Assembly: GCF_000504305.1 (NCBI RefSeq)
Contig: NZ_KI632512.1
Span: 1,067,250-1,131,249, forward strand
Reading direction: 5' to 3'
DNA: 64,000 nt
Source of the DNA: Nitratidesulfovibrio termitidis HI1
GTDB lineage: Bacteria > Desulfobacterota > Desulfovibrionia > Desulfovibrionales > Desulfovibrionaceae
The notes beneath the pieces were generated by a model. It ran no database searches and was not told where the DNA came from. It worked only from the letters and a program-made list of their open reading frames with translations. Made by a program: the position numbers and the translations under genes. This document shows, piece after piece, positions 1-64,000 of this stretch (its first letter is position 1; each line of letters begins with the position of its first letter).

Positions 1-33
1 CCGTTACATCTTCTGCCTTTTCAGGCTTTATCT

Positions 34-408
34 CTACTTCGCCTTCACCATGGCCTTTTCGGCCTGATCCAGGGCTTCTTCCAGTTCATCGGTGATGCGG
101 TTGGCGGTGCGGGCGTCCCATTCGGCAAGGGCGGCGTCCAGCTTGTCGCGCAGGGCCACGATGGCGGGCACGCGGTCGGCCAGTGCATCGCGCACGTGGG
201 CGTCCCACCCGGCAAAGCGCAGCCCGTCGTCAAGGGCCTGCACCAGTTCCAGCACGCCGCGCCGGTCTGCGGGCCCCAGCACCTGCCCGGCCACGGGCCG
301 GACGAAGGGTTCGGGCCAGACAAGGGCCACCAGCAGCGGCCAGGCCTTTTCCACGTCCTCGTCGCGGTAGGTGGAAGCCCACACGCGCACCTGCAACACC
401 TTGCCCAT
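34..408 (-). CDS. Hypothetical protein downstream of biotinyl-domain gene
   Basis: I do not recognise this 124-residue protein. It is hydrophilic, with no signal peptide or membrane segment. Tryptophans cluster in the first third, and the C-terminal part is Ala/Glu/Lys-rich and probably helical. The start ATG lies 3 nt after the stop of the biotinyl-protein gene, and the ribosome site (GGGAG) overlaps the end of that gene, so the two are very likely translated together. The position suggests an accessory role with the acetyl-CoA carboxylase genes upstream, but nothing in the sequence shows a function. Confidence 0.75.
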   Translation of the reverse strand: MGKVLQVRVWASTYRDEDVEKAWPLLVALVWPEPFVRPVAGQVLGPADRRGVLELVQALDDGLRFAGWDAHVRDALADRVPAIVALRDKLDAALAEWDARTANRITDELEEALDQAEKAMVKAK

Positions 409-411
409 GGT

Positions 412-1071
412 TTACTCCCGTTCTTCCCACTCGGTCTGCACGCGGGCCACCACATCCTCGATCTGGGGCAGCTGGTCCGGCGGGCACACGCCGATGAGGG
501 GCTGGCCCGCATCCACGTTTTCGTTGTGTTGGAAGTACACGGCGTAGATGACGCCGCTGGGGCCGGAATAGGCCAGCGAGGCCTCGCGCTTCATGCGCGA
601 CATGATGAACAGGTCCATGCCTTCGTGCAGCGAGACGGAGCTGGGACCGGAGGCCTTGACCTTCTTGTCCACGTCGGGCGCGAAGTAGTACTTGGCGCGT
701 TCCGGCGCGACAAAGAGGTGCAGGGCCTTCTTGAGGATGATGGCCAGCACTTCGTCGCGCGACAGGAAGTGGCGCAGCCGCACAAGGGGAGTGCCCGCCT
801 CGACGAAGGCGCCTTCCAGGTGGCGCAGCACTTCCTTGACCTCGCCCTTTTCCACGGCGTGGATGGGCTTCTGGTTGCGCTCGCGCTCGATGGTGGCGAG
901 CAGCGTGCCCTTCTTTTCCTTCCACGTACCGGAAGGCCCGATGACCCGGGCGCCTTCGCGCACGTCGGCAAACGTGACCACGCCGGTATGCGGCGCGGTG
1001 ACGACGATCTCCTCGTAGGGAGACGCCTTTATTTCATCCAGCAATTGCGTGATGTCGAACACGGATGTCAC
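412..1071 (-). CDS. Biotin attachment (biotinyl-domain) protein, probable carboxyl carrier
   Basis: This 219-residue protein probably carries the biotin that shuttles carboxyl groups between the biotin carboxylase and the carboxyltransferase encoded just upstream. The C-terminal half (about 147-195) has a biotinyl-type barrel with a Met-Lys pair (Met160-Lys161) followed by the usual GPSGVI turn and a VDAGQPLIGV strand. The family usually has AMKM; here the sequence is SRMKR. The N-terminal half (about 22-100) also looks like a barrel of the same fold (APHTGVV, a GTLLATIE strand, GTPLVRL) but lacks the lysine. The start is GTG at 1071 with AGGA just upstream, 23 nt after the carboxyltransferase stop. 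It is longer than typical AccB (about 150-160 residues). The carrier role is inferred from the domain and the neighbours. Confidence 0.8.
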   Translation of the reverse strand: MTSVFDITQLLDEIKASPYEEIVVTAPHTGVVTFADVREGARVIGPSGTWKEKKGTLLATIERERNQKPIHAVEKGEVKEVLRHLEGAFVEAGTPLVRLRHFLSRDEVLAIILKKALHLFVAPERAKYYFAPDVDKKVKASGPSSVSLHEGMDLFIMSRMKREASLAYSGPSGVIYAVYFQHNENVDAGQPLIGVCPPDQLPQIEDVVARVQTEWEERE

Positions 1072-1094
1072 CTATCCTGCGTTGGGGCCTGCCC

Positions 1095-3359
1095 CTACCG
1101 GTAGTAGAGGTTGCGGCCGCCCATGGTCAGAAGGGCCTGCTTCAGGTTCATGCGCGCGTCGCGGCGGTCCCAGATGCCCTGGATATGCCCGCGCGACAAG
1201 GCCCGGTAGGCCCTGTGGTAGTCCGGCGGGATGTCCACGCCCGTGGTCTCCTTGATGACGCCCGGCCCGGCAAAGCCGATATTGGCCGAACGGATGGAGA
1301 ACTGGTAGGGCGAGCAGCCGAGGAAGCTGGCCAGCGGCCCGGCGTACGAGTTGGTGTCGTACAGCACCAGGTACAGGCCACCGGCTTCTATGTAGCGGCG
1401 CACGGCCATGGTGCAGCGGGGCATCTGGATGACCCCGTTGGTGCCTTCCTGGATGCGGATGCCGGCAGTGCCGTGCACGTAGGCCAGGAAGGGGTAGCGC
1501 TTCTTCTTGGCGCGCTCGGCGGCCTGGACGAACTTTTCGCCCTCTGCCGCGCCCACGGAGCCGCCCCGGAACGGGGCCACCAGCATGGCCACCACCAGCT
1601 TCACGTTGTCGATGCGCGCCTCGAAGGTGACGCAGCCGCTTTTCAGGCCGGTCTGCTTCTTGGCCTGCTCAAGCTTGACGTCGAACCCTTCGAAACCGAG
1701 CGGGTTGCCAGCCTCGATCTCCGAATTGAACTCGAAGATGGAGCCCTCATCGAACACGTTGTGCAGGTACCACTGGTATTCCATGGGAAAGTGGTGCCCG
1801 CAGTAGGTGCACACCCCGGCGAATTCGCCGAACAGGTCCGGTGCCCACAGGTCGAGGCAGCCGTGGCTGCCCGCGTTGGGGCAGGTGATGGCGCGGTCTT
1901 CCTTGGCGCGGGGGCTGACGTAGCTCCAGTTGCCGCTGCGCTGGCCTTCCTCGTCCCAGTCGGACAGGGTGGTCAGTTCACGTTCGGTCTGTTCGCTGCT
2001 CTGGCACGACCCGCCGGGCAGCGCGCAGGTGATCTTGCGCCACGGGGCGGCCACCTTTTCCATCAGCACCTGGGCTTCGGCCTCCACCTCTTCCATGAGG
2101 TAGGCGATCTTCTGCTGGTGCTTACGGAGCAGGTCGTACTTGAAGTAGGAGTAGATGTCCCACCAGGCGTCCCAGCCCATGTTGGACAGCTTGCGCAGCA
2201 CGGGACGCCTGTCGCGCGCGGCATTGCGGGCAAGGCGGTTGAACTTGCGATGGCGGCGGGTCACCAGCCGGTCCTTGGCGGCGGACGACAGGCTCCAGCG
2301 CACGTACATGTTGTCGAGATCCATGGTTTCGGCCTTGCCGCGGCGGCGGCGCAGCACCATGGCCCGGAACGGGGCAAAGCCTTTCACGTTCAGGATCACC
2401 TCGTCCGTGGCGCGGATGATTTCCTGCCGCAGCCCCCGGAAGAAGTCGTAGTGGTACGGGCGCGCGCCAAGGGGCGGTTCCGCCACCACATGGTCGATGT
2501 AGCCCATGCGCAGGTTGTCTTCCGCCGTGATGCGCAGTTGCTGGGCGCACTTTTCGATCAGCTCGGGCGCGGCGCGCTGGCCATGGCGCAGGCGGCCTTC
2601 GATGGCCGCCGCCCCTTCGGGCGAGATGACCGAATAGTACCCGTGCGAAAGCATCAGGCGCCGGTCGGAAAGGCCGATGGCCTCTGCCCCGCCGGAGCCG
2701 CCTTCCGAAAACACGGCAATGACCGGCACGCGCAGGCCCGCCATTTCGTACAGGTTGCGGGCAATCTGCTGGGCTGCGCCGGGGTAGTCCTCTACGGGGT
2801 ACGAGCCGGGCGTGAAGACGTAGGTGTGGATGGGGATGCCTTCGGTTTCGGCGACCTTCATGTACTGAAGGGCCTTGGCGTTGCCCCACGGCTTCACCGA
2901 GCCGCCGTTGCGGAATTCCTCTCCGTGGCCCTTTTCCTGCCCGATGACCAGAACCGGCAGGTTGATGGTCTTCTTGCCGCTGCGCCGGGTGATGTAGGCG
3001 CGGGCGATGAGCATGGACGGATCGATGGAGTGTTCGTCCTTGCCGCCGATTTCGGTATAGTTGTCGTAGACGTTTTCCAGGATGTCGCGCAGGCAGATGC
3101 GCTGCGGGTGCCGCACGATGCGCACCTTGTCCATGGGCGTCAGTTCGGCTTCCAGCTTGCGCTCGACGAAGTCGAACAGGTCTTCAAGGGTGGTCAGCGC
3201 GGCGTTTTCGTCGCTGATGGACCCCTCGGACAGCCGCAGGTTGAACTCCTGCAGCTTGGACTCGAGGAGCGCGATGTTCTCGTTGTGCTTTCCGCCGAAC
3301 ACGTCGCGGATGTACCCCAGACGTTCGGCGAGGTGCTGCGTTCTCTTTTCGGTATCCAT
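1095..3359 (-). CDS. Acetyl-CoA carboxylase carboxyltransferase, fused alpha (AccA) and beta (AccD) parts
   Basis: A 754-residue fusion of the two carboxyltransferase subunits that transfer CO2 from carboxybiotin to acetyl-CoA. The N-terminal half is AccA-like: YPGAAQQIARNLYEMAG, then FSEGGSGGAEAIG and YYSVISPEGAAAI, which build the crotonase-fold oxyanion sites. The C-terminal half is AccD-like, starting with four cysteines in a zinc-ribbon arrangement (CPNAGSHGC, later CTYC) and continuing through GGSVGAAEGEKFVQAAE. In E. coli these are separate proteins, and here alpha comes first. The start is the ATG at 3359 (MDTEKRTQ); the reading frame stays open upstream, but only as the antisense-phase shadow of accC. 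The gene lies 242 nt downstream of accC, with repeat copy A between them, and 23 nt before the biotinyl gene. Confidence 0.9.
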   Translation of the reverse strand: MDTEKRTQHLAERLGYIRDVFGGKHNENIALLESKLQEFNLRLSEGSISDENAALTTLEDLFDFVERKLEAELTPMDKVRIVRHPQRICLRDILENVYDNYTEIGGKDEHSIDPSMLIARAYITRRSGKKTINLPVLVIGQEKGHGEEFRNGGSVKPWGNAKALQYMKVAETEGIPIHTYVFTPGSYPVEDYPGAAQQIARNLYEMAGLRVPVIAVFSEGGSGGAEAIGLSDRRLMLSHGYYSVISPEGAAAIEGRLRHGQRAAPELIEKCAQQLRITAEDNLRMGYIDHVVAEPPLGARPYHYDFFRGLRQEIIRATDEVILNVKGFAPFRAMVLRRRRGKAETMDLDNMYVRWSLSSAAKDRLVTRRHRKFNRLARNAARDRRPVLRKLSNMGWDAWWDIYSYFKYDLLRKHQQKIAYLMEEVEAEAQVLMEKVAAPWRKITCALPGGSCQSSEQTERELTTLSDWDEEGQRSGNWSYVSPRAKEDRAITCPNAGSHGCLDLWAPDLFGEFAGVCTYCGHHFPMEYQWYLHNVFDEGSIFEFNSEIEAGNPLGFEGFDVKLEQAKKQTGLKSGCVTFEARIDNVKLVVAMLVAPFRGGSVGAAEGEKFVQAAERAKKKRYPFLAYVHGTAGIRIQEGTNGVIQMPRCTMAVRRYIEAGGLYLVLYDTNSYAGPLASFLGCSPYQFSIRSANIGFAGPGVIKETTGVDIPPDYHRAYRALSRGHIQGIWDRRDARMNLKQALLTMGGRNLYYR

Positions 3360-3524
3360 ATGTCGCTTCCCCGCAGTTCCGGCGGGTTCGGGTAGCATGC
3401 TTGGCGGCGGGCATTCGTGTGCCGGTGCCGTGGCGGACGAAGGCTGCCGCGTGTCCGCCGGTGTGGGCGGACGGCGATGGCCGGGGCCGGGCATCCGGCG
3501 AACTGGCCGTGCAGAACTTGCCTT

Positions 3525-3603
3525 GGGGGTTGTTTCCAAAGCAGGACTTTCGTTCGCCGGCCACGATGCCAGCGGACGAAAGGCCGACCCGGAAACGGCC
3601 CCT
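3525..3603. repeat. Interspersed modular repeat, copy A (internally deleted)
   Basis: A short copy of the repeat family seen complete at 14433-14631 and 44142-44359. It keeps the outer inverted arms (GGGGGTTGTTTCC at 3525 and GGAAACGGCCCCTA at 3591-3604) and the next pair (CTTTCGTTCGCCGGC, then GCGGACGAAAGGCC), but the long central stems are missing. It fills the gap between accC and the fused carboxyltransferase gene. The stop codon of accC (TAG, complement of 3602-3604) is formed by its boundary. Confidence 0.7.
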
Positions 3604-5023
3604 AGAACTTCAGGATGCGCCCGGTGTTGTCCCGCAGGAACCGGACGTTGGAACGCAGCGGCTCGCCCGCGTTGTTGGCGCCTTCCAGCACCAGCGTGTC
3701 GAGGAATTCGACGCCGCGCTCCCTGGCTTCCGCAAGGTCCTTGCCCCAGATGATGGCCAGCGCCAGGTTGGGGTCGAACTCGGTGGGAATGTCGTAGGGG
3801 TCGTCGCTGGGCACGTGGGTGTGCATGGCCAGCCAGGGGCGTTCGGGCCAGCCGAAGCCGTCCACGCGGCCCACCCACGGGGTGAAGCGGTTGTCCGGGT
3901 CTTCGGCGATCAGGCGGTATTCCACGCCCACGCCCTCGAAGCTGATGTCCTCCTGCCCGTAGCCCAGCGGCTCGCCAAGGCCGATGCGGATCTGCTCGGC
4001 GATGATATCCACGCCCTTCTCGCCGCGCACGCGGGCGATGGTGGCGGACACGCCGTTCTCCACCTGGATGCGGGTATTCACTTCCATCAGGAAGGGGCGG
4101 CCGTCGCGGGTGACGATCCATTCCCAGGTGCCCACGTTGTCGTAGCCCACCTTGCGGGCCATGGCCAGCGAGTGCTGGGTGATGTCGCGCAGCACCTGGG
4201 CGGCGTCGAAACCGTATTCGATGGACGAAGGATCGAAACCGGGGGCGATCTCGATGCGCTTCTGAAGGCCGGTGGACTGGATGGAGCAGTTGCGGGTGCC
4301 GAAATGCACGGGGTTGCGCCCGCTGCGGTCGGACACCACCTGCACTTCCAGGTGGTTGAAGTCGCGGATGCGCTGCTCGATGAGCACGCCCTCGTCCTTG
4401 AACTGGCGCAGGGCATAGTTGCGGATGCGCCGGTACACGGAGCGGAAGAGGTCGATGTCGTACACCTCTTCGATGCCCATGCCGCCGCCGCCCGCCGATG
4501 CCTTGACCAGCACCAGCGGCTTGCGGATGCCCTGCTGTTCCTGGAATTCGAACAGGCTCTGGGCCACCTTTTCCGCTTCCATCTCGTCGTAGATGGGCCG
4601 GTCTGAACCGGGCACGGTGGGCACGCCCAGGCTGCGCGCGAGGCGCTTGGTATTGATCTTGTCGCCCAGTTCGCGGATTACCCGCCACGAAGGGCCGATG
4701 AAGATAAGCTTGCGGTCGCGCTGGGAAACGCGGCGGGCAAAGCGGTAGTCTTCGGCAAAAAAGCCATAGCCCGGATGCACGGCGGTGGCGCCCGCATCGT
4801 CTGCAACGGCCATGAGTTCGTTGGCATCATGATAGGAGGAGACGCGGCAGAGGCTCTTGTCGCCGCCCAGTTCGCGGGCAATGCGCACATGGCCCGACGC
4901 GGCGTCCTCCGCCGTGTACACGCACGTGAAAGCCAGGCCCAGCTTGCGGCAGGCCTGAACGATGCGAATGGCGATTTCCCCTCTGTTCGCCACCAGCACC
5001 TTATGGTCTTTCGTCTGCACCAA
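3602..5023 (-). CDS. accC: Biotin carboxylase, acetyl-CoA carboxylase subunit
   Basis: A 473-residue ATP-grasp enzyme that carboxylates biotin with bicarbonate and ATP. The N-terminal pre-ATP-grasp domain starts KVLVANRGEIAIRIV, and the conserved HPGYGFFAED follows. The glycine loop is ASAGGGGMGIEEV, and the active-site strand is EVNTRIQVENGVS. Most biotin carboxylases read VEH at this last place, so the VEN here is a departure, although the catalytic Glu, Asn and Arg are kept. It is slightly longer than the E. coli protein (449). It leads the minus-strand acc cluster and makes the malonyl-CoA used by FabD. Confidence 0.92.
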   Translation of the reverse strand: MVQTKDHKVLVANRGEIAIRIVQACRKLGLAFTCVYTAEDAASGHVRIARELGGDKSLCRVSSYHDANELMAVADDAGATAVHPGYGFFAEDYRFARRVSQRDRKLIFIGPSWRVIRELGDKINTKRLARSLGVPTVPGSDRPIYDEMEAEKVAQSLFEFQEQQGIRKPLVLVKASAGGGGMGIEEVYDIDLFRSVYRRIRNYALRQFKDEGVLIEQRIRDFNHLEVQVVSDRSGRNPVHFGTRNCSIQSTGLQKRIEIAPGFDPSSIEYGFDAAQVLRDITQHSLAMARKVGYDNVGTWEWIVTRDGRPFLMEVNTRIQVENGVSATIARVRGEKGVDIIAEQIRIGLGEPLGYGQEDISFEGVGVEYRLIAEDPDNRFTPWVGRVDGFGWPERPWLAMHTHVPSDDPYDIPTEFDPNLALAIIWGKDLAEARERGVEFLDTLVLEGANNAGEPLRSNVRFLRDNTGRILKF

Positions 5024-5128
5024 TGTCCCTCGATATGGTTGTTACATTTTCATGGGCCGCACGACGCCACCGCGACACCGGAACATCATCGACCGCGGCA
5101 CGGGCACCCTCATGCCCGCGCAGGGTCG

Positions 5129-5665
5129 TCAGACGTCCAGTTCCGTCCCGGCGGCGCTGTCCACCGTGAACCGGGTGGAACCGCCCGCACCTGCGGGCGC
5201 GTCGGAAGACGCATCGGCAGCAGTCCCGCTGTCGCGGTGCTGCCCGGCGGCCTGCGCATCACGTTTTTCGGATTCCGCCCTGCGCTGGGCGATCATCCGC
5301 TTCTGAACCTCGAGCACCAGCTTGTCCAGGCGCGCTTCCTGCCAGAAGTCCGGCGAGGCGAATTCGCACCCGACGAGGCCCCCATCACCCAGCCGCGCCA
5401 CCTTGGCGGGCAGCGCGGTGATGTAGGGCCTGCCCTGGATCAGCAGGTCGACCCGAAGGTCCTCCCCTTCCGCAAAGGCGTGGCCGGGGGCGTGCATGGC
5501 AATGCCCACCGAGCTCACGTTTTCCACGGGGAATGTGCCGTCCTTCCCCGCCACGCTTGCTTCAAGGCCGGGCACCGACGTGCGGTAGGCCCGGCGTTCG
5601 CCCTCATTGTCCGAGGGCAGCGTGAAATCGAAATCGTCGAATTCGTCGTGCGTCGTCATCGCCAT
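5129..5665 (-). CDS. PilZ-domain protein
   Basis: About 178 residues with a PilZ fold, the domain that commonly binds cyclic di-GMP. It has the arginine motif (ERRAYR near residue 27) and the downstream NVSSVGIAM, which stands for the D/NxSxxG motif, followed by alternating strands to about residue 110. The C-terminal 60 residues are Ala/Ser/Gly-rich and probably disordered. The start is uncertain: GTG at 5674 and ATG at 5665 or 5659 are all in frame, and 5665 is chosen for the G-rich stretch upstream. It lies 64 nt downstream of motB on the same strand, so it may act as a c-di-GMP-responsive brake on that stator; that role is inferred from position. Confidence 0.8.
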   Translation of the reverse strand: MAMTTHDEFDDFDFTLPSDNEGERRAYRTSVPGLEASVAGKDGTFPVENVSSVGIAMHAPGHAFAEGEDLRVDLLIQGRPYITALPAKVARLGDGGLVGCEFASPDFWQEARLDKLVLEVQKRMIAQRRAESEKRDAQAAGQHRDSGTAADASSDAPAGAGGSTRFTVDSAAGTELDV

Positions 5666-5738
5666 CCCCGGCACCCCCCGGTTGTGTGCAGGCCCCCCCG
5701 CATCACGTGGTCGTCAGGCGTAACTTGCCCGCCTGGCG

Positions 5739-6473
5739 TCACTTGGTCACCCGGCGTTCCAGCATGAATTCCACGCGCCTGTTGCGCGTCCGGTTTTCTT
5801 CCGTGGTGTTCGGGAACAGGGGGTCTAACTCACCAAGCCCGGTGGCTGTCAACCGCTTGGAGTCGATGCCCGCTTTCAGGAAATAGCGTAATACGCTCAC
5901 AGCGCGCAACGAAGAAAGTTCCCAATTATCCCGGAATCTTGACGTTGGGCCTGGTTGCGAGTCGTCCGTAAACCCCCGGATATTTATGGACTGGTCCTTC
6001 TTGCGCACGAACAGGTCCGCCAGCGGTTTCAGATACCGCTCGGCCTGGGGGCTCAAATCCGTCTCGCCGGGGGCGAACATGACTTCCGCAGGAATCCGCA
6101 GGGTTATGATGCCCTCATCAAATACAGACCCAATGACGCCCTCTACCCCCGTCTTGTTGAAGTAGGTGCGCATTTCCGAATAGGTGTTGCGTTGGGCTTC
6201 GATGATCTGGCGTTGCAGCCGGACCGATTCCAGCAGCGCGCTCGATTCGTCGCTGCGCACGGCAGAGGTGGCCAGTTCCGAATCCTTGCCGCCGAATACC
6301 GTACGCACGGCGTCGAACGTTTCGGTTATCTTGGTCTTGTCGATGGTGGACAGGGCGAAGAGCAGGATGAAAAAGCACAGCAGCAGCATGGAAACGTCGG
6401 CAAGGGTGGCCAGCCACTCGGTCGGCGGCTCGTCCTCTTCCACTTCCATGTCGAGTTCGATGTCATCGGCCAT
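5739..6473 (-). CDS. motB: Flagellar motor stator protein MotB (OmpA-type peptidoglycan anchor)
   Basis: A 244-residue stator subunit that anchors the motor to peptidoglycan and forms the ion channel with MotA. It has one N-terminal membrane segment (about 21-43), which contains the channel aspartate (Asp26 in LADVSMLLLCFF). A linker and a C-terminal OmpA/MotB domain follow, with NIRGFTDDSQ and the RTRNRRVEFML signature. The start ATG overlaps the end of motA by 11 nt. The pairing with a short MotA resembles the PomAB/MotAB sodium- or proton-driven stators; the ion cannot be told from sequence alone. Confidence 0.92.
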   Translation of the reverse strand: MADDIELDMEVEEDEPPTEWLATLADVSMLLLCFFILLFALSTIDKTKITETFDAVRTVFGGKDSELATSAVRSDESSALLESVRLQRQIIEAQRNTYSEMRTYFNKTGVEGVIGSVFDEGIITLRIPAEVMFAPGETDLSPQAERYLKPLADLFVRKKDQSINIRGFTDDSQPGPTSRFRDNWELSSLRAVSVLRYFLKAGIDSKRLTATGLGELDPLFPNTTEENRTRNRRVEFMLERRVTK

Positions 6474-7218
6474 CCTTGCGCTCCTTGGGCGGCAGGAACG
6501 AAGAAAGCTTTTCGTACACCAGCCTGGGGTTGTTGTTCTCGAGGATGCACTTGGCCCCCTCGAAAATGATCAGCAGGTGCAGTTCCTCCTGCATGCTGCG
6601 CGCCTTCAGCTTGCCCGCGATGGGCAGGAACAGCAGGTTGGAGAGCAGGGCCCCGTAGAAAGTGGTGATGATGGCCACGGCCATGGACGGGCCGATGGAG
6701 GAGGGGTCGTTGAGGGTGGCCAGCATCTGCACGAGGCCGATGAGCGTGCCGATCATGCCGAAGGCCGGGGCATAGCCGCCCAGCCGGTTGAACACGCTGA
6801 TGGACACGTTGTGCCGCCGTTTCATCGAGGCGATCTCGATGGACACGGTGCCCCGGATCAGGCCGGGGTCGGCATTGTCGGCGATGAGTTGGCAGGCCTT
6901 CTTGATCAGGGCGTTTTCGGTCTGCACGTTTTCGAGGGCGATGAGCCCTTCGCGGCGGCTGATCTCGGCAATGCGGACCATGGTGTTCACCACGTCCTGC
7001 GCCTGTACCCGCTTGGTGCCGAAGGCCTTGAAGCCGCCCCGGACCGCCTGCAACACTTCTTCCAGGGGAAAGGTGACGAAAATGGAGGCAGAAGTGCCCC
7101 CGAACACGATCATCACGCTGGCGATGTCAAAGAATTTCCCCGGCTCGGGGCCCATCATGATGGCGCCGACCACCAGGCCGAAGCCCGTGAGCACACCGAA
7201 AAAAGTTGCTATATCCAT
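6463..7218 (-). CDS. motA: Flagellar motor stator protein MotA
   Basis: A 251-residue membrane protein with four predicted membrane segments, two near the N-terminus (about 5-20 and 30-50) and two later (about 148-168 and 180-200). The large cytoplasmic loop between them has the conserved Arg and Glu residues that contact the rotor. The late segment GGYAPAFGMIGTLIGLVQ is typical of MotA/PomA/ExbB proteins. Its length matches the short PomA-like group. It overlaps motB by 11 nt and heads the motA-motB-pilZ unit, divergent from the purine nucleoside phosphorylase gene. Confidence 0.93.
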   Translation of the reverse strand: MDIATFFGVLTGFGLVVGAIMMGPEPGKFFDIASVMIVFGGTSASIFVTFPLEEVLQAVRGGFKAFGTKRVQAQDVVNTMVRIAEISRREGLIALENVQTENALIKKACQLIADNADPGLIRGTVSIEIASMKRRHNVSISVFNRLGGYAPAFGMIGTLIGLVQMLATLNDPSSIGPSMAVAIITTFYGALLSNLLFLPIAGKLKARSMQEELHLLIIFEGAKCILENNNPRLVYEKLSSFLPPKERKDGR

Positions 7219-7355
7219 AGGTTCGGCCTAATATCCTGCCTGTTCGCCGTGCTGCGCCCCCAGGTTCCCCCTCACGGGCGCGGGCAGTGCGGACCGGAAC
7301 GACCGGTCTGGTGGCCCCCCACCGTTCACGCACAATCATTAACGTCGGTGATCTT

Positions 7356-8219
7356 ATGCAAAACCCGGAAAATGTCCAGAATGCGGCATCCGTTATCGTT
7401 TCCGCCCTGTCCGAGATGTCCGAGAGGTCCGAGATGTCCGGCATGCCCGGACGCGCCACCCGCCCCCGCGTGGGCGTGGTGTGCGGCACCGGCCTTGGCG
7501 GCCTGGCCGACGCCCTGACCGATGCCCGCCCCCTGCCCTATTCGCAGATACCGGGCTTTCCGCAGTCTACCGTGGCCTCGCACGAGGGACGGTTTCTGTT
7601 CGGGCGCATCGGCACGGTGGATGTGGTGCTGCAACAGGGCCGCTGCCACCTGTACGAAGGCTACGCGCCGGAAGACGTGTGCATGGGCGTGCGGGTCATG
7701 GCGGCGCTGGGCATCGAGTCGCTGGTCATCACCAACGCCGCCGGAGCGCTGAACCCGCGCTGGGACGCGGGCGACCTGATGCTGATCACCGACCACATCA
7801 ATTTCACCGGGCGCAGCCCCCTCACCGGCCCCAATCACGACGCTTGGGGACCGCGCTTTCCCGACATGAGCGCCCCCTACGATGCCGCGATTGGCCGCAT
7901 CGCCATGGAAGAAGCGGCGCGCCTTGGCGTGCGACTGGAGCGGGGGGTGTACGTGGGCGTGCCCGGCCCGCAGATGGAAACCCCGGCAGAAACCCGCATG
8001 TACCGCCAACTGGGTGCAGACGCCGTGGGCATGTCCACGGTGCTGGAAGTCATTGCAGCGCGCCACATGGGGCTGCGGGTGCTGGGTATTTCATGCCTGA
8101 CCAACAAGAACCTGCCCGACTGCATGCAGGAGGCTCCGCTGGAGGAGGTCATCCGCGTGGCGGGTGAGGCCGGGGACAAGCTGACCCGGCTGGTGGCGGC
8201 GGTGGTGGCGAGGGTTTAG
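7356..8219 (+). CDS. Purine nucleoside phosphorylase (trimeric type)
   Basis: A 287-residue phosphorylase that splits purine nucleosides with phosphate to a base and ribose-1-phosphate. It shows the phosphate loop CGTGLGGLAD, the SHEGRFLFG histidine motif, GRCHLYEGY, NAAGALN and the long signature METPAETRMYRQLGADAVG. MSTVLEVIAARH and CLTNK follow. The Asn in TNK suggests 6-oxopurine (inosine/guanosine) specificity as in the mammalian and PunA type. ATG at 7356 is chosen because the upstream extension is out of keeping with the family and GGTGAT sits before it. Residues 18-30 carry a short Ser-Glu-Met repeat not found in the core fold. Confidence 0.9.
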   Translation: MQNPENVQNAASVIVSALSEMSERSEMSGMPGRATRPRVGVVCGTGLGGLADALTDARPLPYSQIPGFPQSTVASHEGRFLFGRIGTVDVVLQQGRCHLYEGYAPEDVCMGVRVMAALGIESLVITNAAGALNPRWDAGDLMLITDHINFTGRSPLTGPNHDAWGPRFPDMSAPYDAAIGRIAMEEAARLGVRLERGVYVGVPGPQMETPAETRMYRQLGADAVGMSTVLEVIAARHMGLRVLGISCLTNKNLPDCMQEAPLEEVIRVAGEAGDKLTRLVAAVVARV

Positions 8220-9076
8220 GGGGAGTGCGCTTTGCTGTTGGTCGCGATACGGGTGTTTAGCCATTCATGACAGGCTGTACTGTTTCGTAGTTTGGGCCGC
8301 CTCCGGCGTGGGGCAAGGGGCCGCATAGCGGCGGCCCCCTGCCAACCCCCGCGCTTCGGGGGGCAAAGCCCCCCGATCCCCCCGGCCTCTCCCGCCGCAT
8401 TCTTACGCCGGGCAGCTTCCCTGCGGCGCAGGCGCCTCCGGGCGATCTGCCCGGCTGAATGCGCATGCGCGCAACGCTCCCGTAGTTCTGGCAAAGGTCC
8501 AGGGCGTGCCTTTACCGTCGGTCGGTTCGCGGTGCACCCGCTACGCCGGAGCTTCCGCCGTCGCGAGGCCTCCGGCGGCGATCTCCGACGGCGGGCGCAA
8601 TCCGCACGGATTGTTTCGGCATTTAGAGGTAACGGGCGGCGTATGCCTCGCTACCATCAGCAACGGAGTATGGCTGCGCGCCTTCCGCCCTGACCACGCC
8701 GTGGGCCGGGCACAGCCATGCCCGCGCGCAGTGTTAAGGCAGTGGTTACTTCGTTTGAAGGCGCAACGCCCCACCAGCGCCCTGCGCATTGTGCCAGCCC
8801 CAGCCATCACCCGCCACCCCGCAGCTTTCCTTTATCATTCCAATCCGCCGACACACGCTTGCCACCCGGCACGTGTAGGTGTATGGATGCCGTCCGCGAC
8901 ACGCCGTATCCGGGTTCTGCCCCTCGCCGGGTCACCGCATGGGCACCGCGTTGTCGCCCCGCCCCGCCTCCCCGCCGCATGCGGGAACGCGTCTTCCCCC
9001 ACAAGCCACCAGCCGCGCCGGGCCAGAGGCCCTGCCCCGCCCGTGGCCGAAGCCCATCCCGCCAGGAGAATTTCCC
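8220..9076. other. 857-base gap before typA, palindrome-rich, no convincing gene
   Basis: No reading frame here has a ribosome site and a plausible protein. The first part holds GC-rich hairpins: GGGGCCGC with GCGGCCCC near 8318-8337, GGGGGGC with GCCCCCC near 8356-8376, and interleaved inverted repeats around 8540-8595 (CGCCGGAG/CCTCCGGCG and CCGCCGTC/GACGGCGG). The hairpin near 8318 may terminate the phosphorylase transcript. The rest up to typA shows nothing I can name and may include a long leader. Confidence 0.5.
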
Positions 9077-10915
9077 TTGAGCACCGCAGTGCACAACGAC
9101 AGGTTGCGCAACGTCGCCATCATCGCCCACGTTGACCACGGCAAGACCACCCTCGTGGACGCCATGTTTCGCCAGAGCGGCGTATTCCGCGCCGACCAGC
9201 AGGTGGACGACCGCGTCATGGACCGCATGGACCTGGAACGCGAGCGCGGCATCACCATCGCCGCCAAGAACTGCGCCGTGTCGTGGCAGGGCGTGAAGAT
9301 CAACATCATCGACACCCCCGGCCACGCCGACTTTGGCGGCGAGGTGGAGCGTGCCCTGTCCATGGCCAGCGGCGCCATCCTGCTGGTGGACGCCTCGGAA
9401 GGCCCCCTGCCCCAGACCCGCTTCGTGCTGCGCAAGACGCTGGAAGCTGGCCTGAAAGTGGTCGTTGTGGTCAACAAGATCGACCGCAAGGACGCCCGCC
9501 CGCAGGAAGTGCTGAACGAAATCTACGACCTGTTCATCGACCTGGACGCCAACGAGCAGCAGCTGGAATTTCCCGTGCTGTACGCCATTGGCCGCGAAGG
9601 CGTGGCCATGCACGGCCTTGAGGACGAGCAGGTGGACCTGACCCCGCTGTTCGAGACCATCGTCAAGGAAATGCCCGGCCCGGCGTACGACCCGGCGGAA
9701 CCCTTCCAGATGCTGGTGGCCGACCTTGCCTACTCCGATTACCTCGGCCGCATGGCCGTGGGCCGCGTGTTCCACGGCTCGGTCAAGGCCAAGGACAGCC
9801 TGGTGTGCATCGACGAGGACGGCAAGGAAAACTCCCTGCGCGTCACCCGCCTGCAGGTCTACGAAGGGCTGCAACTGCGCGATGCCGACGAGGCCGAACC
9901 CGGCGACATCGTGGTGGTGGCGGGCATCGAGGACGTGAAGATCGGCGACACCATCTGCACCCGCGAAGCCCCGCGCGCCCTGCCCCGCATCCGCGTGGAC
10001 GAACCCACCGTGGCCATGCGCTTCACCATCAACACCTCGCCGCTGGCAGGCCGCGAAGGCAAGCTGGTGCAGTCCAGCAAAATCCGCGAACGCCTGATGC
10101 GCGAAGCGCTGTCCAACGTGGCCATCCGCGTGGAAGATTCCGAAGAGCGCGACAGCTTCATCGTGAAAGGCCGCGGCGAATTCCAGATGGCCATCCTGAT
10201 CGAGACCATGCGCCGCGAAGGCTTTGAACTGTGCGTGGGCCGTCCGGAAGTCATCATGCGCGACCAGGGCAGCGAGCGCCTGGAGCCCATCGAACACCTG
10301 TACGTGGACTGCGACGAGACGTTCATGGGCGTGGTTACCGAAAAGCTGTCCATCCGCAAGGGCCGCATGACCAACTGCGCCAACAACGGCACCGGCCGCG
10401 TGCGGCTGGAGTTTTCCGTGCCTTCGCGCGGGCTTATCGGCTACCGCGACGAATTCCTTACCGACACCAAGGGCACCGGCATCATGAACTCGTACCTTGA
10501 AGGGTACGAGCCCTACCGCGGCGACTTCCCCACCCGGTTCACCGGTTCGCTGGTGGCCGACCGTTCGGGCAACGCCGTGGCCTACGCCCTGTTCAACCTG
10601 GAGCCGCGCGGTGAAATGTTCTGCGTGCCCGGCGACCCGGTGTACGAAGGACTGATCTGCGGTGAGCACAACCGCGAAAACGACATCGACGTGAACCCCA
10701 CCAAGGAAAAGAAGCTCACCAACATGCGCGCCTCGGGCAAGGACGAAAACGTCATCCTTACCCCCGTGCGGCCCATGACCCTGGAGCGCGCACTGCACTT
10801 CGTGCGCGAGGACGAAATGGTGGAGGTGACCCCCCTGTCCATCCGCCTGCGCAAGTCCATCCTGCCCGCCCAGAAGCGCTACCAGATGGAAGCCGCTAAG
10901 AAGAAGAGCAAGTAG
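9077..10915 (+). CDS. typA: Ribosome-associated GTPase TypA/BipA
   Basis: A 612-residue translational GTPase of the EF-G family that binds ribosomes and helps assembly and stress adaptation. The G motifs are clear: AHVDHGKTT (G1), RERGITIAAKN (G2), DTPGHADFGGEVER (G3) and NKIDR (G4). The EF-G-like domains III and V follow, with GRGEFQMAILIETMRREG, and then the BipA C-terminal domain. The start is TTG at 9077, with AGGAGAA ending 6 nt before it; starting there leaves only nine residues before the G domain, as in E. coli BipA. It stands alone, with a terminator close behind. Confidence 0.94.
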   Translation: MSTAVHNDRLRNVAIIAHVDHGKTTLVDAMFRQSGVFRADQQVDDRVMDRMDLERERGITIAAKNCAVSWQGVKINIIDTPGHADFGGEVERALSMASGAILLVDASEGPLPQTRFVLRKTLEAGLKVVVVVNKIDRKDARPQEVLNEIYDLFIDLDANEQQLEFPVLYAIGREGVAMHGLEDEQVDLTPLFETIVKEMPGPAYDPAEPFQMLVADLAYSDYLGRMAVGRVFHGSVKAKDSLVCIDEDGKENSLRVTRLQVYEGLQLRDADEAEPGDIVVVAGIEDVKIGDTICTREAPRALPRIRVDEPTVAMRFTINTSPLAGREGKLVQSSKIRERLMREALSNVAIRVEDSEERDSFIVKGRGEFQMAILIETMRREGFELCVGRPEVIMRDQGSERLEPIEHLYVDCDETFMGVVTEKLSIRKGRMTNCANNGTGRVRLEFSVPSRGLIGYRDEFLTDTKGTGIMNSYLEGYEPYRGDFPTRFTGSLVADRSGNAVAYALFNLEPRGEMFCVPGDPVYEGLICGEHNRENDIDVNPTKEKKLTNMRASGKDENVILTPVRPMTLERALHFVREDEMVEVTPLSIRLRKSILPAQKRYQMEAAKKKSK

Positions 10916-10986
10916 CCGAACGGCACGCAGACAAAGGACGTTGCTGCGCGGCATACAGCCGGGCGGCATGCCTGTCGAAACGCACG

Positions 10987-11024
10987 GCGGCCGGAATCCG
11001 AAAGGGTTCCGGCCGCTTTCGTTT
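10987..11024 (+). terminator. Rho-independent terminator after typA
   Basis: A 10-bp perfect stem GCGGCCGGAA/TTCCGGCCGC with a short loop containing GAAA, followed by TTTCGTTT. It lies 71 nt after the typA stop. Confidence 0.8.
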
Positions 11025-11201
11025 GCAACTGGCGCGCTCTCGGGCAGGGGCGTCTGCAATCCGCCGTCAGTTGCCCGCCGCGGCAGCCCTGACCGTCCGT
11101 CCGCTTTCCGACGCGCTGCACGTGAACATCTTACTTTCCAGATGGATACACGAACGGCACGTTTTCTGCTTTCACGGGCACAAGCCCAAGGAGGCACACT
11201 C

Positions 11202-11567
11202 ATGAAAGCGAACATCATGCGCCAGGCCGCCGAAAACCTGACCAACGAAGACCAGGACATGCTGCGCCGCCTTGGCGAAGCCACCCGCACCGACGGCACC
11301 AAGCCCGCCCTGGACATGGACCTGCGGTCCGACCTGTGCGCCGAGATGGCCGAAATGGCCGAAGCGGTGCGCAGCCTGCTGACCCTGATGAACCGCCACG
11401 GCTTTCTGGACAACCTGCCCGACCGGGCCCACCCCGCCTACCAGTCCGTGATGCGCCGCATCGGAGCATCCGCCCAGCGCGGCCAGAGCCTGCTGGCCCG
11501 TTCCGACGCGCTGGACAAGGACACCCTGCTGGCGGTCATGCCCGAGCACAACAAGCGGCTCAATTAG
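11202..11567 (+). CDS. Hypothetical protein, 121 residues
   Basis: I do not recognise this protein. It is soluble and largely helical, with a heptad-like Glu/Ala/Met stretch (about 38-60) that could pair in a coiled coil. The start is well supported by AAGGAGG 8 nt upstream of ATG at 11202. It stands alone between the typA terminator and a convergent hydrolase gene. It has no signal peptide, cysteines suitable for metal, or known motif. Confidence 0.75.
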   Translation: MKANIMRQAAENLTNEDQDMLRRLGEATRTDGTKPALDMDLRSDLCAEMAEMAEAVRSLLTLMNRHGFLDNLPDRAHPAYQSVMRRIGASAQRGQSLLARSDALDKDTLLAVMPEHNKRLN

Positions 11568-11882
11568 CGGCCCCAGTAGCGGCCACAGTAGCGGCCTGCC
11601 GGTAGATCGACGGCGGGTCGACTGGCGGCGTTGCCGACCGCAACGTCGTCGGCAACTCGTGCGGCGGCATGGTCTGTCCGCGCGGCGGCATGGCCTGACC
11701 TCGCACGGCGGAACAGCCTGTCCGCGCGGCGGCCTGTACTTGCCATCATCCCGCCGATTTTTTCCGCTTTTGCCCGGAACGCAACGACGACGGAGCGATG
11801 CACGTGCATCGTCCCGTCGTCGCGTCGTTTTCGGAGAATGGGAAATGGAAAGGGGAACACTCGCCGGTTTCGACGGCTGCTC
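11568..11882. other. Gap between convergent genes with GC repeats
   Basis: The first 180 bases carry loose repeats of a GCGCGGCGGCATGGCCTG-like unit (near 11660-11735). The second part is a large bidirectional terminator (separate entry). No gene is apparent. Confidence 0.5.
11783..11834. terminator. Bidirectional terminator between convergent genes
   Basis: Long stem ACGACGACGG/CCGTCGTCG enclosing the perfect palindrome CGATGCACGTGCATCG. T-rich sequence follows on the plus side and A-rich sequence precedes it, so it can stop transcription of both the 121-residue gene and the hydrolase gene. Confidence 0.8.
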
Positions 11883-12875
11883 TCAGTGCCCGGCCTGCTC
11901 CGTGCCCAACGCCCCCAGAAAGTCCGCCGCCCGCGCCTCTGACCAGTAGCGGTTGCCGCCGTTCAGCGTCACGAACCCGACATGACCGCCGTCGCGCGGC
12001 ATTTCAAGGTGCAACGCCGGATTGCGCGCCGCCTCCGCTTCGGGAAAGCAATTCTGCGACAGAAAAGGATCGTCGCAGGCGTTGACCAGCAGGGTGGGCA
12101 CCCGGATGCCATGCAGCACCTGCAAGCAGCCGCTGCGCGTCCAGTAGTCCATGGCCGAGGCAAAACCGTGCAGCGGCGCGGTGAACCGTCCGTCGAACTC
12201 GGCAAAGGTGCGCATGGCGTCCAGCCCGGCCAGATCGAACCGCCCGGGGAACAGGGCCGCCTTTTCGCGCATCTTCACCCGCAGCGACCGCAGGAAGTAT
12301 TCCATGTAGATACGGTTGGCGGGCCGGTCCAGCACGGCAGCCGCGCCCACCAGGTCGCACGGCACGGAAAAGGCCGCCGCCCCCACCACCTCGGCAGGCA
12401 CGCGGTCCGGGTTCTCGCCCAGATACTTCAGGGTCTGGTTGCCGCCCATGCTGAAGCCCACCAGCGCGATGCGCCGGTAGCCACGGGCCAGGCAGAACTG
12501 CACGGTGGCGTGCAGGTCGTCCGTCTCGCCGCTGTGGTACATGTGCGGCTGGCGGTTGGTTTCACCGCCGCAGCCCCTAAAGTTGCGGGCCACCACGTCC
12601 CAGCCTGTGGCGGCAAGCGCGCGGGCCATGCCCTGCACGTAGCGGCGGCGCGAATTGCCTTCCAGCCCGTGCGAGATGACGGCCACGCCCCGGAACGGGG
12701 CAAAAGGATCGGCTGGGGTCAGGTCGAGGTCGATGAAGTCGTCGGGCAGGTCCAGCCGTTCGCGGCGCTGTTCCACCTCCGGGCGGGGGCGGAACAGCAC
12801 GGGAAAGATGGTCTGCGCGTGCCCGTTGCGCAGGAAGAACGGCGCGCGATAGCTGGAGGCGAAGGAAACGGGCAT
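11883..12875 (-). CDS. YheT-type alpha/beta hydrolase
   Basis: A 330-residue alpha/beta hydrolase of the YheT/COG0429 family. It has the family start PFFLRNGHAQTIFP and the oxyanion region SHGLEGNSRRRY. The nucleophile elbow is GFSMGGNQT (Ser), the acid is NACDDPFL (Asp), and the histidine is in GGHVGFV, so the triad is complete. The E. coli relatives are about 340 residues, and their substrates are poorly known, probably esters or lipids. ATG at 12875 has an AAGGAT site upstream. It is monocistronic, convergent with the 121-residue gene and divergent from the flavoprotein gene. Confidence 0.88.
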   Translation of the reverse strand: MPVSFASSYRAPFFLRNGHAQTIFPVLFRPRPEVEQRRERLDLPDDFIDLDLTPADPFAPFRGVAVISHGLEGNSRRRYVQGMARALAATGWDVVARNFRGCGGETNRQPHMYHSGETDDLHATVQFCLARGYRRIALVGFSMGGNQTLKYLGENPDRVPAEVVGAAAFSVPCDLVGAAAVLDRPANRIYMEYFLRSLRVKMREKAALFPGRFDLAGLDAMRTFAEFDGRFTAPLHGFASAMDYWTRSGCLQVLHGIRVPTLLVNACDDPFLSQNCFPEAEAARNPALHLEMPRDGGHVGFVTLNGGNRYWSEARAADFLGALGTEQAGH

Positions 12876-13205
12876 GGGCGGCGATCCTTGGGGCGTTGGA
12901 GGAGCGTTCGGGGGCGTTCGAGGGGGAATATTCTCGGAGAAGGGCGAGGGAATGCCTGCTGGATGTCGCATTGGCGGAGCCGTGTGGACGCGGAGCGCGA
13001 CCATACGGCACCCGGCCACGGCTGTCGATGGGCGGTTGCGCACCCGGCGGGCCGCAGGCTTGCGTCGTGCCCACCTCGCGTCGCCCCCCCAGCCGCGCGG
13101 GGTGACAAGCGGCGCGGCGTCGGGTAGGAGTGCCGCCACGGGCGCATTCCGCGTCGTTTCCCAACCTTCTGGCGGCGCCGGGCGCATCCCGGCACACGAC
13201 ACCAC
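12876..13205. other. Divergent promoter gap, no gene seen
   Basis: A 330-base stretch between the hydrolase (minus) and flavoprotein (plus) genes. It holds short G-rich direct repeats near 12898-12930 (variants of GCGTTCGGGG) but no open frame with a ribosome site. It presumably contains both promoters, which I could not place. Confidence 0.4.
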
Positions 13206-14435
13206 GTGACCCCCACCGATACCGACGTGCTGATTCTGGGGGCCGGAGCCTCCGGCCTGTTCTGCGCCATGACCGCCGCCGCGCGGGGCCGCCGCGTGAC
13301 GCTGGTGGACCACGCCCGCGCCACCGGGCGCAAGGTGCGCATCGCCGGTGGCGGCAAGTGCAACTTCACCAACCTGGAGATGCACGCCCGGCACTACGTG
13401 GGCGGCAACCCCCACTTTCCCAAGTCCGCCCTGGCCCGGCTTACCCCGTGGGACATGGTCAGCCTGGTGTCCGAAAACGCCATCGCCTGGGAAGAGCGCG
13501 AGCACGGGCAACTGTTCTGCCTGCGCTCCGCCGACGACGTGGCCGATCTGCTGGAACAACGTTGCCGTGCCGCGAACTGCCGCTTTCTGCTGGGCCAGCG
13601 CGTGGAAGCGGTGGAACACGACGGCGATGCCTTCGTGGTGACCATCGCCCCGGCGCAGGCTGCCGGAAGCGACGGTGACGGAAGCACGCAAGGGGATACC
13701 GGCACGACTACCCGGCTGCGCGCCGCATCGCTGGTGGTGGCCACGGGCAGCGCGGCCTGGCCGCAGATCGGGGCTACCGACATCGGCCACCGCATCGCCC
13801 GGCAGTTCGGGCACAAGGTGGCTCCGTCGCGCCCGGTGCTGGTACCGCTGACCATGGCCCCGCAGTGGCCGCTGCACGGCCTTGCGGGCATTGCCCTGCC
13901 CGCCCGCGTGACCACGGAAGGGGCATCGTTCACCCTGCCCCTGCTGTTCACCCACCGGGGCATCAGCGGACCGGCTGCCCTTCAGGCTTCCTGCTACTGG
14001 CAGCCCGGTCAGCCGTTGGAAATCGACTTTCTGCCCGGTGAAAACCTGGACGAACTGCTGCGCGCACCGGAACACGGCAAGCTGCTGGTGCGCACCCTGC
14101 TGGGCCGCCTGTTCCCTGACCGTCTGGCGGAACGGCTGGTGCCGCCCGATCTCGCGGGGCGCAAGATCGCCGAACTGTCCAGGGCCGCCCGCACCGCCCT
14201 GCACGAGGCCGTGCACGCCCACACCGCCGTACCCACTGGAACGGAGGGCATGCGCAAGGCGGAAGCCGCGGCGGGCGGCGTGCGCGTTGACCACATTTCC
14301 TCGCGCAGCATGGAAAGCGCGCTACGCCCCGGCCTGTTCTTTACCGGAGAAGTGCTGGACGTCACCGGACAGCTTGGCGGCTACAACCTGCATTGGGCCT
14401 GGGCCAGCGGCAAGGCCGCCGGAGAGGTGGCGTAG
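13206..14435 (+). CDS. HI0933/YhiN (BaiN) family FAD-dependent protein
   Basis: A 409-residue flavoprotein. It has an N-terminal Rossmann FAD loop (LILGAGASGLFCA) and then the family motif GRKVRIAGGGKCNFTN. A middle insert domain follows, and the C-terminal FAD motif ends FFTGEVLDVTGQLGGYNLHW. Family members are oxidoreductases, some acting on bile acids or similar; no substrate can be given here. The start is GTG at 13206 with no strong ribosome site. Residues about 155-175 are a Gly/Asp/Thr-rich insert. Its TAG stop is also the first three bases of repeat copy B. Confidence 0.88.
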   Translation: MTPTDTDVLILGAGASGLFCAMTAAARGRRVTLVDHARATGRKVRIAGGGKCNFTNLEMHARHYVGGNPHFPKSALARLTPWDMVSLVSENAIAWEEREHGQLFCLRSADDVADLLEQRCRAANCRFLLGQRVEAVEHDGDAFVVTIAPAQAAGSDGDGSTQGDTGTTTRLRAASLVVATGSAAWPQIGATDIGHRIARQFGHKVAPSRPVLVPLTMAPQWPLHGLAGIALPARVTTEGASFTLPLLFTHRGISGPAALQASCYWQPGQPLEIDFLPGENLDELLRAPEHGKLLVRTLLGRLFPDRLAERLVPPDLAGRKIAELSRAARTALHEAVHAHTAVPTGTEGMRKAEAAAGGVRVDHISSRSMESALRPGLFFTGEVLDVTGQLGGYNLHWAWASGKAAGEVA

Positions 14436-14631
14436 GGGCTGTTTCTAAATCTGCCTTTCGCCCGTTGGCTGCGTCAAATTTCGCCTGCCATATCGGTCGA
14501 ATACGACAAGAAGGCGTTGCTGTCCTCATCCGTAAGGCTCGAAGACTCGCCAACGGCTGACGCATACTCCCTCATGGCAGGCTCGGTTTCCTTGCCAACG
14601 AACGAAAATCCTGATTTTGAAACAGCCCCTA
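14433..14631. repeat. Interspersed modular repeat, copy B (complete)
   Basis: A 199-base element with terminal inverted repeats (TAGGGGCTGTTTCTAAAT at the left; ATTTTGAAACAGCCCCTA at the right). Read on the minus strand, the core has stem I GTTGGC/GCCAAC and stem II GCCTGCCAT/ATGGCAGGC. A second hairpin module (14530-14556, CCGTAAGGC to GCCAACGG) sits in the loop of stem II. TA flanks both ends. Removing the element with one TA would restore GCG-TAA, a normal stop for the flavoprotein gene. No coding capacity is present, so it resembles a MITE or a complex REP-type element. Confidence 0.8.
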
Positions 14632-14865
14632 ACCTTACAACTTTCCTTTCCAGCCTTCCCCGTTGCGTGGCATTCCCGCGAATTTCCCCCTGTGCCCTTG
14701 CCTGCGGGCCATGCACGTCCTAACATCACGGAATGACATGAACGCGGCCCGGCAATGCAGACCGGATGGTGCCGCGCATTCCGTTCACCGGCCCATACGG
14801 CGGCCAACATCCGCGCGCCCACAGTCCGGGGGCACCCCCCCGCACCCCACGCCGCAGCATCTCCC

Positions 14866-16224
14866 ATGGACGACACAGGCACATCCGGCTCCCTCTACTT
14901 CGAGGCAGGCGTCATTCTCCTGCTCATCCTGATCAACGGGTTCTTCTCGCTGGCAGAAATGTCGCTGGTGGCGTCGCGCAAGGTGCGGCTGCGCCAGGAC
15001 GCCGAGCGCGGCAGCAAGGGCGCGGCCACGGCCCTGCGCCTGCTGCGCGACCCGGACCGGCTGTTCTCCACCGTGCAGATCGGCATCACCCTTGTGGGCA
15101 TCCTTACCGGGGCCTACGGCGGGGCCGCGCTGGCCGTGCACCTTTCCGCCGTGCTGGCCCGCGTGGACGTGCTGCGCCCCTACAGCGGCCCGCTGGGCTT
15201 CGGCCTGGTGATCCTGCTCATCACCTATTTCACGCTGATCATTGGCGAACTGGTGCCCAAGCGCATGGCCTTCGGCAACCCGGAGGCCTGCGCCCGCCGC
15301 ACCGCGCCGGTCATGGCGCTGCTGCTGCGCGTGTCCCTGCCGCTGGTCCACCTGCTCAGCGCCTCGTCGCGCGCGGCATCGCGCCTGCTGCGCCTGCCCG
15401 AGGGCGGCGACAGGGCCGTGACGGAAGAGGACATCCGGGGGCTCATCGGCGAGGGCGCCGCATCGGGCGTGGTGGAACACGCCGAGCGGGACATGCTGGA
15501 ACGCATCTTCCGGCTGGGCGACCGGCGGGCGGGGGTTCTGATGACCCACCGATCCCAGGTGGAATGGCTGGATCAGGACATGCCCGACGCAGAAAACATG
15601 CTGCGCATTGCCCAATCGTCCCACTCCTGCTTTCCCGTGGCGCGGGGCGACATTGCCGCCGCCACCGGGGTGCTCAAGGCGCGCGACTTCCTGGCCGCGC
15701 GGCTGGCCACCCCGGACATTCCCATGGACGGCTTCATCCGGCAGCCCCTGTTCATTCCAGAAACGGCCCGCGCCCTGACCCTGCTGGACCTGTTCCGCCA
15801 TTCCGAAGGGGCGCCCTTTGCCCTTGTGGTGGACGAGTACGGCGAGGTTCAGGGGGTGATCACCCCCAACGACGTGCTGGAAGCCGTGGTGGGCGAACTG
15901 TCCGACGAAGGCGGCGAACCCGACCCGGCTGCCGTGCGCCGCGAGGACGGCAGCTGGCTGCTGGACGGCATGCTGCCCTTCGACGAGATGTGCTCGCTGG
16001 CGGGGCTGGGCGCTGCGGAGGAACCCGATGACCGCCCCGGTTCGTACGAGACCCTGGCCGGGTTCATGCTGCACCGTCTGGGGCGCATGCCCGCCATGGG
16101 CGACGCCCTGCGCTGGCGGGGCCATAGTTTCGAGATCGTGGACATGGATGGTCACCGCATCGACCGCGTGCTGGTGACCCCCGCCCCAGACCGCGCGGAC
16201 GACGTGAGCGACGACGCGCCGTAG
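14866..16224 (+). CDS. CNNM/CorC (HlyC) family membrane protein with CBS pair
   Basis: A 452-residue protein with the usual three parts. The DUF21 membrane domain has segments near 10-30, 65-85, 100-125 and 145-165, including NGFFSLAEMSLV and GELVPKRMAF. A CBS-domain pair follows at about 205-340 (VVDEYGEVQGVITPNDVLEAVVG). The C-terminal CorC/HlyC domain runs to about 435. Family members are linked to magnesium/cobalt efflux or ion tolerance. The start ATG at 14866 gives the family's usual N-terminus, but the ribosome site is weak. The 234 bases between copy B and this gene show no gene. Confidence 0.88.
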   Translation: MDDTGTSGSLYFEAGVILLLILINGFFSLAEMSLVASRKVRLRQDAERGSKGAATALRLLRDPDRLFSTVQIGITLVGILTGAYGGAALAVHLSAVLARVDVLRPYSGPLGFGLVILLITYFTLIIGELVPKRMAFGNPEACARRTAPVMALLLRVSLPLVHLLSASSRAASRLLRLPEGGDRAVTEEDIRGLIGEGAASGVVEHAERDMLERIFRLGDRRAGVLMTHRSQVEWLDQDMPDAENMLRIAQSSHSCFPVARGDIAAATGVLKARDFLAARLATPDIPMDGFIRQPLFIPETARALTLLDLFRHSEGAPFALVVDEYGEVQGVITPNDVLEAVVGELSDEGGEPDPAAVRREDGSWLLDGMLPFDEMCSLAGLGAAEEPDDRPGSYETLAGFMLHRLGRMPAMGDALRWRGHSFEIVDMDGHRIDRVLVTPAPDRADDVSDDAP

Positions 16225-16378
16225 GTGGAGGGCTGCCCACAGCCCGGCGGCCCGTGCCGTTCCGTGAGTGGTCATGCGACTCCCTTCACCCTTCCGGCCC
16301 GCGCGTCCCCTTGCCAGCGCGGGCGCAGACATTACAGACTATCCGTGCGCGGGTGAAACGCCCGCGCAGGGAGGAACC

Positions 16379-16645
16379 ATGGCCACCGGATGGGCTGGCG
16401 ACAACGCCGTCAACGACCAGATACGCGATTCCATCGCCGACGAAGTGCAACGGGCCCGCGACAGCCTGCCCAAAGGGCCGGGGCTGGACTTTTGCGAGGA
16501 GTGCGGCGACCCCATTCCGGAAGCCCGGCGCAAGGCCCTGCCCGGCGTGCGCCTGTGCGTGCCCTGCCAGCAGGAGGCCGACCGGGACCGTCAGACCGTC
16601 TCGCTGTACAACCGCAAGGGCAGCAAGGACAGCCAGTTGCGTTGA
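16379..16645 (+). CDS. DksA/TraR C4-type zinc-finger protein
   Basis: An 88-residue short member of the DksA/TraR family. It has a helical N-terminal part, then FCEECGDPIPEARRKALPG and VRLCVPCQ, giving a CxxC-(17)-CxxC zinc finger. Small relatives such as TraR and YbiI lack the long coiled coil of DksA but can still act at the RNA polymerase secondary channel; whether this one does is unknown. ATG at 16379 has a GGGAGGA site. A terminator follows within 90 nt. Confidence 0.88.
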   Translation: MATGWAGDNAVNDQIRDSIADEVQRARDSLPKGPGLDFCEECGDPIPEARRKALPGVRLCVPCQQEADRDRQTVSLYNRKGSKDSQLR

Positions 16646-16705
16646 TCTGCCGTCAGGTGAGAGAACATGGGGTGCACCGAAACCGGAGCATCATGCCAAA
16701 AGGAA

Positions 16706-16734
16706 GGGAGGGGCTTTGCGAAGCACCTCCCTTT
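16706..16734 (+). terminator. Terminator after the zinc-finger gene
   Basis: Stem GGGAGGGGCTT/AAGCACCTCCC with a TGCG loop, one mismatch, then TTTGCATTT. Confidence 0.75.
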
Positions 16735-16810
16735 GCATTTCCGGACGATGTTGTTGCATCCGGCCCCCTGCCCAAGCCAGTCCCGTCCTGTCCGGTCCAG
16801 CCCGGGCCTG

Positions 16811-16844
16811 TCCAGATCAGGCCAGATCAGACCAGATCAGGCCA
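16811..16844. repeat. 10-bp tandem repeat, about 3.4 units
   Basis: Units of CCAGATCAGG/A repeat head to tail just before the end of cbiB, following a looser run of CCAG/CCGG-type words. It lies between convergent genes. Confidence 0.8.
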
Positions 16845-16857
16845 GTCTGTCAGACCG

Positions 16858-17937
16858 TTACGCCAGCAACCGCAGCAGCACCGCCACGCCCCACAGGCAG
16901 CCCGCCGCCGTCAGCCCGGCCACACGCAGATGGCGCAGCAGCCCTTCCAGCCGCTCGCCGTCCCATGCATGGGTGGGGGTGAATGCCACGCCACACGCGT
17001 CCGCGCCAGCGAAGTCACCGTCATTCGCATCCGGGCGCGGCCCCAGCACCGGCTTGTGCTTGACCACCCCGAAATAGGGGGTCGGCCCTCCCATGGGCGC
17101 GCCATGCAGCCATGCAGCGGCGCTCATGGGCCAGCCCGCGTTGGGCGATTCCATGCTGCGCGCATCGCGGGCCATGGGGCCGAAGCCGCGCCAGCCGCCG
17201 TGGCCACCGTCCTTTAAAGCCAGCGGGGCCGACAGCCACAGGAACAGCGTGGCCAGACGCGCGGGCAGCCATGCCAGCACGTCATCCAGCCGGGCGCAGG
17301 CCCGGCCCAGATCACACCATGCTTCCGTACGGTAGCCCCACATGGAATCCATGGTGCTCACCGCCTTGTAGCCCCACAGCGCGGCGGGGCCGCCCAGCAG
17401 CAGCCAGAACAACGGGGCCACGAAGCCGTCGTTGAAATTCTCGGCCAGCGTTTCGGCCAGCGCGCGGCGCAGGTCCGGACGGTCCAGTTGCGCCGTGTCG
17501 CGGCTGACCAGCATGGACACTGCCGTGCGGGCCTCGTCCAGCGTGCCGTGTTCTATGGCATGCAGGGTACGCCGCCCCTCGCGCAGCAGGCTGCCCAGCG
17601 CCAGTCCGGCCCACGCAAAATACACGGCCACCAGCGCACCCAGCCACGGGGCCAGCAGGGGCAGGCAGGTCAATCCCCACACGGCAAGCGCGGTGCCGCC
17701 CGCCACGGTCACGACCGCAAGCACGCCTGCCCGGCGCAGCGCGGCGGGGCGTGCCCCTTCCGGCAGGCCATCGGCATGGCGACGGGCAAATGCCTCCGCC
17801 CGGTGCAGCACGCGGCCCACGCCACACACCGGGTGCGGCAGGCCGCGCGGATCGCCCAGCCACAGGTCCAGCAGCAGGGCCAGCGGCGGCACGGCCAGCA
17901 GACCCCACGCCCCCCACGCGCCCCACAGGAAATCCAT
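16858..17937 (-). CDS. cbiB: Adenosylcobinamide-phosphate synthase CbiB/CobD
   Basis: A 359-residue integral membrane protein that attaches aminopropanol (or its phosphate) to adenosylcobyric acid in cobalamin synthesis. It shows the N-terminal LLDLWLGDPRGLPHPV, the central SRDTAQLD...ALAETLAENFNDGFVAPLFW and GYKAVSTMDSMWGYR motifs, and several membrane segments. It is longer than most because of an insert near 290-320. The start codon overlaps the trmL stop by one base, so the two are coupled although functionally unrelated. Confidence 0.92.
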   Translation of the reverse strand: MDFLWGAWGAWGLLAVPPLALLLDLWLGDPRGLPHPVCGVGRVLHRAEAFARRHADGLPEGARPAALRRAGVLAVVTVAGGTALAVWGLTCLPLLAPWLGALVAVYFAWAGLALGSLLREGRRTLHAIEHGTLDEARTAVSMLVSRDTAQLDRPDLRRALAETLAENFNDGFVAPLFWLLLGGPAALWGYKAVSTMDSMWGYRTEAWCDLGRACARLDDVLAWLPARLATLFLWLSAPLALKDGGHGGWRGFGPMARDARSMESPNAGWPMSAAAWLHGAPMGGPTPYFGVVKHKPVLGPRPDANDGDFAGADACGVAFTPTHAWDGERLEGLLRHLRVAGLTAAGCLWGVAVLLRLLA

Positions 17938-18395
17938 CAGCGGCCTTCCAGCGCCCCGGTGTGCGCCAACGCCTGATACAGCACGATGCCCGTGGCCGTG
18001 GACAGGTTAAGGCTGCGCACCTCGCCCCAGATGGGGATGCGCACATGGTGCGGCGTGGCATCCAGTACATCGGCGGGCAGGCCGGTGGTTTCCGGTCCGA
18101 ACACAAGGGCGTCGCGCTCCGTGAAGTCAAAACGGTGCACCGCCGCCCCCGCGCGGGCGCTGGTCATGACCAGGCGGCGTTCGCGCCCCGGCCCGTCCAG
18201 GTAGGCCTGCCAGTCCGGCCACACGGAAAGGTTCACGTGCGGCCAGTAGTCCAGCCCTGCCCGTTTCAGGTAGCGGTCATCCAGGCTGAAGCCCAGCGGC
18301 TCGATGAGGTGCAACTCCGTGCGCGTGGCCGCGCACAGTCGCGCCACGTTGCCCGTGTTGGGCGGAATTTCCGGATGGTACAGAACGATGTGCAT
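17937..18395 (-). CDS. trmL: tRNA (cytidine/uridine-34-2'-O)-methyltransferase TrmL
   Basis: A 152-residue SPOUT methyltransferase that methylates the wobble ribose of leucine tRNAs. It begins with the typical MHIVLYHPEIPPNTGN and has the knotted SAM-binding motifs VFGPETTGLP and IPIWGEVRSLNLSTATGI. E. coli TrmL is 157 residues. The ATG at 18395 is chosen over upstream frames because it gives the family N-terminus. It is followed directly by cbiB with a one-base overlap. Confidence 0.92.
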   Translation of the reverse strand: MHIVLYHPEIPPNTGNVARLCAATRTELHLIEPLGFSLDDRYLKRAGLDYWPHVNLSVWPDWQAYLDGPGRERRLVMTSARAGAAVHRFDFTERDALVFGPETTGLPADVLDATPHHVRIPIWGEVRSLNLSTATGIVLYQALAHTGALEGR

Positions 18396-18554
18396 GTGGT
18401 GATACCGTAAGAAAGGGATTGCTCCGAGCTGCCATGAACAGTGAGCGGCATGTGGCGGGACGGGCCGCACCCTATCCGCCATGCGCGAGGAAGGAAAGAC
18501 CGGATGGCACACGCATTCCGACGCGCCTGCCAACCGACAACGCCGCGACCGCAG

Positions 18555-20324
18555 TTACGGCGCGATGGAAGTTCCCACGCCGATGCCTACCCGCCCTCGC
18601 TCGGTTCCATCCTTGACATCAGGTAACTCGGGCACGCCAAGGCCGCTGCCGCCCAACGCTCCGTCGCCCGCGCGCAGCAGCCCCTTCAGCCGGGCGATAC
18701 GCTGGTACGACTGGCGGATGCGGTCTGCGGAAATGCGCCCCGACTGCACAAGGCCGGTCAGCGTGGCATGCACCCGCGCGGTCAGGTCCGGCTGCCAGCG
18801 CAGGTTGTTGCCGAACAGCAGAATGTCCGCCCCGGCGTCCACGGCACGGAACACCACGTCTTCCCGCGGGTAGCGCTCGGTGATGGCGCCCATCTGCAAG
18901 TCGTCGGTGATGACCACGCCCCGCCAGCCGATGTCGCGGCGCAGCAACCCGTCGATGGTCGGGCGCGACAGGGTTGCCGGGTGCGCCGCGTCCAGCCGGT
19001 TGTCGTACAGGTGCCCTACCATGACCATGCCGCCCCAACCATCGGCCCAGGCATTGCCCACCGGGCGCAACAGGGTGCGGTAGGGCCACAGTTCTTCGGG
19101 ACGATGCGTGGCGGACACGTCGGTGACCCCCAGGTGCGAATCGGCGCGGGCGCTGCCGTGGCCGGGAAAATGCTTGAGGCACGACACCACGCCCGCCTGC
19201 GCCATGCCGTTGATGAACGCCGCCGCGTGGGCCGCCACCGTGCGCGGGTCGCGCCCGTAGGACCGCCCCAGCCTGCCGATGGCCGGGCTGTCCGGGTTCA
19301 CGTCCACATCCACCACCGGCGCGAAGTTCAGGTTCACCCCCACATCGGCCAGTTCGCGCCCCATGGCCACGGCCCGTTGCCGGGTTTCAGCCACCGTGCC
19401 CTGTCCCAGCTGACGCGCCGGAGGGTACTGGGTGAAGCCGCGCTCCGGCTTCAGCCGCTGCACCCGCCCCCCTTCCTGATCAACGGCCACGAACAGCGGC
19501 AGCCGGGTGGCGGACGCAGAGGCCGCGGACTGCAACGCGGCGGACAGCGTGCGCACCTGTTTGGGGGAAATGATGTTGCGTTCCGGGCTGCCGGAGGCCA
19601 TGTCACGGTCGAACAGGATGACCCCGCCCACGCGCCCGGCCCGGATGTCGTCCAGCACCTCGTTCACGCCGTAGGTGCCCGAGGAGCCGGATGTGCCTGC
19701 TGCGCCCGCTGAGCCCGCTGAAGCGGTAGCGCCAGTTGTGGCAGTCGCGCCTGCCTTTGACGCATTGGTCGCGTTTGCCTTCTTTGCGCTGGGCAACGAC
19801 CGCAGCAGCCCGCCCAACCCCAGCACGTCACTCGCGCTCGGAGCCACGGCCTGCGCTTCCGCCCCGCGAAAACCCATCATGAGCATCTGGCCGATCATGT
19901 CGGAAAGGGAAGGTTCGCCGTGACTCCGTGCCCCGGACGCGGGCATGCCCTCCGTCACCTTGGGGGCTGCCGGACTGACAGTTCTGGCAGGGCCAGACAC
20001 GCCGGGAACGGACACCTCGGGAATGGACGGCGCCTTGGGCGCAGCGACCTTGGGCGCGGGAACCACAGGCGCAGTGGGGCCGTCAACAGCGGCATTGGCC
20101 GAGGTGCTTCCCGTGGCGGCCATGGCCCCGGAGGCACCGAATTCACCGGCAATACCGGCGGCACTGCCATTCACACCGGGCACCCTGCCCCAGCCATCCG
20201 GCAGCACGGCACACGCCAGCATGATCGCCCCGACACACAACAGCAGACGGGTGCGCCGCAGGCAGGTCGCCCCACGCAGCAGACACATTGCCCCAAGCGC
20301 GCCCAGCGAAAGCTTCTTCTTCAC
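18555..20324 (-). CDS. Exported glycoside hydrolase family 3 protein (NagZ-like beta-N-acetylhexosaminidase)
   Basis: A 589-residue GH3 enzyme. The first 45 residues hold an Arg/Lys-rich start and a hydrophobic stretch (LLLCVGAIMLACAVL) that should export or anchor it. About 100 residues of Ala/Pro/Ser linker follow. The catalytic domain (about 145-560) is interrupted near 180-215 by a low-complexity Ala/Thr/Gly insert. Motifs are VDQEGGRVQRL, CLKHFPGHGSARADSHLGV and GVVITDDLQMGAI (nucleophile Asp), all as in NagZ. The start is GTG at 20324, overlapping the upstream gene's stop by four bases (GTGA). Cytoplasmic NagZ is about 340 residues, so this is an extended, probably periplasmic form that may act on peptidoglycan. 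Confidence 0.85.
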   Translation of the reverse strand: MKKKLSLGALGAMCLLRGATCLRRTRLLLCVGAIMLACAVLPDGWGRVPGVNGSAAGIAGEFGASGAMAATGSTSANAAVDGPTAPVVPAPKVAAPKAPSIPEVSVPGVSGPARTVSPAAPKVTEGMPASGARSHGEPSLSDMIGQMLMMGFRGAEAQAVAPSASDVLGLGGLLRSLPSAKKANATNASKAGATATTGATASAGSAGAAGTSGSSGTYGVNEVLDDIRAGRVGGVILFDRDMASGSPERNIISPKQVRTLSAALQSAASASATRLPLFVAVDQEGGRVQRLKPERGFTQYPPARQLGQGTVAETRQRAVAMGRELADVGVNLNFAPVVDVDVNPDSPAIGRLGRSYGRDPRTVAAHAAAFINGMAQAGVVSCLKHFPGHGSARADSHLGVTDVSATHRPEELWPYRTLLRPVGNAWADGWGGMVMVGHLYDNRLDAAHPATLSRPTIDGLLRRDIGWRGVVITDDLQMGAITERYPREDVVFRAVDAGADILLFGNNLRWQPDLTARVHATLTGLVQSGRISADRIRQSYQRIARLKGLLRAGDGALGGSGLGVPELPDVKDGTERGRVGIGVGTSIAP

Positions 20325-22060
20325 GCTCCGGCCTCGTCGGCGCAGGGTGTGCAGCCGCAGGCGTTCCGACCGTTGCCCTGCTCGCCCATTATGCCGGGCC
20401 GCACCTGGCACTTCACGCGGATGTTGCGCCCCACGGTGCCGTAGTCGCCCACCATGTTGAACGACGAGGCCTCCACCACCTCCACCGCCGCCTCGCCGCC
20501 GGTAACGCCAAGGCCCGCAAGGTGTTCCAGCAACGCAGTGCGCGCGTCCGCCTTGGCCCGTTCCAGGTCGAAGCCCCGGCCCGTCTTGCGTTCCACGCCC
20601 AGGGTGGGGATGAACAGCACGCCCTTTTCGGTGTCCGCAAACAGCTCCAGTTCCGCCGTGGTGCGGGTCAGCGCCGCGCCGATGGCGTTGGCCACGGCGA
20701 AGTCGTCCGGCACCTCCACCCGCTTGCCCAGCGCCGGGGCCAGCAAGGGCTGCATCACCCTGGCCGGGCCGCCCATCAGGTACACGGCGGCGGGTTCCAC
20801 CACCCTGCCCTGCAACAGTTCCATGATGGTGTACACCGGGCGGGCGTTGACCTCGTCCACCAGGTCGGTGACGGCGGCCCGGATGCGCGCCACGGCCTCG
20901 GCAATGGCGTCGTCGGCCAGCCGTTCCGGATACAGGTCCCACAGTCCTGCCAGTTCTCGGATGCCCCGCGCGGAAGCGGCAACGTCGCCCACGGCGGCAT
21001 GGCCCCGGTAGTTCAGCGCGTCGATGAGCGTGGGCCGCTTGCCGCCCATGGCCATGCTGGCCCCGGCCCGTTCCGGCCCCACGCGCACCGCCCCGGCGGC
21101 CACGTGCAGGCGCGAATCGCCGCCCACCCCGATGGACCGCGTCTTCAGCGCGCGCACCAGCGTGGGGTAGCTGCCCACCTCTATGCCGTCCTTCTCGATG
21201 ACCGGCGATCCGCAGGCAAATACGGCGATGTCCGTGGTGGTGCCGCCGATGTCCAGGATCACGCAGTCTTCACGGATGTCGCACAGGGCGATGATGCCCA
21301 TGACGCTGGCCGCCGGGCCGGACAGGATGGATTCCACCGGCAGCTCGCGCGAAACGGCCAGCGGCATGGTGCCGCCGTCGGCCTTCAGTATGTGGATAGG
21401 CGCGGTGATGCCGAATTCGCGGGCCGACTGCTCTATGGCGTCGGCAAAGCGGTTGTACACCCGCCACACCGCCGAATTGTAGTAGGCCGTGGCCACCCGG
21501 CGCGGAAAGTTCAGTTGGCCCGACAGGCGGTGCCCCAGCGAGACGAAGTCGCCGCAGCCGCAGCTTGCGGGGCTGCCGCCGCTGCGCGCGCCAAGGGCTT
21601 CGCCCATGGCCGTCTCGTGCGAAGGATTGCGGATGGAAAACTTGCCCACCGCCGCGAACAGGCGCACGCCCGCATCGCAGCAGGCGGTGGACACCCGCGC
21701 CATTTCCGCCGGGTCGAGGGGGGCAATTTCCTCGCCACGGTGGTCGATGGAGCCGCCCACCGGAAAGTAGAACCGCCCCACGCGGAAGTGCTCCGGGTCG
21801 ATGCCCGGCCCGGCGGACACCACCACCGCCACGTCCTCGGTCTTGCCTTCCACGATGGCGTTGGTGGACAGCGTGGTGCTGAGGTTCATGCGGGTGATGC
21901 GCTCCGGCGTCACCACCTGCAACAGCCCCTGCATGGCAGCGCGCACCGAGGCCAGCAGGTCGTGATGGTCGGTGGGCACCTTGACGCTGGCCGCTATGGT
22001 GCGGCCATCCATGACCACGGCATCGGTATGCGTGCCGCCGACGTCGATTCCCAGGTACAT
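20321..22060 (-). CDS. Hydantoinase/oxoprolinase (HyuA-like) family protein
   Basis: A 579-residue ATPase-fold protein. It begins MYLGIDVGGTHTDAVV (phosphate-binding loop), with STTLSTNAIVEGK and the central DIGGTTTDIAVF typical of HyuA/oxoprolinase proteins. It lacks the HyuB-type second subunit nearby, so the reaction (ATP-dependent opening of a cyclic amide or a related acylation) cannot be named. A Cys-rich insert (ASCGCGDF near 170) and tail (ACGCTPC) are unusual. The ATG is three bases after the pdxA stop, and the ribosome site lies inside pdxA. Confidence 0.82.
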   Translation of the reverse strand: MYLGIDVGGTHTDAVVMDGRTIAASVKVPTDHHDLLASVRAAMQGLLQVVTPERITRMNLSTTLSTNAIVEGKTEDVAVVVSAGPGIDPEHFRVGRFYFPVGGSIDHRGEEIAPLDPAEMARVSTACCDAGVRLFAAVGKFSIRNPSHETAMGEALGARSGGSPASCGCGDFVSLGHRLSGQLNFPRRVATAYYNSAVWRVYNRFADAIEQSAREFGITAPIHILKADGGTMPLAVSRELPVESILSGPAASVMGIIALCDIREDCVILDIGGTTTDIAVFACGSPVIEKDGIEVGSYPTLVRALKTRSIGVGGDSRLHVAAGAVRVGPERAGASMAMGGKRPTLIDALNYRGHAAVGDVAASARGIRELAGLWDLYPERLADDAIAEAVARIRAAVTDLVDEVNARPVYTIMELLQGRVVEPAAVYLMGGPARVMQPLLAPALGKRVEVPDDFAVANAIGAALTRTTAELELFADTEKGVLFIPTLGVERKTGRGFDLERAKADARTALLEHLAGLGVTGGEAAVEVVEASSFNMVGDYGTVGRNIRVKCQVRPGIMGEQGNGRNACGCTPCADEAGA

Positions 22061-22063
22061 GGC

Positions 22064-23110
22064 TCAGTCCTTTCCGTCGCAAAGGGTGCAGGCAAGGCGC
22101 AGCGCGGCGGCAAAGCTGCCGGTGTCCGCCGTGCCGGTTCCGGCGATGTCGAAGCCCGTGCCGTGATCCACCGAGGTGCGCACGAAAGGCAACCCCAGGG
22201 TCACGTTCACGGCGTCGGAAAAATGCAGCATCTTCAGGGGGGCCAGCCCCTGGTCGTGGTACATGGCCAGCACGGCGGCATAGGCCCCGCGCGCCGCCTT
22301 GACGAACAGCGTGTCGGCAGGCAGCGGCCCGATGACATCCAGCCCTTCGGCCACGGCGTCGGCCACCGCCGGGGCGATGACGTCGATTTCCTCGCTGCCG
22401 ATGCGGCCCGATTCCCCGGCGTGGGGGTTCAGCCCGCACACGGCAACCGGTCCCGCAGCCCCGATGGCCCTCGCGTGGGCCGCCGTCAGGCGCAGGCAGT
22501 GCAGCACCCGCTGCCGGGTGATCAGGCCGGGCACATCGCGCAGCGGCGGGTGGGTGGTCACCAGACTGACGCGCAGCACGTCGCCGCCAAGGTGCATGCA
22601 CACCTCGTCGTCGCCAAGGCCCGCGCGTCGGGCAAGATATTCGGTATGGCCGGGCACGTCGTACCCGGCGGCATGCAGCATGGCCTTGTGCAGCGGCAGG
22701 GTGACCAGTCCTCGGCGTCCGCGCGAGGAGGTAGCGCCCGCAGGCGCGGCCAGCAGCAGGTCGCAGGCCGTGGCAAGGGCCACCCCCGCCGCCTTGCCCC
22801 CGTCCGGGGTGGCCTGGCCCACCTGCACGCGGATGTCGGCAAGCCCCGGCGGCTCGTACAGGTACACGCCGGGAGCGGCGTCTGCCGCCAGCGCTCGCGC
22901 CGGATCGTCCACCCGTGTCCAGAAGGGAATGTTGCCCGCAAGGGCAAGATGCGCCCGCAACGAGGCTTCCGCCCCCAGCAGCAACAACACCCGGTTTGCC
23001 AGATGGGGGGGCAGATGGGCAGGCAGGTGGCCGGACAGCAGGCGGCACGCCAGTTCCGGCCCAAGGCCGTTGGCATCGCCAAGGGTTATCAGCAACGGTT
23101 CCGCACGCAT
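22064..23110 (-). CDS. pdxA: 4-hydroxythreonine-4-phosphate dehydrogenase PdxA
   Basis: A 348-residue metal- and NAD-dependent dehydrogenase, classically of the pyridoxal phosphate pathway. Metal-ligand and substrate motifs are present: GLNPHAGESGRIG, MYHDQGLAPLKML and VRTSVDHGTGFDIAG, and HKAMLHAAGYDVPGHTEYL. The N-terminal GDP-A-G-I-GPE motif reads GDANGLGPE here. ATG at 23110 has no strong ribosome site. It is tightly followed by the HyuA-like gene, an association that may mean a catabolic rather than vitamin role, since PdxA paralogues act on other phosphorylated hydroxy acids; that is inference. Confidence 0.87.
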   Translation of the reverse strand: MRAEPLLITLGDANGLGPELACRLLSGHLPAHLPPHLANRVLLLLGAEASLRAHLALAGNIPFWTRVDDPARALAADAAPGVYLYEPPGLADIRVQVGQATPDGGKAAGVALATACDLLLAAPAGATSSRGRRGLVTLPLHKAMLHAAGYDVPGHTEYLARRAGLGDDEVCMHLGGDVLRVSLVTTHPPLRDVPGLITRQRVLHCLRLTAAHARAIGAAGPVAVCGLNPHAGESGRIGSEEIDVIAPAVADAVAEGLDVIGPLPADTLFVKAARGAYAAVLAMYHDQGLAPLKMLHFSDAVNVTLGLPFVRTSVDHGTGFDIAGTGTADTGSFAAALRLACTLCDGKD

Positions 23111-23283
23111 GCCGCACAGGCTATGCGCATTCGCGCGGGCTGTCCATACGCCTATGGAGGCGCGCGCTCCTTGCAATGGCGCATGGCCCGTGCGCGGGGA
23201 GCAGGCCGGATGACACATGCGAAAGGCGGCAACAGACCGAAGCCTGCTGCCGCCATGCGTGTTTCACGAAGCCGTTACCAGCG

Positions 23284-24282
23284 TCAGCGCCGCAATTCCA
23301 CATCCGCATGGATGCCCCCGCCCGGCAGGGCATAGGCATGGGCAATGTGCTCGGTGTTGCAGTGCACGCCGTAGCGGCCCTGCCTGTCCAGCATGATCAG
23401 CCCGGCGTGCCCCGCCACCCGGCGGTGCAGCAGGTCGATGGCCTTGCGGGCGGCGTCAGCGGGGGATGCGTTGGCATCGCGCAGAAAGTCGCAGGCGGAA
23501 CGGGTCATCAGCACGCGGATGATGCCTTCGCCGAAGCCGGTGGCGGAAGCCCCGCCGGTTTCGTTGTCCGCATAGGTGCCCGCACCGCACAAGGGGGAAT
23601 CACCCACCCGGCCGGGCCGTTTCATGGGGGTGCCGCCAGTAGAGGTGGCTGCGGCGATGTTGCCCGCCGCATCCAGCGCCACCGCCCCCACCGTGCCCTT
23701 GGGCATGGCCGGTTCCGGTCCTGCCGGGCAGTTGCACGCGGTGCCGTCCATGGAAGCCGTTTCCCCGGCTGCCCCGTTCATCCCGGCCTGGGGCCGGAAG
23801 GCGTCGTGGGTGGAAAAGCCCGCGCGGGCGCGCAGTTCGTTGTACAGGCGCACTTCCCGCTCTACCACCAGTTCGGCGGGGTCGATGGCTCCAATGCCCG
23901 CTTCATGCGCAAAGCGTTCCGCCCCTTCGCCCACCAGAAAGCAGAATTCGGTGTCCATGACCTTGCGGGCGATGTCCACGGGGTGCAGGAAGTTGCGCAC
24001 CGCCGCCACGGCCCCGAAGTTCAGGGTGGCGCCGTCCATGATGGCGGCGTCCAGTTCTATCTGCCCCTCGGCGTTCAGCACGGCTCCGCGCCCGGCGTCG
24101 TAGGTGGGGTCGGCCTCCAGCACGTTGACGGCCCGGCGCACGGCCTCCAGCGCGGGCATGCCGCGTTGCAGTTCGCCCCACACGGCGTCCACCGCCGCGC
24201 GACAGCCGTCGATGTGGGCCTGCTGCCGGTCGGCGGGGATGGTCCACGCGCCGCCGTGCACGATGATTCTCGGTTGGGTCAT
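23284..24282 (-). CDS. Isoaspartyl peptidase/L-asparaginase (Ntn hydrolase)
   Basis: A 332-residue plant-type asparaginase. It is made as a precursor that cleaves itself before the catalytic threonine in PKGTVGAVALD (about residue 195), giving alpha and beta chains. The beta chain has STGGTPMKRPGRVGDSPL and CGAGTYADNETG. The N-terminus is IIVHGGAWTIP. It removes beta-aspartyl dipeptides and hydrolyses asparagine. ATG at 24282 is favoured over an in-frame start 45 bases upstream because it gives the family N-terminus. It lies 173 nt upstream of pdxA on the same strand. Confidence 0.9.
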   Translation of the reverse strand: MTQPRIIVHGGAWTIPADRQQAHIDGCRAAVDAVWGELQRGMPALEAVRRAVNVLEADPTYDAGRGAVLNAEGQIELDAAIMDGATLNFGAVAAVRNFLHPVDIARKVMDTEFCFLVGEGAERFAHEAGIGAIDPAELVVEREVRLYNELRARAGFSTHDAFRPQAGMNGAAGETASMDGTACNCPAGPEPAMPKGTVGAVALDAAGNIAAATSTGGTPMKRPGRVGDSPLCGAGTYADNETGGASATGFGEGIIRVLMTRSACDFLRDANASPADAARKAIDLLHRRVAGHAGLIMLDRQGRYGVHCNTEHIAHAYALPGGGIHADVELRR

Positions 24283-24490
24283 GTGTGTCTCTGCGGTTCC
24301 GGAATGCGCCCGCGCGGCGTGCCTCATGCACGCTGCGAGGACGGGCGGAATCTACGCAATTGCGGCCCGAAGGTGAAGGGGAAAGGCAGGGGAAAGAACG
24401 AGGAGGGAGGACAGGCCGCGCGGGCTTCCGGGGGCAACGAGGTTCTCTTTCATGCCGTGCGGATCGCCGCGCCTTCGGCGCGCGCTCGGC

Positions 24491-26419
24491 CTACCCCGGC
24501 ATCAGGGCCACCCCCGCCAACGGCGGCAGGGTCAGCACAAGGTGGTGCCCCCCGCCCCACTCGTCGGTGCGGGCCTGCAATTCACCGCCGTTGCCCACGT
24601 TGGAGCCCCCGTAGTATTCGCTGTCGGTGTTCAGCACCTCGCGCCAGACGCCCCCCTTGGGCGCGGGCACCCGGTAGTATTCGCGCACCACCGGGGTGAA
24701 GTTGAACACCCACAGCACGGGCGGGGCGCCTTCGCACAGCCGCACGAAACTGATCACCGAGCCGCCCCAGTCGGAAAAGTCCATCCAGCGAAAGCCCGTC
24801 CAGTCGTGGTCGTGCACGTGCATGGCCGGTTCGCGCCGCAGGATTCCGTTCAGGTCGCGCAGCAGGGCGTGGATGCCCCCGTGCGCGGGGAACTGGTACA
24901 GGCACCAGTCCAGCGCGCGGCTTTCGTCCCATTCGTTCCACTGGCCGAACTCGCCGCCCATGAACAGCAGCTTCTTTCCCGGATGCGCCCACATGTAGGC
25001 GTACAGCGCGCGCAGGCTGGCCTGCTGCTGCCACGCATCGCCGGGCATCTTGGAAAGCAGCGCGCCCTTGCCGTGCACCACCTCGTCATGCGAGAGCGGC
25101 AGCACGAAATTCTCGGTGAAGGCGTAGAGCAGCGAGAAGGTCAGCGCATTGTGGTGGTAGGCGCGGTGCACAGGCTCGTGCCGGAAGTAGTCCAGCGTGT
25201 CGTGCATCCAGCCCATGTTCCACTTGAAGGTGAAGCCAAGGCCGCCAGTGTACACCGGGCGCGACACCCCGGCCCAGGCCGTGGATTCTTCCGCTATGGT
25301 CATGGCCCCGGGAAACTGCCCGTGCACCACCACGTTGAGCTGGCGCAGGAATTCCACGGCGTCCAGGTTCTCGCGCCCGCCGTGTTCGTTGGGCAGCCAG
25401 TCGCCGCCCTCTCGCGAGTAGTCGAGGTAGAGCATGGAGGCCACGGCGTCCATGCGCAGGCCGTCGATGTGGAACTCGCGCAGCCAGTACAGCGCGTTGG
25501 CCAGCAGAAAGTTGCGCACCTCGTGCCGACCGTAGTTGAAGATGAAGGTGCCCCAGTCCGGGTGCTCGCCCCGGCGGGGGTCCAGGTGCTCGAACAGGGC
25601 CGTGCCGTCAAAGCGGCCAAGGCTCCAGTCGTCCTTGGGAAAGTGCGCGGGCACCCAATCGAGGATAACCCCTATGCCCGCCTGATGGCAGCGGTCCACG
25701 AAGCGCTTGAAGTCTTCCGGCCTGCCGTGGCGCGACGTGGGCGCGTAGTAGTGCCCGGTCTGGTAGCCCCACGACTGGTCCAGCGGATGTTCCGCCACGG
25801 GCAGCAGCTCGATGTGTGTGAAGCCCAGGTTCTGGACGTGCGGAATCAGCCCGTCGCCCAGTTCGTCCCACGACAGGAAGGGATGACCACCCACGCCCGT
25901 GCCGTCGGTCTTGCGTTGCCACGAGCCCGCGTGCACTTCGTAGATGGACACCGCCTGCTTGAGCGGCGGCCCCGTCTCGGCGCGGCGCTGCATCCAGTCG
26001 CCGTCGGCCCATTGGTGATTGTCGATGTCCCAGGCCACGGCGGCCACGCCGGGCCGCATTTCGGCGTACAGGGCGAAGGGGTCGGTCTTGTAGACGATGC
26101 GCCCGCCGCCGTTGTCGCCGTCACCGGTGCGGATGCCGAACTTGTACAACGCGCCTTTGCGCATGCCGGGCACAAAGGCCGCCCACACGCCGGAAACGCC
26201 CACCGGGTACAGCGGATATTCGCCCCAGCGCCAGTCGTTGAAGTCGCCCACCAGATGCACCTCGCGGGCGGAGGGCGCCCACACGGCCACCCGGTAGCCT
26301 TCCGCGCCGTCCTGCGTGGCGGGATGCGCGCCGAGCACCCGGTAAAGGTCCCAGTGTTCGCCCTTGCCGAACATGTACAGGTCGAAGGGCTCTATGAAGG
26401 CGGGGTGGGTAAGCTGCAT
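24491..26419 (-). CDS. glgB: 1,4-alpha-glucan branching enzyme GlgB
   Basis: A 642-residue GH13 enzyme that adds alpha-1,6 branches to glycogen. An N-terminal carbohydrate-binding module (about 10-115, with RVAVWAPSAREVHLVGDFN) precedes the barrel. The barrel has the family regions DWVPAHFPKD, DGLRMDAVASML (nucleophile Asp), MTIAEEST (acid Glu) and LPLSHDEVVHGK (Asp). It lacks the extra N-terminal module of E. coli GlgB (728 residues). It is 75 nt downstream of glgA on the same strand, so the two probably form a glycogen operon. Confidence 0.94.
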   Translation of the reverse strand: MQLTHPAFIEPFDLYMFGKGEHWDLYRVLGAHPATQDGAEGYRVAVWAPSAREVHLVGDFNDWRWGEYPLYPVGVSGVWAAFVPGMRKGALYKFGIRTGDGDNGGGRIVYKTDPFALYAEMRPGVAAVAWDIDNHQWADGDWMQRRAETGPPLKQAVSIYEVHAGSWQRKTDGTGVGGHPFLSWDELGDGLIPHVQNLGFTHIELLPVAEHPLDQSWGYQTGHYYAPTSRHGRPEDFKRFVDRCHQAGIGVILDWVPAHFPKDDWSLGRFDGTALFEHLDPRRGEHPDWGTFIFNYGRHEVRNFLLANALYWLREFHIDGLRMDAVASMLYLDYSREGGDWLPNEHGGRENLDAVEFLRQLNVVVHGQFPGAMTIAEESTAWAGVSRPVYTGGLGFTFKWNMGWMHDTLDYFRHEPVHRAYHHNALTFSLLYAFTENFVLPLSHDEVVHGKGALLSKMPGDAWQQQASLRALYAYMWAHPGKKLLFMGGEFGQWNEWDESRALDWCLYQFPAHGGIHALLRDLNGILRREPAMHVHDHDWTGFRWMDFSDWGGSVISFVRLCEGAPPVLWVFNFTPVVREYYRVPAPKGGVWREVLNTDSEYYGGSNVGNGGELQARTDEWGGGHHLVLTLPPLAGVALMPG

Positions 26420-26494
26420 GGCGTGTGCATTCCGTGGCTTGGGGTCAACCGGTCAGAAGGAGACGGGGCGTGTTGCGGCAGTGGCAAACCGAAA

Positions 26495-27961
26495 TCAGGA
26501 AAAGTCGAATCCCAGTTGCCGGTACAGGTTCACGTAGCTGCGCCCGGCCCGCTCCCACGAAAAGTCCTGGCCCATGGCGCGGATCATCATGGCCCGCCAG
26601 CCTTCGGTGTCGTGCTCCCAGTAGTGCACGGCGTCCAGGATGGCTTCGAGGAACAGTTGCGGGTCGCTCCGCCCGAAGGTGAAGCCGGTGGCCTCGGGCG
26701 ACGGCCACGGCATGATGGTGTCGCGCAGGCCGCCCACGGCGGTGGCCACGGGCGGGGTGCCGTAGCGCAGGGCGTACATCTGGGTCAGGCCGCACGGCTC
26801 GTAACGCGAGGGCATGAGAAAGATGTCGCTGCCCGCCTGGATGCGGTGGGCCAGGTCTTCCGTATAGCCCACGATGGCGCACAGCCTGCCCCGGTAGGTT
26901 TCCATAAGGTCCAGCGCCCGCGCCTCGTGCGCAAGGTTGCCCTCGCCCAGGATGATCACGCCCACGTTGCGCTCCATGAGCCGGGGCACTATGTCCAGCA
27001 GCAGGTCTATGCCCTTCTGCCCGCGCAGCCGCCCGATGAAGCCCAGCACGGGCCGGTGGGCCAGTTCCGGCGCAAGGCCCAGTTCGTCCAGCAGGGCCGC
27101 CTTGCACCGTTGCTTGCCGGCAAAACCCTGCGGATCGTCGGGCCCGTAGCGGCACGGCAGAAACTTGTCCTGCGCCGGGTTCCAGATGCCGTAGTCCGCC
27201 CCGTTCAGGATGCCGTGCAGCGCGTGCTGGCGGGCCTGCAGAATGCCCTCCAGTCCGCAGCCGTAGGCAGGCCCCAGGATTTCGCGGGCGTAGCTGGGGC
27301 TGACCGTGGTGACCATGTCGGCATAGGCGATGCCCGCCTTCAGCAGGTTGAAGTCGCCCCAGAATTCCACCCCGCTCATGGTCCATGCCTGCGGCGGCAG
27401 GCCGCAGCCGGTGAACAGGCGCGAGGCAAACCGCCCCTGGAAGGCCAGGTTGTGGATGGTCATGACGCTGCGCGTGTCGGCCCAGAACGGGTCGGTCTGC
27501 CGCCAGAAGTGCAGATAGGCGGGCACCAGCCCGCTCTGCCAGTCGTTGGCGTGCAGCACGGCGGGCGGCGTGCCCAGGCGGCGCAGCAGCGCCATGACGG
27601 CGCGGCAGAAGAAGATGAACCGCTCGCAGTTGTCGAAATAGTCGCCCTTGTGGTCGTTGTAGTAGTAGCGGCGGTCGAAATATTCGCCACGATGCACGAA
27701 GTACACCTTCATGCCGTGGTAGTCGGCCTCGTAGACATCGCAGGTGATGGGATCCCACGGGTAGCCCACGTGACAGTCGGAGATGGTCAGGTGGATGCCG
27801 TAGTCCGCCGTACGCAGGCGACCGTAGAACGGCGTGATCACCGAAGTGGGCACGCCCATGCGGTGCAGGGCCAGGGGCTGCGCGCCCAGCACGTCGCCCA
27901 GCCCCCCGCTTTTGGAAAAGGGATACATTTCCGAGGTGACGAAAACGACCTCACGTCGCAT
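26495..27961 (-). CDS. glgA: Glycogen synthase GlgA
   Basis: A 488-residue GT5 glycosyltransferase that extends glycogen from ADP-glucose. The N-terminus has [20 protein letters not shown], with the ADP-glucose-binding Lys-Ser-Gly-Gly. [11 protein letters not shown] and the C-terminal region [18 protein letters not shown] (the E-x7-E retaining motif) follow. It lies upstream of glgB and 155 nt downstream of the Nudix gene. A GC hairpin (about 28057-28090) between it and the Nudix gene may separate the transcripts. Confidence 0.94.
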
Positions 27962-28116
27962 GATTGCGCGTTCCTCCCCTTGCGCGCGCGGCGTACCCGC
28001 GCGACGCGTTGCGCGCCATCCGGCGCGTGCGTCCCGTCATGCCGGGGCGGCGGCCCCGGCGAAACCAGCGCGCCGCCAGGCGGCGCGGCACGTTTCACCG
28101 ACCGTGCGGGGCCGCT

Positions 28117-28656
28117 TCAGGCCCCTTCCCCCGTGCGCTCCGGGCAACGGCCCCGGTCGCGCAGCCAGTCGGCGATGATTTTCGCATGGTCGAAGGCCAT
28201 GGTTTGCGGCAGATCGTCCGGTGCAAAGAACCTGGCGTCTGCCGCGTCGTCACCCGCCATGGGGAGGGCAACGGGGGAGGCAGCGCCCCCTGGCGACGGC
28301 CCGGCAACAGCCCCCGCCACCGGGGTGACGCCACCGCCACGCACCCGCGCGGCGTAAACCACGCTGAGGGTGTGGTGGCGCGGGTCGCGGTCCGGGTCGG
28401 AATACACCCCAACAAGGCCGGTCAGTTCCACGTCCAGCCCGGTTTCCTCGCGGGCCTCGCGCACCGCCGCCGCCTCTGCCGATTCGCCGTAGTCGATGAA
28501 CCCGCCGGGCAGCGCCCAGCCGGGCGGCTCGTTGCGCCGCCGGATGAGCACGATGCCCCGCCCCGGCTCGTGAATGAGGATGTCGACGGTGGGCGCGGGG
28601 TTGCGGTACATGACCACGGGGCCGCCGCAGTGCGGGCAGGGGACGCGGTGTTCCAT
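28117..28656 (-). CDS. Nudix hydrolase with N-terminal CxxC motif
   Basis: A 179-residue Nudix protein. The Nudix box is complete, running from GGFIDYGESAEAAAV through REAREETGLD, and binds metal for hydrolysis of a nucleoside diphosphate linked to another group. A CPHCGG pair near the N-terminus may bind zinc or be a remnant of a NudC-type ribbon. An Ala/Gly/Pro-rich insert lies at about 112-135. The substrate is unknown. ATG at 28656 begins MEHRVPCPHC. Confidence 0.87.
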   Translation of the reverse strand: MEHRVPCPHCGGPVVMYRNPAPTVDILIHEPGRGIVLIRRRNEPPGWALPGGFIDYGESAEAAAVREAREETGLDVELTGLVGVYSDPDRDPRHHTLSVVYAARVRGGGVTPVAGAVAGPSPGGAASPVALPMAGDDAADARFFAPDDLPQTMAFDHAKIIADWLRDRGRCPERTGEGA

Positions 28657-28812
28657 GGCGGGCGTGTCCGTTCTTGCCGGTTGTGGACGAGGTTGATGTG
28701 ACGAGGTTGCGGACGGGCTGTTTTGGCCGTCCGCCTCGCTGCCGCAAGCCGGAACGGGCTGTCCCGGAAGGCGGCGAGGATACGACACCACTTTCACAGA
28801 GTACGCGCAGAG

Positions 28813-30069
28813 ATGAAAAGTGACAAGTTGATAGCCGTGCACAACGGCGCGCTGGGCGACTTCCTGTGCGCCTGGCCCGCCCTGCTGGCGCTGGCGCGGG
28901 GGGCGGATACGCTGGACATGAAGCCAGGCGGCGCGGGGACGGAACACGCCGCGGCGCAAGGGTGCGCGCCCCGTCTGTTGTTCACGGGCAACATGGAACG
29001 CATGCGCTGGCTGGCCCCGTTGGGCTATGTGCCCTGCCCTCCGGCCATGCGCCGGGCGCTGGACGGGCTGTACGGAGGCACGGATGGCGGGAGGAACAAC
29101 GAGGGCGGGGCGACGAGAGGGGGAACGGACTGGCCGGACGCCCTGGCCGGGGCCACAGTGGCGTGGTTCTGTCTGGACCGCGCACCGGTGGCCGCCCACC
29201 CGCGCGTGGTGCCCCTGCCCTGCCTGACAGCCGGGCCAGACATGCCGGACATGCCGGACATGTCGGACATGCCGGACATGCCGGACGAGGGCGATGCGGA
29301 CGCGGATGGCCGGACATCCGAACCCGCCATGCCCACCTGCCACGTCACCGAATCGCTCCGGACCCGGCTTCAACGCATCCCCCCGTCCGCCCTGCCCTGC
29401 CCGCCCCGCTGGGACGCGGACTGGCAGGACACATGGCAAACCCTGTTCGGCGGCTGGGAAGGCGCGGATTCGCGCACCGTGGTGCTGGTGCCGGGTGCGG
29501 GACACCGATCCAAGCAGTGGCCGCCCCGGCGGTTCGCCCTCGTGGCCGGGGCGTTGTTCCGGGCCGGGTACAATCCGTTGTACGTGCTGGGTCCGGCGGA
29601 ACTGGAGCGTGGTCTTGAACGGGCCGACCTGATGCCGGAAGGACAACCGGAGGCGGAGGAGATACCGGTGGTCACCCCTGCCGACCACGACGCACTGGCG
29701 CATCTGCTGCGCCGCGCACGTCTGGTGATCGGCAACGATTCCGGTCCACTGCACCTTGCCGCGCTGCACGGCGTGCCGGTGCTGTCGCTGTTCGGTCCGG
29801 CCCCCGCCGGGGTGTGGCGTCCACATGGGGCGGCGGCGCTGGTCAGCCCGCTGGAATGTGCCCCCTGTTCCGCCACCCTGCGCACGCTGGGTTGCGACCG
29901 GGGGCAAGGCAACGCAAGCCCGCACGGCGAAAAAAGCCGCAATGGTACCGCTGATTCCGACGGCGCCTTTCCGTGCATGGCCGCCATCACCGTGCAGGAA
30001 GTACTGGACAAGAGCATGGAATTGCTAGGGATACCTTTCCAGCAAGAAAAATGGACGCAGCGGCCCTGA
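28813..30069 (+). CDS. GT9 (heptosyltransferase-like) glycosyltransferase
   Basis: A 418-residue GT9-family transferase of the kind that adds heptose or related sugars to lipopolysaccharide or other glycans. The N-terminus AVHNGALGDFLCAWPAL matches the family's GALGD signature. The C-terminal half has PGAGHRSKQWPPRRFA and the donor motif RLVIGNDSGPLHLAALHGVPVLSLFG. Late cysteines (CAPCSATLRTLGC...CM) are usual in heptosyltransferases. Between the two domains is an insert with a five-fold DMP repeat. ATG at 28813 has only a weak site. It is monocistronic. Confidence 0.87.
   Translation: MKSDKLIAVHNGALGDFLCAWPALLALARGADTLDMKPGGAGTEHAAAQGCAPRLLFTGNMERMRWLAPLGYVPCPPAMRRALDGLYGGTDGGRNNEGGATRGGTDWPDALAGATVAWFCLDRAPVAAHPRVVPLPCLTAGPDMPDMPDMSDMPDMPDEGDADADGRTSEPAMPTCHVTESLRTRLQRIPPSALPCPPRWDADWQDTWQTLFGGWEGADSRTVVLVPGAGHRSKQWPPRRFALVAGALFRAGYNPLYVLGPAELERGLERADLMPEGQPEAEEIPVVTPADHDALAHLLRRARLVIGNDSGPLHLAALHGVPVLSLFGPAPAGVWRPHGAAALVSPLECAPCSATLRTLGCDRGQGNASPHGEKSRNGTADSDGAFPCMAAITVQEVLDKSMELLGIPFQQEKWTQRP
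29239..29286 (+). repeat. 9-bp in-frame tandem repeat inside the GT9 gene
   Basis: Five units of GACATGCCG (one has T for C) encode Asp-Met-Pro/Ser repeats in the linker of the glycosyltransferase. The unit is a multiple of three, so copy changes would lengthen or shorten the linker without a frameshift. Confidence 0.9.
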
Positions 30070-30477
30070 GGCGCGCATGCGGAAAAAGGCGGCACGGCCC
30101 GGCGGACGAAAACCGCGCCCGCACACGGCGGTGGACGGAACGCAAAAGAAAAACCGGTCCCACACCCCTGTAGGACCGGCTCTCTGCAAAGAAAGGAAGG
30201 TGATCAGGATATAGCAAGCGGTGTGCCAACGTGCGGCAACGACTGCCCGCATGTTCCCCCGCCTTCAAGCCTGCACACATCCTTCTGTTTTTACTTTATT
30301 TTATCCGCCAATCCCGGCGGCAAGACAACACGAACCGGTTGCACAATCAGTTCAACTTTTTTGCCAGCGGTGTTGCCGCCACCACACAGCGCCTGTCCTG
30401 CAGGGCATTGCGGCTGCCTTTCCGCCCTTATCCGACAAAAATTTTTTGTACCGTCCCGGTAGGAAATCCCCGGCAGA
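30070..30477. other. 408-base gap, locally AT-rich, possible minus-strand small RNA
   Basis: The gap lies between the convergent GT9 and tsaC genes. It ends, reading on the minus strand, in a strong terminator (30144-30179). About 100 bases before that (minus strand, about 30347-30315) is a promoter-like pair, TTGTCT then TAAAAT, in the most AT-rich part. Either the tsaC transcript has a long 3' end or a separate RNA of about 150 nt starts here. Frames through it run across the terminator, so they are not genes. Confidence 0.35.
30144..30179 (-). terminator. Strong minus-strand terminator
   Basis: Stem CCGGTCC/GGACCGG with a 12-base loop. On the minus strand it is followed at once by TTTTTCTTTT. 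Confidence 0.85.
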
Positions 30478-31125
30478 TCACTCCACCACATACCCGGCAT
30501 CGCGCAGGGCTTGCGCCGACACGGCCCCGGCCCGCAACACCAGCAGGCGCGGCGCAGCGCCGCCAACCCCGTCACCAGTTCCGCCGCCAGTTCCGCCCCC
30601 CTCATCCAGCACCTCCACCAGCGTGGAGGGCAACCCGCCGGGCGGCGCGGGGGGCAGGTCCAGCACCCCGGGCACCTCGGCCAGCAGTTCCGGGTCAAGA
30701 TCGGCGGCACGGGTAACGGCAGGGCGTCCGCTGATGTTGGCGCTGCTGGCAACCAGCGGCCCACCGGCCAGCAGACACAACTCGCGGGCCACGGGATGCG
30801 GGGTCAGGCGCACGGCCACGCGCCCCGTGCCCCCGGTAAGCGGTACGGGCACGCCGGGCGCGGCAGGCAGCAGGATGGACAGCGGCCCCGGCCAGAAGTG
30901 CCGGGCCAGGTCTTCCGCCACCGGCCCCATGGGGGCCGCCACCTGCGCCAACTGGCCCACATGGCCCACGATGACCGGCAGGGCCAGACGGTGGGCGCGG
31001 CGCTTCACCCGGTATACCTCGTCAACGGCACCGGCATGGGTGGCCAGGCAGCCCACCCCGAAAAAGGTCTCGGTGGGGAACACCACCACCCGTCCCGCGC
31101 GCAGCAGCGCGGCGGCATCGTCCAT
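30478..31125 (-). CDS. tsaC: tRNA threonylcarbamoyladenosine synthesis protein TsaC/YrdC
   Basis: About 215 residues of the YrdC/Sua5 fold, which makes threonylcarbamoyl-AMP for the t6A37 modification of tRNA. Motifs are VVFPTETFFGVGC, YRVKRRAHRLALPVIV (KR...P) and the late LVASSANISG. The C-terminus has a Gly/Thr-rich stretch. The start is uncertain. ATG at 31125 gives the length of family members, but in-frame starts run up to 31287, and three of them lie in a 15-bp tandem repeat just upstream. No candidate has a good ribosome site. Confidence 0.85.
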   Translation of the reverse strand: MDDAAALLRAGRVVVFPTETFFGVGCLATHAGAVDEVYRVKRRAHRLALPVIVGHVGQLAQVAAPMGPVAEDLARHFWPGPLSILLPAAPGVPVPLTGGTGRVAVRLTPHPVARELCLLAGGPLVASSANISGRPAVTRAADLDPELLAEVPGVLDLPPAPPGGLPSTLVEVLDEGGGTGGGTGDGVGGAAPRLLVLRAGAVSAQALRDAGYVVE

Positions 31126-31170
31126 ATTCAGCATCTGGCAATTCAGCATCTGGCAATCCAGCATCAGGCA
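31126..31170. repeat. 15-bp tandem repeat, three units, at the tsaC start
   Basis: Three units of ATTCAGCATCTGGCA, two identical and one with two changes. On the minus strand each unit contains an ATG in the tsaC frame, so the repeat adds MLNCQ-type units or spaces the start from its promoter. Confidence 0.9.
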
Positions 31171-31302
31171 ATCCGTTGTTGGATCAGGCGTGACAGGAAA
31201 AGGCGGGAAACATGGCCGGGCGTCGTGCCGCGCCATACGGCTTGCCGCCCGTTCCGCGCCGGGGTAGACCATGGCCCGGGAACACACGCATCCGGAGGTT
31301 TC

Positions 31303-31770
31303 GTGAAATCACTGCGCCTGCTGGCGGTGGGCAAGCTGAAGACGCCGTTCTGGCAGCAGGCCGCCGCGCATTACCTGGAACGGCTGCGCCACACCTGGCG
31401 CGTGACCGAAACCCTGGTCCGCGATGGCGACGCCGCCCTGCCGCCCGCCAAACGCAACGCCGACGAAGGCGCGCGCCTGCTGGCGGCCCTTGGCCCCGCC
31501 GACATCGTGGTATGTATGGACGAACGCGGCAAGGCCCACACCTCGCGCGAATTCGCCGCGCTGCTGGACAGACTGACGGAAAACGCCACGGCGGTGCCGT
31601 GCTTCGTCATCGGCGGCGCCTACGGCCTGGACGATGCCGTCCTGAAACGGGCCGCCCTGCGCGTCTGCCTTGGCCCCATGACCTTCCCCCACGAGATGGC
31701 CCGCGTGGTGCTGCTGGAGCAGTTGTACCGCGCGGACTGCATCCTGCGCGGCTCACCGTATCATCATTAG
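31303..31770 (+). CDS. rlmH: 23S rRNA pseudouridine-1915 N3-methyltransferase RlmH
   Basis: A 155-residue SPOUT methyltransferase, the same length as E. coli RlmH, which methylates pseudouridine 1915 of the large ribosomal RNA in assembled ribosomes. It has MDERGKAHTSREFA, FVIGGAYGLDDAV, FPHEMARVVLLEQLYRA and the terminal RGSPYHH. The start is GTG at 31303 with GGAGG 5 nt before it. It diverges from tsaC. Confidence 0.94.
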   Translation: MKSLRLLAVGKLKTPFWQQAAAHYLERLRHTWRVTETLVRDGDAALPPAKRNADEGARLLAALGPADIVVCMDERGKAHTSREFAALLDRLTENATAVPCFVIGGAYGLDDAVLKRAALRVCLGPMTFPHEMARVVLLEQLYRADCILRGSPYHH

Positions 31771-31875
31771 CCGCGAAGGGTGCTTTCGCCGCAACTCCGG
31801 CATCCGCACGTTGCGCGCCTTCCAGCGCAACTGACCCAAAAGCAACACAGGCAATCTGGCGGATGGCGTCACCCG

Positions 31876-34230
31876 CTACAACACTTCGTACACGCGCGTA
31901 TGCACATTATCGAACACCAGCCTGAAGTACGGCGTAAAGCGCGGGTCTTCCGGTGACGACAGCAGCAGCTGCACCATCAGCGTGTTGTACATGTCATCGT
32001 CGATGACCAGCTTGTCGCCGGTGGTGCGGTTGAAGATGAAGTGCCGCCCATTGAACCGGAAGTACATCTGGCGTTGCAGGCCGGTATCGTCGAGCACGTC
32101 GATGGATTCCGCGTACACCGGGTCCATGTTCTGCACCAGCACCACGCCGTTTTCCATGCTGAACTGCAACGGCTTGCTGATGGAGGCTATCTGGTAGCCG
32201 CGCCCTTCCTTGGCCAGAAAATCCCAGCGGCCATAGGTGGTTATCCAGAAGCCCAGGCGCAGCATGTCGAAGCTGACCACCAGATACTGCCTGCCCTGCG
32301 CGGCCACCAGCGGCTCCTTTCGGGCGGCCAGCCTGCGCATCAGGTCGTCGGCGGCGTGGTTGTTCATGCCCTCGAAAACGTTGCCGGGAATGTTCCCCTT
32401 GCTGGCCGCGTACTTGATGATCTGCCGGGCAAAGCGCGGGTTGTCCGAGGCATACACGGCGGCAGGCACGAACAGCGAAGGCCCGCCATGGCTCGCGCCG
32501 TCGGCGATGGTCGAACGGTGCGCGAAGTGGTGGGTGGAATAGCCCCAGTCCCACCAGTTCCAGATCATGGCATCTTCCGGCGTGTTGGTGCGCAAAAATT
32601 TCAGCGCCGCCGCATGCCGCCGGTTGATGATGGGCCCCTGGGTCATGGCCGGAATCACTTCAAGGTACGGCGCGCCCAGCACCACCAGCAGCACGGCGGA
32701 AACCAGCAGCCGTCCGGCGGTGCGGTAGAAGTTGTCGCGCAGCACAAGGCCCGCCAGCCAGTGCACCGGCATGCAGATGCCAAGGGCCATCACCGGCGCG
32801 CCGAACATGACCATGCGCCCGCCCAGCTTGATGGACAGGAAGGCCAGCACCGCCAGCGGCAGATGGAACAGCGCCGCCGGGCGCGCCACCAGCGCGATGC
32901 CGAACCCGGCCAGCCCGGCCAATGCGGCGGGCATCCACGGGTGGAAGTAGGCCAGCACTTCCGCCACCGAAAGATCCTGCACCTCGATGATGCTCTGGGC
33001 CACGGAAGGATAGACCAGCACGTCGCCGTCGGGCTGGGCCACGGCGTCGCCCGCCCGCTTGATGTAGCTTTGGGCCGAATTCAGCATGGTCCGGAACACT
33101 TCGGCATCGGCCACCAGCCACAGCACCACCAGCCACAGCCCGGCGTGCACCACCCGCCGTTCGGCCAGCGCCCGCAGGAAGGGCCACGGACCGCGCAGCC
33201 CCACCGCCAGCAGCGCCGCCCCGGCAAAGCCCGGCCAACCGCCCAGCAGGGGCAGGGCATACAGCAGGCCGCCCACCATCAGGTCGGCCCGCTTGCCGCG
33301 CCTGCCGAACACCACGGCCAGGCCGGGCACCAGCAGCGCGTAGTAGCGCACCAGATACGGAAACATGGAATGCCATTCCTGCGACCACCAGCCCAGCAGG
33401 CCGCTGCACAACAGCACGGCCATCCAGCGGGGGGCAAGGGTGTCGTCGGCATCCGTTGCCCCGTCCGCCGCGTCCCCGTCCGCATCCGCATCCGCAGCGG
33501 CGCCGGAAGCCACAGCGGCGGCGGGCGTACGCCCGCGCCGCAGCCAGCGGTACAGGGCCACGGCCATCTCCGGCAGGGTGCACAGGCGCGGGGCCAGCCA
33601 CAGGCCCGGCCCCAGCGCGGCCACCAGGGCGAACAGCAGGGTTACCAGATCGGTGTCGCAGTAGCCCAGCAGGGTGCGGGCCAGAAAGCCGGGCGCCAGC
33701 GAGGCCAGCACCCCGGCGCACAGCCCCGCCTCCATGCCGCCCAGCGCGGCGGCCCAGGCAAACACGGCCACCGCCAGCAGGCTGCCCATGACCGGCGGCA
33801 GCCAGAAGCCCACGGCCCCGGACGTGGACCCGGTAAACAGGGCCACGTAGCGCACCAGTTCGGACATGGGGTGCCCCGCGCCGAACTCGAAGCCATCCGC
33901 CCCCGCCGTCCAGTGATAGGCGTCATGCGTGGCCAGCAGGTATTCGCCGTCCAACTGGTATTCCGGGGTCTGCCAGGCCGGGTATTCCAGCATGCGCATG
34001 GCAAAGGCCACGCCGAAGGCCAGCAGGGCCAGCAACACGGCGCGTCCGCCCGGCGAACACAACGCCACGACGGCGGCGCGCAGCCCAGCTTGCGGGGTTC
34101 GCGGCGATCGCCGCGCCGGGTTCCGTCGTTCGCTGTCCTGAAGATGGCGTGATTCGCCGTTGCCCTCGGCTTCCGGGTGCCCGGCAAGGGAGGCGGTCGG
34201 GGGAGATGTTTCGGGCGTGTGCGCGCTCAT
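31876..34230 (-). CDS. STT3/PglB-type oligosaccharyltransferase
   Basis: A 784-residue membrane protein of the STT3 family, which moves a lipid-linked glycan to asparagine of secreted proteins. A short cytoplasmic Ser/Arg-rich tail (1-70) precedes about 12-13 membrane segments to about residue 520. A periplasmic C-terminal domain begins with the signature WWDWGY at 559-564. External-loop acidic residues for metal (EYQLDGEYLL, GYCDTDLV) are visible. The start ATG at 34230 has AGGAAG upstream. It lies next to rlmH and a 72-residue gene, with no glycan-building cluster in the window besides the GT9 gene. Confidence 0.87.
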   Translation of the reverse strand: MSAHTPETSPPTASLAGHPEAEGNGESRHLQDSERRNPARRSPRTPQAGLRAAVVALCSPGGRAVLLALLAFGVAFAMRMLEYPAWQTPEYQLDGEYLLATHDAYHWTAGADGFEFGAGHPMSELVRYVALFTGSTSGAVGFWLPPVMGSLLAVAVFAWAAALGGMEAGLCAGVLASLAPGFLARTLLGYCDTDLVTLLFALVAALGPGLWLAPRLCTLPEMAVALYRWLRRGRTPAAAVASGAAADADADGDAADGATDADDTLAPRWMAVLLCSGLLGWWSQEWHSMFPYLVRYYALLVPGLAVVFGRRGKRADLMVGGLLYALPLLGGWPGFAGAALLAVGLRGPWPFLRALAERRVVHAGLWLVVLWLVADAEVFRTMLNSAQSYIKRAGDAVAQPDGDVLVYPSVAQSIIEVQDLSVAEVLAYFHPWMPAALAGLAGFGIALVARPAALFHLPLAVLAFLSIKLGGRMVMFGAPVMALGICMPVHWLAGLVLRDNFYRTAGRLLVSAVLLVVLGAPYLEVIPAMTQGPIINRRHAAALKFLRTNTPEDAMIWNWWDWGYSTHHFAHRSTIADGASHGGPSLFVPAAVYASDNPRFARQIIKYAASKGNIPGNVFEGMNNHAADDLMRRLAARKEPLVAAQGRQYLVVSFDMLRLGFWITTYGRWDFLAKEGRGYQIASISKPLQFSMENGVVLVQNMDPVYAESIDVLDDTGLQRQMYFRFNGRHFIFNRTTGDKLVIDDDMYNTLMVQLLLSSPEDPRFTPYFRLVFDNVHTRVYEVL

Positions 34231-34458
34231 GGCTTCCTGCCGTGAAAAAGGGCTGCGGCCCGTGGACCGCGCAGGGGGGATATACGCGAAACGTTGGCGC
34301 ATCGCCAGCGGGGCCGGGTGCGGCAAAAGCACCGGCAACCGCTTCACCTGCGCCGCGAAATACGTTAGAGCACTGCGCGAACCGGACAACCGCGCCGCCG
34401 CGCGCCGCCACCACACCGCACCGCCGGGTCAGCCCCGTCGGCCCATGGAGACGCCGCC

Positions 34459-34677
34459 ATGCTGAACATGAAGTATCTCGACGAACTCGAGGAATACCTG
34501 TCGTCAGAACGTCTGGACGACGAATTCGAATATTCGCCCGAAGAACGGCGCTACGAAATCCTCGAATTCCTCGAACGCCTCATGGACGTGGCGGAGAAGG
34601 CCGACGCCGCCGCCACCCGGCTGATCTTCCGCAAGTCGCAGTTGGGGGCGCTGATGGGCACCCCGCCCGAAAAGTAG
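34459..34677 (+). CDS. Small acidic hypothetical protein, 72 residues
   Basis: I do not recognise this protein. It is highly acidic and helical (YLDELEEYLSSERLDDEFEY, then a Glu/Arg-rich helix), with no cysteines and no membrane part. It could start at ATG 34459 or 34468; the ribosome site is weak. It stands between the divergent oligosaccharyltransferase gene and convergent rsmG. Codon use looks like its neighbours, which supports a real gene. Confidence 0.65.
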   Translation: MLNMKYLDELEEYLSSERLDDEFEYSPEERRYEILEFLERLMDVAEKADAAATRLIFRKSQLGALMGTPPEK

Positions 34678-34835
34678 CGCTGCCCGGTCCGTTCCCGCCC
34701 TGGGGGAGCCGACCAGCGCGGTTCGCGCCCCTTCGGCAGCCCGGCCCGCCCTGCAAGACGTCAGGCAGGACTATGGCAGACTGCGGGCAAGACTGAGGGC
34801 AAGGCTTCTCCCGAAGTTCCGCCCGGCACCCGACA

Positions 34836-35588
34836 TCACTCCAGAGCCAGTGCCCACAGATGGCGCGTGGTGGTTGCGGGTTCCGCGCCGCCTTTCGACG
34901 CTGCGCCGCCACTCTGCCCGCTTCGTCCCCCCCGCGCGGATGCCCCGCCCGCGCCATGCGGCGGCGGGGCCTGCACCTCGTATTCCGCCCGCGCCGCCGC
35001 CTTCCAGCCGGGGGACAGGCTTGCGGGCGCTCCCTCGTTGGCCAGAAACACCACCATGCCGCCGGGGGCCACATGGCCCCGCACCAGTTCCAGCACCTCG
35101 GGCCAGGGCAGAAAGGCGCGGCTTACCACGCAATCCGCCTTGGGCCGCGTGGGCATGAACTCCTGCACCCTGCCCCGGAACACCACGGTGCCCGGCAGGG
35201 GATGGCGGGCCAGCACGTTGGACAGGAACAGGGTGCGCTTCTCGCGCGCATCCACAAGATGATAGCTGCCCGCTTGCCATATCGCACGCAGGGGGATGCC
35301 CGGCAGCCCCGCCCCCGCGCCAAGATCCCACGTTTCCGGAGTTTCCGGCAGGGGCAGCGCGCGCAGAAAGCGCGCCAGGTGCAGGCTGTCCACGATCAGG
35401 GTGCGGAAAGTGGCCTGCCATGTGTGCGTGCCCACCAGATTCATGACCCGGTTCCACTTCATCAGCAGTTCCAGATAGCCCGCCAGCGCGGCCAGTGCGG
35501 TTTCCGGCACGTCGCCCGGGCCAAACCCGGCCTCGGCACACAGCCGGGACAGTTCCTTCAACGATACGTGGACATCTGCGGGGGGCAT
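34836..35588 (-). CDS. rsmG: 16S rRNA (guanine-527 N7)-methyltransferase RsmG
   Basis: A 250-residue methyltransferase that makes m7G527 in 16S rRNA. It has the substrate-side motif LMKWNRVMNLVG near residue 50, the SAM-binding TWDLGAGAGLPGIPL and VDAREKRTLFL. RSG-type residues lie in the later SRAFLPWPEVLEL region. The last 40 residues are a Gly/Ala/Ser-rich tail beyond the usual end (E. coli 207). ATG at 35588 has AGGAGA 5 nt upstream; the frame upstream of it does not match the family. Confidence 0.9.
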   Translation of the reverse strand: MPPADVHVSLKELSRLCAEAGFGPGDVPETALAALAGYLELLMKWNRVMNLVGTHTWQATFRTLIVDSLHLARFLRALPLPETPETWDLGAGAGLPGIPLRAIWQAGSYHLVDAREKRTLFLSNVLARHPLPGTVVFRGRVQEFMPTRPKADCVVSRAFLPWPEVLELVRGHVAPGGMVVFLANEGAPASLSPGWKAAARAEYEVQAPPPHGAGGASARGGRSGQSGGAASKGGAEPATTTRHLWALALE

Positions 35589-36090
35589 GGGCGTCTCCTG
35601 AAAATTGACCGACCGGCGCGCGCCTGATGCGAGATCTGCTGCGGGAAGGTCCGATATCTGGTCCGGGAAGGTCGCGAGAGCTGATGCGGGACATGATGCG
35701 GCCAGGCCGCGGGAGTTGGCGGCCTTGTAGCCGCCCCGACGCGCGCTGGCAAGCGTCAGGACGGCGACAAGGGATGTCCGCAAAGACATGGGGATGGGAT
35801 GGCGGCACGCCTCGGGCCGCTTCCATGGCCACCCGTATCCTCCCGTGTCCCCCCGCATGCGGGCCGCGCGGGCAAGGATGGCAGCACCACTTGCATCCGC
35901 GCGCGTGTTTGACTATCAGCGATGGGCAGCGAATGGGCAGCGAACGGGCAGCGAACGGGCAACACGCCCGCGCCCGGCATCGCCGCGCACCGTCCTGAGG
36001 GGGACGGGCACCGCGCCGCCCGCGCACGATACCGCACAACACATCGCCGGTATGCACCCGGCACCATTCCCACGTCTGGAGCGACACCGA
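35589..36090. other. 502-base divergent gap before fabD with tandem repeats
   Basis: No gene is supported. It contains direct repeats of GATGCGGGA/GGTCCGGGAAGG-like words near 35628-35700 and an 11-bp tandem repeat (separate entry). The promoters for rsmG and fabD should lie here, but I could not assign them. Confidence 0.5.
35924..35962. repeat. 11-bp tandem repeat, about 3.5 units
   Basis: Units GGGCAGCGAAT/C repeat head to tail in the gap upstream of fabD. Confidence 0.9.
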
Positions 36091-37065
36091 ATGAACCGTA
36101 CCGACATCGCCATCCTGTTCCCCGGCCAAGGCTCGCAGGAACCCGGCATGGGCCGCGACGTGGCCGACGCCATGCCCGAGGCCATGGACCTGTGGAAGAA
36201 GGCCGAACGCGCAAGCGGCCTGCCCCTGCGCGAAATCTACTGGGACGGCGGCGACGACAAGGCCATGGCCGACACCCGCAACCTGCAACCGGCGCTGACC
36301 GTGGTCAACCTGTCCCTGTGGCTGCGCCTTGCGGGACGCGTCAGCCCCGCCTGCGCCGCCGGGCACAGCCTGGGCGAATACGCGGCTGCCGCAGCCTGCG
36401 GCGCGCTTTCCGTGGACAGCACCCTGGAACTGGTGGCCCTGCGCGGTCGTCTGATGGCCGAGGCCGACCCCGACGGCAAGGGGGCCATGGCCGCAGTGCT
36501 CAAGCTTTCGCAGGCCGATCTGGAAACCGTGGTGGCCGAATCCGCCGAGGCCACCGGCCAGATGATCCGCATCGCCAACTACAATACGCCGGGCCAACTG
36601 GTGCTGTCCGGCATGCGCGACGCCATCGCCGATGCCGCCGCCAGAGTCAAGGAGCACAAGGGCCGGGCCATCATCCTGCCCGTCAGCGGGGCCTTCCACA
36701 GCCCGCTCATGGACGAGGCGGCAAAGGAACTGGCCAGGGCCATGCGCACGGCCACCTGGTCGCGCCCGCGCTTTGCCGTGTACTGCAACGTCACCGGCCA
36801 GGCCGTCACCGACGGCGAATCGCTGCACGAGGTCATGACCCGGCAGATGACGTCCTCCGTGCAGTGGATCGCCACCGTGACCAACCAGTGGAACGCCGGA
36901 GTGCGCCGCTGGGTGGAGGTTGGCCCCAAGGGCGTGCTGACCAAGATGGTGGGGCCCATCCTTACCGGCATGGGGGCCGCATCTGGCGTGCCTGCCGCCG
37001 AGGAAGACGGCTGGACCGCCGAGGGCGCGGGCAGCCTGGAACTGGCCGACGCGCTGTCGTTCTAG
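36091..37065 (+). CDS. fabD: Malonyl-CoA:acyl-carrier-protein transacylase FabD
   Basis: A 324-residue transacylase that loads malonyl groups onto ACP for fatty acid synthesis. It has FPGQGSQ at the start, the nucleophile elbow AAGHSLGEYAA (Ser) and the active histidine in SGAFHSPLM; a late GPKGVL loop is also typical. ATG at 36091 has GGAG 9 nt upstream. It uses the malonyl-CoA made by the acc genes at the left end of the window, but it is not in their operon. A hairpin follows 50 nt downstream. Confidence 0.92.
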   Translation: MNRTDIAILFPGQGSQEPGMGRDVADAMPEAMDLWKKAERASGLPLREIYWDGGDDKAMADTRNLQPALTVVNLSLWLRLAGRVSPACAAGHSLGEYAAAAACGALSVDSTLELVALRGRLMAEADPDGKGAMAAVLKLSQADLETVVAESAEATGQMIRIANYNTPGQLVLSGMRDAIADAAARVKEHKGRAIILPVSGAFHSPLMDEAAKELARAMRTATWSRPRFAVYCNVTGQAVTDGESLHEVMTRQMTSSVQWIATVTNQWNAGVRRWVEVGPKGVLTKMVGPILTGMGAASGVPAAEEDGWTAEGAGSLELADALSF

Positions 37066-37588
37066 CTTCGCTCGACCACTCCCCGCTCGCGCGGGCGAAC
37101 AGGCAGACATCCCACGGGCCGGGTGTGCGCATGCGCACCCGGCCCTTCGCGTGCACGGCCACTTTCGACCGTGCGACATCATGGCTGGCCCTGCGTGCAA
37201 CGCGGTAAACACACCGCGTGTCACGGCAGCGCTCCCGCCCCCCCCGTGCGCCCTGCCGGTACCGTGCGTTGCGGCGGCTTTGCAGTCGCGCCGTTTTCTG
37301 GTACACGACCCTCTTCGAACAAGCGCCCCGCCCCTGCGGCATCATACCCGCCCACCCACGCGGCAGGCAGCCTGCGGGCCTTTGCGGGGGATTCCGGACA
37401 TATCCGGGAAATTCCGAATACACCGGACCACGCGACGGATGCGGTGAACTTCGGACGCTTCCGCCCACGCGAGGCCGGACATTTTTCAAACGGCGATCAT
37501 CCCGCCGTGGCCACGCTCGGCCCGCCGCGACCTGCCGCCGCCCACACAGACGGCACAATCCCACAAGCCAACAGGACACCATACATCC
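37066..37588. other. 523-base gap between fabD and argS
   Basis: The gap starts with a fabD-side hairpin (37116-37145). A near-palindrome TTCCGGACATATCCGGGAA lies around 37392-37410 and could be a regulator site. The remainder is plain GC-rich sequence without a credible frame. Confidence 0.4.
37116..37145 (+). terminator. Hairpin after fabD
   Basis: Stem GGGCCGGGTG/CACCCGGCCC with a 10-base loop. Few T residues follow, so it is a weak or factor-dependent terminator. Confidence 0.6.
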
Positions 37589-39244
37589 ATGCGCGCACGT
37601 CAGCAGCTGCTGGCCTCCCTTCAGGCCATCGTGAAAGACATGGGGCTTTCCTGGCCCGAAAAGGCCACCCTTGAACCGCCCCGCGACAAGTCGTTCGGCG
37701 ACCTTGCCGCCAACATCGCCCTTGTGCTTTCGAAGGACGCGGGCGTGCCCCCGCGCGAACTGGCCTCGCGCCTTGCCGGCGCCCTGCGCGATTCCGACCC
37801 GGCCATCGCCTCCGTGGACATCGCCGGTCCGGGCTTCCTGAACGTCACCTACTCGCCCGACTTCTGGCGAGAAACCGTGCTGCACGTGGAAGCGGCGGGC
37901 GAGCGCTACGGCGCCACCACCGTGGGCGCGGGCCGCAAGGCGCAGGTGGAATATGTTTCCGCCAACCCCACCGGGCCGCTGCACATCGGCCACGGTCGCG
38001 GCGCGGCCCTTGGCGACTGCCTGGCGCGGGTGCTGCGTTTTGCCGGGTACGATGTCACCACCGAATACTACATCAATGACGCCGGACGGCAGATGCGCCT
38101 GCTGGGCCTTTCGGTCTGGCTGCGCGCGCTGGAGATTACCGGCCGCCCGTTCACCCTGCCCGAGGATTTCTATCGCGGCGACTACATCAAGGACATTGCC
38201 GCCGAGATGCTGGCCAGCAACCCCGGCCTGGTGGACCTGCCCGAGGACGAAGGCAAGGACCGCTGCTTCGAGTACGCCATGAATTCTATCATGGCCGGCA
38301 TCAAGCAGGACCTCGCCGACTTCCGCGTGGAGCACCAGGTGTGGTGCTCCGAACTTTCGCTGGTGCGCGAGGGCGCGGTGGAAAAGACCTTCGAACGGCT
38401 GAAGGCCGCCGGTCTCGCCTTCGAGCAGGACGGCGCGCTGTGGTTCCGCACCACCACCCTCGGCGACGACAAGGACCGTGTGCTGCGCAAGTCCGACGGC
38501 ACGCTGACCTACTTCGCCTCGGATATCGCCTACCACGACAACAAGTACGACCGGGGCTTCGACCTCGTCGTGGACATCTGGGGCGCCGACCACCACGGCT
38601 ACGTGCCGCGCATGCGCGCCGCCGTGGCCGCGCTGGGCAAGCGGCCCGAGCAGTTCGACGTGATCCTGGTGCAGTTGGTGAACCTGCTGCAGAACGGCGA
38701 GCAGATCGCCATGTCCACCCGCGCCGGGCAGTTCGAAACCCTGCACGACGTGGTCAAGGAAGTGGGCGCCGACGCCGCGCGGTTCATGTTCCTTTCGCGC
38801 AAGAGCGACAGCCACCTCGACTTCGACCTGGAACTGGTGAAGCAGCGTTCCATGGACAACCCGGTGTACTACGTGCAGTACGCCCACGCCCGCGTGTGCG
38901 CCGTGCTGCGCAAGGCCGCCGAACGCTCCATCGTCCTGCCCGCGCGGCTGGACGCGGCTGCGCTGGCCCCGCTGACCCAGCCCGAGGAACTGGACCTGCT
39001 GCGCCTTGTGGACCGCATGCCCGACACCCTTTCCGCCGCCGCCGAAGGGCTGGCCCCGCACCACGTCAGCTTCTATCTCATGGAACTGGCGGGCGCGCTG
39101 CACAGCTACTACGCCAAGGTGCCGGTGCTGAACGCCGCCGACGCGGAAACCATCGTGGCCCGCCTTGCCCTGCTGCGCGCAGTGGGTCGGGCCGTGGCCA
39201 ACGGCCTGAACCTGCTTGGCGTCGAAGCGCCAGAGGCCATGTAG
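37589..39244 (+). CDS. argS: Arginyl-tRNA synthetase
   Basis: A 551-residue class I synthetase. It has the N-terminal Add-1 domain, the [11 protein letters not shown] motif and the signature [14 protein letters not shown] (HIGH). [12 protein letters not shown] and the KMSKS-position loop MSTRAGQF follow, as in the many ArgRS enzymes that lack a canonical KMSKS. The C-terminal DALR anticodon-binding domain ends the protein. It is followed 24 nt later by the SPOR gene. Confidence 0.95.
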
Positions 39245-39268
39245 CGCGCGCTGGCGCGGGAACAAGGC

Positions 39269-40165
39269 ATGGCAGCACCCAGACAAGGGCAGAACGGACC
39301 AGGCGCGCAAGGCGGGCGTGGTGGCCAGGGGGCGAAGGATGGCGGGCGCAAGAAGGGCGTCTACACCATCAACGTCACCCTGCCCTCGCTCATTTCTGCG
39401 GGCATCGTGGCCATCATCGGCTTCGGCTGGGTATTCCTGCTCGGCGTCATCGTGGGGCGCGGCTACAATCCGGAAGAACGCCTGGGCATCGACCGCATCA
39501 TGCCCAAGCCCGCCGTCAACGCCACTGCCGGAGGGGGCTCCATCCCCATGCCCGGCGGGGTCATCAAGGCGGAAGAACTCCAGTTCATGGATTCCCTGCG
39601 CGCCAAGCCCGCCCCGGTTTCCGGCAATGCGGGCGTGGCGGTGAACGCCTCGGAAATCGTGACCAGGAACGGCAGGAAGGACCAGAAGCCCGAGCCGAAA
39701 ACGGACACGAAAAAGGACGTCAAAACCGCCAGGGCCGACACCAAGGCGAATTCCAGGACGGATTCCAAGACGACCCAGAAGGCCGAAGCCAAACCGGAAG
39801 CCAAAAGGGACGACAGGAAAACCGCGACGACCACCGCCGCCGCGTCGAAGGACACCCGCGATTCCAAGGACGCGAAGGACGCCAGGACGGCGGAGTCCAA
39901 GCCCGCCGACGGCGACCGCTTCGACTACGTGTACCAGGTGGCGGCTTACAAGACGGCGGCCCCCGCCAACGCCCTGAAGACCAAACTGGAGGCATCCGGC
40001 ATCAAGGTGCGCCTGGATTCCTCGGTGGAAAACGGCGTGTCGTGGTACCGCCTGAACGCGCTGTTCCGGGGCACGCCCGAGGACACGCGCCAGTTGCGCG
40101 CCGCGCTCGCCAAACACGGCATCGACAAGGTCATTCTGCGCAGCAAGACGCCAGTTTCCCGATAG
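39269..40165 (+). CDS. SPOR-domain membrane protein
   Basis: A 298-residue inner-membrane protein. It has a short Gly/Lys-rich cytoplasmic tail and one membrane segment at about 38-62 (ISAGIVAIIGFGWVFLLGV). A long Lys/Asp/Thr-rich linker (about 125-215) leads to a C-terminal SPOR domain (about 220-298, YVYQVAAYKTAAPANALKTK). SPOR domains bind peptidoglycan stripped of stem peptides at division sites. The Lys/Asp linker is low-complexity and probably extended across the periplasm. It lies just after argS and 157 nt before the mla operon. Confidence 0.88.
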   Translation: MAAPRQGQNGPGAQGGRGGQGAKDGGRKKGVYTINVTLPSLISAGIVAIIGFGWVFLLGVIVGRGYNPEERLGIDRIMPKPAVNATAGGGSIPMPGGVIKAEELQFMDSLRAKPAPVSGNAGVAVNASEIVTRNGRKDQKPEPKTDTKKDVKTARADTKANSRTDSKTTQKAEAKPEAKRDDRKTATTTAAASKDTRDSKDAKDARTAESKPADGDRFDYVYQVAAYKTAAPANALKTKLEASGIKVRLDSSVENGVSWYRLNALFRGTPEDTRQLRAALAKHGIDKVILRSKTPVSR

Positions 40166-40322
40166 GGCAGCCTTGACGGCATGTTGCGACGGGACTACCT
40201 TGCAATGATGTAGAGGCGTCAGGAACGGGCAGGCCCATTCCGCCCACTGGCCCGAAACTGCCCAAACCGCCCGAAATCACGGGCACCAGCGTGGGCGCAT
40301 CGCGCCACCGGAAGAGGACAGC

Positions 40323-41126
40323 ATGAGCACAGGCCCCGGCATACTCGCCCCCGTCACCGCCGTTGGCGCGGCCACCTTGCGCCTGCTGGGCGAGATGGGG
40401 GCCATGTTCCTGTTCCTGGCGGACGGCCTGCGCCTCATCTTCGCCTCGCCCAAGCAGATTCCCAAGATACTGAACCAGGTGTTCGTCATCGGCTCCAAGT
40501 CGCTGTTCGTCATCCTGCTCATCGGGATATTCACCGGCATGGTGCTGGGCCTGCAAGGGTACTACACGCTGGTCAAGTTCGGGTCCGAAGGGCTGCTGGG
40601 CGCAGCCGTGGCCCTTTCGCTGATCCGCGAGCTGGGGCCGGTGCTGACGGCCATCATGGTCACCGGGCGGGCCGGGTCGTCCATGGCCGCCGAAATCGGG
40701 GTCATGCGCATCACCGACCAGATCGACGCGCTGGACGTCATGGACATCAACCCCATGTCCTATCTGGTGGCCCCGCGCATCGCCGCCTCGCTTATTTCCT
40801 TTCCGCTGCTGACGGCGGTGTTCGACGTGGTGGGCATCCTTGGCGGATACGTCACCGGCGTCACCCTGCTGGGCATCAACGAAGGCGTGTATTTCTACCG
40901 CATCCAGACCAGCGTGGAGATGGCCGACATCACCGGCGGCTTCATGAAGTCGCTGCTGTTCGCGGTCATCGTGGCCACGGTAAGCTGCTATCAGGGCTAT
41001 TTCACCCACATGCGCCGCGACGGCGTGGGGCCCGAAGGCGTCAGCAACTCCACCACCTCCGCCGTGGTCCTTTCGTGCGTGTTCGTGCTTGTGGCCGACT
41101 ACGCGCTGACCTCGTTCCTGCTGTAA
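40323..41126 (+). CDS. mlaE: Mla phospholipid ABC transporter permease MlaE
   Basis: A 267-residue permease with five to six membrane segments and the MlaE family core ELGPVLTAIMVTGRAGSSMAAEIG. With MlaF and MlaD it forms the inner-membrane complex that moves phospholipids between the membranes to keep the outer leaflet asymmetric. It is the first gene of mlaE-F-D-C-A, all on the plus strand with short gaps. Confidence 0.92.
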   Translation: MSTGPGILAPVTAVGAATLRLLGEMGAMFLFLADGLRLIFASPKQIPKILNQVFVIGSKSLFVILLIGIFTGMVLGLQGYYTLVKFGSEGLLGAAVALSLIRELGPVLTAIMVTGRAGSSMAAEIGVMRITDQIDALDVMDINPMSYLVAPRIAASLISFPLLTAVFDVVGILGGYVTGVTLLGINEGVYFYRIQTSVEMADITGGFMKSLLFAVIVATVSCYQGYFTHMRRDGVGPEGVSNSTTSAVVLSCVFVLVADYALTSFLL

Positions 41127-41138
41127 GAGACCACGACC

Positions 41139-41960
41139 ATGCGCGCGACTTCCGGATGGGACATACGGCTTGACGGCCTTGCGGTAGGCTACGGCGACCA
41201 CGTGGTGCTGCGCGACGTGGACGCGCTGTTGCCCGCGGGCGAAATTTCCATGATCATCGGCGGCTCGGGCTGCGGCAAGTCCACCCTGCTGCGCCACGTG
41301 CTGGGCCTGCAACGGCCCATGGCGGGCACCCTTTCCGTGGGCGGGCGCGACCTGTTTGCCCTTGCCGGGCGCGACTTCCGCAAGGTGCGGCGGCGCATGG
41401 GCGTGCTGTTTCAGGATGGCGCGCTGCTGGGTTCGCTGACCCTTGGCGACAACGTGGCCCTGCCCCTGCGCGAGCATACCGGCCTGCCCAGGGCCACCAT
41501 CCGCCAGATCGTGCTGCACAAGCTGGCCCTGGTGGGCCTTGCCGACTACGCGGACTACTACCCCAACCAGCTTTCCGGCGGCATGCGCAAGCGTGCGGGG
41601 CTGGCGCGGGCCATCGTCATGGACCCGCCCATCCTGCTGTGCGATGAACCCACGTCGGGCCTGGACCCGGTCAACGCCGCGCGCATGGACCAGTTGCTGC
41701 TGGACATGCGGGCCAATTTTCCCGGCATGACCATCGTTGTGGTCAGCCACGACCTGCGCAGCCTGGACGCCATCGCCAACTACGTGCTCATGCTGTACGA
41801 CGGCACGGCGGCCTTCGCGGGGCCAGTGGATGCGCTGCGCGCATCAAGCGACCCGTACGTGCGCAGCTTTCTGGACCGGCGAGCCGACGAGGACCAGCGG
41901 GCCGAGGTGTCGCTGGCGCCGGAGGTGCAGCAGGCCCTCGACGCCTGGCTGGACCGCTGA
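41139..41960 (+). CDS. mlaF: Mla ABC transporter ATP-binding protein MlaF
   Basis: A 273-residue ABC ATPase with Walker A GGSGCGKSTLL, Q-loop GVLFQDGALLGS, signature LSGGMRKRAGLARA, Walker B ILLCDEPTSGLDP and the switch histidine in VVSHDL. It powers the MlaE permease. It starts 12 nt after mlaE. Confidence 0.93.
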   Translation: MRATSGWDIRLDGLAVGYGDHVVLRDVDALLPAGEISMIIGGSGCGKSTLLRHVLGLQRPMAGTLSVGGRDLFALAGRDFRKVRRRMGVLFQDGALLGSLTLGDNVALPLREHTGLPRATIRQIVLHKLALVGLADYADYYPNQLSGGMRKRAGLARAIVMDPPILLCDEPTSGLDPVNAARMDQLLLDMRANFPGMTIVVVSHDLRSLDAIANYVLMLYDGTAAFAGPVDALRASSDPYVRSFLDRRADEDQRAEVSLAPEVQQALDAWLDR

Positions 41961-42047
41961 CGCCCTGCCCGGTGTCGGCATGGCCGGCGTCGGCAGGCAG
42001 GTGAACGACTGTCAACCAAAGCCCCCAACGGATACGGGAAGGGCAGC

Positions 42048-42494
42048 ATGAAAAAGTATTCGCGAGAAACATCGGTCGGCATCTTCGTGCTTATCGGACT
42101 GCTGTGCGTCGGCTACCTCACCATAAAGCTGGGGCGCATGGAACTCTTGTCCGACAAGGGCTACACCGTGCATGCCCGGTTTACCTCCATCACCGGCCTG
42201 CGCGTGGGCGCCGAGGTGGAAATCGCGGGCGTGCCCGTGGGGCGCGTGGCGGGCATCGCCCTGTCTCCCGACAAGCCGGTGGCGGTTGTCAGCCTGCGCA
42301 TGCAGGAAGGCGTGCACCTGACCGACGATGTCATCGCCTCGGTAAAGACCAGTGGCCTCATTGGCGACAAGTACATCAAGCTTTCGCCCGGCGGTTCTCC
42401 GGAACAGCTTGGCGAAGGCGACGAAATCACGGAAACCGAATCGGCCATCGACATCGAATCGCTGATCAGCAAGTACGTGTTCGGAGGAGTCTAG
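42048..42494 (+). CDS. mlaD: Mla transporter MCE-domain protein MlaD
   Basis: A 148-residue protein with an N-terminal membrane anchor (about 8-26) and a single MCE domain (about 38-118, beginning HARFTSITGLRVGAEVEIAG). MlaD hexamers form the periplasmic ring through which lipids pass on the MlaE complex. It is slightly shorter than E. coli MlaD (183), lacking part of the C-terminal helix. It lies 87 nt after mlaF and 2 nt before mlaC. Confidence 0.92.
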   Translation: MKKYSRETSVGIFVLIGLLCVGYLTIKLGRMELLSDKGYTVHARFTSITGLRVGAEVEIAGVPVGRVAGIALSPDKPVAVVSLRMQEGVHLTDDVIASVKTSGLIGDKYIKLSPGGSPEQLGEGDEITETESAIDIESLISKYVFGGV

Positions 42495-42496
42495 GC

Positions 42497-43222
42497 ATGT
42501 TCCAGCACACTATCCGACGCGGCGCCCCGAGTGCCACGCCGTTGGTCAAAATCCTGTCCCGCGCCCTGCTCTGCGGCCTGCTCTGCCCCCTGCTCTACTG
42601 GTCCGCCCCGGCCCTTGCCGCACAGGACAACGCAGGAGCCGCCCGAGAGGCACTGAAGTCCTCGGTGGACCGCATTCTCGACATCGTGAAGCAGCCGGCC
42701 TACACCGACCCCGCCCAGCGTCCGGCCCTGATGGACCAGGTGGAGAACGAAATCCGCCACATCTTCGATTTTCGCGAATTCTCGGCCCGCACCGTGGGCA
42801 TGAACTGGCCCTCGTTCACCCCCGACCAGCAGGACCGCTTCGCCGAGGCGTTTGCCTCGCTGCTGCGGGCCACCTACCTTGAAAAGTTCGACGGCTACAG
42901 CGGCCAGCAGGTGCTGTTCACCGGCGAACTTGTCAGCGGCAAGGGCGACAAGGTCGAGGTGCAGACCACCGTGGTGATCAAGGACAAACAGGTGCCCGTG
43001 GCCTACCGCATGCTCCAGAACCGCCAGCGGAACTGGGTGGTGTACGACGTGATCATCGAGGGCGTGAGCATGGTCAAGAACTACCGGACCCAGTTCCAGG
43101 ATCTGCTGGAAAAGGGCACCGCCGACCAACTCATCGAACGGGTGCGGGCCAAGGCCGAAGAAGTGCGCAAACAGCCCGCCCAATCGGGCCAATCGGGCCT
43201 GCCTGGGCAGTCCGGCAAATAG
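42497..43222 (+). CDS. mlaC: Periplasmic phospholipid-binding protein MlaC
   Basis: A 241-residue secreted protein. The signal peptide has an Arg-rich start, a hydrophobic stretch and cleavage after ALA near residue 41. The MlaC/Ttg2D domain follows (FDFREFSARTVGMNW and VVYDVIIEGVSMVKNYR). It carries lipids between MlaD and the outer-membrane MlaA. The C-terminus has a Gln/Ser/Gly tail with a QSGQSG repeat. The ribosome site CGGAGGAG lies in the end of mlaD. Confidence 0.91.
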   Translation: MFQHTIRRGAPSATPLVKILSRALLCGLLCPLLYWSAPALAAQDNAGAAREALKSSVDRILDIVKQPAYTDPAQRPALMDQVENEIRHIFDFREFSARTVGMNWPSFTPDQQDRFAEAFASLLRATYLEKFDGYSGQQVLFTGELVSGKGDKVEVQTTVVIKDKQVPVAYRMLQNRQRNWVVYDVIIEGVSMVKNYRTQFQDLLEKGTADQLIERVRAKAEEVRKQPAQSGQSGLPGQSGK

Positions 43223-43262
43223 TCCGCCGTACGAACAAGAATCCGCCTTCGGAGGAGTGCCC

Positions 43263-44042
43263 ATGGCCTCAGGTTCGTTCCGCATCAACATCGCGCTGTG
43301 TACGGCGTGCCTTGCCTGTGCCCTGCTGCTGCCCCCGGCGACCGCGCGCGCCGACATGCCCGACGAAGGGACGCCCCATGCCCCGCCCGCGGTAGCTGGG
43401 GACCTTGACGACTACGACACCAGCAACGAGGACATGGTGGCCGACCCCCTGGAAGGCTGGAACCGCATGTGGTTCGCCGTCAACGACGTGCTGCTACTCA
43501 AGGTCATCAAGCCGGTGCATCAGGGCTACGTGGCGGTGACGCCGGACGAACTGCGCAGCGGCGTGCGCAACTTCTTCCACAACCTCGCCTTTCCCATCCG
43601 CTTCCTGAACTGCCTGTTGCAGGGCAAGCCCAGGGAGGCGGGCGTGGAAATGGGCCGGTTCATCATCAATTCCACCGTGGGCATGGCCGGGTTCATCGAC
43701 GTGGCCAAGAAGGACAAGCCCATCGTGGAGCCGGACAAGGAAGACTTTGGCCAGACGCTCGGCGTGTGGGGCGCGGGCGAAGGCTTCTACATCGTCTGGC
43801 CGCTGATCGGCCCCAGCACCCTGCGCGACAGCGTGGGCCTTGCGGGCGACTACCTGGCCGAACCGTTCGCCTACATGGTGGACGACGACCTGACCTATTT
43901 CTCGGCACGCGCCTACGGCGAATTCAACAGGGTGGACGAGACCATCGACAGCTATGAAGCCGTGACCAAGAGCGCGGTTGAGCCGTACACCTCGGTGCGC
44001 AACGCCTACATCCAGATGCGCCGCGCCAAGGTGGCCAAGTAG
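43263..44042 (+). CDS. mlaA: Outer-membrane phospholipid-removal protein MlaA (VacJ)
   Basis: A 259-residue MlaA-family protein that takes misplaced phospholipids from the outer leaflet. The core motifs are DPLEGWNRMWFAVND, LRSGVRNFFHNLAFPI, NSTVGMAGFIDVA and GPSTLRDSVG. It has a signal peptide (to about ARA-D). E. coli MlaA is a lipoprotein; here no convincing lipobox is seen at the cleavage site, although CTACLACALL lies inside the signal. ATG at 43263 follows GGAGGA. It closes the mla operon, with a perfect terminator 29 nt later. Confidence 0.92.
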   Translation: MASGSFRINIALCTACLACALLLPPATARADMPDEGTPHAPPAVAGDLDDYDTSNEDMVADPLEGWNRMWFAVNDVLLLKVIKPVHQGYVAVTPDELRSGVRNFFHNLAFPIRFLNCLLQGKPREAGVEMGRFIINSTVGMAGFIDVAKKDKPIVEPDKEDFGQTLGVWGAGEGFYIVWPLIGPSTLRDSVGLAGDYLAEPFAYMVDDDLTYFSARAYGEFNRVDETIDSYEAVTKSAVEPYTSVRNAYIQMRRAKVAK

Positions 44043-44070
44043 CCAGACGGACGCCAATTCAATCCGCGAA

Positions 44071-44106
44071 CGACAAAGGGAGGCCCCATGGGGCCTCCCT
44101 TTGTCG
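44071..44106. terminator. Perfect 36-base palindrome terminator after mlaA
   Basis: An 18-bp self-complementary arm starting CGACAAAGGGAGGCCC, with almost no loop. It ends the mla operon and could also act for the minus-strand cupin gene beyond repeat copy C. Confidence 0.85.
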
Positions 44107-44141
44107 TCGGGGGGTGCTACCAGCAGTGTGCTGTTTGCCCA

Positions 44142-44359
44142 TAGGGGCTGTTTCTAAATTAGGATTTTCGTTCGTTGGCGAGGAAAACGAGCCTGCCATG
44201 AGGGAATATACTCTTATCGTATTTGACCGACATGGCAGGCGAAGTTTGACCGCGTTGCGCACGATGCCCGTAAAACTCGCAAGCTCGCTTAACGGGCACG
44301 CTTCGCGCCCTTCGGGTCGGATGCCAACGGGCGAAAAGACAATTTAGAAACGGCCCCTA
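44142..44359. repeat. Interspersed modular repeat, copy C (complete, rearranged)
   Basis: A 218-base element. Ends are TAGGGGCTGTTTCTAAAT and ATTTAGAAACGGCCCCTA. Stem I is GTTGGC near 44173 with GCCAAC near 44322-44327, and stem II is GCCTGCCAT/ATGGCAGGC with a short loop. In contrast to copy B, the second hairpin module (CCCGTAAAAC...GCTTAACGGG, about 44269-44300) follows stem II instead of sitting in its loop, and reads in the opposite orientation. TA flanks both ends. The right boundary supplies the TAG stop of the cupin gene. Confidence 0.8.
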
Positions 44360-44674
44360 GATGGGAGGGGCGATAACGACGGTAACCCGCATCTCGGTCC
44401 TGGCCCGCACCCCGTGGGGCACGCGGATTTCCGAGACCAGCATGTCGCCCTGCTTCGCGGGGATGGCCGCGCCGTCCGCGCCGAGGAATTCGCCCTCGCC
44501 CTCGATGACGGTGATGGCCAGTTCGCCGTCGATGTCGTGGCTGTGCACGGGCAGTTCCTGCCCGGCCTTGAAGTTGAAATTGATGATCTTGAAGTTTTCC
44601 GAGTCGTGCACCAGATTCATGGCGAACCCGGCGTCCTTGAAGGTGCGCATGTCGTCGAGGCGGATGTGGCGCAT
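44357..44674 (-). CDS. Small cupin-domain protein
   Basis: A 105-residue single-domain cupin. The first metal motif is ELPVHSHDIDGELAITVIEG, with two histidines and a glutamate, and the second has a histidine in RVPHGVRA. The ligand is unknown; small cupins often bind a metal and a sugar or small acid. ATG at 44674 has GGAGAC upstream. The stop codon belongs to repeat copy C. If the element were removed at its TA, the frame would run about eight residues further. Confidence 0.82.
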   Translation of the reverse strand: MRHIRLDDMRTFKDAGFAMNLVHDSENFKIINFNFKAGQELPVHSHDIDGELAITVIEGEGEFLGADGAAIPAKQGDMLVSEIRVPHGVRARTEMRVTVVIAPPI

Positions 44675-45149
44675 GATGGTCTCCTTGTACGGTTTGTTGC
44701 CGTCTTGGTTTTTGTCGCTGCGGTTTGCCGCGGGCGGCGGTACGCGCCCGGTGTTGTCCCGTTGCGGGGGGGGGTGTTTCCTCCCTCCGCGCCCACAAGA
44801 TAGGTATTCTGTACGGGCCATGCGTGACGCGCATCACGGGCGGGAGTTCTTTCTCGATTTTTTTTGCGCACAGCCCGACGGATCGTACCCCCGCCGTCAA
44901 CTCGCCCGCCCCTTTCCGCCCCGGTCCGTTCCGGTCTGCCCCGGTCCGTTCCGGTCTGCCCCGGTCCGCCCCTGCCACCCCAACCAGTTCCTGTCCGCCC
45001 TACGCGTCGTTACTCGCCGGACTCCGGGTTGACAGCCCGGTGCGGGCAGGCTACCGCTGGCCTTTCCCTGAATCGGCGGCCCGTTGCCGCGCATCATGAC
45101 GGTGTATCCCGGGCGGCGTGTCCCGGCGCGCCGCGCAAGGACAGTTTTC
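44675..45149. other. 475-base divergent gap before lysO with tandem repeat
   Basis: The gap contains a 20-bp tandem repeat (separate entry). About 45031-45060 a TTGACA box is followed 17 bases later by TACCGC, a possible promoter for the lysO pair. No lysine-riboswitch-like structure was recognised. Confidence 0.4.
44921..44970. repeat. 20-bp tandem repeat, 2.5 units
   Basis: Two identical units of CCGGTCCGTTCCGGTCTGCC and a partial third, each itself containing a CCGGTC/CCGGTCT sub-repeat, upstream of the lysO pair. Confidence 0.92.
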
Positions 45150-45518
45150 ATGATCGTCGAAATAGGCTGCATCGCCGTGGGCGTGCCCGCGGGCTACCTG
45201 CTGCGCACGCGCCCCGCCGTTGTCGGTGCGGTGGACCGGCTGACCACCTGGTCCATCTACGCGCTGCTCTTCCTGCTGGGCCTGTCGTTGGGCTCGGACG
45301 ACGCGCTGGTGGCCAAGGCAGGCGACATCGGCCTGCGGGCCGTGGTCATCAGTATGGCGTCGCTGGCGGGCAGCGTGGCCGCCGGGTGGCTGCTGCAACA
45401 CGTGCTGCTGCGCGGCGCGCTGGACGGCCCCAGCCCCGGCGTCGCCAGCCCGGCCCCCCAAGGCGCGGATGCCACCGAAGCCCTGACCACGGGACGCCCC
45501 GAGGGAGACCGGCCATGA
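45150..45518 (+). CDS. LysO-type lysine exporter, N-terminal half protein
   Basis: A 122-residue membrane protein with about three membrane segments (residues 2-17, 32-50, 70-95). It corresponds to the N-terminal DUF340 half of LysO (YbjE), the lysine exporter; YALLFLLGLSLGSDD is the family-like core. ATG at 45150 has AAGGA upstream. It overlaps the next gene by four bases (ATGA), so the two halves are made together and presumably assemble. E. coli LysO is one protein of about 300 residues. Confidence 0.78.
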   Translation: MIVEIGCIAVGVPAGYLLRTRPAVVGAVDRLTTWSIYALLFLLGLSLGSDDALVAKAGDIGLRAVVISMASLAGSVAAGWLLQHVLLRGALDGPSPGVASPAPQGADATEALTTGRPEGDRP

Positions 45519-46120
45519 AGGGCAGCCTGATCATTCTCGGCTTCTTCCTGTCCGGCGTGCTGCTGGGCAGGCTGGACATCATCCCCAGTGCCGACCAGGC
45601 GGGCGATCTGGCCTCGTGGGCGCTGTACATGCTGCTGTTCGTGGTGGGCATGGGCATCGGGTTCGATACCCGCTCGTTCCGCATCCTGCGCGAACTGCAC
45701 GTGAAGGTGGCGCTGGTGCCGCTGTTCGTGGGCGTCGGCACCCTTGGCGGCTCGCTGGCGGCGTGGGCCCTGCTGGGCGACATGCCCCTGCGCGACGTGC
45801 TGGGCGTGGGCGCGGGCTTTGGCTACTACAGCCTGTCCAGCATCATGATAACGAAAATGGGCGATGCGGCCCTTGGCTCCATGGCGCTTATCGCCAACAT
45901 CTCGCGCGAACTGGTCACCCTGCTCTCCGCCCCGCTGCTGGTACGCCTGTTCGGCGGACTGGCCCCGGTGATGGCGGGCGGGGCCACCAGCATGGACACC
46001 AGCCTGCCTATCATCGCCCGCTACGCCGGGGAGCGTTACGGCATCATCGCCGTGTTCAGCGGCATGGTGCTTACCGTGGCCGTGCCCATCCTGGTGACGG
46101 CCATCTTTACCTGGATGTAG
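45515..46120 (+). CDS. LysO-type lysine exporter, C-terminal half protein
   Basis: A 201-residue membrane protein with five to six membrane segments, matching the C-terminal part of LysO. It has a repeat of the half-family core (YMLLFVVGMGIGFD) and GVGAGFGYYSLSSIMIT, then SMDTSLPIIARYAG, the polar residues typical of the transport core. It starts inside the stop of the N-terminal half gene, and a hairpin follows. Substrate assignment to lysine rests on family knowledge only. Confidence 0.82.
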   Translation: MKGSLIILGFFLSGVLLGRLDIIPSADQAGDLASWALYMLLFVVGMGIGFDTRSFRILRELHVKVALVPLFVGVGTLGGSLAAWALLGDMPLRDVLGVGAGFGYYSLSSIMITKMGDAALGSMALIANISRELVTLLSAPLLVRLFGGLAPVMAGGATSMDTSLPIIARYAGERYGIIAVFSGMVLTVAVPILVTAIFTWM

Positions 46121-46144
46121 GCGGCACCCGAACAGGCACACATC

Positions 46145-46171
46145 GGGGCGGCATGCACAGGCTGCCGCCCC
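46145..46171 (+). terminator. Hairpin after the lysO pair
   Basis: Stem GGGGCGGC/GCCGCCCC, loop of 11 bases, then a C-rich stretch rather than a T run; probably a weak or factor-assisted terminator. Confidence 0.6.
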
Positions 46172-46309
46172 CTCCATACGCCTTTGCCCCCCGGTCCCTT
46201 TCCCTCCTCTCCGGTTCTCACCACTCCTTTTTCGGCACTGCCCACTTCATCTGCGGCCCCGCAACCCTGTTCTGCGAAGCGTCCCTCTCTCCGCCCCCCT
46301 GCGAAGTGG

Positions 46310-46323
46310 TGACAATTGTGTCA
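46310..46323. promoter_or_regulatory. Candidate operator upstream of the ABC transporter
   Basis: Inverted repeat TGACA-ATTG-TGTCA, 117 bases before the binding-protein start. It lies in a locally AT-rich patch, fitting a repressor or activator site. The regulator is not known. Confidence 0.4.
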
Positions 46324-46439
46324 ATCATACCGCCAGGGTCTGGCGTTTTCTCACTCATTCATTGACAATCTGCTCACTTATGCTCCACAAAAGGGAGTCC
46401 GTCCGTCACACCAACCACATGTCCAGAGGAGAATCCGGG

Positions 46440-47180
46440 ATGCTGAAGAAGATCGTCCTCACCCTTGCGGCCCTGCTGGTCACCGCCAACGTGGCCTTTG
46501 CCGAGAAGACCATCGTCGTCGCCCAGGACGCCACCTGGCCGCCCATGGAATTCGTTGACGCGAACAAGAACCTCGTCGGCTTCTCCGTCGATTACACCGA
46601 CGCCATGGCCAAGGAAGCGGGCTTCAAGATCGTGCACAAGAACGTGGCCTGGGACGGCATCTTCGCCGGGCTCGAATCCGGCAGCTACGACGCCATCGTG
46701 TCCTCGGTGTCCATCACCGCCGAACGCAAGAACGCCATGGACTTCACCACCCCCTACTACGAAGTGCGCCAGGCGCTCGTGGTGCCCAAGACCACCAACG
46801 TCACCAAGCTGGACGAAATGAAGGGCAAGACCCTTGGCGGCCAGATCAGCACCACCGGCTACTTCACCATCAAGAAGACCGCCGGCGTCACCGCCAAGTC
46901 GTACGACGAAATCGGCCTGGCCATGGAAGACCTGTTCAACGGCCGCATCGACGGCGTGGTGTGCGACGATCCCGTTGCCGCCAGCTACGCCCTGCAGCAG
47001 GAACAGTACGCCGCCAAGATGAAGATCGCCTTCGTCATCGAAACCCAGGAAAAGGAATTCTACGGCATCGCCGTGAAGAAGGGGAACAAGGAAGTCCTGG
47101 ACCTTCTGAACAAGGGCATTGCCGCCGTGAAGGCCAAGGGCATCGACAAGCAGATCCGCGAAAAGTGGATCGGCCGCTAG
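46440..47180 (+). CDS. Amino-acid ABC transporter, periplasmic binding protein
   Basis: A 246-residue family-3 solute-binding protein with a clear signal peptide (MLKKIVLTLAALLVTANVAFA). The family core is KTIVVAQDATWPPMEFVD, GFSVDYTDAMAKEAG and IVSSVSITAERKNAMDFT. Such proteins capture polar or basic amino acids such as glutamine, arginine or cystine; which one is not decided. ATG at 46440 has AGAGGAGA 7-8 nt upstream. A hairpin follows before the permease gene. Confidence 0.9.
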   Translation: MLKKIVLTLAALLVTANVAFAEKTIVVAQDATWPPMEFVDANKNLVGFSVDYTDAMAKEAGFKIVHKNVAWDGIFAGLESGSYDAIVSSVSITAERKNAMDFTTPYYEVRQALVVPKTTNVTKLDEMKGKTLGGQISTTGYFTIKKTAGVTAKSYDEIGLAMEDLFNGRIDGVVCDDPVAASYALQQEQYAAKMKIAFVIETQEKEFYGIAVKKGNKEVLDLLNKGIAAVKAKGIDKQIREKWIGR

Positions 47181-47209
47181 CCGTGCCCGGCTAGATACTT
47201 GCGCACCAT

Positions 47210-47246
47210 GGGGGGCTGGCGGTATTACGCCGGTCCCCCGTTTTTC
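47210..47246 (+). terminator. Intercistronic terminator after the binding-protein gene
   Basis: Stem GGGGGGCTGGCG/CGCCGGTCCCCC with a short loop, then GTTTTTC. It lies between the binding-protein and permease genes, so it should make the binding protein more abundant than the membrane parts. Confidence 0.8.
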
Positions 47247-47269
47247 AACGTCAAAGCCTCAGAGACGCC

Positions 47270-48061
47270 ATGACCAACGAACCCCAGAACGTCCGCATCG
47301 TCATCACCGACGGCGCGATCATACCGGACCCGAAGGAACGGCGGATCGTAACCGCATGGTCCATCTCCTTCGTGGGCGCGCTGGCCGCGCTCGTCTACCT
47401 GTGTGCGAGCAGGCCCGAACCCTACTGGCGGTTGCTGCAATTCCTGCCGGACGGCATTGCCGTCACCTTCAAGGTGACCGTGCTGTCCATCCTGTGCTCC
47501 ATTCCCATCGGGCTCATCACCGGGCTTGGCCGCCTGTCGCGCAACCGGCTGATCAACCTTGTGGCCTCCACCTACGTGGAAGTGGTCCGGGGCATCCCCC
47601 TGCTGGTGCAGCTTTTCTACATCTACTACGCCCTTGGCCGGTTCCTGAAGGTGCCGGACCTCTTGGCAGCCATCATCGCGCTCAGCGTGTGCTACGGCGC
47701 CTACATGGGCGAGGTGTTCCGCGCGGGCATCGACTCCATTTCCAAGGGGCAGACCGAAGCCGCCCGCTCGCTGGGCTTCAACCGGGCGGAGACCATGTTC
47801 ATGGTCATCCTGCCGCAGGCGTGGCGCACCATCCTGCCGCCGGTGGGCAACGAATTCATCGCCATGCTGAAGGACACCTCGCTGGTATCCATCATCGCCG
47901 TTGCCGACATCCTGCGGCGCGGGCGCGAATTCGCCTCGGAGAGCTTCCTGTACTTCGAGACGTACACCATGGTTGCCCTCATCTACCTGTTGATCACGCT
48001 GTTCCTGTCCAAGGGCGTCAGCATCATGGAATCGAGGTTGAACTACTATGACCGCCGATAG
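47270..48061 (+). CDS. Amino-acid ABC transporter permease
   Basis: A 263-residue polar amino-acid permease of the HisM/GlnP type. The N-terminus is a cytoplasmic tail (1-27). About five membrane segments follow, with the coupling (EAA) loop [20 protein letters not shown] before LGFNRAETM. Family motif [18 protein letters not shown] is present. It overlaps the ATPase gene by 14 bases. Confidence 0.92.
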
Positions 48062-48794
48062 CGTCGAACCCATCATCCGCATCAGCCACGCGTGGAAGTT
48101 CTTCGGCGAGCTGACGGCCCTCAACGACGTCAGCCTGGACGTGATGCCCGGCGAAAAGGTGGTCATCTGCGGGCCGTCCGGCTCGGGCAAATCCACCCTG
48201 CTGCGTTCCATCAACCGACTGGAAACGGTGGACAAGGGCTCCATCGTCGTGGACGGGCAGGACGTGAACTCGCCCGAAAACGACATCAACAAGATCCGTC
48301 AGGAACTGGGCATGGTCTTCCAGAGCTTCAATCTCTTTCCGCACAAGACCGTGCTGCAGAACCTGACCATGGCCCCCATGCGGCTGCGCAAGACCCCGCG
48401 CGCCGAGGCAGAAAGCCGGGCGCTGGAACTGCTGAAGAAGGTGGGCATCAGCGACAAGGCCAACGTGTTCCCGGCCATGCTTTCTGGCGGGCAGCAGCAG
48501 CGCGTGGCCATTGCCCGCGCCCTGGCCATGAACCCCAAGATCATGCTGTTCGACGAACCCACCAGCGCACTCGACCCGGAAATGATCGGCGAAGTGCTGG
48601 ACGTCATGGTCACCCTGGCCCGCGAAGGCATGACCATGGTCTGCGTGACCCACGAAATGGGCTTTGCCCGTGAAGTGGCCGACCGCATCATCTTCATGGA
48701 CCACGGCCAGGTGCTGGAAGAAAACGCGCCGCAGGAGTTCTTCAGCGCGCCCAAGCACCCGCGCCTGCAGAAGTTCCTGAACCAGATCCTGTAG
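48048..48794 (+). CDS. Amino-acid ABC transporter ATP-binding protein
   Basis: A 248-residue ABC ATPase (GlnQ/HisP type). Walker A is [14 protein letters not shown]-loop [16 protein letters not shown], signature [15 protein letters not shown], Walker [14 protein letters not shown], and the switch histidine is in VTHEMGFA. It powers uptake with the permease and binding protein upstream. A good terminator follows. Confidence 0.94.
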
Positions 48795-49097
48795 CGTGCC
48801 CAACGCGCCGCAGACTGTACGACGAATGCATACGGGCCGCTCCATCTGGGGCGGCCCGTTTTTGCGTGTGGGGTAAAAGGATGCCTCCGGCGGCCAGGGG
48901 GCACGCCCCCTGGACCCCTTTCCTAATATTCCTCGGGACCCCATCTGCATCACAGGTTCAGGAAAAGACAGCTTCCACGTTCCGATCAGAAATACTGCGC
49001 CGCTACATGGAAAATCACCCGCATACCAAAACATACCGCCGGGCAGAAGCAGACACGTCGTCAGACGGCATGTTCCGGACTCTCTGCCTGAGTGAGT
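48795..49097. other. 303-base gap after the ABC operon with repeat hairpin
   Basis: Besides the terminator at 48832-48863, a GC palindrome (CCAGGGGGC/GCCCCCTGG, about 48893-48913) follows GCCTCCGGCGG, the same arrangement as the composite repeat at 50043. The rest shows no gene. Confidence 0.5.
48832..48863 (+). terminator. Terminator of the amino-acid ABC operon
   Basis: Stem ACGGGCCGC/GCGGCCCGT followed by TTTTG; loop of about ten bases. Confidence 0.85.
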
Positions 49098-49754
49098 TCA
49101 GCTCGTGAAGATGCGCAACCTCTCCCCTTGCGACAGGATATAGTCCACCTCCAACGGCAGCAGACAGAACCGCTCGCGTAGGGCGTGGGCGTGGAGCAGA
49201 AACATCCGGTAGTCAGCACAGCCGCGCGGTGTGGCGTACTTTTTGACCGAATCCCCTTTCAGGAAACCCAGCCCACGCCACAGGGCCGGGGTACAGGGCA
49301 GGCAGAATGAAGCATCATCCGCGTCGGCAACCGAACCGGACTTCAGGTACAGGAGCAACGACAGCCCGAAAATTCCTACCCCTGACGGGCGGTGCACATC
49401 ATGCAAACGAAAAGCTTCGTGCAGATCAGGGCCGGGCGGCAATGCCCACAAAGCAGCCAGCCAAGGCAAGACATCCGCCATGTTCGCGGCACGGCTCGAC
49501 AGCGAGGGGTACCCCGCCCCGAAACGGGTGCAGGTGATGCGCTTGGGCACGCTGCCCTCGATGCATTCGCGGTTGACGGCCCTGCACAGGGCCCGGAAGT
49601 CGGCGGCGGACATGGAACCGCTGCCGCCCCGCCCGAAGGCCGCATCCAGCAACGCACGCGCCTCGGCCTCGCCCTGCCTGCGGCTGTTGATGAAATCCAC
49701 CCCGGAATGAATGTCGCGCCACTCGTCCACCTGCGCGGCATACCGCTCGAACAT
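49098..49754 (-). CDS. Hypothetical protein, 218 residues
   Basis: I do not recognise this protein. It starts at ATG 49754 with GGAGG 5-6 nt upstream. It is cytoplasmic, with an N-terminal helical region (MFERYAAQVDEWRDIHSG) and a Cys at CRAVNREC. Conserved-looking segments include RFGAGYPSLSS and RLHDVHRPSGVGIFGLSLLL. It has no signal peptide, and the one hydrophobic stretch (GLSLLLYL) is too short for a membrane span. It stands alone in a repeat-rich area between terminators, which fits an accessory gene. Confidence 0.7.
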   Translation of the reverse strand: MFERYAAQVDEWRDIHSGVDFINSRRQGEAEARALLDAAFGRGGSGSMSAADFRALCRAVNRECIEGSVPKRITCTRFGAGYPSLSSRAANMADVLPWLAALWALPPGPDLHEAFRLHDVHRPSGVGIFGLSLLLYLKSGSVADADDASFCLPCTPALWRGLGFLKGDSVKKYATPRGCADYRMFLLHAHALRERFCLLPLEVDYILSQGERLRIFTS

Positions 49755-49931
49755 GCTGCCTCCGTGTACCATGAGAAAACCTGCCGGGCCAACGGGTCGG
49801 CCTTCCCTGCCGTATCCGATACGCCCGCCATTGCCGTGCCCCGATCGCGCCACGCGCGCCTGACCATTGCCACGCAACGGGCTTTCCTTTCCGCCCTGCC
49901 CCGCCGCATCGCGCCGCCCAAGGTGGATAGC

Positions 49932-49979
49932 AAAAAAAACGTGCGTTCCCAAGGGATGCGCAGGCATCCGGAACGCACG
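49932..49979 (-). terminator. Strong minus-strand terminator beyond glnD
   Basis: Stem CGTGCGTTCC/GGAACGCACG with an inner GGATGC/GGCATCC hairpin. On the minus strand it is followed by eight T residues. It lies 385 bases beyond the glnD stop and protects the hypothetical gene from read-through. Confidence 0.85.
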
Positions 49980-50042
49980 AAACGGGGGAGCAGGGGGGCC
50001 TTGCCCCCTGCCCCAGGTTGTTGACAAAGCCTGCTTTTGGAC

Positions 50043-50130
50043 GCCTCCGGCGGCCAAGGACGGCAGCCGTTAGGCGAGCTTGCGAGCCTTACGGATGGCG
50101 ATCGCAACGCGGCTACCGCCCCTTGGAACC
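50043..50130. repeat. Composite repeat: hairpin module inserted in a GC palindrome
   Basis: The outer arms are GCCTCCGGCGGCCAAGG and CCTTGGAACCCC, the same repeat as the simple palindrome at about 48883-48920. In its loop lies the second module of the interspersed repeat family, hairpin CCGTTAGGC/GCCTTACGG (50069-50096), followed by GATGGCGATCGCAACGCGG. The module matches the one in copies B, C and D. Confidence 0.75.
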
Positions 50131-50364
50131 CCATGCTTTGTGATCTCGTAATGTCCAGGAAATACAAATGAAAGTTTTTGGGGGAGGGGGTACGGGGGAG
50201 GAGACCCTTTTTCAAAAGGGCCCCTCCCCCGCAAGAATTTAGGTTTGTCAGCAGTCTGGGAGCAGGGGGGCCTTGCCCCCTGCCCGCCGGAGGCTGATAA
50301 AAAACGAAGAGACCGCAGGCGGATTCCCCCGCAGCACGACGCACCGCAGGAAGAACCGCAGCCC

Positions 50365-53277
50365 TTACTGCGACACCACGTGCAGCAGGGCCGCGCGCAC
50401 CTCGTCCATCTGCTGCTCGTCGGTAATCTTCTGACCATACACCGTACGCACCGAAAAACTGTCCGACGTGCGGTTGCCGAGGGTCGCAATCTTGGCAAAC
50501 AGGATATCCAGTTGCAACGCCTGCAACACCCGCGCGACATCATACAGCAACGCGGGCCGGTCCGGGGCAAACACCTCGACCACGGTGTGGAAATCCGACA
50601 ACTCGTTGTCGATGCGCACCTCCGGCGGACGGCGCACCGCATCCAGCAGCACCGTGGGCACCTTGTGCTTCAGCGCATTGGAGGTCCTGGCCTGCTCCAG
50701 CCGGTAGTCCAGCGACAGCTTGCCCGTCAGCGCGAAGTGGATGGCCCCGCGCACCTTGCCCCAGAAATCCCTGGCATACAGCGGGTCCGGCGGCGCGGTG
50801 ACGTGAAAGATGTCCAGCACGGTGCCGTCGCTCCACACATAGGCATCGGCCCCGAACACGTTCAGCCCGTGCAGCGAAAGCACGCCCGCAATGGTGGCGA
50901 ACAGCCCGGACTGGTCGCGCGCGGCCACCAGCACCTCCCACAGCTCGCTGTCGCGCCCGCCGTGCAGCGGCCTGCCCTCCAGCACCACCACGCCCCGCTC
51001 GGCCCGGTCCTCGGGCAGGCGGCGGCGCGATTCGGCCACGTCGCGGTTCAACTGGTAGACCAGCGACATGTGCCGCACGATGTCTTCCGGCGGCATGGCC
51101 AGCAGATAGCGCGAGGGCATGGCGTCCAGATACAGCCCCGCTGTTTCCGGCGTGTAGTGCAACGCGGACTGCCGCTCGCGCACCTGTGCCCGCACCAGGT
51201 CACGCGTGCGCACGATGGCCTGCGCGGTCTGGGTGCCCGCAAGCTGCCCGTCGCGCAGCATGTTGGCCACCTTGCCGTGCAGTTCGTACAGCAGGCTGGC
51301 GGTCCAGCGGTTCCACGCCTTGTGGCCGGTGGCCATGGAATCGGCATGGGTGAGCAGATAGAGCATGTTCAGGCGGCGCAGGCTGCCCACGGTGCCCGCG
51401 CACTGGGCCACCACCGATTCGTCGTTGAGGTCGCGGCGCTGGGCGGTGCGGATGAGCAACAGGTGGTGCAACACCAGAAAGACCACGTCGTCGATGATCT
51501 CGGGCGGCGCGCCCCACTCGGCCAGCAGGCGCATGGCCATTTCGGCCCCCACCTCGGAATGGTGCGAGGCGTCGGCCCCGCCCTTGCCAAGGTCGTGCAG
51601 CAGCGCGGCCAGCAGCAGACACAGCCGGTCGCGCGCGGCATCCGCATCCTGGCCGGACGGGTACGCGGGCATGGTGACGGAATCTTCGCCCGTGTCGGAC
51701 CGGGCACCCGGCACGCTCAGGCAGCCGCCGCGCCAGAAGCCGGAAAACGGCTCAACGTCCTCGCTGGCCAGCGATTCCAGTTGGCGGATCACGAACAGGG
51801 TGTGCATGCCCACGGGATAGGTGTGGAACCCGTCAAACTGCACCCTGTCGCGCGCTTCTGCATAGGCAGGCAGAATGGCGGGCAAAAGGCCCGTCTCGTC
51901 CATGTGTCCGAGCACCGGAAACGCCTTGCCGGACCCCAGGATGCGCATCAGCGCCGCGCCTACCTCGGCACCGGAAAGGGCGCCCTCCTCACCCGACAGG
52001 GCCTGTTGCAAGGCCTGCTCCATGGCCTTGCGGGTGTTCCAGTCGGGGGCGGGGGCTTCGGGACCGGGCCATTCGGCGGCGCGCACGAAGGCGGAAAGGG
52101 CCAGCGCCGGGGTTACGGCGACCGGATCGGGCAGGCAGATGTGCAGCGTGCCGCCCGCCATGACCACGGGGCCTTCCACTTCCGGGCAGGGCTGGTCGGG
52201 GTGCACCGGACCGCCGGGGGTGCCCCGGAAGGCGGCGGACAGGGCCTTGATATGCGACATGCACCGGTGCAGGCGGCCCAGAAAGCATTCCACGGCCAGC
52301 AGGTTGCCGCATTCGTGAAAGCCGAGGCGCGCGGCGATTTCCGGTTGCAGGTCCAGGAACAACTGGTCGTTCTTGCGGCGCGAAAGATGGTGCAGCAGGT
52401 TGCGCACGTCGTGCAGAAATCCCACGCTTTCGCGCAGCAGGGCGGCATCGGACGCGGAGAACCCGGCCTGGGCCAGGATTTCCTCCACGGTGCCAGCCTC
52501 GTTGCGGATGCGGCCCAGCCACAGGATGCGGTGGTAGTCGCGCAGGCCGCCCAGCCCTTCCTTCAGGTTGGGTTCCAGCAGCACGGCCCCATCGCCATGC
52601 GCGGCACGCCTGCGCTCGTGTTCCTCGTCGTTCCAGGACAGGAACGCGGCCCCCCGACGCGGCAGCACCTTGTCGTTCAGGCGGTCCACCATCTCGCGGA
52701 ACAGGGCCTCGTTGCCGGTGAGCAGCCGCGCGTCCAGCAGGCTGGCCAGCACCTTGTGATCCTTGGCGGCCAGCTTGACGCAGTCGCCGATGGTGCGGAA
52801 CCCGTGCCCCAGGGTGTAGCCCGCGTCCCACAGGGGCAGAAACAGCGGTTGGGCCAGGTCGATGGCCTGCGGCGGGATGGAGCGCCCACACAGGATCAGG
52901 ATGTCGATGTCCGATCCCAGGCACAGTTCCTCGCGGCCATAGCCCCCCACGGCCACCAGGGCCACCTTGTCGTGCCCGCCGCGCAGCTCTGCGAAGCGCA
53001 GGCGAAAATAGTCGTCCAGCAGGCGGCTGTAGGCCCGCTCGAAACGCGATGCGCCCGTGGGAGCGGGCGCGGTGTCACGGCAACGGGCATCGGGACGGAC
53101 GACGCCGGAACCGGAGGCACAGGCATTTTCCTGCGGTGCCGCGTCCGGGGGGGAGAGGGAGGCATCCAGGCGTTCGAGCAGGGCGGCGCGCCCTTCGCGC
53201 AGGACCGTGGCGGCGTCGCGCGGCGTGCCGGAGCTACCGGCGGGAGCGGAGGAAGATGGCCCGTGTGCCTGCATCAT
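50365..53277 (-). CDS. glnD: Bifunctional uridylyltransferase/uridylyl-removing enzyme GlnD
   Basis: A 970-residue nitrogen sensor that uridylylates PII (GlnB) when nitrogen is short and removes UMP when glutamine is high. Its nucleotidyltransferase motif is GGYGREELCLGSDIDIL (residues 111-127). The HD domain has HDLGKGGADASHHSE (His561). Two ACT domains lie at the C-terminus (from about 790). It is longer than the E. coli protein (890), with a Pro/Ala/Ser-rich N-terminal stretch of about 75 residues before the fold. No good ribosome site is seen at 53277. It lies downstream of glnB, across a hairpin. Confidence 0.92.
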   Translation of the reverse strand: MMQAHGPSSSAPAGSSGTPRDAATVLREGRAALLERLDASLSPPDAAPQENACASGSGVVRPDARCRDTAPAPTGASRFERAYSRLLDDYFRLRFAELRGGHDKVALVAVGGYGREELCLGSDIDILILCGRSIPPQAIDLAQPLFLPLWDAGYTLGHGFRTIGDCVKLAAKDHKVLASLLDARLLTGNEALFREMVDRLNDKVLPRRGAAFLSWNDEEHERRRAAHGDGAVLLEPNLKEGLGGLRDYHRILWLGRIRNEAGTVEEILAQAGFSASDAALLRESVGFLHDVRNLLHHLSRRKNDQLFLDLQPEIAARLGFHECGNLLAVECFLGRLHRCMSHIKALSAAFRGTPGGPVHPDQPCPEVEGPVVMAGGTLHICLPDPVAVTPALALSAFVRAAEWPGPEAPAPDWNTRKAMEQALQQALSGEEGALSGAEVGAALMRILGSGKAFPVLGHMDETGLLPAILPAYAEARDRVQFDGFHTYPVGMHTLFVIRQLESLASEDVEPFSGFWRGGCLSVPGARSDTGEDSVTMPAYPSGQDADAARDRLCLLLAALLHDLGKGGADASHHSEVGAEMAMRLLAEWGAPPEIIDDVVFLVLHHLLLIRTAQRRDLNDESVVAQCAGTVGSLRRLNMLYLLTHADSMATGHKAWNRWTASLLYELHGKVANMLRDGQLAGTQTAQAIVRTRDLVRAQVRERQSALHYTPETAGLYLDAMPSRYLLAMPPEDIVRHMSLVYQLNRDVAESRRRLPEDRAERGVVVLEGRPLHGGRDSELWEVLVAARDQSGLFATIAGVLSLHGLNVFGADAYVWSDGTVLDIFHVTAPPDPLYARDFWGKVRGAIHFALTGKLSLDYRLEQARTSNALKHKVPTVLLDAVRRPPEVRIDNELSDFHTVVEVFAPDRPALLYDVARVLQALQLDILFAKIATLGNRTSDSFSVRTVYGQKITDEQQMDEVRAALLHVVSQ

Positions 53278-53311
53278 GGAGTGGGTGGTGAAGGGTGAAG
53301 GGGGTATGAAC

Positions 53312-53345
53312 GGGCGGCGCCCCGCTCGTTGCCGAGGCGCCGCCC
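53312..53345 (-). terminator. Intercistronic hairpin between glnB and glnD
   Basis: Perfect stem GGGCGGCGCC/GGCGCCGCCC with a 14-base loop and no T run. It probably attenuates or processes the glnB transcript so that less GlnD than PII is made. Confidence 0.55.
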
Positions 53346-53366
53346 ACGGATTGCGGTATGCGGAGG

Positions 53367-53789
<423 letters not shown>

Positions 53790-54998
53790 CTAGAGCTGGT
53801 AGCCCGCTTCGTTGTGCTCGCTGACGTCGAGGCCCGCGACCTCCGATTCCGTATCCGCACGCAGGCCGACCAGGGCGTCAACCACATGGAACAGGATGCG
53901 GCTGGCCACGTAGCAGAACAGCCAGGTGGCGACCACGGAGATGAACTGGATCCAGAGCTGCGAGGGGTTGCCGTAGAGCAGGCCGGAGGCGGTGTTCACG
54001 GCACTGGAGGCAAAGATGCCGGTGGCCAGGGCGCCGAAGGTGCCGCCCACCCCGTGCACGCCCACCACGTCCAGGGCGTCGTCGTACTTGAAGGCATGCT
54101 TCATCAGCACGCCGCCGTAGCACAGGGCGCCGCCGATGAGGCCCATGATGATGGCGGGCATGGGGGCCACGAACCCGGCGGCCGGAGTGATGACCACAAG
54201 GCCTGCCACGGCGCCGGAAGCGGCGCCCAGGGTGGTGGGCTTGCCGCTGTGCAGCCATTCGGCGGCCACCCAGCTTACGGCGGCGGCGGCGGTGCACAGG
54301 TGCGTGGTGACGAAGGCGTTGGCGGCAAGGCCGTTGGCGGCCAGGGCGCTGCCCGCGTTGAAGCCGAACCAGCCGAACCACAGGATGCCCGCGCCAAGCA
54401 CGGTCATGGGCAGGTTGTGCGGCACGAAGGGCTCGCGGCCGTACCCGTGGCGGCGGCCCAGCACGTGGGCGGCGGCCAGGGCGGCAGCGGCGGAGCTCAT
54501 GTGCACCACGGCGCCACCGGCGAAGTCAAGCGCGCCGATGCCGAACATCCAGCCGCCGCCCCACACCCAGTGGGCCATGGGGGCGTAGACCACGATCAGC
54601 CACAGCACGGAAAACAGCAGCATGGCGCGAAAGCGGATGCGCTCGGCGTACGCGCCGGAAATAAGGGCCGGGGTGATCACCGCGAACATGCACTGGAAGG
54701 CCATGAACAGCAGATGAGGAATATTGCCGACCGACTCGCTGGGTTCCATGCCCACGCCATTCAGGAAGGCGAAATCAAGCCCGCCGATGACCCCGCCGAT
54801 GTCGGGACCGAACGCCAGCGTGTAGCCGATGACCGCCCAGACGATGCTGGCCACACCCAAAAGAATGAAACTGTGCATGGTGGTGGAAAGCACGTTGCGC
54901 GCGCGCACGAGCCCCCCGTAAAACAGGGCAAGCCCCGGGGTCATGAACATGACCAAAGCGCTGCAGACCAGGATGAAGGCGGTATCCGCCGCGTTCAT
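53790..54998 (-). CDS. amtB: Ammonium transporter AmtB
   Basis: A 402-residue ammonium channel with 11 membrane segments. It has the N-terminal FMTPGLALFYGGLVRARNVL, the two pore histidines (in AGGAVVHMSSAA and DVVGVHGVGG) and the C-terminal GLDVSEHNEAGYQL to which PII binds. The start is ATG at 54998 (MNAADTAF) with GGAGG upstream. It heads the amtB-glnB-glnD operon. The pairing with glnB is the usual one, letting PII close the channel after nitrogen shifts. Confidence 0.95.
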   Translation of the reverse strand: MNAADTAFILVCSALVMFMTPGLALFYGGLVRARNVLSTTMHSFILLGVASIVWAVIGYTLAFGPDIGGVIGGLDFAFLNGVGMEPSESVGNIPHLLFMAFQCMFAVITPALISGAYAERIRFRAMLLFSVLWLIVVYAPMAHWVWGGGWMFGIGALDFAGGAVVHMSSAAAALAAAHVLGRRHGYGREPFVPHNLPMTVLGAGILWFGWFGFNAGSALAANGLAANAFVTTHLCTAAAAVSWVAAEWLHSGKPTTLGAASGAVAGLVVITPAAGFVAPMPAIIMGLIGGALCYGGVLMKHAFKYDDALDVVGVHGVGGTFGALATGIFASSAVNTASGLLYGNPSQLWIQFISVVATWLFCYVASRILFHVVDALVGLRADTESEVAGLDVSEHNEAGYQL

Positions 54999-55420
54999 GT
55001 GAACCTCCAAAAAATGTTGACGTACATCCCCGGCCGGACCGAACGGCAGGGTCGAACCCTAACGATGCACTGGTAAGGCAAGGAGCGTGCCATTTGCTAC
55101 AAAAAGGTCGTTCCCAATGAATTCGCCACATTGCGCGCACCAAGCCGTGCTGGATTTTTCCATTTTGGTTACACGAAAAACGCTTTCGATACCTTTTTTG
55201 TAAAAATAGACATTTTTGCAGCATGTATTAAAAAAAATACCCGTCCCGGTTTGCATGCCGCAGCCATTGTGGTATGGATTTGCGAACCGCCGTGCCACCA
55301 CCTGCCGCAGGTGCCAGGGCACGAGCCTCCGCCCCGCAAAACGGGGCGCTGAACACCGCCAAGGCTCCTCGTTTCCGCGAGGCGTAGCGTTTGAACCACC
55401 TTCCGCAGGAGGCGGATACC
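54999..55420. other. Divergent control region between amtB and tpx
   Basis: The sigma-54 promoter (separate entry) serves amtB. Around 55135-55235 the DNA is AT-rich (TTTTTTGTAAAAATAGAC and similar) and probably holds activator sites and the tpx promoter. Two small hairpins, GCCCCG/CGGGGC (55331-55347) and CCTCG/CGAGG (near 55367), lie in the tpx leader. Confidence 0.5.
55078..55092 (-). promoter_or_regulatory. Sigma-54 (-24/-12) promoter of amtB-glnB-glnD
   Basis: On the minus strand TGGCACG, four bases, TTGC: a perfect match to the sigma-54 consensus, about 80-95 bases upstream of the amtB start. Sigma-54 promoters drive nitrogen-scarcity genes with an NtrC-type activator. Confidence 0.85.
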
Positions 55421-55933
55421 ATGGACCGTACCGGCATAATCACCTTCAGGGGCACCCCCCTCACCCTCACCGGCACCCCGGTGGCCAAGGGCGACAAGGC
55501 CCCCGGCTTCTCCGCACTGGCCAACGACCTCTCCCCGCGCTCCCTGGCCGATTACGCGGGCAAGGTGCTGCTCATCTCCGCCGTGCCCTCGCTGGACACC
55601 GGCGTATGCGACATGGAAACCCGACGCTTCAATCAGGAAGCCACCCGCCTGGGCGCGGACGTGCGCATCCTGACCATCAGCTGCGACCTGCCGTTCGCCC
55701 AGGCCCGCTGGTGCGGCGCCGCCGGGGTGGACGCGCTGGAAACCCTGTCCGACCACCGCGACCTGTCCTTCGGCAACGCCTATGGCGTGGTGATCAAGGA
55801 ACTGCGCCTGCTGACCCGCGCCATCTTCGTGGTGGACCGATCCGGAACGGTCACCTACACCGAAACCGTGCCCGAAGTGAGCCACGAACCCAACTACGAG
55901 GCCGCCCTGGCCGCAGTGAAGGCCGCCCTGTAG
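55421..55933 (+). CDS. tpx: Thiol peroxidase Tpx
   Basis: A 170-residue atypical 2-Cys peroxiredoxin that reduces peroxides in the periplasm or cytoplasm. The peroxidatic cysteine is in PSLDTGVCDMET and the resolving one in ISCDLPFAQARWCG. FRGTPLTLTG at the N-terminus and LLTRAIFVVDRSGTV are family-typical. No signal peptide is seen. ATG at 55421 has GCAGGAGG upstream. It diverges from amtB. Confidence 0.93.
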   Translation: MDRTGIITFRGTPLTLTGTPVAKGDKAPGFSALANDLSPRSLADYAGKVLLISAVPSLDTGVCDMETRRFNQEATRLGADVRILTISCDLPFAQARWCGAAGVDALETLSDHRDLSFGNAYGVVIKELRLLTRAIFVVDRSGTVTYTETVPEVSHEPNYEAALAAVKAAL

Positions 55934-55983
55934 CCTTTGGCCACATGGCGCACCGTCGACGGGCGTCCCCCCGGAATCCGCGC

Positions 55984-56027
55984 GCAGATGAACGCAGATG
56001 AACACAGATGAACGCGGATGAACGCGG
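55984..56027. repeat. 10-bp tandem repeat, about four units
   Basis: Units of GCAGATGAAC with G/A changes repeat four times after tpx. It has no spacer structure and is not a CRISPR. Confidence 0.9.
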
Positions 56028-56060
56028 AACGCGCGACGATCGGCTGTTTTACGAAAATGA

Positions 56061-56098
56061 CAATGCGGTTTCGCCCACGCGAAACCGCATTGTTCTTT
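56061..56098 (+). terminator. Terminator after tpx
   Basis: A 13-bp perfect stem CAATGCGGTTTCG/CGAAACCGCATTG, six-base loop, then TTCTTTC. Confidence 0.88.
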
Positions 56099-56296
56099 CA
56101 TTGCCCCCCGCCGGGCTCTTCCGCCGGGATATCCCCTGCCCGTCGCACGCGCATCGGCCCTGCCACTCCGCCAACCTTGCACGGCGGCCCGGCCTGGGCT
56201 AGGCTGCGCACTTTCGTCATGCCTCGCTCGCCTTCCATGTTGCGCGCGGGCCGTGCACGACACAGGACGGATATCACCACGCCGCAGGAGTTGCCC

Positions 56297-56770
56297 ATGT
56301 CCGCATCCCCCCTTGGGCCAGACCAGGCCCGCGCCCACCTTGTCGCCACGGTGCTGCGCCACCTCTCGCGCGACGCCGGGCGCCGCACCGAGGCCCTGGA
56401 GGAATTCCTGGCCGTGACCCTACCCGACATGGACGACCGGGGCGCGCGGGTGCTGTCGGCCATGGTGCCCCGGTTGCCCGAATCGCTGTACGACAAGTGG
56501 GCCTCCATGTTCGTGGACCGTTTGCAGGAAACCGTGCCCCACGAACACGTGGCGGCCCTGTGCGACGGCAGCGAAGACAACGATGCCACCATCGCGCTGG
56601 TTTACGTGATGTTCATGGAATCGGAAAAGATGGAACGCCAGGTGGCGGAAGACCTGCACGCCCTTGGCATCGTGCAGGGCGGTGAAGACGATCCGGGCGA
56701 CGCGGGCGCCCTGCTGGGCGCATACCTGCGGGCCCGGCTTACCGCGCGCGGGCAGGGGCCGACCCAGTAA
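56297..56770 (+). CDS. Hypothetical protein, 157 residues
   Basis: I do not recognise this protein. It is a soluble, acidic, all-helical-looking protein without cysteine pairs or membrane parts (ARAHLVATVLRHLSRDAGRR; SEKMERQVAEDLHALGIV). ATG at 56297 has CAGGAG 6 nt upstream. It is monocistronic, converging on a 78-residue gene across a hairpin. Confidence 0.72.
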   Translation: MSASPLGPDQARAHLVATVLRHLSRDAGRRTEALEEFLAVTLPDMDDRGARVLSAMVPRLPESLYDKWASMFVDRLQETVPHEHVAALCDGSEDNDATIALVYVMFMESEKMERQVAEDLHALGIVQGGEDDPGDAGALLGAYLRARLTARGQGPTQ

Positions 56771-56952
56771 GCGGGACAGGCCCGAGCCGTCTGACCGCAG
56801 CTGCCCGGCCGCAGCCGCCTGGCCGCAGATGCCCAGGTAGACGCGCGCACCGGCGGTTTTCGCCGTCCATGCACGGGCCGCCAGACTTGCGCAACCGGCA
56901 CAACGAACCGGCACCCCTGCCGGTACCGGGAACCGGCACCGCAAACGCCAAG

Positions 56953-56972
56953 GGCCGCGCACATGCGCGGCC
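56953..56972. terminator. Hairpin between convergent small genes
   Basis: Stem GGCCGCGCA/TGCGCGGCC with a two-base loop, then CCGCAATTTT on the plus side. It separates the 157- and 78-residue genes. Confidence 0.7.
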
Positions 56973-57009
56973 CCGCAATTTTCCGGCCGCCCGCCGGACA
57001 CCGGGCTGG

Positions 57010-57246
57010 CTACTGCTTTTCGACCTTGAGCCCGTCGTCGGTGGCGGTCAGCAGGTAGGTGCATCCTCCCGTTTCCAGACAGTAGTCCGAACCGGGAAAC
57101 AGGGTGGAGCGGGCGGTCCATTCGTCGTTGACGAACACGTCGCGCGCGCCGCCGCTTTCCTCGTAGCGCACCTGGGTTCCGTCGGCCAGGATGACGAACT
57201 CCGCCTCGTGGATGACGGCGGGCAGATCGGCTTCGGTATGGCTCAT
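57010..57246 (-). CDS. Hypothetical protein, 78 residues
   Basis: I do not recognise this protein. It is a small, acidic protein predicted to be mostly beta (EFVILADGTQVRYEESGG). Two cysteines (YCLETGGCTY) sit near the C-terminus and could form a disulfide or bind metal. ATG at 57246 has a good GGAGG site. It is divergent from tex. Confidence 0.72.
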   Translation of the reverse strand: MSHTEADLPAVIHEAEFVILADGTQVRYEESGGARDVFVNDEWTARSTLFPGSDYCLETGGCTYLLTATDDGLKVEKQ

Positions 57247-57355
57247 GGCAGGCCTCCTTCACGGTTGCGGATGGCAGGACTGTGACAGAATACCAATCCA
57301 CTGACGTAATCACACACTTACATCGTCCGCCACCGGACAACAACAGGAATATCCC

Positions 57356-59605
57356 GTGACGCCAGAACTTCAGGCCACCGCCACAGCCACCGCCGCCCCC
57401 GTCCCCACAGCCGCGCCGATCTCCGCAGCACCGGCGGCCCTGGCAGCCGCGCTGTCCCTGCCGACGCCCGGCGTATCCGCCGTCATGGCCCTGCTGGACG
57501 AAGGGGCCACCATCCCGTTCATCGCCCGTTACCGCAAGGAAGCCACCGGCAGCCTGGACGAGGTGCAGGTGGCCGCCGTGCGCGACGCGCTGGAAAAGGC
57601 GCGCGAACTGGACAAGCGAAGGGCTGCCGTGCTGGCGTCGCTGGAAGAGCGCGGGTTGCTTACCCCGCAACTGTCCAAGGCCGTGGCGGGGGCGTCCACG
57701 CTTACCGCGCTGGAGGACGTGTACCTGCCCTACCGGCCCAAGCGCGTCACCCGCGCGGAAAAGGCCCGCAAGCGCGGTCTGGCCCCGCTGGCCGAGGCCT
57801 TGCGCACGGCGCGTCCCACGGCGGACGCCCTTGCGCTGGCTGCATCCTACGTCACACCCCATGCCGCACTGGACAGCACGGACCCGGAACTGGCCGTGCC
57901 CGACGTGCAGGCCGCCCTGTCCGGGGCCCGCGACATCCTGGCCGAAAACTGCGCGGAGTCCGCTCTCCTGCGCGGCGCCCTGCGCGACCTGTTCGTGCGG
58001 CGCGCCGTGCTGCGCGCCAGGGCCGTGCCCGGCAAGGAAGCGGAAGGCGCCACCTACGCCGACTGGTTCGGCCACGAGGAACGCGCCGCCGCCATGCCCT
58101 CGCACCGGCTGCTGGCCATGCTGCGCGGCGAGCGCGAGGGCTTCCTGTCCGTGGCCGTGCGTCCTGACGACGGTGAGGCTCTGGACACCCTGCATCGCCG
58201 GGCGGGCATTGCCGCCCTGGGCGCCAGCCCACGCCCCGAAACCGCGGCCGGACAGGTGGAAGCAGCCCATGCCGATGCCTGGAAGCGGTTGCTGGCTCCC
58301 TCGCTGGAAAACGAACTGCGAAACGCCCTGCGCGAACGTGCAGAAGCGCAGGCCATCGGGGTGTTCGCCGCCAACCTGCGCGAACTGATCATGGCCCCGC
58401 CGCTGGGGGGACGCCGCATGCTGGCGCTGGACCCCGGATGGCGCACCGGCTCCAAACTGGTCTGCCTGGACGCGCAGGGCACCCTGCTGCATCACGAGGT
58501 CATCCATCCGCTGACGGGGGACACCGGGGCGGAGCGCGCCGCGCGCACCCTGCGCGACTGCTGCGCCAGATACGCCATCGAGGTGGTGGCCGTTGGCAAC
58601 GGCACGGCCGGGCGCGAGACGGAAGCCTTCGTGCGCGGGGCAGGCCTGCCCGCCGGGGTGGACGTGGTGCTGGTGAACGAAACCGGGGCCTCGGTGTATT
58701 CCGCGTCCGACGTGGCCCGCCGCGAATTTCCCGATCACGACCTGACCGTGCGCGGGGCCGTTTCCATCGGGCGACGGCTGATGGACCCGCTGGCGGAACT
58801 GGTCAAGATAGACCCGCGCTCGCTGGGCGTTGGGCAGTACCAGCACGACGTGGACCAGGCTGCCCTGCGCCGCTCCCTGGACGAGGTGGTGGCCTCGTGC
58901 GTCAACGCCGTGGGTGTCGACGCCAATACCGCCAGCCCGGAACTGCTGGCCCATGTTTCCGGCATCGGCCCGGTGCTGGCCCGCAACATCGTGGCCCACC
59001 GGGCGGAGAACGGCCCCTTCCGCAGCCGCAAGGACCTGCTGAAGGTGCCGCGCCTTGGCCCAAAGGCCTTCGAACAGGCGGCGGGCTTTCTGCGCGTGCG
59101 TGGCGACAACCCGCTGGACGCCAGCGCGGTGCACCCGGAACGCTACGCCCTTGTGGCGCGCATGGCGGCGGACCTTGGTTGCGCCCTGGCCGACCTGCTG
59201 CGCCGCGACGACCTGCGCGGGCGCATCCGCCCCGAGCAGTATGTTGCCGATGGGGTGGGCCTGCCCACGCTCACCGACATCCTGGCCGAACTGGCAAGGC
59301 CGGGGCGCGACCCGCGCCCTTCCTTCACCCCGTTCCGCTTTGCCGAGGGGGTGCATTCGCCCGACGACCTGGAACCGGGCATGGTGCTGCCGGGCATAGT
59401 CACCAACGTCACCGCCTTCGGTGCGTTCGTGGACGTGGGGGTGCACCGCGACGGGCTGGTGCATGTCAGCCAGCTGTCCGACCGCTTCGTGCGCGACCCG
59501 TCAGAGGTGGTGGCCCCGGGCCGCACCGTGCGGGTGCGGGTGCTGGAGGTGGACAGGGCGCGCGGCAGGGTGAGTCTGGCCATGAAGGGCGTGGACCAGC
59601 AGTAG
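57356..59605 (+). CDS. tex: Tex family RNA-binding transcription accessory protein
   Basis: A 749-residue Tex protein. After a 30-residue Ala/Thr/Pro tail comes the helical N-terminal domain (TIPFIARYRKEATGSLDEVQ). The YqgF/RuvC-like domain has LALDPGWRTGSKLVCLDA, helix-hairpin-helix motifs lie near 525-590 (VSGIGPVLARNIVAHR), and the C-terminal S1 RNA-binding domain has GAFVDVGVHRDGLVHVSQLS. Tex proteins bind single-stranded nucleic acid and affect transcription and toxin genes in several species. The start is GTG at 57356 with CAGGAA upstream. A terminator follows. Confidence 0.93.
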   Translation: MTPELQATATATAAPVPTAAPISAAPAALAAALSLPTPGVSAVMALLDEGATIPFIARYRKEATGSLDEVQVAAVRDALEKARELDKRRAAVLASLEERGLLTPQLSKAVAGASTLTALEDVYLPYRPKRVTRAEKARKRGLAPLAEALRTARPTADALALAASYVTPHAALDSTDPELAVPDVQAALSGARDILAENCAESALLRGALRDLFVRRAVLRARAVPGKEAEGATYADWFGHEERAAAMPSHRLLAMLRGEREGFLSVAVRPDDGEALDTLHRRAGIAALGASPRPETAAGQVEAAHADAWKRLLAPSLENELRNALRERAEAQAIGVFAANLRELIMAPPLGGRRMLALDPGWRTGSKLVCLDAQGTLLHHEVIHPLTGDTGAERAARTLRDCCARYAIEVVAVGNGTAGRETEAFVRGAGLPAGVDVVLVNETGASVYSASDVARREFPDHDLTVRGAVSIGRRLMDPLAELVKIDPRSLGVGQYQHDVDQAALRRSLDEVVASCVNAVGVDANTASPELLAHVSGIGPVLARNIVAHRAENGPFRSRKDLLKVPRLGPKAFEQAAGFLRVRGDNPLDASAVHPERYALVARMAADLGCALADLLRRDDLRGRIRPEQYVADGVGLPTLTDILAELARPGRDPRPSFTPFRFAEGVHSPDDLEPGMVLPGIVTNVTAFGAFVDVGVHRDGLVHVSQLSDRFVRDPSEVVAPGRTVRVRVLEVDRARGRVSLAMKGVDQQ

Positions 59606-59674
59606 CCCCCGAAACGGCGCGCGCCTCGACGCGGTCGACAAAAATCACGCCAACGGGAACATCGGACTGCAAGC

Positions 59675-59710
59675 AAAAGCGCCCGCACGATGGATGTCGC
59701 GCGGGCGCTT
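59675..59710. terminator. Terminator between tex and the large membrane protein gene
   Basis: Stem AAGCGCCCGC/GCGGGCGCTT with a 16-base loop, A-rich before and CTTCCT after; it can stop either strand. Confidence 0.8.
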
Positions 59711-59778
59711 CCTCATATTCCGAATCGTCGTGTAGTGCCCACGCCCTCGGGCGCGGCGGGTCAGATCACCACGACGCT

Positions 59779-62403
59779 CTACTTCTTTTTCTTCTTGCGC
59801 TTTTCGCGGGCCTCGCTGAACAGCTTGTCCTTCTTCTTTTCGAAGACAACGGTGGTGCGCAACGCGGCAAGGGCCAGGGCCACCACGGACAGGATGAGAA
59901 TGAGCCCCTTCTGCAACTGCCATTTCTGGGTGCTGATGAGGCCAGAGGCCCACGTGGCCCCGGCGCGTTCGCCATAGAACAGGGCAAGCGGCGCCGCCAC
60001 CAGGATCAGCAGCAGCCCGATGATCTCCATCCATAAAAAGCTGCGCCAGAACAGCAGCATGAACAGCGTGGAATCGCGCACCATCCGCAGGAACTTCAGG
60101 TGCGATTCCAGATCCTTCAGCCGTTCCGCTTCGGCTTCGGCCACGGCATGGGCGCGCTTGAAGGTTTCCGCCACCTGCAGGTTGGTCTTCAGCGCCCAGT
60201 TAAGGCTGGCGGCGCACAGGTTGAAATTTTTGTTGAATTCCACAAGGATGCGCGGAAATGGGAACCAAGCGGCCTCATCGCGGATGTGCATCAGCCGGGA
60301 CATGAACCCGTTGAACCGTGTCTTCAGGTCCTTGGCCTCGCGCCCGATGCGCAACTGCATGTCCTTTTCCAGTTGCGAGCGCCCGTTGATCACCGTCTGG
60401 AACGGCACGAAGTTGCGAATCTCGGCCATGCGCACCAGATTGGTCACGCGCACGTCGGTCTGCACGGCAAAGGGGTGTTCCTCGCTGAACCAGGTGCCCA
60501 GTTCCGCCCGCAGGCGCCCCAGCCCCTGCTTTTCTTCCTCCACGCGGTTCTCTGCCTCGCTCCACGGCACGTGCAGCGCCGTAAGCAGGTGCAGGTGCCC
60601 GCGCTCCAGTTCCGGGTCCAACAGCACGCGGTTGAACACGTTGGGATCCTGGGCGATCAGGGTCAGCAACTGGGCGGTGGCCTGTTCCACGAAGCCCATC
60701 TTCACATGGCACACCGCCTGCCGATACTCGGCGTCGGCCCACTGCGGGCACAGCCGCACCACCTGCCGGTACAGCTGGGTGGCGGGCTGGTACTTGCCCT
60801 GCACCTCGTGCAGGCGGGCCTGGAGAAAGATGTGCCAGCCCTGCTGCAACGCCGTGGGGGCCAGGGTTTCCGCCTCCTTCCACAGCGAGGCGGCGCGCAG
60901 GTAGTCGCCGCGTTCCAGGGCCACGTAGCCCTGCATGGTGCGGTTGCGGTAGTCGCGCGGGTTCTTGATCTGAATCTGCGCCAGTTCGCGCTCCAGCGCC
61001 ACCGGCTCGCCGTGACGGATGGACTCCAGCACGCCCCACACGGGGTTGTCGTCCTTGGGGGCCATCTCGTCGAGGCCCTTCGGGTATTCCTTGCCCCGCG
61101 CCAGCCACATGCGACGCACCATGCGGTGCTGCGCCGCGCTGCCGATATCGAACATGGCGCGGGTCATGATGCCTTCGGCCCCTTCCGAGGCCAGCAGCAC
61201 GGCAACCCCTTCGCCGATGTCACCGGCCAGTTGCGCGTCGATGATCTGGAAGCCCTGGTTCAGGGTCTCGAAGTCCAGCAGCGCCACGTCACGCCACACG
61301 CTGGGAGTCAGCGTCTCCAGCTTGCGGCTGGGACAGGCCGTGGCCTCGTGGTTGCGCATGCCGCAGTAGAAGCAGCACGGGTTGTTGCCCGCCACCGCCC
61401 GGGTGGAAACCACCACCGGCAGCGCGCCCGCTTCCTGCCCGTCATCGGCAAGCCCCACGTTGCACCAGTCGTCCATGCTGCTGTGCTCGACCGAAAAGCG
61501 CACCTCGTGGATGGTGAAGCCTTCGCCCAGCAGGTAGGCGTTGCGGAAGCTGGTGTGCGGGTAGTCCGGCACCAGCTGGTCCCAGTCCAGGGCGACCTTG
61601 CGGGGCAGTTCATTGTTGAAGTTCAGCCCCTTGCGGTCCACGATGGCGCTGACGCACGGCCAGTAACTGTCGGGGCGCTGTTCCTTCACCTCGCGCACGC
61701 GTTGCAGCAGGTCGCGGCACCACTGCCGGTACAGGCGCAGGTTTTCCAGCGGAAAGATGAGAAAGGACTCGTGCAGGATGTACTTGAACTTGTGGCGCTT
61801 GAGGATTTCCTCGATCTCGCCGAACATGGAGCGCCAGCCCGCCTGAAATCCCTTGTCCAGGGGGTTGCCCAGGGGGCGCAGCACCGAGTACCATCCGGTG
61901 GTTGACTGGTACGGCAGACGCGAGTCGGCCCGCAGCATGGTCCATTCGGCGGGCACCATGCCGCGCAGGGCCGCCGCTTTCTCGAAGGTCAGACCGGGAA
62001 CGCCGGTGCCCATCTCGCGGGCGCGGGGGTGCACCCATACCTGGAATTCCTGCGGGGCGATAAGTTCCTGCGTGGTCAGCACGTTGTCCAGCGACAGGGA
62101 AATCTCGCGCTTCATGCCCAGCAGCAGGCGGGCGGGCAGCACCTGGCCCGCCACGGGCAGCGGGTTGAACTTGCCCCATATTTCCAGCCGCGCCAGCGCC
62201 AGGAACACGTCCGCCGAAAAGAAGAACCACAGCGACTGGTCCCGCTCGGCGGCAATGGTCATGCCGCCGTAGTCCTGCAGGGTCTGCGGCACGGCGGGAT
62301 TGATGTCGCCCTGCCAGTTCAGCCACAGGGCAAGGCCCGCGGCGCTCATGCGCGATTCGCGGAACTCCGGCAGGCGGCGCAGCAACGATTGCAACTGGGG
62401 CAT
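59779..62403 (-). CDS. Large membrane protein with CCHC zinc knuckle and TPR-like region, unknown function
   Basis: An 874-residue protein I cannot assign to a named family. The N-terminal half (1-330) is soluble, aromatic-rich and without a known motif. Residues 344-357 form an exact CX2CX4HX4C zinc knuckle (C-FY-C-GMRN-H-EATA-C). A TPR-like helical region (about 500-600: GYVALERGDYLRAASLWKEA and YRQVVRLCPQWADAEYRQAV) follows, then a long helical stretch with coiled-coil tendency (about 690-790). Two C-terminal membrane segments (about 800-820 and 843-860) precede a Lys-rich tail. No signal peptide is seen, so the bulk is probably cytoplasmic, anchored at the C-terminus. ATG at 62403 has AGAGG upstream. 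It is divergent from the MoaE-like gene. Confidence 0.8.
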   Translation of the reverse strand: MPQLQSLLRRLPEFRESRMSAAGLALWLNWQGDINPAVPQTLQDYGGMTIAAERDQSLWFFFSADVFLALARLEIWGKFNPLPVAGQVLPARLLLGMKREISLSLDNVLTTQELIAPQEFQVWVHPRAREMGTGVPGLTFEKAAALRGMVPAEWTMLRADSRLPYQSTTGWYSVLRPLGNPLDKGFQAGWRSMFGEIEEILKRHKFKYILHESFLIFPLENLRLYRQWCRDLLQRVREVKEQRPDSYWPCVSAIVDRKGLNFNNELPRKVALDWDQLVPDYPHTSFRNAYLLGEGFTIHEVRFSVEHSSMDDWCNVGLADDGQEAGALPVVVSTRAVAGNNPCCFYCGMRNHEATACPSRKLETLTPSVWRDVALLDFETLNQGFQIIDAQLAGDIGEGVAVLLASEGAEGIMTRAMFDIGSAAQHRMVRRMWLARGKEYPKGLDEMAPKDDNPVWGVLESIRHGEPVALERELAQIQIKNPRDYRNRTMQGYVALERGDYLRAASLWKEAETLAPTALQQGWHIFLQARLHEVQGKYQPATQLYRQVVRLCPQWADAEYRQAVCHVKMGFVEQATAQLLTLIAQDPNVFNRVLLDPELERGHLHLLTALHVPWSEAENRVEEEKQGLGRLRAELGTWFSEEHPFAVQTDVRVTNLVRMAEIRNFVPFQTVINGRSQLEKDMQLRIGREAKDLKTRFNGFMSRLMHIRDEAAWFPFPRILVEFNKNFNLCAASLNWALKTNLQVAETFKRAHAVAEAEAERLKDLESHLKFLRMVRDSTLFMLLFWRSFLWMEIIGLLLILVAAPLALFYGERAGATWASGLISTQKWQLQKGLILILSVVALALAALRTTVVFEKKKDKLFSEAREKRKKKKK

Positions 62404-62455
62404 CCGGACCTCTGGATACGGCTAACCAGGGAACAACCCTGATACGGAGTGACGA

Positions 62456-62818
62456 ATGGACGTTACCAAGGCCCTCGCGGACCTGAAAAAGGAACCGGGC
62501 TTCGCCGACAATGTCGGCATGGTGCTGGTGCACAACGGCGTGGTGCGCGGCTGGTCGCGCAAGGACAAGGGCAACGTGGTCGCCATCAGGGTAACCCCCG
62601 ACCGCGAACGCATCAATGAAATATGCCGCGAGCTGTCGGCGCGTCCGGGCATCTTCCGCATCCTGGCCGACGCCTTGGAGGGCGAACTGGCCCCCGGCGA
62701 CGACGTGCTGTTCCTGGTGGTGGCGGGCGACATCCGCGAAAACGTCAAGGCCGTGTTTGCCGAACTGCTGGACCGCATCAAGTCCGAGGCGGTGACCAAG
62801 GAAGAAATCTTCGGCTGA
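62456..62818 (+). CDS. MoaE-like protein (molybdopterin synthase large-subunit fold)
   Basis: A 120-residue protein resembling MoaE, which with MoaD puts sulfur into molybdopterin. The N-terminal GMVLVHNGVVRGWSRKD and the later GELAPGDDVLFLVVAGDIRE match the family outline. The late lysines in RIKSEAVTKEE lie near the positions of the MoaE active-site pair, but their spacing is one shorter, and the HR of canonical MoaE reads IR. No moaD or other moa gene is nearby. It may therefore be a divergent paralogue with another role. ATG at 62456 has CGGAG upstream; a strong terminator follows. Confidence 0.72.
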   Translation: MDVTKALADLKKEPGFADNVGMVLVHNGVVRGWSRKDKGNVVAIRVTPDRERINEICRELSARPGIFRILADALEGELAPGDDVLFLVVAGDIRENVKAVFAELLDRIKSEAVTKEEIFG

Positions 62819-63126
62819 CGTCACGGGCCGCAAGGCCCCTGCCGCATTCCGTTCCGCCCCGGTGGCCGTGCCGCCGGGGCATTTTTTTCTCCTTCCGCCA
62901 AAAGTACAGCAAGTTCCATTCCTTTTCGCGCCATTCGGGCGACAGCGCGATTGCGGCGGCAACGGATGCCGGGTTTCACGGGGTTTCGCCGCGTGCGGAA
63001 TGACGCTGCATGGTGCGCACAGCCCGAAGTTCATGAGCACGGCGCACTGCTCACTCCGGTCCGTCACCCCATCCCGTACCGCGCGACACTCTTGCACTTT
63101 TTCTGTATATCGATTTTTATATATGC
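62819..63126. other. Gap before the nuclease gene
   Basis: After the terminator the only clear signal is an AT-rich stretch just before the nuclease start. TTGCAC at about 63093 is followed 17 bases later by TTTTAT, so the transcript would be nearly leaderless. No gene is seen. Confidence 0.4.
62856..62889 (+). terminator. Strong terminator after the MoaE-like gene
   Basis: Stem GCCCCGG/CCGGGGC extended by partial pairs, then ATTTTTTT. Confidence 0.9.
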
Positions 63127-63591
63127 ATGCGTCGCATACTCCTCGCCCGCATGCTCCGCGCAGGGCTTCTGGCCCTGCCCCTGCTGTTTCCGCCGCTGCT
63201 GGCGGACACGGGCGGCTTTGCCTGCCGGGCCGGGGAAACATTCGGCGATGCGCGGGCCGTAGTGCTGCGCGTGCCCGACGGCGACACATTGGTAGTGGAC
63301 ATTCCCGGCTACCCGCCCGTGGCGGGCCGGGCCATCAGCGTACGCATCGCCGGGTGCGACACCCCTGAAAAACGCGATCCGCGCGCCGAACTGCGCGAAC
63401 TTTCGCGCCGCGCCCGCGAACTGACCCTGCGCATGGCCGCGCCCGGCAGCACGGTGACCCTGCGCAACCTGCGCCGCGACAAGTACTTTCGCCTGCTTGC
63501 CGACGTGGAAGCCGACGGCGGCGACATCGCCTCCGCTCTCATCGAACGCGGGCTGGCCAAGCCTTACGAAGGTGGCCGCAAGGAGTGGTGA
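63127..63591 (+). CDS. Exported staphylococcal-nuclease-like protein
   Basis: A 154-residue SNase-fold protein. An N-terminal signal (MRRILLARMLRAGLLALPLL) suggests export; the two Cys of the mature part could form a disulfide. The calcium/catalytic motifs are VLRVPDGDTLVVDI, IRIAGCDTPEK-like (VRIAGCDTPE) and DKYFRLLADVEADG, with the catalytic Arg and Glu positions kept. Family members cut DNA and RNA. ATG at 63127 is chosen because it gives the signal peptide. A terminator follows 90 nt later. Confidence 0.85.
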   Translation: MRRILLARMLRAGLLALPLLFPPLLADTGGFACRAGETFGDARAVVLRVPDGDTLVVDIPGYPPVAGRAISVRIAGCDTPEKRDPRAELRELSRRARELTLRMAAPGSTVTLRNLRRDKYFRLLADVEADGGDIASALIERGLAKPYEGGRKEW

Positions 63592-63678
63592 GGTGCGGGG
63601 CTGACCTGCTCCTTTTTCCATCCATCTTTTACCTTCCTCCTCTTCTCCTGCTTCCCAATCCCCCGGCCCCGTCAACGC

Positions 63679-63703
63679 AAAAGGCCCCGCCGAAGCGGGG
63701 CCC
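63679..63703 (+). terminator. Terminator after the nuclease gene
   Basis: Stem GGCCCCGC/GCGGGGCC with a CGAA loop, flanked by AAAA and CTTGTGTGTG. Confidence 0.82.
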
Positions 63704-63767
63704 TTGTGTGTGTACCTTTCGGCAGGCAGACAAAGGAGAGGCGCACCTGCATCTGCGCGCGGCAGTA

Positions 63768-63870
63768 TTTCCGTTTTCCGGCAAGGAAGACAAGCCCGCC
63801 ACGCAGGGCGCATACTCCGGCGTATGTAACCGGAGTGGCGGGCGCAGTCTGACGCAGCCGGAAACGGAAA
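63768..63870. repeat. Diverged relative of the modular repeat (element E)
   Basis: It has the same layout as the core of copies B and C, but with different stem bases. Stem I is TTCCGGC/GCCGGAA, and stem II is GCCCGCCAC/GTGGCGGGC. The intervening AAGGAAGACAAGCC and GACGCAGCC correspond to AAGGAAAACGAGCC and GACGCAGCC of copies B and D. The loop holds CATACTCC...GTATG. It lies 13 bases before copy D. Confidence 0.75.
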
Positions 63871-63883
63871 GACAACGCGCGCC

Positions 63884-64000
63884 AGGGGCTGCTTATAAAT
63901 TAGGTTTTTTGTTCGTTGGCAAGGAAAACGAGCCTGCCATGAGGGAGTATGCGGCAGCCGTTATGCGAGTCTTCGAGCATTACGGATGGCGACCGCATCG
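63884..64000. repeat. Interspersed modular repeat, copy D (partial, cut by window end)
   Basis: It begins AGGGGCTGCTTATAAATTAG. GTTGGCAAGG and GCCTGCCAT follow, then the second module CCGTTATGC/GCATTACGG (63957-63984) and GATGGCGACCGCA. The arrangement, with the second module inside the stem II loop, is that of copy B. The left flank is CA rather than TA. Confidence 0.78.

Follow-up and report, generated by a model that had tools for sequence, protein, structure and literature searches.

BOX elements are intergenic long hairpins. ERIC, YPAL and Correia/NEMIS sequences are of the same kind, are thought to be non-autonomous mobile elements and stand nearest in size and form to the repeat described here; Correia elements also come with optional internal inserts (107/155 bp) (PMC2229807). 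However, ERIC and Correia have target duplications and TA ends, and YPAL has duplications of 3 to 26 bp (PMC2229807), and none of these families, BOX included, is described as lying exactly on stop codons with locus-specific complementary ends. GTAG REPs are high-copy palindromes at the 3′ ends of genes that often supply the TAG (PMC3733652), and likewise our repeat lies at a gene 3′ end with the TAG supplied by its own end, a combination typical of the REP/RAYT group, in 60 of 67 copies. GTAG REPs are, however, 20 to 40 nt long and linked to RAYT (PMC3733652), whereas the element here measures 145 to 330 nt, carries no GTAG tag and resides in a genome without a RAYT gene.

Three further systems come from closer by. 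The Chunjie MITE of Geobacter uraniireducens, a member of the same phylum, is 235 bp long, exists in many copies and was found inserted in an operon; it is described as having conserved terminal inverted repeats and direct repeats, unlike the element here (PMC10969869). The 2009 genome paper of G. metallireducens contains a 24-copy "predicted short RNA element" (Gmet_R1) with the central palindrome GRCGTAGCGCTGCTACGCC and reports Gmet_R1-like sequences in G. sulfurreducens, G. uraniireducens and Desulfotalea psychrophila (PMC2700814). Gmet_R1 is multicopy and intergenic, as is our element; the main text presents it as short RNAs that lie, for example, in the 5′ regions of genes, and makes no mention of mobility, stop-codon anchoring, strand or modules (PMC2700814). 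The palindrome GRCGTAGCGCTGCTACGCC recurs exactly, on the gene strand and at the same position of the fold, inside one of our elements (L271), the other members having related hairpins, and therefore, the family has probably been glimpsed before: to judge from the sequences, the element and Gmet_R1 are probably the same family. The first-pass annotation of this DNA could not match the repeat to a named family, a statement that can be improved upon in this respect. Finally, the Desulfotalea-1 motif, which takes its name from a sulfate reducer, is a candidate structured RNA given as a table entry only, with no Rfam number and with "?" as its RNA status (Weinberg et al. 2010, PMC2864571); it may be the same element.

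The window analyzed here is a stretch of 64,000 nucleotides (G000:C1:1067250-1131249) of the complete 4.26-Mb chromosome of Nitratidesulfovibrio termitidis HI1 (G000). The search for the element's ends through the whole genome, suggested in the first-pass annotation, together with local mapping yielded at least 67 copies with both ends; this count is a lower bound, as 37 to 40 candidates were scored per search, with fragments coming in addition. The shortest complete form has 149 nt. The element folds into one long branched hairpin, composed of the stems P1 to P4 with conserved, purine-rich internal loops between them and of two small hairpins, P5 and P6, inside. P1, previously taken as a terminal inverted repeat, comprises 19 bp and is followed by the internal loop AGGA/GAC; P2 has 15 bp and is followed by AAGGA opposite GACG; P3 has 4 bp (AAAC/GTTT) and is followed by GA/GAA; and P4 has 9 bp (GCCTGCCAT/ATGGCAGGC). 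P5 reads GAG-TATA-CTC, and P6, clearer in relatives, reads CGGT-ATTCG-ACCG. A subfamily in genome G015 (L136, L148) has the same P1, P2 and loops and a different P4-P6 core. Isolated ends and collapsed mini-hairpins were found at G000 1338941, 1596869, 2464445, 3964002 and 4210651, several of them still at gene ends, as if old copies shrank to P1.

Three fixed points can hold an optional hairpin module: M1 (~52 nt) in the loop of P5, M2 (~51 nt) 3′ of P6 and M3 (~70 nt) between P3 and P2. All eight possible combinations occur among the 67 copies, with no module in 19, M1 in 10, M2 in 3, M3 in 4, M1M2 in 12, M1M3 in 4, M2M3 in 4 and all three in 11. Module content differs in place between species at sites E1, E4, E5 and E6 and at copy C. 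Modules of ~50 nt also stand alone at the tip of some other hairpin, terminator-like hairpins among them (G000 443461-443517 and 3225503-3225647; an M1-type module on the plus strand at window positions 50061..50110, at the tip of a CCAAGG/CCTTGG hairpin); judging from this, the modules appear to be a small repeat in its own right, with the loops of hairpins as its target.

All four copies (A to D) that had been noticed in the window were found as described: the shared 18-base end has five matches and the core motif AAGGAAAACGAGCCTGCCAT three, against 0.01 expected by shuffling in both cases, and the predicted stem II, GCCTGCCAT/ATGGCAGGC, was recovered in copies B and C. What had escaped the first reading is that the exact edges of the copies are stop codons of neighboring genes; its orientation also needed correction, as copy B, on the minus strand, runs opposite to C and D. 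Copy A (3525..3604, plus strand) is shortened to P1 and P2, the inner P3-P6 being deleted, and its 3′ end, CTA, is the stop codon TAG (3602-3604) of a minus-strand gene of the biotin carboxylase type (3602..5020; Pfam Biotin_carb_N, 1.3e-31). The same site is occupied in three related species, with the pairing partly decayed. Copy B (14433..14631) is a full element with module M1 (14513..14564, minus strand); its folded strand is the minus strand, with the 3′ end at 14433, and its last three nucleotides are identical with the TAG (14433..14435) of a plus-strand gene for an HI0933-like flavoprotein (13206-14435), whose Pfam match reaches residue 407 of 409. Four relatives have an empty site here, with TAG in three of them and TAA in the other; in a fifth relative, a truncated end is present. 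Copy C (44142..44359, plus strand) carries an M3 hairpin of ~69-71 nt (44250..44318, plus strand), which is absent from the same site in relatives, and ends on the TAG (44357-44359) of a minus-strand gene of the cupin family (44357..44674; Pfam). Its site is occupied in four species, with M3 in G000 only; two of them (G001 and G006) have the 149-nt form without M3, and one (G004) has a different, complementary P1. Copy D (63883..64000, plus strand), with module M1, continues for 81 nt beyond the window (G000 1131132-1131331), and its anchoring stop codon lies beyond the window end, at d=-3. Immediately before it is a diverged fifth copy, D0 (about 63756..63882, plus strand), with a P1 of the GCGCGC type and the conserved loops retained. 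The window also holds other repeats: a family of ~300 bp at 8300-8611, with 75 to 81% identity and many copies in all genus members, and a further palindromic family at 50020-50260, in which GGACGCCTCCGGCGGCCAAGG...CCCCTTGGAACCCC and AGGGGGCCTTGCCCCCT hairpins recur, as they do upstream of G000 2746362.

The paired changes were scored over 54 pairs in 27 copies from the genus, aligned plainly with MAFFT and not fitted to the structure. In this alignment, 94.8% of cells pair, and 23 of the 54 pairs are changed on both sides, compared to 6.0±1.8 after shuffling, while slid structures give 6 to 8 such pairs. Across families, double changes were seen in 46 of 54 pairs (234 cells versus 71.7±6.9), in an alignment that is model-made and leans towards the structure. 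For P1 alone, 16 of 19 pairs in the genus and 19 of 19 across families are changed on both sides, and swapping of the P1 arms among the 67 copies lowered the number of pairs from 997 to 849.7±9.9 (maximum of 882 in 2000 permutations). A further alignment, A3, was kept out of the main evidence; it contains matches of the same palindromes on both strands. The ratio of G·U to A·C on the oriented strand is 136:14 in the genus and 103:24 in other families, indicating that one single strand is the folded one; the fold energy as RNA is −87.5 kcal/mol for this strand versus −69.1 kcal/mol for the opposite strand. T·G wobbles are retained at three P2 pairs (in 41, 56 and 61 of 67 copies). The ends, which vary and covary, are less conserved than the interior, and in distant members conservation is highest at the bases of the unpaired purine loops. 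These data show that compensatory changes maintain the fold and that they do so on one particular strand. The earlier suggestion of a selected folded form is supported in that a folded single strand is conserved, with stems covarying well beyond chance.

With a covariance model, the element was detected in all 8 genus genomes, in 39 of 149 family genomes (14 of 44 genera), the wider search among Desulfovibrionaceae that had been proposed at the outset, and, in a sample of 395 genomes from the phylum, which holds sulfate- and metal-reducing bacteria, in 45, many other families among them. The distant examples fetched have the same architecture and have kept the loops; their P1 and P4 are unrelated in sequence. 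Exact-pattern matches identified, among others, Nitratidesulfovibrio liaohensis, N. oxamicus, Desulfovibrio sp. A2 and D. cuneatus as carriers. The Rfam search, likewise proposed, gave no relevant match at the gathering threshold or at E<=1 (genus; 20 distant loci), and plasmid and phage collections contained no similar sequence. Tandem arrays exist, with five units at L201 1501-2247, only the last of which has a fully complementary P1, and two at L149 1355-1630. In other families (L267, L272, L273, L278-L281), a hairpin CATCCGGAAACTCCGGATG followed by AGAAACTA lies directly 5′ of P1, and the GAAACTA of this unit repeats the element's own 3′ end.

The oriented element ends in ...GCCCCTA at its 3′ side, and the gene on that side is on the opposite strand, ending there or further on, in 62 of 67 copies. 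Gene calls in G000 are uncurated and started from position-specific base use, safeguarded by agreement with Pfam ends (three window genes) and with the C-termini of relatives. A stop codon lies between −12 and +7 nt from the 3′ end in 60 of 67 copies, and in 48 of 67 it is the element's last three bases (to within a base); at the other end, a stop codon is found within 7 nt in only 1 of 67 copies. If stop-codon and intergenic TAG/TAA were equally good targets, the probability of 48 out of 67 would be about 7e-21. The 60 anchoring stops are TAG in 51, TAA in 6 and TGA in 3 cases, compared to 140 TAG, 83 TGA and 42 TAA in element-free genes (Fisher p = 2e-6). On the gene strand, the base before TAG is C in 27, G in 18, T in 18 and A in 4 copies. 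The anchoring genes are functionally unrelated. Outside the genus, where an antisense ORF of at least 90 aa was required, 30 of 46 copies have the stop of such an ORF within 6 nt, compared to 4 of 46 at the other end.

Orthologous regions of related species, fetched and aligned, revealed filled and empty sites, in support of the first-pass view of an interspersed, non-coding and apparently mobile element. At E3 (G000 2263790-2263938), one of the few copies off stop codons, two species have a clean 147-bp insert and five relatives are empty with a perfect junction; nothing was lost or duplicated on insertion. At E1 (G000 2259086-2259234), two species are filled, and the five empty ones keep the same TAG, from which the intergenic sequence runs straight on. 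E4 (G000 3229851-3230096) is also filled in two species, with the TAG retained in five empty sites. No target duplication was found at E1 and E3, where the insert is the sole difference between a filled and an empty site. Since the empty sites at E1, E4 and B still have a stop codon there, the stop codon predates the element and the end of the protein is unchanged. Thus, at the cleanest sites insertion is shown to be exact and free of target duplication, and at E1 it follows a pre-existing stop codon. Copies are gained and lost fast between close species at the same genes. Elements common to two species have 96 to 99% identity compared to 87 to 97% in the non-gene flanks (the pairs are partly non-independent), which suggests constraint or conversion between copies. 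Two known types of targeting were considered and set aside: an IS5-type target (CTAG/TA), as the base before TAG is not fixed and no TA duplication is present, and an IS608-like lagging-strand bias, as the co-direction of 50 of 74 copies is explained by the orientation bias of genes.

Taken together, we consider it moderately probable from these comparisons that the repeat is a mobile, non-coding, folded-strand element that is spread in trans to TAG or TAA and whose modules are swapped in place. The active form would be one folded single strand, DNA or RNA. It would spread via a single-stranded, folded intermediate. An enzyme supplied in trans would handle this intermediate, recognize the hairpin and join it next to a TAG or TAA without duplication; joining at this position would leave the host gene intact. 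The modules would represent a second small hairpin repeat that enters the loops of hairpins; copies would acquire it, lose it or exchange it with one another in place. Spread of a folded strand is favored because it agrees with three observations: the two strands are asymmetric, insertion leaves no duplication and the ends are conserved in structure only. The choice of stop codons may come about because the machinery meets DNA or RNA at the ends of translation or transcription or because only functional copies survive there. A more far-reaching version, to which we incline somewhat less than to its opposite, is that of a phylum-wide class of mobile elements that targets stop codons as such and carries interchangeable, loop-targeting cassettes. 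The folded single strand would be inserted directly after a pre-existing TAG or TAA, free of duplication, by an enzyme that may be coupled to translation termination or to transcript ends. We know of nothing that explains the recognition of stop codons as such. Among known mobilizers, RAYT, reverse transcriptases and TnpB/IscB were rejected, their domains being absent from G000 or from most genus genomes: the complete genome G000 gave 0 matches to the Y1 transposase (PF01797), of which the genus has fragments only, the TnpB/IscB-type C-terminal domain (PF07282) is absent from 8 of 8 genus genomes and the reverse transcriptase (RVT_1) from 6 of 8. Integron attC sites and HEARO/omega-RNA were also considered and dropped, as R boxes and cognate genes are lacking.

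Long inverted repeats are prone to template switching, and paired changes could thus be unselected products of palindrome correction or of gene conversion between copies. Modules do move in place between copies, but correction would erase internal loops and wobbles, whereas the purine loops are the best conserved bases, the P2 wobbles are kept and distant families retain the loops despite entirely different stems; we regard this explanation as improbable. Slightly less probable still is a MITE in the classical sense, in which a DDE transposase supplied in trans would act on the terminal inverted repeats of a deleted insertion sequence and so move it. Inverted ends, a length of 150 to 330 bp, the lack of coding capacity, many copies and clean empty sites would all suit the MITE label given in the first-pass annotation. 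Against it, the terminal repeats are less conserved than the interior and change freely yet stay complementary, leaving no fixed transposase site, and the interior is conserved across families whose ends are unrelated. Furthermore, the cleanest insertions, E1 and E3, are without target duplication, and no longer, full-length element with these ends was among the matches fetched from the genome. The REP-like alternative named alongside it holds as an analogy only. REPs of the GTAG type, for which a Y1 tyrosine transposase is the mobilizer, also accumulate at the ends of genes and often provide the TAG (PMC3733652), both repeats are palindromes, and the absence of target duplication here is in line with this mode of movement; the size is nevertheless wrong (145 to 330 nt, not 20 to 40), a GTAG tag is missing with a mixed base before TAG, and Y1_Tnp is absent from the complete genome, with fragments only in the genus. 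Membership in the REP/RAYT group is the least probable of the explanations weighed here. By the tests made, the element is outside the classical MITE and REP/RAYT families.

The main rival is a role in translation termination: selection would hold the hairpin exactly at the stop codon as a cis-acting RNA element that affects translation termination, the stability of the mRNA 3′ end or the next gene of the operon. We regard it as unlikely, though with a chance well above that of the other alternatives. It would account for the exact stop-codon placement across the whole phylum and for the better conservation, relative to non-gene flanks, of elements common to two species. Ribosome stalling is reported for REPs that lie within 15 nt of stop codons (PMC12306157), and the G. 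metallireducens paper reports a Geobacter short RNA copy with the same dapAB-dapL position in two species (PMC2700814). On the other hand, at one and the same gene the element comes and goes fast among close species, and the functions of the genes are unrelated. The better-folding strand is also antisense to the anchoring gene, in view of which a function in that gene's own mRNA is still compatible with the strand test. We regard the element as a real, structured, mobile and precisely placed small interspersed repeat, with a serious chance that its targeting principle is new.

Known small bacterial repeats favor gene ends only loosely. Here, the edge of the element is the stop codon itself in most copies and across many families of one phylum, and we can name no known mobile element for which stop codons in general are the target. 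The finding would, therefore, point either to a new targeting mechanism or to a new role of RNA structure at translation termination, and both readings are directly testable because of the folded strand, the conserved loops and the in-place changes of modules. In addition, the Geobacter "short RNA" of 2009 is tied, probably as a member, to a far larger family without an Rfam entry.
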